A model generated the notes under the pieces. That model ran no database searches. It worked only from the letters and a program-made list of their open reading frames with translations, and was not told the origin of the DNA. This document shows, piece after piece, positions 1 to 40,075 of a DNA stretch of 40,075 bases. Within the stretch, counting starts at the first letter, position 1. The number at the start of each line of letters is the position of its first letter. The translations under genes and the position numbers were made by a program. The stretch is from NCBI GenBank assembly GCA_900318335.1, contig ONKF01000029.1:1-40075 (forward strand), written 5' to 3'. This DNA is from an uncultured Prevotellaceae bacterium (GTDB taxonomy: Bacteria; Bacteroidota; Bacteroidia; Bacteroidales; Muribaculaceae).

Positions 1-53
1 AGCCTCACCACGCCGATGGTACTGCGAAAGTGGGAGAGTAGGTAACCGCCCCC
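1..53 (+). rRNA. rrf: 5S ribosomal RNA, 3' end (partial)
   Basis: The first ~50 bases match the 3' half of bacterial 5S rRNA: CACGCCGATGGTACTGCG, then GTGGGAGAGTAGGT and a short C-rich end. The 5' part lies outside the window. Directly after it come two strong terminators, as expected at the end of an rRNA operon. The exact 3' end (about 50-53) is estimated. Confidence 0.9.
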
Positions 54-56
54 TAA

Positions 57-100
57 GAGAGGTGATGTCAGCAATGATGTCGCCTCTCGTTTTTTTTTTT
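57..100 (+). terminator. rRNA operon terminator 1
   Basis: A 14-bp stem (57-70 with 75-88, three G-U/U-G wobbles) is closed by a GCAA tetraloop and followed by eleven T residues (90-100). It starts immediately after the 5S rRNA, so it is a Rho-independent terminator for the rRNA operon. Confidence 0.92.
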
Positions 101-151
101 ACGAGCCGGAGGCTCGCAATACATCGACAGGACGGGTGGATGGGAGAAATG

Positions 152-190
152 GGAGGGGCGGTGCTGTTTGGTGCCGCCTCTCTCTTTTTT
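152..190 (+). terminator. second, backup terminator
   Basis: GGAGGGGCGG (152-161) pairs with CCGCCTCTCT (174-183), with G-U closures, and is followed by a T run at 185-190. A second intrinsic terminator behind the rRNA operon is common and shields the next gene from read-through. Confidence 0.7.
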
Positions 191-218
191 GTTGGTTCAT
201 GGATTTTTAGTAACTTAG
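188..218 (+). promoter_or_regulatory. possible promoter of the GH97 gene
   Basis: TTTG at 188-191, a 19-bp spacer and TAACTTAG at 211-218 resemble the Bacteroidetes -33/-7 promoter (TTTG-N19-21-TAnnTTTG) with one mismatch in the -7 box. It would give a 5' leader of about 35-40 nt. The -33 box overlaps the T run of the upstream terminator. Confidence 0.35.
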
Positions 219-2429
<2,211 letters not shown>

Positions 2430-2464
2430 GAAAACAACCACGAAGTGGTAGCGATGTTGTTAAC

Positions 2465-2505
2465 GCATAGTGGCCTGCTCGATGATACCGGGCAGGCCAT
2501 TATGC
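2465..2505. terminator. terminator-like hairpin after GH97
   Basis: A 14-bp inverted repeat with one G-U pair (2465-2478 with 2492-2505, 13-nt loop) lies 35 bases after the GH97 stop codon. There is no clear T run on the plus strand; on the minus strand it would end a transcript reading through tRNA-Asp. It is best called a transcription-end hairpin of uncertain direction. Confidence 0.5.
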
Positions 2506-2561
2506 ATAAAAAAGAATGGGCAACCAGCCGAAGCATGGTCACCCAAATCCTCTCTCCACTG

Positions 2562-2635
2562 CGGTGCGTACGTGACTCGAACACGCGACCCCCTGCGTGA
2601 CAGGCAGGTATTCTAACCAACTGAACTAACGCACT
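2562..2635 (-). tRNA. tRNA-Asp (anticodon GTC)
   Basis: Read on the minus strand, a cloverleaf folds. The D arm contains AGTTGGTTA. The anticodon arm is CCTGC-CTGTCAC-GCAGG with anticodon GTC. The T arm is GCGTG-TTCGAGT-CACGT. The acceptor 3' strand ACGCACC is followed by discriminator G. G73 and GTC are aspartate identity elements. CCA is not encoded (CAG follows). The 5' base is A, facing C at position 72, so the first acceptor pair is a mismatch. Confidence 0.95.
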
Positions 2636-2814
2636 TCTCAAAGCGAGTGCAAAGGTACTGCAAGTTTTTGAACTGACAAAGGATTTTGCAAGAAATTTTT
2701 CAAAAAATATCACACCACCAATTAATCATCTGGTAATCAGCCTAATAGAAAGATGCTCTATTGTACTGAAATAGATAATCTGATGATGTGATATTGAAAA
2801 ATGAAACAGGTGTT

Positions 2815-5124
2815 TTACAGTCTTTCCTTCTCGCTGGAGCCCGCACCGGTGCCCTTGTACTTACTCTGGGTGGCGTTGAACTTGTAGCGGACGGTGAATT
2901 CCACCTCACGGGCATCGCGGCGCTGGACCTGGCACATGTTGCGCAGTCCGTAGCGCAGTTTGTAGTGCTCTTGTGAGTCAAGCAGGTTGTGGCCAGTCAC
3001 CTGGATGGAAAGGCGGTCGTTCAAGAAGGTCTTGGTGGCACCGATGTCGAGCAGATAGAGTGGCTCGGAGATGGTGACGTTTTCCATATCGCCTCGGCTG
3101 GTGAAATTGAAGTTCACGTTGGCGGTCAAGGTGGGCAGAATCTGGAAGTTGTTGTTGAACTGCACAAGGTAGGCGGGGTCCTTGGGGGAGATGAAACCGA
3201 TGGGTGACGGAATCTTGATCCACTCCTTGATGATGCCCAGCGTCAATGAGGGCTGGTAGAGTCCGAAGCGCGGCGAGAAGGTGAGCATCACGCGCATGGC
3301 ATCCTTGTGGTCCACATTCTCATTGCTCATCAGGGTGGTGGCCTCACTGCCGGGTACCTCATGGGCCACGTTGACAATCACGTCACGGTCATGTTTGTAG
3401 CCCAACATCAGGTTGACCCACTTGTACATTGCCATGAGCGACACCTCGTTGTTGATGGTGGGCTTGAGATAAGGGTTGCCGCTCTCCCAGGTGAAACGGT
3501 TGGCATAGGTGACACTGTTACGCAGCCGCCAGTAACCAGGACGTTTGATTTTCATCGCGTAGTTCAGCATCAGTTGCACATTGCCAGCCCGTGCCACCAG
3601 GCCCACGCTGGGGAAGAAGTGGTGATAATTGCGGCTCTGCTCGGCCATGTGCACACCCTGGCTGTAATAGTCGGTATTGACGTTCTCGTTGCGCAGACCC
3701 ACCTTCAACTGGCCGAAAGGCAACGGATGGGCATACTCGGCAAAGAAGATGTAGTTGCGCTCCTTCTGCTCGGTAAAGGACGTGGGCACGACTTGCTCTG
3801 GGTTGATGTAGTCGTCGTTGCGGTGCGTGTGGTCATACTCACTGCCCACCTGCAGATTACCACCCCACAGGGGCCAAGAGAGGACGAGTTTGGCAGCCCA
3901 CAGCTGGTTGCGGATCACGCTGGTGCTGGTCACCGTGCGGCTTTCCCACTCCTGGCTCACCTCATCGTTAAGTTGGCTCTTGCGTTCCTTGTGGAAGACG
4001 TAGTCGGTGTTGAAGTCGATAGATGTCTTGCCCACCTTTCCATTATAGTAGGCATTGAGGGTGTGAGGCATATTGAACTTGCTGGACATGTGTACACCAT
4101 TTTCCAGATGGTCATAGAAGTCTCCGTTGGCTATTACGTCGGCGGTGAAGGTGCCACGGGTGCGGTTCAGGAAAAAAGCCTTGGTGTCATAGCGGAAGCC
4201 CATCGAGTGGTTGTCATTGAAGATATAGTTCACGCCCGCCGAGGTGTAAATCGAGTTATCGTGGGTCTTGATGTCGGAATGTTCATTCATGTGCCAGATG
4301 GTGTCGGCTTGTACCTCAAAGACGAAGTCATCATTCTCCAGGTACCTGTCATCGTTGTACCACACGCTGCCGAACACGTCCAACCCCTGATGGCGGTAAT
4401 TCCAGTTCACTCCAAGCGCCAGGTCGGGACCCTCGCCCACGTAGTAACTGGCCTGGGTGTTGAAGCTGAAGCCCTCACCTTGGGGCCGCTTGGTCTTGAT
4501 GAGGATGACCGACTCTACCGTCGCGTCGTACTTCGCCCCGGGGTTGGTGATCAGTTCCACGCTCTGGATGTCCTCGCTGCTGATCTGGTCCAGTTCGGTC
4601 TGGGTTTGGAGTTTGCGGCCGTTGATGTAGATGAGCGGCGTACCCTTGCCGAAGACCTCCAGTCCGTCTTTCTTGCGCTGCACACCCGGAAGATTCTCGA
4701 GCACGGCCTTAGCGGTGCCCACCTTGCTCAGCAGTGTGTTCTCTACCTGGGTCTTGAGGCCTTCGGTGGTGAGTTTGAAGGCAGGGCGCTGACCCTTGAC
4801 GACGACCTCACCCAACAAGGTCGCCTCTGGCTCCAGTGTGATGGTGCCCAAGTCGGCATTTATGGCATCCATTACATGTGTCTTGTAGCCCAGATAGGTG
4901 ATTTTCACGATGGGACGGGTGGCGTTACCCGTGAGAGTAAACCGCCCATCGGTGTCGGTTGTCGTTCCTGCCACAAAGGCGCTGTCGCTGGCATTGAGCA
5001 GCACCACGTTGACAAAGGGTGCCGGAGCGTTTGTCTCGTCAACTACCCGGCCGGTAAACGTGTCGGCTACGGCCGTCAATGCGACCGCCAGCGCCATCAT
5101 CAGTGTGAAAAAGTTTCTTTTCAT
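2815..5124 (-). CDS. TonB-dependent receptor-type outer-membrane beta-barrel protein (paralog 1)
   Basis: A 769-residue outer-membrane protein with a signal peptide (about 1-20) and a carboxypeptidase-regulatory-like beta domain (about 22-100, starting TFTGRVVDETNAPAP). A TonB plug follows (about 105-215, with LENLPGVQRKKDGLEVFGKG and ELITNPGAKYDAT), then a long beta-barrel of the OMP_b-brl_3 (PF14905) type. This family takes up or exports unknown ligands and usually has no SusD partner; none is present here. It is clearly paralogous to the receptor at 6825-9140; both end in a GTGAG...EK.RL tail. The ATG at 5124 fits the signal peptide and a promoter about 40 bp upstream. The ligand cannot be told from sequence. 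Confidence 0.92.
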   Translation of the reverse strand: MKRNFFTLMMALAVALTAVADTFTGRVVDETNAPAPFVNVVLLNASDSAFVAGTTTDTDGRFTLTGNATRPIVKITYLGYKTHVMDAINADLGTITLEPEATLLGEVVVKGQRPAFKLTTEGLKTQVENTLLSKVGTAKAVLENLPGVQRKKDGLEVFGKGTPLIYINGRKLQTQTELDQISSEDIQSVELITNPGAKYDATVESVILIKTKRPQGEGFSFNTQASYYVGEGPDLALGVNWNYRHQGLDVFGSVWYNDDRYLENDDFVFEVQADTIWHMNEHSDIKTHDNSIYTSAGVNYIFNDNHSMGFRYDTKAFFLNRTRGTFTADVIANGDFYDHLENGVHMSSKFNMPHTLNAYYNGKVGKTSIDFNTDYVFHKERKSQLNDEVSQEWESRTVTSTSVIRNQLWAAKLVLSWPLWGGNLQVGSEYDHTHRNDDYINPEQVVPTSFTEQKERNYIFFAEYAHPLPFGQLKVGLRNENVNTDYYSQGVHMAEQSRNYHHFFPSVGLVARAGNVQLMLNYAMKIKRPGYWRLRNSVTYANRFTWESGNPYLKPTINNEVSLMAMYKWVNLMLGYKHDRDVIVNVAHEVPGSEATTLMSNENVDHKDAMRVMLTFSPRFGLYQPSLTLGIIKEWIKIPSPIGFISPKDPAYLVQFNNNFQILPTLTANVNFNFTSRGDMENVTISEPLYLLDIGATKTFLNDRLSIQVTGHNLLDSQEHYKLRYGLRNMCQVQRRDAREVEFTVRYKFNATQSKYKGTGAGSSEKERL

Positions 5125-5163
5125 TTGTCTATAGGTTTTATTGAGTTATCGTATTACTGGTAG

Positions 5164-5258
5164 CAATAGTATCCTACCGTTTTCCCTATAGACGCGCACC
5201 AACGGGTGAAAGGTTGCAATCTACAATAATAAATCCTCCATTTTCACACTTTAGGGTG
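5164..5258 (-). promoter_or_regulatory. promoter and paired operator sites of receptor paralog 1
   Basis: On the minus strand TACTATTG (5164-5171) is a near-consensus -7 element. Upstream lie two related sites, CACCAACGGGTG (5197-5208) and CACTTTAGGGTG (5247-5258), exactly 50 bp apart. The same arrangement, with the same 50-bp spacing and the same distance to the -7 box (within 1 bp), occurs before the paralogous receptor at 9169-9264. The proximal site would sit near -45, typical of activator binding. Which protein binds is inferred only (see the LuxR-type regulator at 9382). Confidence 0.6.
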
Positions 5259-5265
5259 TTAAAAA

Positions 5266-5378
5266 ATGGCCGCAGCAGAGCCGCGACACAGGGGACAGGC
5301 CTTTTGGGACTTGGCTTTCTGGGACTTGTCTTTAGAAGATTGGGCTTGTGGTTGGGGTTTCCTGTGCTGGAGCATTGC
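5266..5378. repeat. REP-like hairpin, copy 1 (upstream of RAYT gene)
   Basis: Begins ATGGCCGCAGCAGAGCCGCG. The arm GCAGAGCCGCGACACAGG (5275-5292) is imperfectly complementary to 5361-5378. The interior is expanded to 68 nt of G/T-rich sequence. The same leading motif recurs just after the transposase stop codon at 6410. Flanking of a RAYT gene by such hairpins is the usual arrangement for REP elements. Confidence 0.65.
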
Positions 5379-5442
5379 TACAGCAGTGTGGATTTCTTTT
5401 AAATCACTTGGGGAATTGCCTGAAAAAGGGTAAATTTGCATT

Positions 5443-6408
5443 ATGGATTGGGATAGGTACAAGAGCAAGAAACAATGGGCTGGGGACTTGAAACCGTCGA
5501 TGAAGCGTCGCCGGGTGGGCCATGACTATCAGAGCCGTTGTATCTACATGATTACTCTTGTTGTCAATGAGCGGCGCTCCTTGCTTGGAAGTCTCACAGG
5601 CAACGGCGAGACAACGCCAGCCATTGTGGAGCCGAGTCCACTTGGTCAAGCGGTTATACAATCTCTGATAAATCTTCCCAAATTCTATCCCCAGATTGCT
5701 ATCTGGACGTTCCAACTGATGCCTGATCACCTTCACTTTATCGTCTTTGTCAAGGAACGTATTCCTGTGCATCTCGGCAAGGTGATTAATGGCTTTAAAG
5801 TGGGATGTAATCGTGCCTATAAAGAACTTGTCAAAGGCGACACACCAGGATTGTGGGAAGATGGCTATAACGACCTGATTCTCGATCGAGATGGGCAGTT
5901 ACAGCGCATGAAGGCATATATCCATGATAATCCTCGTCGTCTTGCCATCAAGCGCAACCATGCAGACTTGTTCCAAGTCCAAAGAAATATCAAAGTGGGG
6001 AAATATACCTTTGCGGCGCTGGGGAATGTCTTCCTGCTTGATGCCCCATGCTTGCTGCAAGTGCAATGTTCTCGCAAACTCACTCCTCTGCAAATCAATG
6101 CTACTGTGCAGCGGTTCCTATCATTGGCACAAAACGGGGCAGTTCTCATTTCGCCGAGTATCAGTCCAGGAGAAAAGGCTGTGATGAAGGCAGCCTTCGA
6201 GCATGGTTTTCCCGTTGTTGTGCTTCAAGAAAACGGTTTCGCGCCTCTTGCCAAGCCAGGTGGCCGTCGTTTTGACGCTTGCGCTCAAGGCCGCCTGCTC
6301 ATGCTTGCCCCGTGGGAACATCACAACGATAGGAGGGTAATCAAGCGCAACCAGTGCCTTGACCTTAACGAGATGGCGAGGGTGATTTGCCTCAAGAGCG
6401 GGCAGTAA
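5443..6408 (+). CDS. REP-associated tyrosine transposase (RAYT, Y1_Tnp) with a C-terminal extra domain
   Basis: A 321-residue HUH-type single-strand nuclease. The HUH motif is MPDHLHF (His96, His98) and the likely catalytic tyrosine is Tyr159 in MKAYIHDNP. These are the hallmarks of IS200-related RAYTs, which nick REP hairpins. Residues 1-180 make up the usual transposase domain. About 140 further residues follow, including ISPSISPGEKAVMKAAFEHG (237-256) and RRFDACAQGRLLMLAP (275-290). That pattern resembles a Rossmann-like fold of the DprA/LOG type (weak, by eye). REP-like hairpins lie on both sides (5266-5378 and 6410-6465). The gene is intact and sits between two paralogous receptor genes. 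Start ATG 5443 was kept because the TGCATTATGG context has no better in-frame start nearby. Confidence 0.88.
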   Translation: MDWDRYKSKKQWAGDLKPSMKRRRVGHDYQSRCIYMITLVVNERRSLLGSLTGNGETTPAIVEPSPLGQAVIQSLINLPKFYPQIAIWTFQLMPDHLHFIVFVKERIPVHLGKVINGFKVGCNRAYKELVKGDTPGLWEDGYNDLILDRDGQLQRMKAYIHDNPRRLAIKRNHADLFQVQRNIKVGKYTFAALGNVFLLDAPCLLQVQCSRKLTPLQINATVQRFLSLAQNGAVLISPSISPGEKAVMKAAFEHGFPVVVLQENGFAPLAKPGGRRFDACAQGRLLMLAPWEHHNDRRVIKRNQCLDLNEMARVICLKSGQ

Positions 6409-6409
6409 A

Positions 6410-6465
6410 ATGGCCGCGGCAAAGCCGCGACACAGAGGACTGGTTTTTCTGTGCCGGGGCTTTGC
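6410..6465. repeat. REP-like hairpin, copy 2 (downstream of RAYT gene)
   Basis: Begins ATGGCCGCGGCAAAGCCGCG two bases after the transposase stop. GCAAAGCCGCGACACAGA (6419-6436) pairs with TCTGTGCCGGGGCTTTGC (6448-6465), 16 of 18 positions complementary, with an 11-nt loop. It shares its first ~26 bases with copy 1 at 5266. It may also act as a transcription end for the convergent gene at 6484. Confidence 0.75.
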
Positions 6466-6483
6466 AACGGCGATAATCTCATT

Positions 6484-6828
6484 TTATACTTGATAGACTT
6501 GGGTCATGCCGTCGGGTTCCAGGGGTGTGAAGGGCTGCTGCAACATCACGATATAGAAACGTGGCAGGCATTCAACAGGCGGGTGTTCGGCAATGTAGCG
6601 GGCGATCTTGCGTCGGGCGGATGCCCGCAGTGTCTCGTCTTCGCAAGGAACCAGCCGCTCTTTCTCGACAAAAGCGATCTGCCAGAAAGCCATATAACCG
6701 ATAACGTAACGCTCTACTGCTTGCTCTACACTCCCGTCGTGGACGAGTTGATTGATGGTGAATGAATCAGTCTCACACACGGCCACGACGGCCCATGACA
6801 GATTGATATATCTCAATTCCTGCTTCAT
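6484..6828 (-). CDS. hypothetical protein, translationally coupled to receptor paralog 2
   Basis: A 114-residue protein without signal peptide or membrane segment, so probably cytoplasmic. Its ATG overlaps the TGA stop of the upstream receptor gene (ATGA), so the two are very likely co-translated. The sequence is mixed alpha/beta with a run of aromatic residues (YVIGYMAFWQIAFVEKERL) and a charged helix (ETLRASARRKIARYIAEHPP). I do not recognise a family. The paralogous receptor at 2815-5124 has no such partner after its stop codon. The gene is convergent with the RAYT gene, with the REP hairpin between them. Confidence 0.65.
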   Translation of the reverse strand: MKQELRYINLSWAVVAVCETDSFTINQLVHDGSVEQAVERYVIGYMAFWQIAFVEKERLVPCEDETLRASARRKIARYIAEHPPVECLPRFYIVMLQQPFTPLEPDGMTQVYQV

Positions 6829-9140
6829 AGTCTGTTTTTCTCTTGATTACCGGCTCCGGTGCCCTTGTACTTGCTTCGTGTCCAATTGAAGTGGTAGCGC
6901 ACGGTCACTTCGGCATAGCGGGTTTCGTTGGTGCGGTGCTGCCACAGAGTCAATTCCCCGAAATGCACCAGCACGTCCTGGCCATTGCGATGAAACAGGT
7001 CATGCCCCGCAACCTTAACTGATAGTTGGTCATTAAAGAATGTCTTGGACAGGCCGATGTACAAGTCAAGTTGGTGGCTGCAGCTGCTGATGTTCTCGCT
7101 GTCGCCCTTGCCCTGCCAATCAAGGGAGAGCGACCCCGTCCACGAGGACGAGAATTTGAAATTGTTGTTCCACTGTGCCATGAAGACTGGCCTTGACGGA
7201 CTATAAAAACCATCAGGCATGGGAATCTTCATCCACTCTTTCATCATGCTGACCGTGAGCTGGGGGTGCCAGATGCCAATGTGTGGTGCGGCAGTTAGGC
7301 TGAGGCTCAACACGTCCTTTTTGTCGATATTCTCTTGTATAATGAGTGTTGTGGCCTCGTGCCCCTCTATCTGACGGCCTAACTGCATGACCACATCATG
7401 CAGATGGGAATAACTCACATTAAGCGAGAGGAATTTCCATGTGGCATCCAGTGTCAAGTTATTAATGATGGTTGGTTTCAGAAACGGGTTACCTGACTGC
7501 CAAGTAAAGCGGTTAGAATAATAGGTCTTGTTGCTAAGTTCAAAATAGGTGGGGCGGCGAATCTTCATCACATAGCCCAACATCGCATTGACGTTACCCA
7601 CTTGGGTCGATAACGAGAGGCTGGGGAACAGATGGTTCTGATGGCGGCTTTGCCCGTCCATGTGAATGCCTTGACTGTAATAGTCGGTGGTAACATATTC
7701 GTCACGCAATCCACCGCTCACCTGGCCGATAGGCGTCAAGCGGGTATACTCGACAAAGGCGCTGTAGTTGCGCTCCTTAACTTTGGTGTAACTTGACGGA
7801 ACAATCTGCTCAGGGTTGAGGTAATCATCGTTGCGGTGGGTGTAGTCAATCTCACTGCCTACCGACAGGTTGCCACCCCATAATGTCCATGAGAGCACGA
7901 GTTTGCCTGCAAACAGTTCATTTCTCACGGTATTCTCGCTGGTTACTGTGCGGTCCTCCCACTCTTGGCTCTCCTCAAGGCTCCACTCACTCTCGCGGTT
8001 CTTGGTAAAATAGTAATCGGCATTGAAATCGATGTTGGTTTTGCCTACTTCGCCATTATAATAGAAATTGAGCGAGTGCGGCATATTGTGCCGTGTTTTA
8101 TTCTTATTATGGGTCATCAGGCTGTCGTAGAAATTGCCGTTGGCGGTCACTTTGGCAGCAAAAAAGCCTTTGTCAACATCCTTGAGGCGGATGCTGCTAT
8201 TATATTGGATGCCCATCGTATGCTTGTCATTAAACTGGTAATTGGCCCCAAAAACCAAGCGCAAGATATTGTAATTACCCTGGCTGCGACCGTGATTGTC
8301 CTGATGCCACAAGGTGTCAGCGGCGACATCTTGGGTGATGCGATATTTCTGCAACCAGCCGTTCTCAAAGTCGCTGACTGTACCGAATACATCCAATCCC
8401 AGGTGGCGGTAATTCCAAAGAAAGGCATTATAGGTGCGGGACATTTCGCCCTGAAAGAAACTGCTGCGCAGGTGACCTCCCCAGCCTTCACCCTGTGCCT
8501 TGCGTGTCTTAATGCGAATAACGCTCTGTACTGATGCGTCATACTTTGCTCCAGGGTTGGTGATTACTTCAACACTGATGATGTCTTGAGATTTCAACTC
8601 GTTAAGTTCGCTGGCATCGCGCATCAGGCGGTTATTGATGTAAATGAGAGGCTTGCCCTTGCCGAACACCTCCAACCCATCGTCCTTGCTTCGCACGCCC
8701 GGGACGTTGCGCAGCACGTCCTCGGCAGTGCCCAGCCTGCTCAGGATGGTGCCGTCAACACTGGTGATGAGTCCCTCCCTTCCCAACTTGTGAGCAGGGC
8801 GCTGGCCTTGCACGACGACCTCTCCCAGCAGGGCTGCATCGGGCTGCATCACGATATCGCCCATGTTGTTTCTGGGCGACTCTAAGAAAAGGGTTACATA
8901 ACCTACACTTGATATTTTCAACAAGCAGTCATCACAATCGGCCATGAGGGAAAACCTGCCGTCCTCGCCCGTTGTAGTGCCTTGTACAAAAGTCGAGTCG
9001 GTCCGATTAATCAGGATCACGTTGACAAAAGGCATTGGCACACGGTTCTCGTCCAGCACACAGCCTGTAGTCGGACCTGCCACAGCTGTCAAAGCCGCAA
9101 TTAGTTCTACAATGATGATAATAATCGTTCTTTCAATCAT
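6825..9140 (-). CDS. TonB-dependent receptor-type outer-membrane beta-barrel protein (paralog 2)
   Basis: A 771-residue protein with the same domain order as the product of 2815-5124. It has an N-terminal hydrophobic signal (1-22), a carboxypeptidase-regulatory-like domain (TTGCVLDENRVPMPFVNV, about 24-100), a plug (VLRNVPGVRSKDDGLEVFGKG; EVITNPGAKYDAS) and an OMP_b-brl_3 barrel. Long blocks are shared with paralog 1, such as GNLSVGSEIDYTHRNDDYLN and NRFTWQSGNPFLKPTI. The 5' region is divergent from the LuxR-type regulator at 9382, and both receptors share the same operator pair, so common control is likely. The stop overlaps the start of the 114-residue gene downstream. Ligand unknown. Confidence 0.92.
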   Translation of the reverse strand: MIERTIIIIIVELIAALTAVAGPTTGCVLDENRVPMPFVNVILINRTDSTFVQGTTTGEDGRFSLMADCDDCLLKISSVGYVTLFLESPRNNMGDIVMQPDAALLGEVVVQGQRPAHKLGREGLITSVDGTILSRLGTAEDVLRNVPGVRSKDDGLEVFGKGKPLIYINNRLMRDASELNELKSQDIISVEVITNPGAKYDASVQSVIRIKTRKAQGEGWGGHLRSSFFQGEMSRTYNAFLWNYRHLGLDVFGTVSDFENGWLQKYRITQDVAADTLWHQDNHGRSQGNYNILRLVFGANYQFNDKHTMGIQYNSSIRLKDVDKGFFAAKVTANGNFYDSLMTHNKNKTRHNMPHSLNFYYNGEVGKTNIDFNADYYFTKNRESEWSLEESQEWEDRTVTSENTVRNELFAGKLVLSWTLWGGNLSVGSEIDYTHRNDDYLNPEQIVPSSYTKVKERNYSAFVEYTRLTPIGQVSGGLRDEYVTTDYYSQGIHMDGQSRHQNHLFPSLSLSTQVGNVNAMLGYVMKIRRPTYFELSNKTYYSNRFTWQSGNPFLKPTIINNLTLDATWKFLSLNVSYSHLHDVVMQLGRQIEGHEATTLIIQENIDKKDVLSLSLTAAPHIGIWHPQLTVSMMKEWMKIPMPDGFYSPSRPVFMAQWNNNFKFSSSWTGSLSLDWQGKGDSENISSCSHQLDLYIGLSKTFFNDQLSVKVAGHDLFHRNGQDVLVHFGELTLWQHRTNETRYAEVTVRYHFNWTRSKYKGTGAGNQEKNRL

Positions 9141-9168
9141 AATATCTCTATTTTTGGTTGCACGAGTG

Positions 9169-9264
9169 CAAAATTATCGAGGCAAACCTCAATAGAGACA
9201 CGCACTAAAGGGTGAAAGGTTGCAGTATCGGGGCGATGAAATCGCATTTTCACACTTTAGGGTG
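9169..9264 (-). promoter_or_regulatory. promoter and paired operator sites of receptor paralog 2
   Basis: On the minus strand TAATTTTG (9169-9176) is a consensus -7 element. Sites CACTAAAGGGTG (9203-9214) and CACTTTAGGGTG (9253-9264) lie 50 bp apart. Identity with the region before paralog 1 extends around each site: GGGTGAAAGGTTGCA follows the proximal site in both, and the distal site lies within the shared stretch TTTTCACACTTTAGGGTG plus TTAAA. The consensus is CACYWWMGGGTG, an imperfect dyad. The distal site is also only about 85 bp from the -7 box of the divergent regulator. Confidence 0.65.
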
Positions 9265-9323
9265 TTAAATTGCCTTGTGGTGTGTTACTACTTCTTAAGG
9301 GTAAGGCTTTTTAAGTTTCATCT

Positions 9324-9355
9324 TTTGCTGGAATTGGGCATTTGGGGTACATTTG
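9324..9355 (+). promoter_or_regulatory. promoter of the LuxR-type regulator
   Basis: TTTG (9324-9327), a 20-bp spacer and TACATTTG (9348-9355) form a perfect Bacteroidetes promoter, placing the start of transcription about 20 nt before the ATG at 9382. Confidence 0.75.
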
Positions 9356-9381
9356 CATAACTATTAACCAGCAAGACCGAT

Positions 9382-10137
9382 ATGGCAAGAATTGAGGATT
9401 TCTTCACGTTGACCAACAGTGTAGAGGGTATTGATGATGAGCAATACCGCCACCTTGAGCCCATGATACGCGCCATCGATGCGATGGCCAATGCGACTTA
9501 CCAGAGCATTTATGTCATCGACTACTTGAAGCATGGCTTCCTGCATGTGGCGAGTAATCCGTTGTTCCTGTGTGGGCACACTGCCGAGGAGGTTCGCCAG
9601 ATGGGCTACCGCCTATATATCGACCACGTTCCCGCCGAGGAACTGACGATGCTCACTGAGATTAATGAGGTGGGCTTTAAACGCTTCAACGAGGAGCTCA
9701 TGACCGAGCGCAGCCGCTGCTTCATGAGCTACGACTTCCATATTGTGAATGGCGAGGATTGCTATCTGGTAAACCACAAGATTACACCGTTTGCACTTGC
9801 GCCCGACGGACGTGCCTGGCTGGCGATGTGTGTCGTGTCGTTGTCTCATCACACCACTCCCGGTCATGTGGAGTTCCGCAAGAAGGGTCAATCCATTTAT
9901 TGGGAATATGACCTGAACGGTCATCGCTGGCAGGAACACAGAAGCGTGACCCTGAGGCAACAGGAAAAACAGGTGCTCATCCTGTCGGCTCAGGGTTTCA
10001 CAGTTCAGCAGATTGCCGACAAGATGTGCCGTGCGCTGGATACAGTTAAAACCTACAAGCGTGCACTGTTTGAGCGCCTGGGTGTGCGTAGCATCACCGA
10101 GGCGCTAACTGTTGCCACTAATCAGGTGCTGTTGTAG
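9382..10137 (+). CDS. PAS-like domain / LuxR-type HTH transcriptional regulator
   Basis: A 251-residue cytoplasmic protein. The N-terminal half (about 40-155) looks like a PAS sensor domain (SIYVIDYLKHGFLHVASNP; VNHKITPFALAPDGRAWLAM). The C-terminus (188-245) is a GerE/LuxR helix-turn-helix: TLRQQEKQVLILSAQGFTVQ, then IADKMCRALDTVKTYKRALF. There is no receiver domain, so it would respond to a ligand or to its own PAS state rather than to a histidine kinase. It is divergent from receptor paralog 2. The imperfect-dyad sites at both receptor promoters are plausible targets, but no binding is shown. The stop lies 12 bp from the end of the convergent DUF3298 gene. Confidence 0.87.
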   Translation: MARIEDFFTLTNSVEGIDDEQYRHLEPMIRAIDAMANATYQSIYVIDYLKHGFLHVASNPLFLCGHTAEEVRQMGYRLYIDHVPAEELTMLTEINEVGFKRFNEELMTERSRCFMSYDFHIVNGEDCYLVNHKITPFALAPDGRAWLAMCVVSLSHHTTPGHVEFRKKGQSIYWEYDLNGHRWQEHRSVTLRQQEKQVLILSAQGFTVQQIADKMCRALDTVKTYKRALFERLGVRSITEALTVATNQVLL

Positions 10138-10149
10138 AATCAGAGAAAA

Positions 10150-11010
10150 TTATTCGGTGTAGTCGATGAGTTCGAGGCCGTAGGGGGTGAAGAGGCGTTT
10201 CATCTCCTCGGGCTTGAGCATGTAGGGATAGATGGGGGCATCGATGGCTCCCTGGGCATAGCTGGCAATCTCATAGACCTGATAGACGGCGTGGAACACT
10301 TGGCCATCGATATGGAAGTCACGGGGCAGGGGCAGCAGTCCATTGTCGGGGAGGAAGAGGTCGTCCTTGTCGTAGTCGTAGGTTTGCTTGATGGACTTCA
10401 GGATTGCGGTGCGCAGTAGGGTAGTGTCGGCGATGACGTCCTCAAAGGCGACGGCCTTCTCGTTCTTGAGATCGTAGGTGACGTAGTTGTTGGCGTAGAT
10501 GCCGTGAGCAGCACCGGCCATATAGGAACTGGTTCCCAGATGGTAGATGAGCAGGCGGTCGGTCATGCTTTCCATGATCACGCTAACCTCGCTGCTCGAG
10601 AGTTTGCCTTCATCATCCTTGATGGAGTTGGCGGGAATAAGCTTGTCGCTTTCGATTTCAGTATAGTTGGCTGGATTCAGCAGGAAGTCGATGACCTTGT
10701 CCAGCTGGTTGAGACCTGCACTGTCGGTCATGGCTCTGAACAGGGCTTGCTGGAGCTCGGGACAGGGCTTGCCATTGATAACCTGTGGCCAGAATGCCGA
10801 GAAAGTGTTATCAAAATACATCGTGTCGCCCTCGTCGTTGACGTAGGTGAACATTTTTTCGGCATCGATGTTATTGAATTGGCACAAGGTGCTGTCCATG
10901 ACCATGTTGCCGTCATTGGACGGGATGTTGCCATTGCTCTTGGCGCATGACCACAAGGTGGTCACTGTGATGATGGTTAAGGCGAGAAGGATAATCTTTT
11001 TCATTGTCAT
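10150..11010 (-). CDS. DUF3298-type lipoprotein
   Basis: About 286 residues. A lipoprotein signal is clear (MKKIILLALTIITVTTLWSC, lipobox Cys). The C-terminal half carries the DUF3298 (RsiV/PdaC C-terminal-like) pattern: SYMAGAAHGIYANNYVTYDL, then a conserved aspartate-rich EDVI segment and a terminal region with PYMLKPEEMKRLF. Family members are envelope proteins, some of which bind or modify cell-wall material; the role here is unknown. An upstream in-frame start at 11097 is rejected because the promoter -7 box (11035-11042) lies between it and the signal peptide. ATG 11010 (MTMKK) or 11004 (MKK) are both possible. Confidence 0.75.
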   Translation of the reverse strand: MTMKKIILLALTIITVTTLWSCAKSNGNIPSNDGNMVMDSTLCQFNNIDAEKMFTYVNDEGDTMYFDNTFSAFWPQVINGKPCPELQQALFRAMTDSAGLNQLDKVIDFLLNPANYTEIESDKLIPANSIKDDEGKLSSSEVSVIMESMTDRLLIYHLGTSSYMAGAAHGIYANNYVTYDLKNEKAVAFEDVIADTTLLRTAILKSIKQTYDYDKDDLFLPDNGLLPLPRDFHIDGQVFHAVYQVYEIASYAQGAIDAPIYPYMLKPEEMKRLFTPYGLELIDYTE

Positions 11011-11034
11011 ATACCGGTTTAATTGTTGTTTTTG

Positions 11035-11042
11035 CAAAGGTA
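11035..11042 (-). promoter_or_regulatory. -7 element for the DUF3298 lipoprotein gene
   Basis: Minus-strand TACCTTTG, a full match to TAnnTTTG, about 25 bp before the chosen ATG. It decides the start of the gene, ruling out the longer frame. Confidence 0.6.
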
Positions 11043-11077
11043 TATAATAATGATGAGAATATATCCGGGTAAAGCAC

Positions 11078-11238
11078 AAAAAAAATCCTCGACTCACGTC
11101 GGGGATTGCTTAACTAATTAACCTTCTAATACCATTAACATAAACCTTAAAACAATCTTTTCTGTTTTCTTCTGAGTTGACAACTGTCTCACGACACCTG
11201 AAATCTCATAACCTTAAAAACTAATACCATGAAAAACC
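11078..11238 (-). ncRNA. candidate small RNA (about 160 nt)
   Basis: This gene-free stretch has its own consensus -7 element (11243-11250) and ends in a good intrinsic terminator (stem 11084-11093 with 11098-11107, one mismatch, GTGA loop, then eight U). The putative RNA has no long reading frame. It contains repeated ATGGTATTAG and AAGGTT(T)A motifs near both ends (minus strand). It is isolated from the Nudix gene by a separate terminator at 11306-11343. It could instead be the leader or attenuator of the DUF3298 gene that follows, but that gene has its own -7 box. I cannot assign it to a known RNA family from memory. Confidence 0.5.
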
Positions 11239-11242
11239 GATG

Positions 11243-11250
11243 CAAAAATA
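11243..11250 (-). promoter_or_regulatory. -7 element of the candidate small RNA
   Basis: Minus-strand TATTTTTG matches TAnnTTTG, followed about 6 nt later by the predicted start of the RNA. The -33 box is weak (TATG, 20 bp upstream). Confidence 0.45.
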
Positions 11251-11305
11251 GTGCTAAATATGTTTTATAACATACTTTTTGAGCACAAAGTGACGTAAAA
11301 TTAAC

Positions 11306-11343
11306 AAAAATTCACAGCAAAAAGCCATTTGCTGTGAATTTTT
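11306..11343. terminator. bidirectional terminator downstream of the Nudix gene
   Basis: A perfect 16-bp inverted repeat (11306-11321 with 11328-11343, 6-nt loop) with A-rich and T-rich outer ends, 28 bp past the Nudix stop codon. It ends the minus-strand operon starting at 15039. Confidence 0.85.
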
Positions 11344-11371
11344 ACATTTATTAACAATCTAACCTGGCGGA

Positions 11372-11896
11372 TTACCGCTTGGACAGCGTTGCAAAGTAGA
11401 TCATGTCAATCTCCTCATAGGAGAAGTCCCCACTGAAGAAATTACCCGTCTTGAGCTTGAGATAGTCCGAGAGGCGTTTCAGGGCCATATTGAACATTTC
11501 CTGGTGGTCGAAGGCCAAATCGGGCAGCCGGTTGATGGGGAACCACTTGGCCACATTGGCATCATCGCCGCCCTGGACTTCCTGGACGCGGGTGAGTGTG
11601 AAAAACGCGATAGAGATAACGCGTTCGCGCGGATCGCGGTCGGGAGTGGCGAAGGCGCCCAACTGTTCGATATTGGACACCTTGAGACCGGTCTCCTCGA
11701 GCAATTCACGGCGTGCGCCCTCAGGGGCGTCCTCGTCTATATTGAGGAAGCCGCCAGGGAAGGCCCAGCAGCCCTTGTACGGCTCGTTGCCGCGCTCGAT
11801 GAGCAGCACGTTAAGCCTGAGTCCATCGTAGCCGAACACGACGCAGTCGGTCGTTACGGCGGGGTGGGGATAGCGGTAGCAGAAATTTCCTTCCAT
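11372..11896 (-). CDS. Nudix hydrolase
   Basis: 174 residues from ATG 11896. The Nudix box G-x5-E-x7-REUXEEXGU is complete: Gly49, Glu55, then REUXEEXGU as RELLEETGL at 63-71. Nudix enzymes hydrolyse nucleoside diphosphates linked to another group, using Mg2+; a preceding AFPGGFLNIDE favours ADP-ribose/NAD-type or oxidised-nucleotide substrates, which cannot be resolved here. The long frame to 11956 overlaps the previous gene, so the ATG 7 nt after that gene's stop is preferred. It is the last gene of the operon that includes meaB; no functional link to MeaB is evident. Confidence 0.88.
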   Translation of the reverse strand: MEGNFCYRYPHPAVTTDCVVFGYDGLRLNVLLIERGNEPYKGCWAFPGGFLNIDEDAPEGARRELLEETGLKVSNIEQLGAFATPDRDPRERVISIAFFTLTRVQEVQGGDDANVAKWFPINRLPDLAFDHQEMFNMALKRLSDYLKLKTGNFFSGDFSYEEIDMIYFATLSKR

Positions 11897-11903
11897 TGTT
11901 GTC

Positions 11904-12374
11904 TTACTTCTCAATAAAGAACACCTCCAGTTGCTGCGGGTCAACAGCGCGGTCAAGAGCTACAGCGGTAAAGGGCACCAGAGTGTAGCTGGTCTTGGTG
12001 CCACGGTTCACCTGGTATTTCATGATGATGCTGTGGTCGTTGCGCTTCACTTCCAGCGGGGTGACCATCGTGGGACGGTTGGTCTCGGGCAGCAGGACGG
12101 CGATGACAAACTGTTTCTTCCAGTTGATGTCGGTGGGCAGGCCGCCCATAACGGCAGCCTCACCGAAGAAGCCCTTGAAGTCCTGCTCGTTATCGAGGAT
12201 GAGACGTTGCACATGGCTGCAGTCGACGTCGTTGCGCACATAGTAGTTTTTCAGCTCAGTGAAGGGGACTGCTTTGGCTCCTTGCTGAGCCTTGCGCAGC
12301 TGGCTTGAAGTCGCACACTGGCAGCATAGCATGACCACGGCGACCAGCGAAAGGATGAGGGTTAATCTTTTCAT
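11904..12374 (-). CDS. small lipoprotein, possibly PrcB_C-like
   Basis: 156 residues with a lipoprotein-type N-terminus (MKRLTLILSLVAVVMLCCQC, lipid attachment on Cys17-20). The rest is a compact beta-rich domain. INWKKQFVIAVLLPETNRPT followed by MVTPLEVKRNDHSIIMKYQV and a terminal TLVPFTAVALDR...VFF pattern recall PrcB C-terminal-like domains (weak resemblance by eye). The ATG overlaps the TGA of meaB (ATGA), so translation is coupled. Function unknown. Confidence 0.7.
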   Translation of the reverse strand: MKRLTLILSLVAVVMLCCQCATSSQLRKAQQGAKAVPFTELKNYYVRNDVDCSHVQRLILDNEQDFKGFFGEAAVMGGLPTDINWKKQFVIAVLLPETNRPTMVTPLEVKRNDHSIIMKYQVNRGTKTSYTLVPFTAVALDRAVDPQQLEVFFIEK

Positions 12375-13525
12375 GAGTTTTTATGTTCGTGAATGATTTT
12401 GCTGTAATAGAAGTTGAGCACATCGCTTGCAGCGACAAACGATGTCTGTTTCCCTGCCAGGACAGTGTCCTCCTTGATGCTGAGCAGGCGCTCGATTTCG
12501 GGGTCGAAATAGAAGCGTGCCAGCAACTGCTCATTGATGGTCTCGCGCATCCAGTAGCGCTCCTGCTCGTGGCGTTTCTCGTCAAAGTAGCCGCTCGCCT
12601 TGACGTGGGCAAAGTAGCGGTCGATCATGTCCCACACCTTGTCAATGTCCAGGTCGTAGTAGCCCGAGTAGGTAATCACTTCGGGCAGGAAGCCGCTGGG
12701 GGGCAGGGGATAGAGGTGGAGGGCGTTGCGGAACTGGGCGGCAGCCAGTTGGGCGCGCTCGATGTTGTCGCCGTCACACTTGTTGATGACGATGCCGTCG
12801 GCCATCTCCATGATGCCGCGCTTGATGCCCTGCAGCTCGTCACCGGTGCCGGCAAGCTGGATGAGCAGGAAAAAGTCCACCATCGAGTGAACCGCGATTT
12901 CGCTCTGTCCCACGCCGACGGTCTCGACAAAGATGGTATCATAACCCGCTGCCTCACACAGCACAATGGTCTCGCGCGTCTTGCGGGCCACACCGCCCAG
13001 CGAACCTGCCGAGGGGGAAGGGCGGATGAACACGTCGGGCTCGATGGCCAGACGTTCCATGCGCGTCTTGTCGCCCAGGATGGAGCCCTTGGAGCGCTCG
13101 CTGCTGGGGTCAATGGCCAGTACGGCCAGTTTGTGTCCCTGCTTGATGACATGCATGCCGAAGGAGTCGATCGACGTGCTCTTGCCGGCGCCAGGCACTC
13201 CGGTGATGCCGATGCGGCGGGAGTTTCCCGTATAGGGGAGGCACTTCTCGATGACTTCCTGGGCAATAATCTGGTGCTCGGCATTGCGGCTCTCGACCAG
13301 CGTCACTGCCTGACCCAGGACAGCGCGGTTACCCTTACGGATGCCCTCGACATACTCGGCGGGCGTCAGTTGGGGTTTACGCTTGCGCTTGAGATAAGGA
13401 TTGACGATGGGCGGTTGCTCGACACCGCTATTCACTTGCAGGCCAGTGAATTGGTCATCGTTCTCGGGGTGCTGCATACTGGGGCACTCCTCGGTGTGCT
13501 GTACGATTCTTGATTTGTCTGCCAT
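12371..13525 (-). CDS. meaB: methylmalonyl-CoA mutase-associated GTPase MeaB
   Basis: 384 residues of the MeaB/ArgK family of SIMIBI G-proteins. Walker A is GVPGAGKST (109-117). DPSS (139-142), ETVGVGQSE (201-209, switch region) and the base-recognition NKCD (248-251) are all present. MeaB protects and reloads adenosylcobalamin-dependent methylmalonyl-CoA mutase and gates delivery of the cofactor by adenosyltransferase, which is also encoded here (34076-34630). The mutase genes are not in the window. The first ~50 residues form an N-terminal extension before the helical region; an internal Met17 start is also possible. It lies 15 nt after the DUF1573 gene and overlaps the lipoprotein gene by 4 nt. 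Confidence 0.95.
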   Translation of the reverse strand: MADKSRIVQHTEECPSMQHPENDDQFTGLQVNSGVEQPPIVNPYLKRKRKPQLTPAEYVEGIRKGNRAVLGQAVTLVESRNAEHQIIAQEVIEKCLPYTGNSRRIGITGVPGAGKSTSIDSFGMHVIKQGHKLAVLAIDPSSERSKGSILGDKTRMERLAIEPDVFIRPSPSAGSLGGVARKTRETIVLCEAAGYDTIFVETVGVGQSEIAVHSMVDFFLLIQLAGTGDELQGIKRGIMEMADGIVINKCDGDNIERAQLAAAQFRNALHLYPLPPSGFLPEVITYSGYYDLDIDKVWDMIDRYFAHVKASGYFDEKRHEQERYWMRETINEQLLARFYFDPEIERLLSIKEDTVLAGKQTSFVAASDVLNFYYSKIIHEHKNS

Positions 13526-13540
13526 ATATTATGATGATAG

Positions 13541-14647
13541 TTATTTTTTATTGTCAATGATACCCACGAGGCGTATGGTCACCCGTGGTGAGTCGGGGTC
13601 GTTACACAGGAGCGTGAGCGGCACGTTCAGGATGCCGTCATGCTGCTGTGACGTGTCCACAGTCACAGTGACTTTGGCTGCCTTGCCGCGCTTGACCTCC
13701 TGCTTGTCTGACTTGACGGTGACGCCTTCGCCCTGTGGAACCCACAGGCGGCGGATGGCGAGTTTGTCCTTGCCCTTGTTGGTGATGGTGAAGGTGCGTG
13801 TCACCACATCGCCTGCCGTCATGTTGCCGAAATCCACCCTGTCACCGCAATCCAGACCCACGACGGGAGCATCGGCACGTTGCTGGTCGGTCATGCCTTC
13901 AAAGTCCTCGATTACCTGGGCCATCACATGGATGTCGGCACTGCCGTCAATAGCGGTGGACTGTTGGGTTAAAGGCCTGCAGTGGAGTGTCAGAGTGTCG
14001 ATATTAAGTCCCCACAGCGGTGCTTGCCCTGACAGGTAATGCACCGTGAGTGCTGTGACGCGTGCCGGAGGGACCGTGTCGGGCACTACTGCGGGCTTGA
14101 TGTAGTTGCAACCGCCCTGCACGCTCACCAGGATGGTGTCGGTCGAGGCGTTATAGGCACTCAGGTATTGTGTCTTGTTCTTGCCTCGGGTGATTTCTCC
14201 CATCGGGATGTCGCCCTGGCTGATGCGCAGCGATCCCGCTTGCAGGGGATACTGCTTGTCGAGTGTGGCGGCGGTGGGGATGACGTTACCCGTTATTTCC
14301 AGGACGGAGCGCTTGGGCACTGTATTGGTAAAGATGAGCGCCTGCTTGCTGAACTGGCCAGGGCGCCCTGACGGGTTATAGGTGATAGCCACGGTCGCCG
14401 TGTCTCCGGGCATAATGGCATCTTGGGGATAGGTAAGGCCCGTGCAGCCGCAACTTGCCTGTGCCTTGACGATGAGCAGGGGCTCGTTGCCCGTATTGAC
14501 AACGCGCATCTGGCAGGTGACCTTGCCATCCTGTTCCATAAAGACGCCGAAATCATGCTTGCTCTCCAGCCATGATGCCACGGGCTGTGCAGTGGCCGAC
14601 AGGGCCATCGCAGCCAGCAATAACACTATGTGGAGGGTTCGTTTCAC
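13541..14647 (-). CDS. DUF1573 domain protein, long form
   Basis: 368 residues with a signal peptide (1-20) and a DUF1573 immunoglobulin-like domain at about 25-125 (HDFGVF, VNTGNEPLLI, SCGCTGLTYP at 65-74). A central region of unclear fold follows. A second Ig-like segment starts near 265 (VDFGNMTAGDVVTRTFTITN). It is a secreted or periplasmic protein of unknown function. The start codon is GTG, overlapping the TAG stop of the smaller DUF1573 gene by one base (TAGTG), so it is translated by coupling. The SCGC motif is also in the upstream paralog. Confidence 0.85.
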   Translation of the reverse strand: MKRTLHIVLLLAAMALSATAQPVASWLESKHDFGVFMEQDGKVTCQMRVVNTGNEPLLIVKAQASCGCTGLTYPQDAIMPGDTATVAITYNPSGRPGQFSKQALIFTNTVPKRSVLEITGNVIPTAATLDKQYPLQAGSLRISQGDIPMGEITRGKNKTQYLSAYNASTDTILVSVQGGCNYIKPAVVPDTVPPARVTALTVHYLSGQAPLWGLNIDTLTLHCRPLTQQSTAIDGSADIHVMAQVIEDFEGMTDQQRADAPVVGLDCGDRVDFGNMTAGDVVTRTFTITNKGKDKLAIRRLWVPQGEGVTVKSDKQEVKRGKAAKVTVTVDTSQQHDGILNVPLTLLCNDPDSPRVTIRLVGIIDNKK

Positions 14648-15039
14648 TATTTCTTGGGGACGACAGTGCCCTCGATGTGCAGGGTAGTTGTGCGTTCCTT
14701 GCCGTTGGTCTTCACTTTGACGGTTTTCTTGAAGGCACCGGGGCGTCCGATGGGGCTGTAGGTCACCTTGATTTTACCTTTCTTGCCTGGCTTGATAGGC
14801 TTGGATGGATACTCGGGACGCGTGCAACCGCACGATGCCGTGACATCGATGATGAGCAGGGGCTTGTCGCCAGTGTTGGTGAACTCAAAGGTGCACGACA
14901 CGGGGCCCTTGGACTCCTGGATGGTGCCGAAGTCATGGCTCTTGACAGGAAACGATGCCTCGGCTTGCTTGCCATCGGCCATTGCGCTCAGGGCGACCAT
15001 GCAGATGGCGAAAACCGCAATAAATAACCGTTTAGCCAT
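14647..15039 (-). CDS. DUF1573 domain protein, short form
   Basis: 130 residues: signal peptide (1-21) then a single DUF1573 domain (HDFGTI, FEFTNTGDKPLLIIDVTASC, GCTRPEYPSKPI, then a KITYSPIGRPG-type strand). These proteins are abundant in Bacteroidetes envelopes and have no established function. First gene of the operon running to the Nudix gene. The ATG at 15039 follows a consensus promoter at 15071-15101. Confidence 0.9.
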   Translation of the reverse strand: MAKRLFIAVFAICMVALSAMADGKQAEASFPVKSHDFGTIQESKGPVSCTFEFTNTGDKPLLIIDVTASCGCTRPEYPSKPIKPGKKGKIKVTYSPIGRPGAFKKTVKVKTNGKERTTTLHIEGTVVPKK

Positions 15040-15070
15040 TTTCTCAAGTTTTTGATAATTGTCTAACCTG

Positions 15071-15101
15071 CAAAGTTAGGAACATTTTTTGGTGGCACAA
15101 A
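15071..15101 (-). promoter_or_regulatory. promoter of the DUF1573-meaB operon
   Basis: On the minus strand TTTG (15098-15101), a 19-bp spacer and TAACTTTG (15071-15078): a full Bacteroidetes promoter about 35 bp before the first gene. Confidence 0.75.
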
Positions 15102-15160
15102 CTGAAAGTCGTTTATTTAATATTATTTTATTGTTATGTAACGGAAAAACCGCTCTAAAC

Positions 15161-15191
15161 TTGTGAAACCAGATAAAAGTGTTTACATTTG
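15161..15191 (+). promoter_or_regulatory. promoter of the DUF2059 gene cluster
   Basis: TTG (15161-15163), a 20-bp spacer and TACATTTG (15184-15191). It decides the start of the next gene: the frame open from 15189 would begin inside the promoter, so ATG 15237 is used. Confidence 0.75.
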
Positions 15192-15236
15192 CGGTATTGG
15201 ATAAATAGCATATTATTAACGCAAATAGAATTGATT

Positions 15237-16151
15237 ATGAAAAAGACCAGATTATTTATTGCATTGCTGGTGATGCTGGTTGCCGCCAGTGGCTATGCTC
15301 AGGACAGTTACCGCCAGGCTGTTAAGGATTACATGAAAGCAGTTAACCAATTAGAGAAGGAAAAGGCGTTAATCTCAAGTATGAGTATGATGTTTGATAG
15401 GGATGGTAAAGTTGACATTGACCAGTTGACAAAACGCTATCTTGATGAACAGTATGAGAATGACATGATTGACTTCTATGTCTTCGCATATAAAGGACAA
15501 GGCATTACCGAGGCTGATTTGAGAGAATTGTCATCGCTGCTCACTACCCCTGAGTCTGAGACCTTAACCGCCCATACCAAAAGCTGGATGATGGAGTACG
15601 CCTCCTATATGATAACACCGTTCATGGAGCAGATGAAAGTTTTACAAGAACCGATGGAACCTGGTGAATATTTGGACAAGGTAAAAGACTACGTGTCTTT
15701 TTTAGACTCGCCCGTTCAGCCCAAACCGGAGATTGATGCTGCCTATGCCGATAAATTCAATCATGTGATGTTGGGATCGCCTGTTGTAAAGCAGATGATG
15801 GACATGATGCTCAAGAGGCTAGATGAAAAAGATCCCGAGTTACAAGAGTCGAGTAAGAAGGTTAAAGATTGGATGACCAAGAATGTGCCCGTTCTCTTGC
15901 TGAATTTCGCTTACGGCAATTTGACTGACGAAGACCTTGACTATGCTGCCAAGCTTCAAGCCAACGAGACCTATAGCAAATTCCTGAACTTTGACCTGAG
16001 CAGCATCGATATGGAGAAATACTATAACAAGCATGCTTATTTCAAGTACCTGAATTGGATGAAGGAACAGGGTGCAAAGACCAGCGAAGACCCCAACGCC
16101 ATCATGGAATACTTCAAGTCGGCGCTTGAATTTCTCAACACGAATAAGTGA
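15237..16151 (+). CDS. DUF2059-like secreted protein, copy 1
   Basis: 304 residues. The signal peptide is MKKTRLFIALLVMLVAASGY with cleavage after AQ. The DUF2059-like helical core is about 45-125: LTKRYLDEQYENDMIDFYVF, then [20 protein letters not shown]. The C-terminal helical half (YGNLTDEDLDYAAKLQANET) resembles a second, weaker repeat of the same motif. DUF2059 proteins are periplasmic and uncharacterised. First of three tandem paralogs with closely similar signal peptides and diverged mature parts. Probably in the envelope; function unknown. Confidence 0.78.
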   Translation: MKKTRLFIALLVMLVAASGYAQDSYRQAVKDYMKAVNQLEKEKALISSMSMMFDRDGKVDIDQLTKRYLDEQYENDMIDFYVFAYKGQGITEADLRELSSLLTTPESETLTAHTKSWMMEYASYMITPFMEQMKVLQEPMEPGEYLDKVKDYVSFLDSPVQPKPEIDAAYADKFNHVMLGSPVVKQMMDMMLKRLDEKDPELQESSKKVKDWMTKNVPVLLLNFAYGNLTDEDLDYAAKLQANETYSKFLNFDLSSIDMEKYYNKHAYFKYLNWMKEQGAKTSEDPNAIMEYFKSALEFLNTNK

Positions 16152-16194
16152 CGATATCAACACTAAGGGATTAAGAATCCTGCTGAGTGTTTTC

Positions 16195-16255
16195 TCACTT
16201 CGCTTTGAAGTTTTGTGATAAAAGCTTAAAGTCAGGGTATTACTTTTTTAAAACA
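16195..16255 (+). repeat. intergenic repeat, copy A
   Basis: TCACTTCGCTTT (16195-16206) followed by CTTAAAGTC-AGGGTATTAC-TTTTTTAAAA recurs before copy 3 of the gene family (17195-17250). The duplicated unit therefore included the upstream region as well as the gene. Confidence 0.6.
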
Positions 16256-16262
16256 GGTGAGT

Positions 16263-17189
16263 ATGAAAAAAACAAGATTTCTCATCGCGCTGCTGGTGAT
16301 GCTGGTTGCCGCCAACGGCTATGCTCAGGATAGTTACCGCCAGGCTGTGAAGGATTACTTGACTGCAATTGGCCAATTTGAAAAGACCAAGTCACTCCTT
16401 TCAGATATGAAGATGCTGTTTAAGAAGAGTGATCAGGTGGACATTAACCAGTTGACACAACGCTATCTTGATGAACGGTTTGAAGATGACATGTTAGACC
16501 CTTACGTGTCGGAGATGACAGAAATCGGCATGAGCGAGGCCGATTTGAGAGAAGTCGCGTCACTGGTTTCCACGCCCGAGGGCAAGACCTTTGCAGAACA
16601 TGAGCAAGAATGGATGGCCGAGTTCTTAGCTGAATTTATGATGCCGTTTATGATGCTGGAAGAAGACAAGGCGCCTGCCGAAGCGCCTGCCGAAGACAAG
16701 GATTGGAGCAGTGGGGGACTGGCCGATCTCCTGGGTGAGCCCGTTCAGCCCAGAGCCGATATAGATCCCGCCTATGTCGCCAAATTCAAGGATGTGATTC
16801 TGGAATCGCCTATCGCCAAGAATATGATGGATGCGATGATGAAGCGGATGGATGAAGATTCTTCCGATGAGTCCAAGAAACAAGAAGAGCGTAAGGCTTT
16901 TACCGATTGGATGGTTCCAAGCATGTCTGCTCTCTTGCTGAACAGCGCTTACGGCAATTTGACCCTCGAAGACCTTGATTATGCTGCCAAACTCTATGCT
17001 AACGAGTCCTATTGCAAACTCGGAAGCTACGACTCATTTGATAATGATAAGTTAAAAATGGGCTATTTTATACTCAAATACATGGATTGGATGAAGGAAC
17101 ATGGCGCGACGCTCAGCGAGGATCCCCAAGACGCTGCTGAGTTCCTTAAGTCAATGTTTAATCTTGATAACTTGGATTTGGACAAGTGA
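16263..17189 (+). CDS. DUF2059-like secreted protein, copy 2
   Basis: 308 residues from ATG 16263 (a GTG six bases earlier is less likely). Signal peptide RFLIALLVMLVAANGYAQ. DUF2059-like core: LTQRYLDERFEDDMLDPYVS and MSEADLREVASLVSTPEGKT. It differs from copy 1 by an acidic/alanine insert (EEDKAPAEAPAEDKDWSSGG) at about 137-156. The C-terminal part again carries YGNLTLEDLDYAAKLYANES. Its first ~90 coding bases are almost identical to those of copy 3, while the mature proteins are much more divergent. Confidence 0.78.
   Translation: MKKTRFLIALLVMLVAANGYAQDSYRQAVKDYLTAIGQFEKTKSLLSDMKMLFKKSDQVDINQLTQRYLDERFEDDMLDPYVSEMTEIGMSEADLREVASLVSTPEGKTFAEHEQEWMAEFLAEFMMPFMMLEEDKAPAEAPAEDKDWSSGGLADLLGEPVQPRADIDPAYVAKFKDVILESPIAKNMMDAMMKRMDEDSSDESKKQEERKAFTDWMVPSMSALLLNSAYGNLTLEDLDYAAKLYANESYCKLGSYDSFDNDKLKMGYFILKYMDWMKEHGATLSEDPQDAAEFLKSMFNLDNLDLDK
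16272..16354 (+). repeat. 83-bp exact repeat over signal-peptide region, copy A
   Basis: Identical base for base to 17273-17355. It covers the codons for the signal peptide and the first ~10 mature residues of DUF2059 copies 2 and 3. Confidence 0.9.
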
Positions 17190-17194
17190 TTCCT

Positions 17195-17250
17195 TCACTT
17201 CGCTTTATTATTTATAAAGATTCTTAAAGTCGGGATAATATTTTTTTAAA
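17195..17250 (+). repeat. intergenic repeat, copy B
   Basis: Same TCACTTCGCTTT start as 16195, then CTTAAAGTC-GGGATAATA-TTTTTTTAAAA. It precedes DUF2059 copy 3 in the same position as the repeat before copy 2 and may hold a shared regulatory or RNA element. Confidence 0.6.
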
Positions 17251-17263
17251 ATAATTGGTGGAT

Positions 17264-18130
17264 ATGAAAAGAACAAGATTTCTCATCGCGCTGCTGGTGA
17301 TGCTGGTTGCCGCCAACGGCTATGCTCAGGATAGTTACCGCCAGGCTGTGAAGGAATATCAGTCGAATTTAGGTGGGTATCTCAAGATGGGGGCAGCCTT
17401 GCATGAGATAAACGAAGCCTTTTTCGATCAGAGTGGCAATGTGGACTTGGGGCAGTTGACCGAGCGTTACATCAAGGAGGTTTTAGTTGACCAGATGACG
17501 GACATGGTGGAATCCATGATGAAAGAGTGTAAAGTTACTGAAGCCGACTTGAGAACTGTCAATACAATGTTGGCAGCCCCCGAATTCCAAACATTTTTAG
17601 CCCACAAGAGCGAATGGGACGAAAAGATAGATAAGGTCTCAGATGAATGCATATCGCAGCTCATGGCTGGCGGTGAATCTGAGAAGATACAAGTGAATCC
17701 AGCCATCGATGCTGTTTATGCCGCCAAATTCCAAAAGATGTGGAAAGATAGTGGCATAGAGGAAAAAACAATAGGACTCTATGACAGATTATCTCTTGGT
17801 GAGATGACCGAAGAGATTGCAAAAATCGGCAAATACAAGACCTGGCTCACTGACAATTTAGACACAATAGCCCTGAATGCGGCTTATGGCATCTTGTCGC
17901 TCGAGGATATTGACCTTGGCATGAAATTATTCACCAATGAGTCTTTCCGCAAGGTCACGGACACATCGGACATGAATATTTTCAGCGTAGTTGGCCCAAC
18001 CGCTAAACTCCTCACGAAATATCTCGACTGGATGGAATCTCAAGGTGCTAAGCCGAACGCTAAAATGCAATACTTGAAAATGTTCCAGAATCTTATGAAG
18101 TCGCCGAATCGTGACGTTGACGAAGAATAA
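17264..18130 (+). CDS. DUF2059-like secreted protein, copy 3
   Basis: 288 residues from ATG 17264. Same signal peptide as copy 2 (RFLIALLVMLVAANGYAQ). The mature part is the most diverged of the three, but the core is kept: LTERYIKEVLVDQMTDMVES, then VTEADLRTVNTMLAAPEFQT, and near the end YGILSLEDIDLGMKLFTNES. A strong terminator follows 43 bp after the stop, closing the trio. Function unknown. Confidence 0.75.
   Translation: MKRTRFLIALLVMLVAANGYAQDSYRQAVKEYQSNLGGYLKMGAALHEINEAFFDQSGNVDLGQLTERYIKEVLVDQMTDMVESMMKECKVTEADLRTVNTMLAAPEFQTFLAHKSEWDEKIDKVSDECISQLMAGGESEKIQVNPAIDAVYAAKFQKMWKDSGIEEKTIGLYDRLSLGEMTEEIAKIGKYKTWLTDNLDTIALNAAYGILSLEDIDLGMKLFTNESFRKVTDTSDMNIFSVVGPTAKLLTKYLDWMESQGAKPNAKMQYLKMFQNLMKSPNRDVDEE
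17273..17355 (+). repeat. 83-bp exact repeat over signal-peptide region, copy B
   Basis: Exact copy of 16272-16354; identity stops abruptly inside the next codons on the 3' side. Confidence 0.9.
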
Positions 18131-18173
18131 GCCTTAGAATCATTCAGCTTATGGATTTTCACCCCATTGCCAT

Positions 18174-18212
18174 CAGCCGCTTGCATGACCATTGTGCAAG
18201 CGGCTGTTTTTT
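18174..18212 (+). terminator. terminator after the DUF2059 cluster
   Basis: CAGCCGCTTGCA (18174-18185) pairs perfectly with TGCAAGCGGCTG (18195-18206), followed by six T. A textbook intrinsic terminator. Confidence 0.95.
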
Positions 18213-18267
18213 GCCCCTTATCAGATAATTTGTAGCACAAAGTACCCGCTTGTACCGACTTTTTATG

Positions 18268-18275
18268 TAAATTTG
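18268..18275 (+). promoter_or_regulatory. -7 element of the S41 peptidase gene
   Basis: TAAATTTG matches TAnnTTTG, 30 bp before the ATG at 18306. No well-spaced -33 box is seen. Confidence 0.5.
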
Positions 18276-18305
18276 CAGAATAAAACCCAATAAATTAATA
18301 AAATC

Positions 18306-21300
18306 ATGATGAAGAAATTCTTGCTCTCACTCGCCGCGGTGACGGCGATGACCGCAATGGCCGACACGCCATTGTGGATGCGTTTTGCGAGCATTTCGCC
18401 TGACGGCAACAAGATCGCGTTCTGCTACAAGGGTGACATCTATGTGGTGCCCTCCAGTGGCGGACAGGCTGTGCAGTTGACCTCACAGTCGAGTTATGAA
18501 TCCATGCCCGTGTGGTCGCCCGATGGCGCGTTGCTGGCATTCGCCAGTGACCGGAAGGGTAACAACGACATCTATGTGATGCCCTCGACCGGTGGCCAGC
18601 CTAAGCAGCTCACGCGCAACAGCGCTGCCGAGACACCGTGGACCTTCAGCCCCGATGGCAAGTACATCTACTACAGTGCCGCCATCCAGGATCCCGCGAG
18701 CAGCATGCTGTTCCCGAGCGGTCGTTTGACCGAGGTGTATAGGGTGCCCGTCGAGGGAGGCCGCTCCACTCGTGAGTTGGGCACTCCTGCCGAGTACATC
18801 ACTTGGAACAAGACCGGTGACTATTTTGTTTATCAGGACCGCAAGGGTGGTGAGGACGAGTACCGCAAGCACCACACTTCATCCATCACACGCGACATCT
18901 GGCGCTATGATGCCAAGACGGGACATCACACCAACCTGACCAACATCGGTGGCGAGGACCGCAACCCCGTGCTCAGCCCCGACGGCAAGACTGTTTATTT
19001 CCTGAGCGAGCGCAACGGCGGCTCGATGAACGTGTATTCGATGCCCATCGACAATCCCAGCCAGCTCACGGCTGTGACCGATTTCACGGTTAATCCCGTG
19101 CGTTTCCTCTCGATTGACAACAAGGGTACCCTGTGCTTCACCCAGGATGGCGAACTCTATACCATGCGTCAGGGCGCTCAGCCCCGCAAGGTGGACATCA
19201 ACCTCTGGCACGACGACAGCGACCAAATCCAGCGCATGTCTCACACCCGTGGCGCTACCGATGCCGCCGTTTCTCCTGACGGCAAGATGGTGGCCTTTAT
19301 CGTCCGCGGTGAGGTCTTTGTGACCTCGGTGGAATACAACACCACCAAGCGCATCACCGACACCCCCGCCGCCGAGAACTGGGTGTCGTGGGGCAGTGAC
19401 AACCGCACGCTGGCCTATGCCACCGAGCGTAACGGCAACTGGGAACTCGTCCTCGCCACCATCGAGCGCAAGGAGGACCCCAATTTCCCCAACGCCACCC
19501 TCATCAAGGAGGAAATCCTGATGCCCTCGACCACGGTGGAGCGCACCCATCCCTGCCTGTCACCCGACGGCAAGAAGCTGGCCTTCATCGAGGACCGTTT
19601 CAATCTCAAGGTGTATGATCTCAAGACCAAGCAGGTGACTCAGGTGACTGACGGCTCGACCTGGTATGAGACCAACGGAGATTTCAACTACAGCTGGTCG
19701 CCCGACGGCAAGTGGTTTGCCCTGGAGTTCATCGGCAACCAGCGCGACCCCTATAGCGACATCGGTATCGTGTCGGCCAACGGCGGCCCCATCACCAACA
19801 TCACCAACAGTGCCTACATCAGCGAGGATCCCCGCTGGGTGATGGAGGGCAACGCCATCATGTTCCGCAGCAACCGCCTCGGCATGCGCAGCCATGCTTC
19901 ATGGGGCTCGCAGGACGACGTCTTCCTGGCCTTCGTTAACCAGGATGCGCTGGACCGCTACAACCTCAATAAGGAAGACTTCGAACTGCTGACCGAAGCC
20001 GAGAAGGAAGCCAAGAAGGCTGAAGAGAAGAAAGCCGAGGAAGCTAAGAACAGCAAGAAGAAAGGCAAAGCCGCTCCTGCTGCCAAGGCCGAGGACAAGG
20101 GCCTCAAGGTAGAACTCGACGGCATCGAGGACCGCATCGTGCGCGTGACACCCAACTCGAGCAACATCTCGGGCTGCATGATCACTCCCGACGGTGAGTC
20201 GCTCTATTACCTGTCGGCGTTTGAGAAGGGCTATGACCTGTGGAAGATGGACCTGCGCAAGCATGAGACCAAGCTCCTGAACAAAATGGGCGGCGGTGGC
20301 GCCGACATCCAGGCCAGCAAGGATGGCAAGACGCTGTTTGTGCTGGGCAGCAGCAAGATGCAGAAACTCACCGTGGCTGGCGACAAGCTCACCCCCATCA
20401 CCTATCAGGCCGATATGAAGATGGACCTGTTTGCCGAGCGCGAGTATATGTTCAACCATGTGGACAAGCAGATCACGAAGCGCTTCTACAACCTCAGCTA
20501 TCACGGTTGCGACTGGAAATCCTATGTGGAAATCTACCGCAAGTTCTTGCCCCACATCAACAACAACCAGGATTTCGCCAACCTGTTGAGCGAGTTGCTG
20601 GGTGAGTTGAACGCATCCCACACCGGTGGCCGTTTCTATCCCACCAGCGGTGAGGCAACGTCCGACCTGGGCCTCATCTACAACTGGAACTACACCGGCA
20701 ACGGCCTCAAGATTGACGAGGTTATCCATGGCGGTCCGCTGGCCAAGGCCAAGAGCCAAGTCAAGCCCGGCACCATCCTTGAGAAGATCAATGGTGTGGC
20801 TATCGACGAGGAACACGATTATACCGAGTTGCTCAACGGCCAGGCGGGCAAGAAGACCCTGCTCTCGCTCTATGATCCCAAGACTGGCAAGCGCTGGGAA
20901 GAGGTGGTGAAGCCCATCAGCAAGGGAGCGCTGGGCGACCTGATGTACAAGCGCTGGGTAAAGCGCAATGCCCATATCGTGGACAGCCTGTCAAATGGCC
21001 GTCTGGGCTATGTGCACCTGGAGTCGATGAACGATGCCAGCTACCGCGACATCTACAGCGATGTGCTGGGTAAATACAACAAGCGTGACGGTATCGTCAT
21101 CGATACCCGCTTCAACGGTGGTGGCCGCCTGCACGAGGACATTGAGGTGCTCTTCAGCGGTAAGAAGTACTTTACCCAGGTCATCCGCGGCCGTGAGGCC
21201 TGTGATATGCCCAGCCGCCGCTGGAACAAGCCCAGCATCATGCTGCAGTGCGAGGCCAACTACAGTAACGCCCACGGCACGCCCTGGGTTTACAGCCATG

Positions 21301-21557
21301 ACAAGTTAGGCAAACTCGTGGGTATGCCCGTTCCCGGCACGATGTCGAGTGTGTCATGGGAGAGGCTGCAAGACTCGTCGCTCGTGTTCGGTATCCCCAT
21401 CATCGGTTACCTGTTGCCCGAGGGCAATTACCTCGAGAACACGCAACTCGAACCTGATATCAAGATTGCCAACAATCCCGAGACCGTCATCAACGGCGAG
21501 GACCTGCAACTCAAGGCAGCAGTCGAGGAATTGATGCGTGAATGTGGCCTGAAATGA
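18306..21557 (+). CDS. tricorn-like S41 family serine peptidase
   Basis: 1083 residues with a signal peptide (1-20), so exported to the periplasm. Order of parts: WD40/PD40 beta-propeller repeats (about 25-560; repeated SPDGK motifs), a lysine/glutamate/alanine-rich linker (about 562-600), a second propeller-like part (605-700), the tricorn C1 domain with Ser771-His772 (NASHTGG), a PDZ domain (about 790-870), and the S41 core. The likely nucleophile is Ser987 (ANYSNAHG) and the acid is Glu1044 (NYLENTQLEPD). Together with Ser771-His772 this corresponds to the tricorn Ser-His-Ser-Glu set (family knowledge). It degrades peptides or unfolded proteins. Monocistronic by appearance. Confidence 0.93.
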   Translation: MMKKFLLSLAAVTAMTAMADTPLWMRFASISPDGNKIAFCYKGDIYVVPSSGGQAVQLTSQSSYESMPVWSPDGALLAFASDRKGNNDIYVMPSTGGQPKQLTRNSAAETPWTFSPDGKYIYYSAAIQDPASSMLFPSGRLTEVYRVPVEGGRSTRELGTPAEYITWNKTGDYFVYQDRKGGEDEYRKHHTSSITRDIWRYDAKTGHHTNLTNIGGEDRNPVLSPDGKTVYFLSERNGGSMNVYSMPIDNPSQLTAVTDFTVNPVRFLSIDNKGTLCFTQDGELYTMRQGAQPRKVDINLWHDDSDQIQRMSHTRGATDAAVSPDGKMVAFIVRGEVFVTSVEYNTTKRITDTPAAENWVSWGSDNRTLAYATERNGNWELVLATIERKEDPNFPNATLIKEEILMPSTTVERTHPCLSPDGKKLAFIEDRFNLKVYDLKTKQVTQVTDGSTWYETNGDFNYSWSPDGKWFALEFIGNQRDPYSDIGIVSANGGPITNITNSAYISEDPRWVMEGNAIMFRSNRLGMRSHASWGSQDDVFLAFVNQDALDRYNLNKEDFELLTEAEKEAKKAEEKKAEEAKNSKKKGKAAPAAKAEDKGLKVELDGIEDRIVRVTPNSSNISGCMITPDGESLYYLSAFEKGYDLWKMDLRKHETKLLNKMGGGGADIQASKDGKTLFVLGSSKMQKLTVAGDKLTPITYQADMKMDLFAEREYMFNHVDKQITKRFYNLSYHGCDWKSYVEIYRKFLPHINNNQDFANLLSELLGELNASHTGGRFYPTSGEATSDLGLIYNWNYTGNGLKIDEVIHGGPLAKAKSQVKPGTILEKINGVAIDEEHDYTELLNGQAGKKTLLSLYDPKTGKRWEEVVKPISKGALGDLMYKRWVKRNAHIVDSLSNGRLGYVHLESMNDASYRDIYSDVLGKYNKRDGIVIDTRFNGGGRLHEDIEVLFSGKKYFTQVIRGREACDMPSRRWNKPSIMLQCEANYSNAHGTPWVYSHDKLGKLVGMPVPGTMSSVSWERLQDSSLVFGIPIIGYLLPEGNYLENTQLEPDIKIANNPETVINGEDLQLKAAVEELMRECGLK

Positions 21558-21644
21558 TTAAATCTTAAATAAGGTTAAAGAAAGAACTCAGTAAAGGCTA
21601 CATGGTGGAATTGTTGTACTTTTGTGGGCAAAATTTGAGAGAAG

Positions 21645-21749
21645 ATGTTAAATGTGAGCAAAATATTCGATCAGATTATGCGTAAAACGCGGCTCTTCTC
21701 TGTGCCTTTCCTGTCCAGTAAATTCCACAATACAAAGATAATAATGTGA
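21645..21749 (+). CDS. possible 34-residue peptide in a short transcript
   Basis: A small frame MLNVSKIFDQIMRKTRLFSV plus 14 residues lies between a -7-like TACTTTTG (21617-21624) and a terminator (21753-21780). The first 20 codons are preceded by GAGAGAAG, which is purine-rich. It has no recognised homolog and its basic, amphipathic look proves nothing. The stretch could equally be an untranslated RNA. The remainder of 21558-21831 shows nothing else. Confidence 0.25.
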   Translation: MLNVSKIFDQIMRKTRLFSVPFLSSKFHNTKIIM

Positions 21750-21752
21750 CTC

Positions 21753-21780
21753 AATGGGACCCGATGACGGGTCCCATTTT
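21753..21780. terminator. terminator between S41 and SemiSWEET genes
   Basis: AATGGGACCC (21753-21762) pairs perfectly with GGGTCCCATT (21769-21778), 6-nt loop, with TT following. It would end transcripts from the S41 gene or the short upstream unit. Confidence 0.8.
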
Positions 21781-21831
21781 GCATTTATGATATTTACAAG
21801 ACCAAATATAAATTAATTAGCGCTACTTGTT

Positions 21832-22119
21832 ATGACTGATTTCATTACTACTCACTTGACCGACATTATCGGTTACACCGCATCGGTGTGCTTGATCCTT
21901 GGCTATATGCCCCAAGCGATTTACACGATCCGCACCCATGACACCGACGGCATCGCCCTGCCCACGTTCCTGATGATGGGCCTGGGTGGTATCTTCTTTG
22001 CCATCCAGGGTCTGATGCTCAAGAACTGGCCCCTGTTTATCACCAATGTCATCACAACGGTCTCGAGCGCCATTGTATTTGGCATCAAGATGTACAATGA
22101 CTATTTTAAGAAAAAGTGA
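21832..22119 (+). CDS. SemiSWEET sugar transporter
   Basis: 95 residues, the usual SemiSWEET length, with three transmembrane helices (about 9-29, 40-60 and 66-87) and the PQ motif GYMPQ (Pro27-Gln28) in helix 1. Asn72 in FITNVITT fits the conserved substrate-site asparagine of helix 3. SemiSWEETs dimerise to make a facilitative sugar uniporter in the inner membrane. It stands alone between terminators, so the sugar cannot be inferred from neighbours. Confidence 0.9.
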   Translation: MTDFITTHLTDIIGYTASVCLILGYMPQAIYTIRTHDTDGIALPTFLMMGLGGIFFAIQGLMLKNWPLFITNVITTVSSAIVFGIKMYNDYFKKK

Positions 22120-22286
22120 AAAATGACTGGCAGTTTTTCTTTGGCAAGTCAGAAATAATCTGTAATTTTGACAAATTTAACCCATACAAGGATATTAGCC
22201 GCTCGGGTTTTATTTAATTTAACTTAAAAAAGTGTCAGTTTTCTGTCAAGCAAACATTTGTAACTTTAAATACTAATTGTGATTTT

Positions 22287-25052
22287 ATGAGACTTAAACT
22301 GTTTTTGCTATTAGCACTCTTTGCCACCTTGACGGCGCTGGCGCAACGTGAGGGTGTGCAAGGCGTGGTGATTGATGCCAAAAGCGGGTTGCCCGTTGCA
22401 GGAGCGACCGTGATTCTTGACAATCAAGGCAATGCAGCTACGACCGACTCCGAGGGTCTGTTCATCATCGATGATGCGGTTCCCGGTTCCGACAAGCTGC
22501 TTGTTCTCGCTTATGGCTACAATGACTGGTCACGTGACGTCACCATTGTCAAGGGAATGGTGGAGAACTTGGGCGCAATTCAGATTGAGCCTGTTTCCTT
22601 TGAGAGTGCCCAAGCCTTGGAGTTCCGCAATGCCATGGCCGACATGGCGCTGTCGGAGTCACAGCTTGAGGACGAGGAGGGCAACACTCAGGAGGTCGCC
22701 CTGTTGAGTGGCGCGACCGACAACCCCTTCTACCAGGCATCGAGCTACACTTTCAGCACAGCTCGTTTCCGTATCCGTGGTTATGAGAACCAGAAGACCG
22801 AGACCTACATCAACGGCGTGCCGTTTAATGATGCTATCCGCTTCTCGTTCAACTACTCGATGACAGGTGGCTTGAACCAGGCATTCAGGAACAAGACCAT
22901 CGGCATGGGTCTGGAGAACAACACTTACGGTTTTGGTGGTATTGGCGGCGCCAACAACATCAAGACCTTTGCTGCTGATTATGCACCTGGCACACGTTTG
23001 AGTCTTGCCTATACTAACGGTAATTACCGCTGGCGTGGTATGGTGACTCATGCCACCGGCTTGAACAAGCACGGCTGGGCAATGACCGTTTCGGCTGTGG
23101 GACGTTATGCCAAGGAGGGTGTGTATCCTGGCTCGTTCTATAACAGCGTGGGTTATTTCCTCGCGATTGAGAAGGTTTTCAACCCGCAGCACTCGCTGTC
23201 GCTGACGACCTTTGGCGCACCGACCAAGCGCGCGGCCAACTCGGCCATCTATGAGGAGTGCGCCCAGTTGGTGGGCAGCAACATGTACAACCCTGACTGG
23301 GGCTGGCAAGATGGTAAGAAACGCAACTCCAAGGTGGTTGAATCCTTTGACCCGACTGCCATCCTGAACTGGTTGTGGAAACCCAATGATCACACCTCAT
23401 TGAACACGGGCTTCGCCTATCACAAGTCGTTCTACAGCAAGGCCGCGCTCAACTGGCACAAGGCTGCCGACCCGCGTCCCGACTACTATCGTTATCTGCC
23501 GTCCTACTATGACGTGAATAGCGAAGCGTTTGACGTCTATTTCGACCGCTGGCGCGATGAGAGCGAATATACCCAGATCCGTTGGGACAACCTCTATCAG
23601 ACCAACTACCTGAACAACCTTGAGGCTGACGAGACTGGTGTGGAGAAGGGTTCGACCTACATCCTTGAGAAACGCCACAGCAACCAGTCGAGTTTCACGC
23701 TCTCGTCGGTGCTCAACATGCATCTTTCCAATCAACTGGCTATGCAGGCCGGCGCTAACGCCAACTATACCTTATCATCCTACTACAAGACCATCAAGGA
23801 CCTGCTGGGTGGACGCTATTGGCTGGATATTGACAACTTCAGCGAGCGCGACTTCCCCGAGAATCCCGACATGGCCCAGAACGACATGGACAATCCCGAC
23901 CGCAAGGTGGTCAAGGGTGACCGTTTCGGTTATGACTACGATATCCTCACCCTCAAGACCCAGTTGTGGAATCAGTGGGTGCTCAACCTGGCCAAGTGGG
24001 AGATGTTTGCCAGTGTCAAGGGTGAGTACTTCCAGTTCCAGCGCGACGGTAAGATGCGCAATGGCCGTGCTCCCGAGAACTCTTATGGCAAGGGTGAAAT
24101 GCACCGTTTCTTTACCTATGGCGCCAAGGCCGGTATCACATTCAAACTGGATGGCCGCAATAGCTTCACGGGCCATGCCTTCTATGGCACCGAGGCTCCT
24201 CGCCCCTATGACGCCTATATCTCGTCCCGCACCAAGGATGATGTCATCGAACTCAAGGTGGAGAAAATCTTCTCGGCCGACCTGAGCTATGCGATGAACT
24301 ACCGCAACTTCAAGGGCGTTGTCACCGCCTTCTTTACCGACCAGCGTGACAACGTTGAGCGTACGGCCTACTACGATGACGTGCACAGCACGTTTATGAA
24401 CTTTGCGCTTACCGGCATCCACAAGCAGTATAAGGGTGTCGAGGTGGGCTTGAGCTACAAGCTCTCACCGTCGTTGACCGTCAGCGCAGCCGCCAATATC
24501 GCCCGCTACCAGTATAAGAACCGTCCCACCGGTACCCGCAGCTATGAGAATGGTACCAGCCCCGATGTGGCCTCGACGATTTATCTGAAGAACTTCTATG
24601 TGGGAGGAACCCCTCAGGAATGCTACATGCTGGCCTTTAACTGGGCTGGTCCCAAGCAGTGGTTTGTTGAGGTGAATGGCGCTTGGATGAACCGCTCCTA
24701 TGTGAACATCTCGCCTGTGCGCCACGAGGAAATGCCTACCCTGTACACGATGGCCAATAGCGAGGAGCAACTCCAGCAGATGATTAAGGACATCACCCAA
24801 CAGGAGAAACTGAACGAGGCATTGATCATCAATGCCAGCATCGGTCACGTGATTTACATCAACCGCAGTGCATCGTTCAACATCAACTTGAACCTGAACA
24901 ACATTCTCGACAACAAGAACATCCAGACTGGTGGTTACCAGCAGGGTCGTATCGACACCAAGGATATCACCAACACGGCTAACAAGTTCCCCAACAAGTA
25001 CTACTATGCACAGGGGTTCAAGATGTTCTTGAACTTGGGTCTGAAGTTCTAA
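22287..25052 (+). CDS. TonB-dependent receptor
   Basis: 921 residues: signal peptide (1-19), a carboxypeptidase-regulatory-like domain (about 22-105), a plug starting near 120 with FSTARFRIRGYENQKTETYI and GVPFNDA, and a large beta-barrel ending in LGLKF. The terminal phenylalanine is the usual outer-membrane sorting signal. It differs from the two receptors at 2815 and 6825 in family and lacks their OMP_b-brl_3 barrel. It heads a run of three genes (67-bp and 86-bp gaps) with a DUF5689 lipoprotein and an EEP enzyme. Likely imports the product of that surface module; ligand unknown. Confidence 0.92.
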   Translation: MRLKLFLLLALFATLTALAQREGVQGVVIDAKSGLPVAGATVILDNQGNAATTDSEGLFIIDDAVPGSDKLLVLAYGYNDWSRDVTIVKGMVENLGAIQIEPVSFESAQALEFRNAMADMALSESQLEDEEGNTQEVALLSGATDNPFYQASSYTFSTARFRIRGYENQKTETYINGVPFNDAIRFSFNYSMTGGLNQAFRNKTIGMGLENNTYGFGGIGGANNIKTFAADYAPGTRLSLAYTNGNYRWRGMVTHATGLNKHGWAMTVSAVGRYAKEGVYPGSFYNSVGYFLAIEKVFNPQHSLSLTTFGAPTKRAANSAIYEECAQLVGSNMYNPDWGWQDGKKRNSKVVESFDPTAILNWLWKPNDHTSLNTGFAYHKSFYSKAALNWHKAADPRPDYYRYLPSYYDVNSEAFDVYFDRWRDESEYTQIRWDNLYQTNYLNNLEADETGVEKGSTYILEKRHSNQSSFTLSSVLNMHLSNQLAMQAGANANYTLSSYYKTIKDLLGGRYWLDIDNFSERDFPENPDMAQNDMDNPDRKVVKGDRFGYDYDILTLKTQLWNQWVLNLAKWEMFASVKGEYFQFQRDGKMRNGRAPENSYGKGEMHRFFTYGAKAGITFKLDGRNSFTGHAFYGTEAPRPYDAYISSRTKDDVIELKVEKIFSADLSYAMNYRNFKGVVTAFFTDQRDNVERTAYYDDVHSTFMNFALTGIHKQYKGVEVGLSYKLSPSLTVSAAANIARYQYKNRPTGTRSYENGTSPDVASTIYLKNFYVGGTPQECYMLAFNWAGPKQWFVEVNGAWMNRSYVNISPVRHEEMPTLYTMANSEEQLQQMIKDITQQEKLNEALIINASIGHVIYINRSASFNINLNLNNILDNKNIQTGGYQQGRIDTKDITNTANKFPNKYYYAQGFKMFLNLGLKF

Positions 25053-25118
25053 TCCATTCATCACATTTCATTTAACAATCAATCCATAGATATTAATAAA
25101 ACAAACAATACAACCACT

Positions 25119-27362
25119 ATGAAACGTTTTAATTTTTATCTCAGCTTGATGCTCCTGTTGGTGTTCACCGCTGCTTGCAGTGATGAGTTTGACCAGCCGC
25201 CCATGGTGATTCCCACCGCCGAGCACACACCCAACATGACCATCGCTGAATTCAAGGCCAAGTACTGGCAGGATGCGGTCAATTATATTGACACCGTTAA
25301 GGAGGACATCGTCATCCATGGCTGGGTGACCAGTAGCGACGAGAGCGGCAACATCTACAAGTCGCTTTACATCAGTGACGGCACTGCAGGCATTAACATC
25401 TCAATCAACCAGAACAGCCTGTACAACAACTACCGCATCGGTCAGGAAATCGTGATTCCGATGAAGGACTACTTTGTGGGCAAGTACAATGGCCAGCAGC
25501 AGCTGGGCTACCCCGCATGGTATGCCTCTGGCAGCGTGTGGGAAGCCACTTTCCTGCCCCAGGCCATGTGGGAAGAGATGGTAGAGATCAATGGTCTGCC
25601 CAACCTGAGCAAGGTTGATACCGTTGAAGTAAGCATCAGTGACTTCCAGGGCAAGTATGACAGCGAGACCCTGCTCAAGTATCAGGGCAAGCTCGTGCGC
25701 ATCAGCGGTGTTCACTTCACCGAGGCCAATGGCAAGACCACCTATGCCGAGTCCAGCGCTACGACCAACCGCACCGTTGCCGACGAGGATGGCAACCAGC
25801 TTGTTGTGCGTAACAGCAACTATGCCGACTTCCGCGCCGACACGCTCCCCGATGGAACAGTTGACATCGTGGGTCTGCTCAGCTTCTACGCTACCCGCCA
25901 GAACTCCTCTGGTACCTGGCAGTTCTACCTGCGCAGCATCGACGACGTGATCGGTGGCGACGGCAAGGGCACATTGAGCAACCCCTACACGGTAGCCGAG
26001 GCTATTGAAGATCAGAACACTGGCGCTAAGGGCTGGACCGTGGGTTATATCGTGGGTGCTGTGGCTCCCGGTGTGACCACTGTCAGCGGCAATGCCGACA
26101 TCGAGTGGAAGGCTCCCACAACCCTCGACAACACTATCGTGCTGGCCGATGACCCCAATTGCACCGATATCAACAAGTGTGTTATCATCCCGCTGCCCCA
26201 GGGTTCAAAGGCTCGTGAAGACCTTAACCTCAAGGATTTCCCCGCATTGTATAAGAAGCAGATCAAGGTGAAAGGTACTCTTGCCACCTTTATGGGCAAG
26301 CCTGGTATCGTCGATGTTGACGCCTATGAGCGTCCCGACATTCCTGTCCTCTCGATTGAGGAAGGCTTTGATACTGGATTGCCCAGTGGTTGGTTTAACG
26401 TCACCGTATCGGGCGACAAGGCTTGGTATCACACCGTATTTACACAGACCGGTAACGGCTATGCCGCTATGACGGGTTACAAGGGTAACAATCCCCCCTT
26501 CGACGTATGGCTTATCACTCCTTGTCTGGATATCGAGCACGCCGCCAGCAAGGTGCTGAATTTCCGCACCCAGGTCGCTGGCTATGGCAGCACGACGAGC
26601 AAGTTTGAGGTCTATATTCTCGATGCCAAGAATCCTGAAGAGGCTACTGTCAAGGTGAAACTGAATCCCGCTATTGCTACTCCCACTGGAGGATCACCCG
26701 TTTACAGCGATTGGAAGGAATCAGGCGATGTTGACCTGAGCCAGTGGGCCGACGGCTGCTATTACATCGGTTTCCGCTTCTATGCTACCCAGGACGCTAA
26801 TTATGCTACCTGGTGTGTTGACGATGTGACCTTCGGTCTTGCTCCCAAGGTGGCTACCTCGTCCGACTTTGAGACAATGCCTGCCCACACCACTACACTG
26901 GGCAACTACACCTCCAATGCAGGTTGGAAGGCTAACAACTGCACCCTGCTCGAGGGTGGCGCTACCGATGGTAACCCTGTATTCACCTTCATCGGTTATG
27001 CTTTGGGATCCACCTCGGAATATGCCAAGGCACCGACCATGAATGGCGGTACCTCTACAACGGGTACCATCGTGTCGCCCGTGCTGAAGGGTGGTATGAC
27101 CAAGTTGCGTTTCAACTACGGCTCAGCCTATTCGGGCAAGTTGCTTGCCTTCCGTGTTGACGTGAAGCAGAATGGCAACGTGGTCAAGACCTGGACTATC
27201 AATGACACCAATGTGACCCAGAAGCACGCTTACAGCTTCGAGGAGAATTGCTCTATCCAGGGTGATTTCACCATCGAGTTCACCAACCTGTGCCCCTCTA
27301 ATGCAACGGGCAACAAGGATCGTGCTTCCATCTGGAACGTGAACTGGGATTCGGCTGAGTGA
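25119..27362 (+). CDS. DUF5689 surface lipoprotein with choice-of-anchor-like domains
   Basis: 747 residues. The signal peptide ends in a lipobox (LLLVFTAACSDE, Cys20). Domain order by pattern: DUF5689 (about 35-275; AVNYIDTVKEDIVIHGWVTS, SLYISDGTAGINISINQNSL), an OB-like DUF6359-type domain (about 280-405; NPYTVAEAIEDQNTGAKGWT), then a choice-of-anchor J/DUF5017-like lectin fold (about 415-585; GFDTGLPSGWFNV, WLITPCLD, YATWCVDDVTFG), and a C-terminal beta domain of the same kind (600-747). It probably lies on the outer surface, binding ligand for the receptor next to it. DUF5689 proteins are often found beside TonB receptors and nucleases (family knowledge). Confidence 0.85.
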   Translation: MKRFNFYLSLMLLLVFTAACSDEFDQPPMVIPTAEHTPNMTIAEFKAKYWQDAVNYIDTVKEDIVIHGWVTSSDESGNIYKSLYISDGTAGINISINQNSLYNNYRIGQEIVIPMKDYFVGKYNGQQQLGYPAWYASGSVWEATFLPQAMWEEMVEINGLPNLSKVDTVEVSISDFQGKYDSETLLKYQGKLVRISGVHFTEANGKTTYAESSATTNRTVADEDGNQLVVRNSNYADFRADTLPDGTVDIVGLLSFYATRQNSSGTWQFYLRSIDDVIGGDGKGTLSNPYTVAEAIEDQNTGAKGWTVGYIVGAVAPGVTTVSGNADIEWKAPTTLDNTIVLADDPNCTDINKCVIIPLPQGSKAREDLNLKDFPALYKKQIKVKGTLATFMGKPGIVDVDAYERPDIPVLSIEEGFDTGLPSGWFNVTVSGDKAWYHTVFTQTGNGYAAMTGYKGNNPPFDVWLITPCLDIEHAASKVLNFRTQVAGYGSTTSKFEVYILDAKNPEEATVKVKLNPAIATPTGGSPVYSDWKESGDVDLSQWADGCYYIGFRFYATQDANYATWCVDDVTFGLAPKVATSSDFETMPAHTTTLGNYTSNAGWKANNCTLLEGGATDGNPVFTFIGYALGSTSEYAKAPTMNGGTSTTGTIVSPVLKGGMTKLRFNYGSAYSGKLLAFRVDVKQNGNVVKTWTINDTNVTQKHAYSFEENCSIQGDFTIEFTNLCPSNATGNKDRASIWNVNWDSAE

Positions 27363-27448
27363 TTTATAGGATTTGGCTTTAAACTTTAGTAACAGACTTC
27401 ATGTCATAAGGTTAAATTTTAAAGTCGAACATCTAAAATAACACGATT

Positions 27449-28534
27449 ATGAAAAAGTTATTATACATGGCCCTGGCGCTGGTGGCAATGCTGCCGGCGC
27501 TGGCAGTGGCCCAAGAGCAGCAGGACGAGCAGCAGGAGCGCCGTTACACGATGTATGGCGTGATGTTCTACAATCTTGAGAACTTGTTCGACACCATCAA
27601 CAACAATGGTGTCTATGACAAGGAATTCTCGCCCGAGGGCGCCCGCCAGTGGAACGGTACCAAGTATTGGCAGAAACAGCACAACATGGCCTATACCATC
27701 GCCCAGATGGAGGTTAAGGGCTCGCCTGCCGTTGGTCCCGTCATCGTCGGTGTGAGTGAGATTGAAAATATCACTGTATTGCAGGACCTCGTCCGTCAGC
27801 CTGAGCTCAAGGACCGCCATTACCAGATTGTTCACGTTGATGGTCCTGACCGTCGTGGTGTGGACGTTGGACTCCTGTACAACCCGCGCTTCTTCAAGGT
27901 CCTGAATGTGACTACCCAGCGCATCAACAAGTATCTGCCTGACTATCCTGAGTTCCGTACCCGTGACCAGTTGACAGTGACTGGTATGCTTGCTGGCGAG
28001 AAGGTGTCGGTCATGGTCAACCACTGGCCCTCGCGACTGGGTGGTGAGGAGGCTTCGAGCTACCTGCGCGAGGCCGCCGGCCGCATGGCGCGTGAGACGA
28101 TTGACTCGCTGTTGCGCGATGACCCCAACCAGGGCATCATCTTCATGGGCGACTTGAACGACGACCCGCAGAACAAGTCTTGCCGTGAGGCCCTGGGAGC
28201 CAAGAAGGAAATCAAGGACTGCGTGGAGCCGGGTTCGTGCTTCAACCCCTGGTGGAATATCCTGAACAAGGGTATCGGAACCCTGGGTTACAAGGGCAAC
28301 TGGAACCTGTTTGACCAGATCATCTTCACCGAGTACTTCTTGAGGAACTACGACAGCAAGGACAAGCCCACCTTGACCTACTCGCGTGCCGAGGTGCTGA
28401 ACCGCAAGTTCCTGCGCAGCAACGAGGGTGACCGTCAGGGTTATCCCCTGCGCACGTTCTCGGGTGGTGTATTCCTGAACGGTTACAGTGACCACTTCCC
28501 CACGATGATTTATCTGGTGAAGGAAGTCAAGTAG
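27449..28534 (+). CDS. secreted endonuclease/exonuclease/phosphatase (EEP) family enzyme
   Basis: 361 residues with a signal peptide (1-21). All EEP motifs are visible: YNLENLFDT (Asn42, Glu44), VSEIEN, VNHWPSR, GDLNDDP and the terminal SDHFP (Asp-His pair). These bind one or two divalent metals and cleave phosphodiester or phosphate bonds. Together with the receptor and DUF5689 lipoprotein upstream it suggests use of extracellular nucleic acid, phosphodiester or sphingolipid-type substrates; the actual substrate is not decidable here. A two-part terminator region follows. Confidence 0.9.
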   Translation: MKKLLYMALALVAMLPALAVAQEQQDEQQERRYTMYGVMFYNLENLFDTINNNGVYDKEFSPEGARQWNGTKYWQKQHNMAYTIAQMEVKGSPAVGPVIVGVSEIENITVLQDLVRQPELKDRHYQIVHVDGPDRRGVDVGLLYNPRFFKVLNVTTQRINKYLPDYPEFRTRDQLTVTGMLAGEKVSVMVNHWPSRLGGEEASSYLREAAGRMARETIDSLLRDDPNQGIIFMGDLNDDPQNKSCREALGAKKEIKDCVEPGSCFNPWWNILNKGIGTLGYKGNWNLFDQIIFTEYFLRNYDSKDKPTLTYSRAEVLNRKFLRSNEGDRQGYPLRTFSGGVFLNGYSDHFPTMIYLVKEVK

Positions 28535-28540
28535 CCTATA

Positions 28541-28563
28541 GCTGATGGCCATTGGCCATCAGC
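28541..28563. repeat. near-perfect palindrome after the EEP gene
   Basis: GCTGATGGCCA (28541-28551), a single T, then TGGCCATCAGC (28553-28563): 11-bp arms, one central base. Too tight a loop for a good RNA hairpin, so it is possibly a protein-binding dyad. It starts 6 bp after the stop codon. Confidence 0.6.
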
Positions 28564-28574
28564 GATTCTGTAAC

Positions 28575-28621
28575 ACACGTCATGATGTGGCATGGTTTTA
28601 TGCCCTCATGACGTGTTTTTT
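28575..28621 (+). terminator. terminator of the TonB-DUF5689-EEP operon
   Basis: ACACGTCATGA (28575-28585) pairs with TCATGACGTGT (28606-28616) and an inner GGCAT/ATGCC stem adds stability; T run at 28615-28621. Confidence 0.9.
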
Positions 28622-28653
28622 GGTCGAGGGTAAAAGTGTTTTTGTCGATTATA

Positions 28654-28685
28654 TTTGTCGAGGCGGGAATAGTTGAGTATCTTTG
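28654..28685 (+). promoter_or_regulatory. promoter of the LytS/LytTR operon
   Basis: TTTG (28654-28657), 20-bp spacer, TATCTTTG (28678-28685). It lies between the stretch where the frame is open from 28673 and ATG 28715, so the later ATG is the start. Confidence 0.75.
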
Positions 28686-28714
28686 CGATATGTAACCAAA
28701 ACGCAATCCAAGAA

Positions 28715-29782
28715 ATGTCAACCGATATAGAAAAATCAAAATCGCGTTATCTCATTCTGCACCTGTTATGCTGGACGGTACTCATTATTGTGCCGCTGTT
28801 TTTCCATAGCTCCAATGATGACTGGACTGTGGTGTGGAACCGCTATATCAGGTGGCTGGGCAATCCGGTGACCTATTTGATAGTTTTCTACTTGAACTAC
28901 CTGTGGTTGGTTCCGCGTTATCTGCTGAAAAAGAAGGATTGGAAGTCGTTCTTGTTCATCAACTTGATGGTGATTATCGGCGCCATCTTCTTGATGGATG
29001 TGTGGCACTGGTGTGCTGTACAATGGCTTCCGGAAATCAACAACGATCAGCCCAGGAAGCCTTTCTTCAGGTTTCCGCGATATTTCTGGGCTGTCTTGTT
29101 GCTCATCTTGATTATCGCGCTTGCCGTGGCGGTGCGCATGATACAGCGGTGGCATCACATCGAGGAGGCACGCAAGGAGGCCGAGGCCGCCCGTGCCGAG
29201 GCCGAGTTGAGTAATCTGCGCAACCAGTTGAATCCTCACTTCCTGCTCAACACGTTAAACAACATCTATGCCCTCATCGCCTTTGACCAGGACAAGGCTC
29301 AGACCGCGGTGGGAGAGTTGAGCAAGCTCTTGCGCCACGTGCTCTACGAGAATCAGCAGGATTTTGTGCCGCTGTGCAAGGAGGCTGACTTCATGCGCAA
29401 TTATATTGAACTGATGAAAATCCGCTTGACCGATAACGTCAAGATTGAAACTAACATCAATATCCAGCCCAACGATTCCACACCCGTGGCACCCCTCATC
29501 TTCATTTCGCTCATCGAGAATGCCTTCAAACACGGCATTTCGCCGCAAGGCTCGGGCAAAATCAAGGTTGACCTGTCACAGGCCGATGGCAACATCACCT
29601 GTGAGATACACAACACCTGCTATCCCAAGCGCGAGAACGACAAGAGCGGCTCGGGCATCGGGTTGGAGCAGGTGAGCCGCCGACTGGAACTCATGTACCC
29701 CGACCGCTATACCTGGGAGAAGGGCATGACCGACGACGGCAAGGAATATTACTCTAAAATCATCATTAAGAAAGAATCATGA
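28715..29782 (+). CDS. LytS-family sensor histidine kinase
   Basis: 355 residues. Four transmembrane helices (about 12-31, 50-69, 79-97 and 122-143) carry no large sensor domain. A coiled-coil linker (EEARKEAEAARAEAELSNLR) leads to the His_kinase domain with phospho-acceptor His175 (NQLNPHFLLNTLN), the N-box Glu268-Asn269 (IENAFKH) and G-box SGSGIGL (311-317). It phosphorylates the LytTR response regulator encoded next; the genes overlap by 4 bases (ATGA). Membrane stimulus unknown. Confidence 0.93.
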   Translation: MSTDIEKSKSRYLILHLLCWTVLIIVPLFFHSSNDDWTVVWNRYIRWLGNPVTYLIVFYLNYLWLVPRYLLKKKDWKSFLFINLMVIIGAIFLMDVWHWCAVQWLPEINNDQPRKPFFRFPRYFWAVLLLILIIALAVAVRMIQRWHHIEEARKEAEAARAEAELSNLRNQLNPHFLLNTLNNIYALIAFDQDKAQTAVGELSKLLRHVLYENQQDFVPLCKEADFMRNYIELMKIRLTDNVKIETNINIQPNDSTPVAPLIFISLIENAFKHGISPQGSGKIKVDLSQADGNITCEIHNTCYPKRENDKSGSGIGLEQVSRRLELMYPDRYTWEKGMTDDGKEYYSKIIIKKES

Positions 29783-30507
29783 ACATCAAGTGTGCCATTG
29801 TTGACGACGAGCCGCTGGCAGTAGAACTGTTGGCGAGTTACGTGAAAAAGATCCCGTTCCTGGAACTGTGCGGGAAATATAATAACGCCACCGATGCTCT
29901 GCACGGAATCGGCGAGACGCCTGTCGACCTGCTCTTCCTGGATATCCAGATGCCCGAACTCAACGGCTTGGAATTGAGCCGCATGGTGCCCGAGAACACA
30001 CGCATTGTGTTTACCACGGCCTTTGACCAGTATGCCGTCGATGGTTTCCGTGCCAACGCGCTGGATTACTTGTTAAAGCCTATCAGTTATGCCGACTTCA
30101 TGGAAGCCTGCAACAAGGCTCTGCAATGGTTCCAGCTCGTGCAGCAGAGCGAGCAGCAGCCTGCAACATCAGCCCCTGCCGAGGAGGAACCGCGTAGCAT
30201 CTTTGTCAAGAGCGAGTATAAGCTGTTGCAGATCAATCTTGATGACATCCGCTACATCGAGGGTTTGAAGGACTATGTGAAGATTTATACCGAGCAGTCG
30301 CCGCATCCCATCCTGTCGCTGATGAACATGAAGGCCATCGAGCAGATGCTACCCACCTCGCGCTTCATCAGGGTGCACCGCTCGTTTATTGTCCAGAAGA
30401 GTAAGATACGTGAGATTGAGCGCAACCGCATCGTCTTTGGTGATGTCTATATCCCCATCGGCGACAGCTACAAGCAAGCCTTCCAGGACTTTATCAACGC
30501 TAAATGA
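29779..30507 (+). CDS. LytTR-family response regulator
   Basis: 242 residues. Receiver domain 1-120: Asp9-Asp10, phosphorylated Asp55 (LLFLDIQMPELNG), Thr79/Thr80, Lys100 (YLLKPIS). A linker rich in glutamine, alanine and glutamate (120-138) leads to a LytTR DNA-binding domain (140-240; IRYIEGLKDYVKIYT, FIRVHRSFIVQKSKI). It overlaps the kinase gene by ATGA. Target promoters are not evident in the window. No terminator is obvious before 30552. Confidence 0.94.
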   Translation: MNIKCAIVDDEPLAVELLASYVKKIPFLELCGKYNNATDALHGIGETPVDLLFLDIQMPELNGLELSRMVPENTRIVFTTAFDQYAVDGFRANALDYLLKPISYADFMEACNKALQWFQLVQQSEQQPATSAPAEEEPRSIFVKSEYKLLQINLDDIRYIEGLKDYVKIYTEQSPHPILSLMNMKAIEQMLPTSRFIRVHRSFIVQKSKIREIERNRIVFGDVYIPIGDSYKQAFQDFINAK

Positions 30508-30551
30508 CCCCTGGTCATATCACCCTTTTTCAAGAAAAAATCCTTAAAGTG

Positions 30552-30602
30552 TTTGCATAATCAAAAAATTATTACGTAATTTGCATTATTAAAATTTAAT
30601 AA
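30552..30602 (+). promoter_or_regulatory. promoter with overlapping AT-rich palindromes before the AAA ATPase gene
   Basis: TTTG (30552-30555), 20 bp, GTAATTTG (30576-30583, near-consensus -7). A 10-bp perfect palindrome ATTACGTAAT (30571-30580) overlaps the -7 box, and an 8+1+8 inverted repeat TTATTAAA-A-TTTAATAA (30586-30602) covers the predicted start of transcription. Such an arrangement suggests a repressor site; the regulator is unknown. Confidence 0.45.
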
Positions 30603-30620
30603 TTTATTACTGATAATTTT

Positions 30621-31766
30621 ATGGCCAAGAAAAAGGGGATACAACTCAAGAATCCTTTTGTGAATCAGGGCTATGTGAGTCCAGATTACTTCTGTGACCG
30701 CAATCGGGAGACCGAATTGATGCTCAATCACTTCGAGAATGGGCGCAATATTACCTTGATTTCGCCTCGTCGCATCGGTAAAACAGGCCTTATCAAGAAT
30801 CTGTTTTACCTCATCGAGCGCAAGGATAAGAATGCGATTTGCCTCTATATTGATATCTTTGCGACCAAGAATCTGCAGGATTTTACCGAGATGTTTGGCG
30901 CGGCAGTCATCAATGCCCTTGCCAAGAAGGAGAAAACCTTCTTGCAGAAGGCGGCAGCGGTGCTTGGCAGCCTGCGTCCGGTGTTCACCAACGACCCTTT
31001 CACTGGCATGCCCAAGATGTCGATTACCGTAGAGCCTTCGCGCTCGCAGTTGACCATCAGGCAGATCTTTGAACTGATTGCGGGCACACGCCACGAGGTA
31101 TATATCGCCATTGATGAATTCCAGCAGATAGCCAACTATCCCGAGACCGGTACCGAGGCGCTCCTGCGCTCCCACATCCAGTTTGCGGGCGGCGTTCATT
31201 TCATCTTTGCAGGGAGCAAGTACCACCTGATGGCCGAGATGTTCGGCTCTCCCCAGCGTCCCTTCTTCCAGAGTACTGACATGATGGAGTTGGGACCGTT
31301 GGACAAGGAAGTCTATTATCAGTTTGCCAATGCGTTCTTTGAGAAAAAGCGGGGTAGTCTCGACCAAGAGACCTTCAACCAGTTGTATGACCGCTTTGAG
31401 GGCCACACATGGTACATCCAGAGTGTCTTGAACCGCCTGTATGAGAACTGCTTGCATGTGAAATCGATGGATGATGTCAACCGCGAGATTGTCCATCTGG
31501 TCGAGTCTAAGTCTCCCCAATACGAGAGTTTGGCGCAATTCCTGTCATCCAACCAGTTCAACCTGCTCAAGGCCATCGCAAGCGAGGGAATCGTTGACAA
31601 GCCCACGGGGGGCCGCTTCATCCGTCATCACAACCTGGCGTCGGCCAGCGTGGTGCAGTCTTCGTTGAGGGGGTTGCTGGACAAGGAAATCGTCTATCGC
31701 TCTCAGCGCGGTTACATCATCTATGACCGCTTCATGAGCATCTGGCTTAAACGCACCTTTGGTTAA
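30621..31766 (+). CDS. AAA/STAND-type ATP-binding protein
   Basis: 381 residues of the archaeal-ATPase-like (PF01637-type) AAA family common in Bacteroidetes. The Walker A-like P-loop is SPRRIGKT (48-55, Lys54), Walker B is VYIAIDEFQQI (Asp165-Glu166), and FIFAGSKYHLM matches sensor 1. The C-terminal third looks like a winged helix (NLLKAIASEGIVDKPTGG and VVQSSLRGLLDKEIVYRS) with a terminal YDRFMSIWLKR motif. Members have no agreed function; some resemble defence or signalling ATPases. No effector gene sits beside it. Start ATG 30621 follows the promoter above by about 30 bp. Confidence 0.85.
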   Translation: MAKKKGIQLKNPFVNQGYVSPDYFCDRNRETELMLNHFENGRNITLISPRRIGKTGLIKNLFYLIERKDKNAICLYIDIFATKNLQDFTEMFGAAVINALAKKEKTFLQKAAAVLGSLRPVFTNDPFTGMPKMSITVEPSRSQLTIRQIFELIAGTRHEVYIAIDEFQQIANYPETGTEALLRSHIQFAGGVHFIFAGSKYHLMAEMFGSPQRPFFQSTDMMELGPLDKEVYYQFANAFFEKKRGSLDQETFNQLYDRFEGHTWYIQSVLNRLYENCLHVKSMDDVNREIVHLVESKSPQYESLAQFLSSNQFNLLKAIASEGIVDKPTGGRFIRHHNLASASVVQSSLRGLLDKEIVYRSQRGYIIYDRFMSIWLKRTFG

Positions 31767-31857
31767 CCCGGTTACTGGAGGGGTTGGCATGATTATTGTA
31801 CCAGATGCTTCGGATTTTGATGAACAACAGTTTAATAATGATAATTGAGGATTGGAT

Positions 31858-32802
31858 ATGGAATTTCATCTGATTAGAAACGGAAAACAGGAAGGTCCGT
31901 TTTCCGTCGAAGAGTTGTCGCAGCAGGGGATTACCCCCGAGAGCGAAGTGTGGGCGCCCGGCATGGCCGACTGGAAACAGGCTGGCGATGTGCCCGAGCT
32001 GACCGCTGTCCTGCAACGCGCCGAGTTTGAGGCTTCGCAGCAAGCGGCACGTGCTGCCGAGAATCAGCCGGCTATGGGGCAACCCTATGAGCCTGCCGTC
32101 AACCCGGGGCAAGTTCCGCCACAGGTTCCTCCCCGCATGCCCGTGCAGGATGATACCAAGAAGAAGAGTGGTTGCACGCCCTGGCTGATTGCGGGACTGA
32201 TTTTGGCCATCCTGTTCGCCACGATGGTGTTCACTTGTCCTGACCGCTCCGACCATGAGGCGGCTATCCAGGAGGTCACCAAGGCTTGGGTAGGCGATAA
32301 GGTTGACGAGCAGCTGGGTGGCATCACTGGTATCGGCGGCGTCTTTGGCGATCTGATCAATAAGGCGCTCAAGGAACTTACCGGCAAGAGTACCGACAAG
32401 ATCATTTCCTCTTATCTTGACGTCAAGAACTATGTCGTGTGCTCTGTAGGCACTGTCAGCTTAAAAGAGAACGAGAGCAAGATGGTGTCGCTGGGCGTGT
32501 TTGGTCACGTGTTCACCTTCGGCAAGGAGGATATCGAGAAGGCGTGGTCCCAGGCCATGGACGACTATGAGGCCAATCATCACGTTACCCCGCCACCTGC
32601 ACCAGCTCCTGACCCCCAGTATGACGAGAGCGGGGACCCTCAGGACGAGGATGCCGCGTCCGATCCCGGGATGTTGCCCGACAGCGTGATGGGCATTGAG
32701 GTTCCCGAGGGCATGGACTCGATGGTCAATCAGATGGCTAATGAGGCCATCCGCATGGCCAAGGAATGGGCCAAGCAGCAGATCGACAACCTGGGCAAGT
32801 AA
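31858..32802 (+). CDS. GYF_2 domain membrane protein
   Basis: 314 residues from ATG 31858 (an in-frame TTG six bases earlier is less likely). The N-terminus (1-55) is a GYF_2/DUF4339 domain (EFHLIRNGKQEGPFSVEELS, VWAPGMADWKQA). A proline-rich stretch is followed by one transmembrane helix (WLIAGLILAILFATMVFTC). The C-terminal domain NYVVCSVGTVSLKENESKMV, SLGVFGHVFTF resembles DUF4359. An acidic, proline-rich tail ends in an amphipathic helix. Function unknown; possibly a membrane-anchored adaptor. It lies 91 bp after the ATPase gene and may be co-transcribed. Confidence 0.8.
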   Translation: MEFHLIRNGKQEGPFSVEELSQQGITPESEVWAPGMADWKQAGDVPELTAVLQRAEFEASQQAARAAENQPAMGQPYEPAVNPGQVPPQVPPRMPVQDDTKKKSGCTPWLIAGLILAILFATMVFTCPDRSDHEAAIQEVTKAWVGDKVDEQLGGITGIGGVFGDLINKALKELTGKSTDKIISSYLDVKNYVVCSVGTVSLKENESKMVSLGVFGHVFTFGKEDIEKAWSQAMDDYEANHHVTPPPAPAPDPQYDESGDPQDEDAASDPGMLPDSVMGIEVPEGMDSMVNQMANEAIRMAKEWAKQQIDNLGK

Positions 32803-32839
32803 ACCCTCCCGGTCACCGTAACCCATCAGGGGTTGTAAA

Positions 32840-32886
32840 AACAAGGACAACGATGATTCTAAGCGATCATCGTTGTCCTTGTTTTT
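32840..32886. terminator. bidirectional terminator between convergent genes
   Basis: AACAAGGACAACGATGAT (32840-32857) pairs perfectly with ATCATCGTTGTCCTTGTT (32866-32883), with A-rich and T-rich outer ends. It serves both the GYF_2 gene and the convergent zinc-ribbon gene at 32909. Confidence 0.92.
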
Positions 32887-32908
32887 TGCGTTCTTGGAGC
32901 GGGTGTCT

Positions 32909-33574
32909 TTACATCCCGCAGGCTTTCATGAGAATGATGACAAAAAAGATGATGATCAGGTAGGTCCAGCAACCCAAGCGGCGGGGTTGCGGCCTGCCCT
33001 GACTGCTGTTGCCGCCCTGCAAGGTGTCCTGGAGCGGGGTGTAGTCATAGAGCCCGCGGTGAGGGATGAGGATCTTGCGGGGACCACCGTTGTTGTATGG
33101 ACCGACGGCGCCGGCAGCTTCAAGCTGGCGGATGAGTTCGGCAGCGCGCTCATCGCTGATGTGGAAACGGTCGCGCAGCATCATCGGCGTGATGGCCGTG
33201 CAGGTCATGAGAAACTTCAAGGCTTCATGATACAGCGGGTCGCTGTTGGGCAGTGGCGGTGGCAGGACTGTCACATCCTCGGGTGCGGTGTCCACAGCTG
33301 TGCCCGTTGATGAGGGCGAGTCAAAGCTGGCACCACAGTTGGGACAGAAGTGGGCATTGGTATTGGCCTCATGACCGCATTTGGGGCAGTTGATGGTGCG
33401 GGACGGCTCAACGCTGGTGTCCAGGTCGAGGGCCTCGTGGGGAATGTAGGCATAGTCGCCCACAATCTGCAACTGGCACAAGCACTGCGGGCAGATGACC
33501 CGGTACTCACTGTTAATGAGCACCTCGCTGCTCAAGTCCATTTTCTTGCCACATTTGGGACAGGTATATATCAT
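32909..33574 (-). CDS. zinc-ribbon, FtsK-gamma-like winged-helix, membrane-anchored protein
   Basis: 221 residues. Two zinc ribbons: Cys5/Cys8 with Cys28/Cys31 (CPKCGKK, CPQC), and Cys63/Cys66 with Cys77/Cys80 (CPKCGHE, CPNCGAS). A proline-rich linker follows, then a segment at about 123-168 matching the FtsK gamma (KOPS-reading) winged helix: ITPMMLRDRFHISDERAAEL, IRQLEAAGAVGP, PRKIL. A C-terminal transmembrane helix (about 203-217) ends the protein, so the soluble part faces the cytoplasm. There is no FtsK motor. Function unknown; it could read DNA at the membrane (inference). Promoter TATCTTTG at 33595-33602. Confidence 0.82.
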   Translation of the reverse strand: MIYTCPKCGKKMDLSSEVLINSEYRVICPQCLCQLQIVGDYAYIPHEALDLDTSVEPSRTINCPKCGHEANTNAHFCPNCGASFDSPSSTGTAVDTAPEDVTVLPPPLPNSDPLYHEALKFLMTCTAITPMMLRDRFHISDERAAELIRQLEAAGAVGPYNNGGPRKILIPHRGLYDYTPLQDTLQGGNSSQGRPQPRRLGCWTYLIIIFFVIILMKACGM

Positions 33575-33594
33575 AGCGTCGTTATTGTTTAATG

Positions 33595-33602
33595 CAAAGA
33601 TA
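33595..33602 (-). promoter_or_regulatory. -7 element of the zinc-ribbon/FtsK-gamma gene
   Basis: Minus-strand TATCTTTG, a consensus match about 21 bp before the ATG at 33574. Confidence 0.55.
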
Positions 33603-33668
33603 GCTATAAAAGCGGGTTATATCACCCAATTTCTGCAAAAACCGTGCCGTTCGGCTTACCAGATAAAG

Positions 33669-33702
33669 ACGGCAGCCCCGCATAGGTTTGCGGGACTGCC
33701 GT
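33669..33702. terminator. terminator after the DUF2795 remnant
   Basis: ACGGCAGCCCCGCA (33669-33682) pairs with TGCGGGACTGCCGT (33689-33702) with one mismatch and a 6-nt loop. The minus-strand exit is CTTTATCT, weakly U-rich. It lies just downstream of the remnant gene on the minus strand. Confidence 0.7.
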
Positions 33703-33728
33703 TATCGTTTGCTTTCTCTTAATGATGG

Positions 33729-33913
33729 TTAATACTCGTCAGGGTCAAAGAAGAAGTCATCGTCGTTGGTCGGATAGTCGGGCCAGATGTCCTCAATGGA
33801 CTCATAAGTGTCGCCTTCATCTTCAATTTCCTGCAGGTTCTCTATCACTTCGAGAGGTGCGCCACTGCGCACGGCATAGTCGATGAGGTTGCCAATTCAA
33901 GTGTCCAATACAT
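33729..33913 (-). pseudogene. DUF2795 protein gene with internal deletion and frameshift
   Basis: Read on the minus strand, ATG at 33913 begins MYWTLELA, the typical start of Bacteroidales DUF2795 proteins. The sequence then jumps straight to the conserved back half in another frame: NLIDYAVRSGAPLEVIENLQ, EIEDEGDTYESIEDIWPDYP and a terminal acidic FFFDPDEY. Roughly 15 residues (the expected segment between LELA and LIDYA, judged from memory of the family) are missing. The remaining length of 185 bases is not a multiple of three. A TGA stop lies just upstream in the second frame. The promoter is intact (33971-34001). It is either a real deletion or an assembly error. Confidence 0.8.
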
Positions 33914-33970
33914 AGTTTTTTCTTGTTGTGCTAATCTTTTATGAAAATATCCTGTGTCTTAAAAATTGCG

Positions 33971-34001
33971 CAAATTTAGTGCAAGTCGAGCGCATAGCAA
34001 A
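33971..34001 (-). promoter_or_regulatory. promoter of the DUF2795 gene
   Basis: On the minus strand TTTG (33998-34001), 19-bp spacer, TAAATTTG (33971-33978), about 58 bp before ATG 33913. The promoter is still consensus although the gene is broken. Confidence 0.7.
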
Positions 34002-34075
34002 AGAAAAACGGAGTTTTTTTTGTTTTATGCTGGCATGCGGCCTAAATTACTTAAAAGTATGGTTATTTTTGTGTA

Positions 34076-34630
34076 TCACGCATCCTTGTCCCAGTAGATT
34101 TCTTCGACCTGGTTCTGGATATTGTTGAATCTTGCAAACACAAAGAAGAAGTCGCTCAATCGGTTCAGGTATTCGAGTACGAGCGGCTCGACAGGGGCTA
34201 CCCGCGCGAGCGACACCACGCGGCGTTCGGCACGTCGAGTGATGGTGCGGCAACGGTCGGCTTGGGCCGACAGGCGCGTTCCACCGGGCAGGATGAAACC
34301 ACGCATGGGGGGCAGTTCCTCGCTCATTTCGTCCATCATCTTCTCCAGGGCAGTGACATCGTCAGGTGTCAGGCCATAGAGGGTGGCATCCTTGGCGTCG
34401 TTGGCCAGGTAGGCACCGATGTTAAACAGTTTGTTCTGGGCTTTGCGCAGCAGTGTGCTGATGTCACGATCGTCGAGTTTGGTGCTGTGAAGCAGCACGC
34501 CGATGTTGGAATTCAACTCATCGACGGTGCCGTAGGCCTCGACGCGCACGTCATCCTTGCTAACGCGGTTGCCGCTCACGAGCGACGTGGTACCGGCATC
34601 GCCGGTGCGGGTATAAACTTTTCCTTTCAT
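34076..34630 (-). CDS. PduO-type cob(I)alamin adenosyltransferase
   Basis: 184 residues. The ATP-binding N-terminal motif is TRTGDAGTTSL (7-17), and the C-terminal helices hold RRAERRVVSLA and YLNRLSDFFFVFAR, the signature of PduO-type ATP:cob(I)alamin adenosyltransferases. It makes adenosylcobalamin and hands it to enzymes such as methylmalonyl-CoA mutase, with which MeaB (12371-13525) works. It is on the minus strand, 102 bp downstream of the GntP gene end. No B12 riboswitch is visible in the 34631-34732 leader. Confidence 0.94.
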   Translation of the reverse strand: MKGKVYTRTGDAGTTSLVSGNRVSKDDVRVEAYGTVDELNSNIGVLLHSTKLDDRDISTLLRKAQNKLFNIGAYLANDAKDATLYGLTPDDVTALEKMMDEMSEELPPMRGFILPGGTRLSAQADRCRTITRRAERRVVSLARVAPVEPLVLEYLNRLSDFFFVFARFNNIQNQVEEIYWDKDA

Positions 34631-34732
34631 AAGTGTTATATCTATTATTGTTGAGTTACTGACAATATGTCTGCCATACCAGTAGGGTAGGGCGTATTTC
34701 TATATACGGCAAGAATCATGCCGAATTGGTTT

Positions 34733-36079
34733 TTAGGTTGGGATCAGGAGGGAGGCGAGGGTGATGAGGGCGATGGCGGTGAGGCCCATCATCAGGGTCA
34801 TGAGGGTCATCGTGCGGTAGCCGTCGCGGGCCTTGATGCCTCCGAAACCCGTCACCACCCAGAAGTAACTGTCGTTGGCGTGTGACACGGTCATCGCTCC
34901 GGCACCGATTGCCATGACGACAAGGGCTGCCGCAAGGGGGCTGGTGAAGCCCAGGGCGTTCATCATTGACCCCGAGTCGTTAAACATGCCCATCATGCTC
35001 GCTGTCGTGGTGATGGCAACAGTCGATGAGCCTTGGGCCGACTTCAGAATGGCGGCAATCAGGAAGGGGAACACTACGCCCAGCGCCTTGAGCGCTTCGC
35101 CTGATTCCTTGATGATATCCACAAAGCCGCTGGCAACGACCACGGCTCCGAGCACACCGCCTGCTGCGGTGATGAAGATGATGGGACCGGCGGTCTTGAG
35201 CGACGATTGGGTGATGTCATAGAATTGGCCTGTCATTTTTCTCTTCATGAGCAGGGGCAGGCAGGACAGCAAGGCTATCATTAAGGCAATAGCTGGCTTG
35301 CCCAGGAAGGTGAGAGCGGTGGTAATCCCTGATGGTAGCTGTGTTAATGCTGCCACGCTGCCCAGCGCCATGAGCACGATGGGCAAGACAATGGGCAGGA
35401 ACGCCAGCGCCGCGTTGCAGGGGCGTTCATCCTCGGCCGTGAGGACTTCGTTCGGGGTTTCGGCAGGCTCAATGCGCTTGCCGACGCTGCCAGCAAAAAA
35501 GTAGGCTGGGATAAGCGTCAGCAGGGAAATCACGCTGCCCAGGGCGATGACAAGCAACAGGTTGTTTTCGAGCCCAACCATACCGGCAGCCGCCACGGGT
35601 CCGGGTGTGGGCGGAATGAACACATGCGAGGCAAACAGGCCAGCCGCCAGTGCCAGCATCAATGGCACGGGCGAGTTGCCCGACCGCTTGGCCAGCGACT
35701 TGCCTATCGGGCTGACCAGCACAAATCCGCTGTCACAGAACACGGGTATCGACACAATCCATCCGATGAGCATCATCGCCAAGCGTGGATGCCGCTTGCC
35801 CACCACACGCTCTACGGCACGAGCCAGTACCACAGCGCCACCAGTGCGCTCCAGCACACTGCCTATCAGTGTGCCGAAGATGATCACCAGGGCGATGCCG
35901 CTGGACACGCCCCCAAAGCCCTTGCCAATCACATCGGGTATGTCAGCAAACGGGATACCCAGCAACACTGCCAGCAGCAATGCCGTTCCCAGTATTGCCA
36001 GAAATGGATGAACCTTCCACCGCGCGATAGCCACCACCATCAGAATGATAGCCGCAGCAAATATCAGTAACGTACTCAT
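34733..36079 (-). CDS. GntP-family gluconate/organic-acid permease
   Basis: 448 residues from ATG 36079 (MSTLLIF), the normal family length. Twelve or so transmembrane helices are expected from the hydrophobic blocks. Family motifs: FGGVSSGIALVIIFGTLIG, VSIPVFCDSGFVLVSPIGKS, FIPPTPGPVAAAGMVG, QGSSTVAITTTASMM and SHANDSYFWVVTGFGG. It imports gluconate or related sugar acids with protons. No gluconate kinase or dehydratase is nearby. The frame is open back to 36196, but the promoter at 36094-36125 lies inside that extension. ATG 36088 (MTTMST) would be almost leaderless. Confidence 0.92.
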   Translation of the reverse strand: MSTLLIFAAAIILMVVAIARWKVHPFLAILGTALLLAVLLGIPFADIPDVIGKGFGGVSSGIALVIIFGTLIGSVLERTGGAVVLARAVERVVGKRHPRLAMMLIGWIVSIPVFCDSGFVLVSPIGKSLAKRSGNSPVPLMLALAAGLFASHVFIPPTPGPVAAAGMVGLENNLLLVIALGSVISLLTLIPAYFFAGSVGKRIEPAETPNEVLTAEDERPCNAALAFLPIVLPIVLMALGSVAALTQLPSGITTALTFLGKPAIALMIALLSCLPLLMKRKMTGQFYDITQSSLKTAGPIIFITAAGGVLGAVVVASGFVDIIKESGEALKALGVVFPFLIAAILKSAQGSSTVAITTTASMMGMFNDSGSMMNALGFTSPLAAALVVMAIGAGAMTVSHANDSYFWVVTGFGGIKARDGYRTMTLMTLMMGLTAIALITLASLLIPT

Positions 36080-36093
36080 CGTTGTCATATCTG

Positions 36094-36125
36094 CAAAGGT
36101 ACGACATAATAACAAGAGTATCAAA
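36094..36125 (-). promoter_or_regulatory. promoter of the GntP permease gene
   Basis: On the minus strand TTTG (36122-36125), 20-bp spacer, TACCTTTG (36094-36101). It decides the start of the gene and leaves a leader of roughly 10 nt. Confidence 0.75.
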
Positions 36126-36177
36126 CCATCTGCCCCTTTTTGTGTTACATGCTCAGCCCGAGCCATTATGAAAAGAT

Positions 36178-36264
36178 GAGGATGTCGCAAAACCATCGAC
36201 TCTAAGGGTTAATCGGCCGTTAGACGGATTAATACTGAGTCAAGTGAAGTTTTGCAGCATCCTC
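36178..36264. mobile_element. MITE-like 87-bp inverted-repeat element
   Basis: GAGGATGTCGCAAAAC (36178-36193) and GTTTTGCAGCATCCTC (36249-36264) are inverted repeats, 14 of 16 complementary. The interior holds a second stem built on TTAATCGG...ACGGATTAA. There is no coding sequence. The terminal motif is of the sort seen at ends of IS elements (recollection only). I see no clear target-site duplication. It sits in the gap between GntP and the dockerin-tailed gene. Confidence 0.45.
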
Positions 36265-36351
36265 TCAGTAGTTCAGCTTACCAGAGGCGAAATGATGATG
36301 CGGCTGAATTATGTCAAAGTCTCATCCGTTTTGATTCCTGTATTTAAAGAT

Positions 36352-37905
36352 TTAATTGTCACCTTGAATCAAGTTGACGATGGCGTTGACATCGGCGATG
36401 GTGACTTCTCCGTCTCCGTTGGCGTCGGCAGCGGGACTATGGGTGTGACCGGCATTGCCGCCCATGACGACGATATCAATGACGCTGTTGGCATCGGAAA
36501 TAGTAATCTCTCCATCACCATCCACGTCACCCGGAAATATGATTGCATTAGGATTAAAGCGCATGCCCTTGTAGATGATTTTGCCGTCCTTGATGACATG
36601 GCTCAATCCACAATACTCCTGATAATCGGCATCGGGGTCAGGCTTGCGGGTGAACGGCGTCAACAAGTCACCCATGTCATAGCTGTCGAAGCCGATACCC
36701 TCTACCACATAGGCCAAAGTGTCGCCCAGCTCATTGATATAGGCACAGCGGGAACACTTCACACCATCTATTTCAATATGATCAATATTGATGAAGTTCT
36801 CTTTGGTTAAGAACTGATTCCGTTGTGACTCAAGAAAGAAATCCACAGCATAAAACCCACGTGAGTTCGCTCCGAGTGAATAAAGCGCTTGAGTCCCACC
36901 AGAGTACTGGTAAGTATCGAAATAAATCATGTTCCTGTCTTGCTCAATCACACTATTCAAGGCCAGATTATTGTGGCAGAGAACAAAGGCTTCGTTCTCT
37001 CTTAACCCTGCAATCAAACTGTCGTTTTCAAGACTATAATCGAAATAGTACAATGCCTTAAATACCTGGTTATATCCATTCTTAAATGGGGCTAGGCCAT
37101 TAAACCGATAAGTATAGTAGTAACTTGTCGTGTCACCATTGTTGATAATTACCTTCTCGTTAATCCATTTCACCCCCTCGCGAATCACGGACAGATACCT
37201 GTCTTCAACAAATCCTTCGGGATAAATTACCTCATCGTCTTCTACAACTTTTTCAAGACCAAAATAAGGGGCATCATGGATGCCAGTCGAAATAGGCATG
37301 AAGAAACTCAATGGTGTGCTATTCGCAGCGATCAGGCCGATTCCTTCTATTTGCTGGAACTCGCTCCATATTTCACCTACATAGCGCTTAGCCAAATGCT
37401 TACCTATAGAAATCGTATCAGAATAAAGATGATGATAAGGATGGAAGTATTCAGAATAGTTAAATCCCTCCCAGTAAGTGATGGGGTCATTAAAGTCATA
37501 GAGTATAAATTCTTGACCGTTATAATAATTTACTGAGTCAAAATAGTTATATACGGGACAGTCGTCAAATCTTCTTCCATCTGGGATAATACCATAAACT
37601 ACCTTGTCCTCTTCTCGGAGGTATACGGGAATGGTGTCATTTTGTTCGTTAATGCAGTCCCCACTGTATTTGTGCATAGCCTTGTAGGTTTTGCCATTAA
37701 TTATGGTATCGCCCTTGAATTCAAGTGTGCGGTAAACGCTATTATTGCCTTGTGCTGGGTTATTACAAGGATCATAATGATAATCACTAATCCAATATGT
37801 CCACTTGACGCCTTCACGGACGAAGGGAACATACTCGTACTCCTGGGCCAGTGCTTGGGTCATACTCAGCAGGGCCAAAATCGATAAAAGTAAAGTCTTT
37901 TTCAT
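36352..37905 (-). CDS. secreted protein with dockerin-like EF-hand tail, paralog A
   Basis: 517 residues from ATG 37905, with signal peptide MKKTLLLSILALLSMTQALA. The 15 extra residues to 37950 overlap the promoter and are excluded. The body has two copies of a repeated unit, each beginning REGVKW (about residues 30 and 250), each with a GDT-x-YKAMHKYSG- or YYYTYRF-type strand. Further C-terminal is EGIGFDSYDMGDLLTPF, then a dockerin-type pair of EF-hand calcium loops: DVDGDGEITISDANSVIDIV and DANGDGEVTIADVNAIVNLI. It is secreted or surface-exposed and binds Ca2+ (inference). No cohesin is seen. Function unknown. Confidence 0.8.
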   Translation of the reverse strand: MKKTLLLSILALLSMTQALAQEYEYVPFVREGVKWTYWISDYHYDPCNNPAQGNNSVYRTLEFKGDTIINGKTYKAMHKYSGDCINEQNDTIPVYLREEDKVVYGIIPDGRRFDDCPVYNYFDSVNYYNGQEFILYDFNDPITYWEGFNYSEYFHPYHHLYSDTISIGKHLAKRYVGEIWSEFQQIEGIGLIAANSTPLSFFMPISTGIHDAPYFGLEKVVEDDEVIYPEGFVEDRYLSVIREGVKWINEKVIINNGDTTSYYYTYRFNGLAPFKNGYNQVFKALYYFDYSLENDSLIAGLRENEAFVLCHNNLALNSVIEQDRNMIYFDTYQYSGGTQALYSLGANSRGFYAVDFFLESQRNQFLTKENFINIDHIEIDGVKCSRCAYINELGDTLAYVVEGIGFDSYDMGDLLTPFTRKPDPDADYQEYCGLSHVIKDGKIIYKGMRFNPNAIIFPGDVDGDGEITISDANSVIDIVVMGGNAGHTHSPAADANGDGEVTIADVNAIVNLIQGDN

Positions 37906-37947
37906 ATCTGTATCTGATTTATAACGGTTATTGAATTTTCTCACCTG

Positions 37948-37955
37948 CAAAGTTA
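37948..37955 (-). promoter_or_regulatory. -7 element of dockerin-tailed paralog A
   Basis: Minus-strand TAACTTTG, about 43 bp before ATG 37905. The surrounding ~80 bp (37940-38025) is closely similar to the region before paralog B. Confidence 0.6.
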
Positions 37956-38025
37956 GTAAAGATAAATGTTAAATCACCAAAAATGGACAACATTCCGACC
38001 TTATTTTGAAAATAATAAGTATCTG
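37956..38025 (-). repeat. duplicated upstream region, copy A
   Basis: Bases 37956-38025 (GTAAAGATAAATGTTAAATC, then CACCAAAAATGG-CAACATTCC) recur with few changes at 39673-39742 before paralog B. The tandem duplication therefore included the promoter. Confidence 0.75.
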
Positions 38026-38029
38026 ATAA

Positions 38030-39622
38030 TCAATCACCTTGAATCAAGTTGACGATGGCGTTGACATCGGCGATGGTGATCTCTCCGTCCCCGTTGGCGT
38101 CGGCAGCGGGACTGTGGGTGTGACCGGCATTGCCGCCCATGACGACGATATCAATGACGCTGTTGGCATCTGAAATGGTAATCTCACCGTCACCATCCAC
38201 GTCGCCGGGGAGCACTATTGCATCAGGATTAAAGCGCATGCCCTTGTAGATGATTTTGCCGTCCTTGATGACATGGCTCAATCCACAATATTCCTGATAG
38301 TCGGCATTGGGATCAGGTTTGCGGGTGAACGGTGTCAACAAGTCGCCCATATCACGACTGTCAAATCCGATGCCCTCTACCACATAGGCTGCCGTGTCGC
38401 CCTGCTCGTTGACATAAGCGTAGCGGCTACACGTCACACTCTCAATTGTCAAGGGTTCCAACTGAACGAAGTTCTCACGGTTCAACCAATCCCCATTTTG
38501 GTACTCAATATAGTAATTAAGAAGGCAGTTTGAACTAATGTCTGATTTATCAAACGAATATATTTCATACTTGGTACCACCGTTGAGCTCAAAATCAATT
38601 AAGCACTCACTATTCTCTTGATACGGTTTTAACATCCGATTGTCTATGCAATAGACTCCGAATGTTCCGTCACTAACAAATGAAACCAAACTATCGGTAC
38701 ACGGATTCATCACATCTTCAGACGAATAGTAGCAGTAATAGTCGTTGGTTACATTCCCTACTGGCTTGAATTTATAGGTGTAATAGTAGCGGGTTGTGTC
38801 ACCATGATTGATTAATACGTGTTCGTTTACCCACATGACATCACTGCGGGCTATCGGGAGATAACCATCATCAGGGTTCTTGTTAATCTCACTTTCTGAG
38901 CGATAAATGATTTTGCCATCTTCAATGACATGGCTCATGTGGAACGTAACAGTCTCATTCATGAATGTGTCATATTGATAGGCAAGTGTAAAACCTCTAA
39001 TAATGCCATCAAAGCCGATTCCCTCAACAAAACAGAAGTCACCAAAAGTGCCGAAACCGAAGACATGGCGCCTTACTTTATGGCCATTCACTGTTATCAT
39101 ATCAGTGAATTTGTACGGTCTGTAGCCTGCATCCTCGTAGAATTGATAATACCGCGAATTGGAGTAATTGAATGAAACGGGATCATTAAAGTCATACAGA
39201 ATGAATTCTTCTCCATTTTTCAAAAGAGAATATATCTCAGCGTTGTCACAGCAATTGATTGGGCAATCCGCATAGGTTCTACCGTCAGGAACGATGCCAT
39301 AGACCACCTTGTCTTCTTCACGCATATAAATGGGGATTGTGTCATTTTCCTCATTAATTGTTGATCCACTGTATTTGTGCATAGCCTTATAGCTCTTCCC
39401 ATTAATCACGGTATCTCCTTTGAATTCTAGATTATAATACAGTTGAATATACCTTGAATAATGGGCTTCACCATCTTCTGCCACACTATCTTCTAACTCC
39501 ACTTGAATACGATACACCCACTTGACGCCCTCACGCACGAACGGGACGTACTCGTACTCTTGGGCAGCTGCCTGGGACATGCCCAGCAGGGCCAAAATCG
39601 ATAAAAGTATAGTCTTTTTCAT
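38030..39622 (-). CDS. secreted protein with dockerin-like EF-hand tail, paralog B
   Basis: 530 residues from ATG 39622, signal peptide MKKTILLSILALLGMSQAAA. Same order as paralog A: two repeated body units (REGVKW near 30; SDVMWVNE near 260), the EGIGFDSRDMGDLLTPF block, and EF-hand loops DVDGDGEITISDANSVIDIV and DANGDGEITIADVNAIVNLI. The last ~100 residues and their DNA are almost identical to paralog A, while the central body is far more diverged. This points to duplication with later gene conversion or selection on the tail. Likely secreted; function unknown. Confidence 0.8.
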   Translation of the reverse strand: MKKTILLSILALLGMSQAAAQEYEYVPFVREGVKWVYRIQVELEDSVAEDGEAHYSRYIQLYYNLEFKGDTVINGKSYKAMHKYSGSTINEENDTIPIYMREEDKVVYGIVPDGRTYADCPINCCDNAEIYSLLKNGEEFILYDFNDPVSFNYSNSRYYQFYEDAGYRPYKFTDMITVNGHKVRRHVFGFGTFGDFCFVEGIGFDGIIRGFTLAYQYDTFMNETVTFHMSHVIEDGKIIYRSESEINKNPDDGYLPIARSDVMWVNEHVLINHGDTTRYYYTYKFKPVGNVTNDYYCYYSSEDVMNPCTDSLVSFVSDGTFGVYCIDNRMLKPYQENSECLIDFELNGGTKYEIYSFDKSDISSNCLLNYYIEYQNGDWLNRENFVQLEPLTIESVTCSRYAYVNEQGDTAAYVVEGIGFDSRDMGDLLTPFTRKPDPNADYQEYCGLSHVIKDGKIIYKGMRFNPDAIVLPGDVDGDGEITISDANSVIDIVVMGGNAGHTHSPAADANGDGEITIADVNAIVNLIQGD

Positions 39623-39664
39623 ATCTGTATCTGATTTATAATGATTATTAAAATTTCTCACTTG

Positions 39665-39672
39665 CAAAGGTA
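39665..39672 (-). promoter_or_regulatory. -7 element of dockerin-tailed paralog B
   Basis: Minus-strand TACCTTTG, 43 bp before ATG 39622, the same distance as for paralog A. Confidence 0.6.
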
Positions 39673-39742
39673 GTAAAGATAAATGTTAAATCACCAAAAA
39701 TGGGCAACATTCCGACCTCATTTTGAAAATAATAAATAGTTG
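39673..39742 (-). repeat. duplicated upstream region, copy B
   Basis: Counterpart of 37956-38025, near-identical. It ends before the divergent promoter of the gene at 39884. Confidence 0.75.
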
Positions 39743-39812
39743 ATAATCAGCTGTCTGAAAAATAAAAATCTAATTTTGCCCTCATTCGGGTGTCTCGTTG
39801 GCTACAAATTGT

Positions 39813-39820
39813 TAATTTTG
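39813..39820 (+). promoter_or_regulatory. -7-like element before the last gene
   Basis: TAATTTTG (39813-39820). A second match, TAATTTTG at 39771-39778, lies further upstream. Between and after them GTGTCTCGTT occurs twice (39790-39799 and 39820-39829), 30 bp apart. Either box could drive the gene at 39884. Confidence 0.4.
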
Positions 39821-39883
39821 TGTCTCGTTTTCACCGATTCTTGGGGTGAAGCGAGGCTAAACCCGATACAATAACGCTATCAA

Positions 39884-40075
39884 ATGATAAACGTCAAGAA
39901 CATCCCAATAGCACTCGTCGCCGCTTTGGTCCTTATGGCGGCGGGATGCCACCACGACAGCGCCACCATGCGTGAGCTTGCCCGCATCGACACGATGGTG
40001 TATCACTATCATGAGCAGGAAGCCTTGCCCCTGTTGCAAGAGATGAACACCGGGCAGATGAGCAAACAGGAGCAG
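39884..40075 (+). CDS. lipoprotein, N-terminal 64 residues (cut by window end)
   Basis: ATG 39884 starts MINVKNIPIALVAALVLMAA then GCHHDSATMRELARIDTM, a clear lipoprotein signal with lipobox Cys22. The 64 codons run open to the window edge. What is visible (ELARIDTMVYHYHEQEALPL) resembles the start of Bacteroidales TPR-containing lipoprotein regulators, but too little is present to name a family. Confidence 0.7.
   Translation, partial: MINVKNIPIALVAALVLMAAGCHHDSATMRELARIDTMVYHYHEQEALPLLQEMNTGQMSKQEQ

Follow-up and report, generated by a model that had tools for sequence, protein, structure and literature searches.

We consider it likely that the four CAC-N4-GGGTG sites upstream of two outer-membrane receptor genes make up, in duplicate, a two-operator control element of the regulator encoded at 9382–10137, which most likely acts as a class II activator of the receptors. 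The window, i.e. the whole stretch of DNA analysed, spans 40,075 nucleotides of an uncultured bacterium from the gut, probably the rumen, and its relevant features are listed in Table 1.

Table 1. Coordinates of genes, putative operators and promoter elements in the window
Feature	Positions	Strand	Basis and remarks
Receptor 1, OMP_b-brl_3 outer-membrane protein, 769 aa	2815–5124	-	Pfam family; 50% identical to receptor 2
Receptor 2, OMP_b-brl_3 outer-membrane protein, 771 aa	6825–9140	-	Pfam family
Small conserved protein after receptor 2, 114 aa	6484–6828	-	Without Pfam family
PAS-LuxR regulator gene, 251 aa	9382–10137	+	GerE/LuxR HTH residues 191–245; AlphaFold2 model
O1 of receptor 1, degenerate proximal putative operator, CGCACCAACGGGTG	5195–5208		Motif match, receptor-1 promoter comparison
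O2 of receptor 1, putative operator, CACACTTTAGGGTG	5245–5258		Motif match, receptor-1 promoter comparison
O1 of receptor 2, proximal putative operator, CGCACTAAAGGGTG	9201–9214		Motif matches and genus comparison
O2 of receptor 2 and of the regulator, putative operator, CACACTTTAGGGTG	9251–9264		Motif matches and genus comparison
-7-like box of receptor 1, TACTATTG	5164–5171	-	One mismatch to TAnnTTTG; 23 bp from O1
-7 box of receptor 2, TAATTTTG	9169–9176	-	Exact TAnnTTTG; 24 bp from O1
-7 box of regulator, TACATTTG	9348–9355	+	Exact TAnnTTTG; 83 bp from O2
ECF-sigma-like promoter around O1 of receptor 1	5187–5218	-	TGCAAC 5213–5218, 18-bp spacer, CGTCTATA 5187–5194
ECF-sigma-like promoter around O1 of receptor 2	9193–9224	-	TGCAAC 9219–9224, 18-bp spacer, TGTCTCTA 9193–9200; weak -10

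Paired sites and the regulator in the window

The four CAC-N4-GGGTG matches lie where the earlier note had placed them, and the window contains no others. Their number as single sites is not significant (4 against 1.62 expected, with 4 of 100 shuffles reaching 4). The identical 50-bp spacing reported for both receptors was found at these two places only in the genome, which is 92.9% complete, and when either upstream region was shuffled 20,000 times with dinucleotides preserved, two or more motifs never appeared. This uniqueness and the shuffles rule out a chance pair.

The unit itself had to be redefined. CAC-N4-GGGTG had been taken as a motif repeated in the same orientation, but the conserved unit is a 14-bp near-palindrome, CAC(A/C)CTTTAG(T/G)GTG, whose two copies in each pair are inverted and face each other; taken along the strand of the promoter it serves, each copy reads TTTCACNCTTTAGNGTG. 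A direct repeat is ruled out by the conserved flanks, which form an inverted pair. The inner spacers of the two receptors are diverged, as had been noted: 19 of 36 positions match, most of them toward both ends.

The regulator carries a LuxR/GerE HTH at its C-terminus (residues 191–245, E 4e-11), and PF00196 was found in all 38 members of the regulator alignment. No Pfam match to a PAS domain was obtained for the N-terminus. The AlphaFold2 model (mean pLDDT 90.7) aligns over much of its length with PDB 3clo, which is the best structural match, and with VqmA and LOV proteins, while most of the matches listed cover the HTH only. The predicted structure is compatible with a PAS plus LuxR architecture.

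The proposal of a small regulon of one regulator and two receptors holds for this genome in exact-pair and one-mismatch single-site searches, but in other species extra receptors belong to the pair-bearing set. Single sites with one mismatch in this genome number 21, against 21 for the reversed pattern, on each strand, and were therefore not counted as regulon members. Receptor-1 homologues occur in 83 of the 101 genus genomes (E 1e-100), and the 114-aa protein adjoins receptor 2 in many related loci.

Promoter geometry and the mode of control

Comparison with related genomes shows, at the level of sequence, that the sites, their orientation, their distances to promoter elements, their linkage to the regulator gene and an ECF-sigma-like element around O1 are conserved. 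The pair was sought in 63 genus segments that precede regulator homologues and was present in 46 of them, but with spacings of 50 (30 pairs), 49 (13) and 48 bp (3) rather than 50 bp only.

In Bacteroidetes, the sigma-ABfr consensus at -7 is TAnnTTTG, according to PMC7366714. This box lies 23 bp from the 14-bp site at receptor 1 (CAATAGTA) and 24 bp from it at receptor 2 (CAAAATTA), in agreement with the claim that the distance is constant within 1 bp. In all 46 genus pairs the distance from O1 to the receptor-side box is 22–24 bp (23 bp in 23 pairs, 24 bp in 22 and 22 bp in one), which would centre O1 near -41.5 relative to the predicted start point.

Outside the genus, seven of 77 segments carry different palindromes spaced exactly 39 bp, the gaps being 23 and 30–32 bp, and two further segments carry a pair at other spacings. 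At the remaining 68 of the 77 regulators examined there, the pair was not found. The palindrome-pair scan gave 1 in 1540 on mononucleotide shuffles, with templates that had been picked after some pairs were spotted by eye. The 39-bp pairs are about one helical turn shorter than the 48–50-bp pairs, yet their divergent-side gap to the -7 box is still 23 bp, as it is to TAnnTTTG in eight of the nine candidate pairs outside the genus. Placement of both sites on one helix face, as suggested earlier, is consistent with the phasing of the 39-bp and 48–50-bp classes, although the spacing is not always 50 bp.

A second promoter bracketing the proximal site is absent from the earlier note. In most genus promoters examined, O1 fills the spacer of an element TGCAAC-N17/18-YGTCTA, which would be recognized by an ECF sigma factor. 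This element gave 48 matches against none for the reversed controls in 25 genus genomes, and at 26 of the 29 genus loci inspected it is followed by an ATG at 23–108 nt. One such element in this genome lies upstream of an ECF sigma operon.

In the mechanism that we favor, one regulator dimer would occupy each 14-bp near-palindrome, and the inverted O1 (receptor side) and O2 (regulator side), whose spacings are compatible with a common helical phase, would probably be bound cooperatively. O1 would be centred about 41.5–42.5 bp upstream of a start point set by the sigma-ABfr-type -7 box, a position from which the regulator would most likely serve as a class II activator of the receptors, with O2 near -92 assisting; O2 at the regulator gene would confer autoregulation. 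Because O1 fills the spacer between -35 and -10 of the ECF-like promoter, occupied O1 should also block that promoter of the same receptors, which would be switched from an envelope-stress-type to a ligand-gated promoter. In its strict form, O1 would be a two-way switch at which one and the same dimer activates the housekeeping-type promoter and closes the flanking ECF-sigma promoter, an idea that we put forward tentatively. If it is true, a ligand-gated regulon would, in this genus, have been grafted onto an outer-membrane receptor regulon of the envelope-stress type; variants of it would differ by one helical turn (39 or 49 bp), and in other genera LuxI/FeeM-like synthases would be the controlled neighbours.

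Alternatively, though this seems rather unlikely to us, the regulator may be a repressor, whose O1 lies between the ECF -35 and -10 elements, whose O2, about 50 bp upstream, strengthens binding through cooperativity or a small loop, and which is released by ligand. The occupancy of the TGCAAC-N-YGTC spacer by O1 would be expected of such a repressor. In nine genomes without an orthologous regulator, receptor 1 and its ECF-like promoter are intact while O1 and O2 tend to erode, and this persistence fits a repressor as well. Conversely, the seven 39-bp segments from other genera keep the 23-bp gap to the sigma-ABfr-type -7 box, as an activator needs, and the CGTC element was not seen in those inspected by eye. 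The constant gap outside the genus shifted our reading from repression toward activation.

Linkage of the sites to the regulator gene

The divergent PAS-LuxR gene had been named as the natural candidate binder, and its genus-wide linkage and fixed distances to the sites support this choice at the sequence level. With regulators counted as orthologous at 60% identity or more, the 101 genus genomes divide into 53 with the regulator, 46 of which have exact O2, and 48 without it, six of which have exact O2 (46/7/6/42). The exact-site search of these genomes gave 76 matches, against 2 for the reversed-pattern control. O2 lies 31–32 bp from the regulator's own -7 box in 20 genus pairs and 83 bp in 25, the one odd case being L053.

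It is improbable that a different protein binds the sites and that the PAS-LuxR gene is merely linked to them. The sites are kept in two genomes without a detected regulator orthologue (G048 and G100), and single exact sites occur in two others (G071 and G077) in which neither the regulator nor receptor 1 was found; the one in G071 precedes an S41 peptidase gene. The earlier note had set such persistence against its own proposal, and it was found in part: among nine receptor-1 promoters from genomes in which no orthologous regulator was detected, O2 is perfect in three and has at most one mismatch in six. Receptor-1 O1 is degenerate also where the regulator is present: 14 of 23 promoters with the regulator and three of nine without it have three mismatches or fewer (p 0.24). 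In a single genome (G058) the regulator is present and receptor-1 O2 is lost. Against another binder stand the genus-wide association, the two fixed distances of O2 to the regulator's box, and the different palindromes that adjoin diverged regulators. Furthermore, the genomes without an orthologue are scattered over the receptor-1 tree, as judged by eye and without a formal test, which is as expected of repeated regulator losses.

In 21 diverged segments, identity is 0.94 and 0.97 for the two sites and 0.41 for the inner spacer, supporting the earlier suggestion of selection on two sites. It is extremely improbable that the pair is a functionless remnant left when receptor and promoter were duplicated in tandem. 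Both receptors are indeed encoded at one locus in the same orientation, as paralogues with 50% identity, but in diverged species the sites far exceed the spacer in identity, and the pair recurs upstream of receptors that are only about 28–33% identical.

Relation to known systems and neighbouring genes

LuxR/TraR and NarL/FixJ class II activators, which share the HTH family with the regulator, bind a site centred near -42. Here, in contrast, two inverted near-palindromes lie 39 or 48–50 bp apart between divergent genes, and O1 overlaps an ECF-type promoter. ECF sigma promoters combine an AAC-type -35 with a CGTC-type -10; both are found here, 17–18 bp apart, but their spacer is occupied by the putative operator of another regulator. 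VqmA, the PAS-LuxR quorum-sensing receptor of Vibrio cholerae, targets a small RNA gene, whereas the regulator studied here probably targets outer-membrane receptors and its own gene, with two putative operators and a Bacteroidetes promoter. The LuxR-domain regulator of Bacteroides thetaiotaomicron in PDB 3clo (NP_811094.1) is 14% identical to the regulator in the structural alignment.

Little information exists, to our knowledge, on how OMP_b-brl_3 receptors are controlled or what they carry. The comparison adds a regulator family, a candidate operator code with natural variants, a fixed promoter geometry and an overlap of two promoter types. We found no account of this paired-operator system in the open-access literature searched, including the available parts of PMC13088901, PMC12596196 and PMC7366714, an absence that carries little weight.

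In none of the nine pair-bearing loci outside the genus is the divergent neighbour receptor-like. Five scanned pair-bearing loci of other genera have, as in LuxI/LuxR-type signalling pairs, a divergent acyltransferase-like gene beside the regulator that resembles the N-acyl amino acid synthase FeeM, and two of the five proteins are weakly also like an autoinducer synthase, all with scores below the Pfam cut-offs. One FeeM-like protein, used as query without a positive control, had no match in the 101 genus genomes. In Prevotella corporis DSM 18810, a 39-bp pair separates the regulator gene from a transglutaminase-like gene. In a Prevotella locus (L245), a second 39-bp pair, also 23 bp from a -7 box, precedes a small peptide-like ORF, a radical-SAM gene and a receptor gene. 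Because the FeeM-like acyltransferase genes and the genes of the L245 locus adjoin the same kind of element in other genera, they hint at an acyl amino acid or a modified peptide as ligand or cargo.

A paralogue of about 41% identity is accompanied by palindromes of its own, which are spaced 49 bp in two loci (L073 and L074). In five of the segments with this paralogue, the 30-bp pair picked out by the scan has a poor second site, and two palindromes lie about 116–118 bp apart.

Operator pairs in the window and across the genus

The four CAC-N4-GGGTG sites that the earlier note placed upstream of the two receptor genes were located at the positions it gave, and no further match occurs within the window. 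Whereas rarity of the single motif is by itself insufficient (4 found versus 1.62 expected in the window), the claimed 50-bp pairing was confirmed: in a scan of the whole 3.15-Mb assembly, a pair at exactly 50 bp was present only at these two places, and two motifs arose in 0 of 20,000 shuffles for each of the two upstream regions. The distance from the receptor-proximal operator (O1) to the −7 box (the sigma-ABfr type element TAnnTTTG) is also nearly the same for both receptors: 23 bp for receptor 1, 24 bp for receptor 2. Two REP-like copies flank a Y1 transposase gene of the REP-associated type; the first of them starts about 5 bp from the distal operator (O2) of receptor 1, and a similar REP-like sequence lies near the position of the missing O2 at L099 in genome G058.

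Coordinates of the operators and associated features
Feature	Sequence	Position	Strand
Receptor 1 gene	window	2815-5124	−
O1, receptor 1	window	5195-5208	
O2, receptor 1	window	5245-5258	
First REP-like copy	window	5263-5304	
Y1 transposase gene, REP-associated type	window	5443-6408	
Second REP-like copy	window	6407-6448	
Receptor 2 gene	window	6825-9140	−
O1, receptor 2	window	9201-9214	
O2, receptor 2	window	9251-9264	
PAS-LuxR regulator gene	window	9382-10137	+
Single exact operator	L125	461-474	
Single exact operator	L126	138-151	
Acyltransferase/radical-SAM locus with two 39-bp pairs	L245	4870-5834	

Comparison with related genomes defines a conserved unit of 14 bp, CACMCTTTAGKGTG or its complement, preceded by TTT. 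Among 21 diverged segments, O1 reads GCAAC.tTTCACCCTTTAGTGTgCGTCTAAt on the receptor strand and O2 reads caAcTTTCACACTTTAGGGTGTgAAA on the regulator strand, and thus the two operators face each other; identity is 94% and 97% at the sites versus 41% in the inner spacer.

The 9382 protein contains a LuxR/GerE HTH, and its confidently predicted structure (mean pLDDT 90.7) matches B. thetaiotaomicron 3clo over most of its length, as well as VqmA and LOV proteins. A homologue (E 1e-20) was found in 57 of 101 genus genomes. Exact O2 was present in 46 of the 53 genomes with an orthologue (≥60% identity), whereas it was present in 6 of the 48 without one. Of these six, G048 and G100 hold receptor 1 with no regulator found, and G094 and G075 carry receptor 1 on short contigs with only a ~41% paralogue found, where the orthologue may be missing from the assembly. 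G071 and G077 have one exact site each, that of G071 preceding an S41 peptidase gene. Exact O2 occurs 76 times in the genus. By our own sorting, 46 of these matches lie next to the regulator and 16 next to receptor-1 orthologues; a further 6 or more are beside receptors ~28–30% identical, leaving at most 8 others, among them the S41 peptidase case. G049, G051, and G097 each have two O2 sites separated by exactly 1549 bp, in or close to the regulator/receptor locus.

Among the 63 upstream segments of genus regulators, 46 have the pair, spaced by 50 bp (n = 30), 49 bp (n = 13), or 48 bp (n = 3). The other 17 comprise 12 that belong to the ~41% paralogue, one truncated at a contig end, and four from orthologues (L054, L058, L061, and L082) whose O1 has been damaged or lost. 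Loci of the paralogue (L069–L080 and L085) show palindromes such as TACCCAAAAGGGTG; at L073, its divergent neighbour encodes an outer-membrane-like protein of 685 aa that matches neither Pfam nor NCBIfam.

The ECF-like promoter and probable regulator loss

In most genus promoters examined, O1 lies between TGCAAC and YGTCTA, which are 17–18 bp apart, with −10 variants (TATC, CATC, or others) in some receptor-2 and other promoters. These elements resemble the AAC/CGTC elements of ECF sigma promoters. The pattern GCAACNTTT-N12-15-CGTCTA gave 48 matches versus 0 for the reversed pattern in 25 genus genomes, and 4 versus 2 among 16 genomes from elsewhere in the order. An ATG frame of at least 60 aa begins within 260 nt downstream at 32 of 33 loci (29 genus and 4 others, receptor-1 promoters included); for 26 of the 29 in the genus, the distance is 23–108 nt. 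In eight genomes, the first downstream gene is a member of one shared protein group. In this genome, the element also precedes another OMP_b-brl_3 receptor gene (L281) and an ECF sigma operon (L317). We infer that the element is an ECF sigma promoter. An ECF regulon that includes OMP_b-brl_3 receptors seems to exist in the genus. The operon at L283 and L317, which stands behind a TGCAAC–CGTCTA element, encodes a DUF6249-like protein, the ECF sigma, and a DUF5056-like protein. L125 and L126, from genomes without a detected regulator, have a single exact operator inside an ECF-like promoter, at L125 preceding an S41 peptidase gene.

Among 34 receptor-1 promoters (≥70% identity), 23 come with the orthologous regulator, nine without, and two are unknown; the nine genomes, one of which (G050) carries the ~41% paralogue, are 80–96% complete, and an overlooked regulator is possible in some. 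TGCAAC was present in 32 of 32 promoters tested and YGTCTATA in 31 of 32. Perfect O2 was found in 20/23 with the regulator versus 3/9 without (p = 0.006 by Fisher's test, uncorrected for kinship), and O2 with ≤1 mismatch in 22/23 versus 6/9 (p = 0.057). O1 is often degenerate here (≤3 mismatches in 14/23 versus 3/9, p = 0.24), and a −7-like box near 23 bp (≤1 mismatch) occurs in 17/23 versus 4/9. These counts argue that the ECF-like promoter is maintained independently of the regulator, and that the operators tend to decay once it is lost, but not immediately. By eye, the regulator-less genomes are spread across the receptor-1 tree, in which 11 of 29 inner branches are weak; this suggests several losses. 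Nine receptor-1 homologues at other loci (62–66% identity; L188–L194, L197, and L198) have TGAAAC-N17/18-CGTC in 8/9 and an operator with ≤3 mismatches in 0/9.

Geometry outside the genus and proposed mode of action

Of 77 segments upstream of regulators in other genera and named records, 9 carried a candidate pair and 68 did not; a mononucleotide shuffle control gave 1/1540, with templates chosen after some pairs had been noticed by eye. Spacing is exactly 39 bp in seven, partly redundant segments (L153 and L169, much alike; L244–L246, near-copies; L154; L275), about one helical turn from 49 bp, and 51 bp and 20 bp in L172 and L177. All seven 39-bp pairs lie 23 bp from the divergent-side −7 box and 30–32 bp from the regulator −7 box. 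The palindromes differ (TACCCGAAAGGGTA, TACACTTTTGTGTA, and GACACAAAAGGGTA), indicating a constant geometry around an operator that varies with its regulator.

If the −7 box spans −11 to −4, the centre of O1 falls at −41.5 to −42.5 and that of O2 near −92 on the receptor side; on the regulator side, O2 falls near −49.5 or −101.5. The main rival explanation is that the regulator acts by repression; the fixed 23–24 bp gap to the −7 box across genera points to a class II activator, which would activate the receptor from O1 and regulate its own gene. Occupied O1 should close the ECF-type promoter in this genus. Nearby operators of PAS-LuxR regulators are already known in kind; in the accessible parts of the literature searched, no description was found of the two-operator geometry with one-turn variants or of an operator nested inside an ECF-type promoter.

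Genes beside the outside-genus pairs

At none of the nine outside-genus loci is the divergent neighbour receptor-like. It is a FeeM-like acyltransferase in all five loci scanned (L153, L169, L172, L244, and L245; E 5e-5 to 0.004, not reaching Pfam's cut-off) and, judged from its start, at L246; the others are a lipoprotein-like protein (L154), an 82-residue ORF (L177), and a transglutaminase-like protein (L275). In Bacteroidales, the acyltransferase and regulator are a possible signalling pair of the LuxI/LuxR kind. Downstream of the acyltransferase gene and on its strand, Prevotella L245 carries a precursor-like ORF of 48 residues, a radical-SAM/SPASM gene, and a receptor gene (41% to receptor 1); two 39-bp pairs lie beside this cluster, one of them preceding the small ORF, 23 bp from a −7 box.
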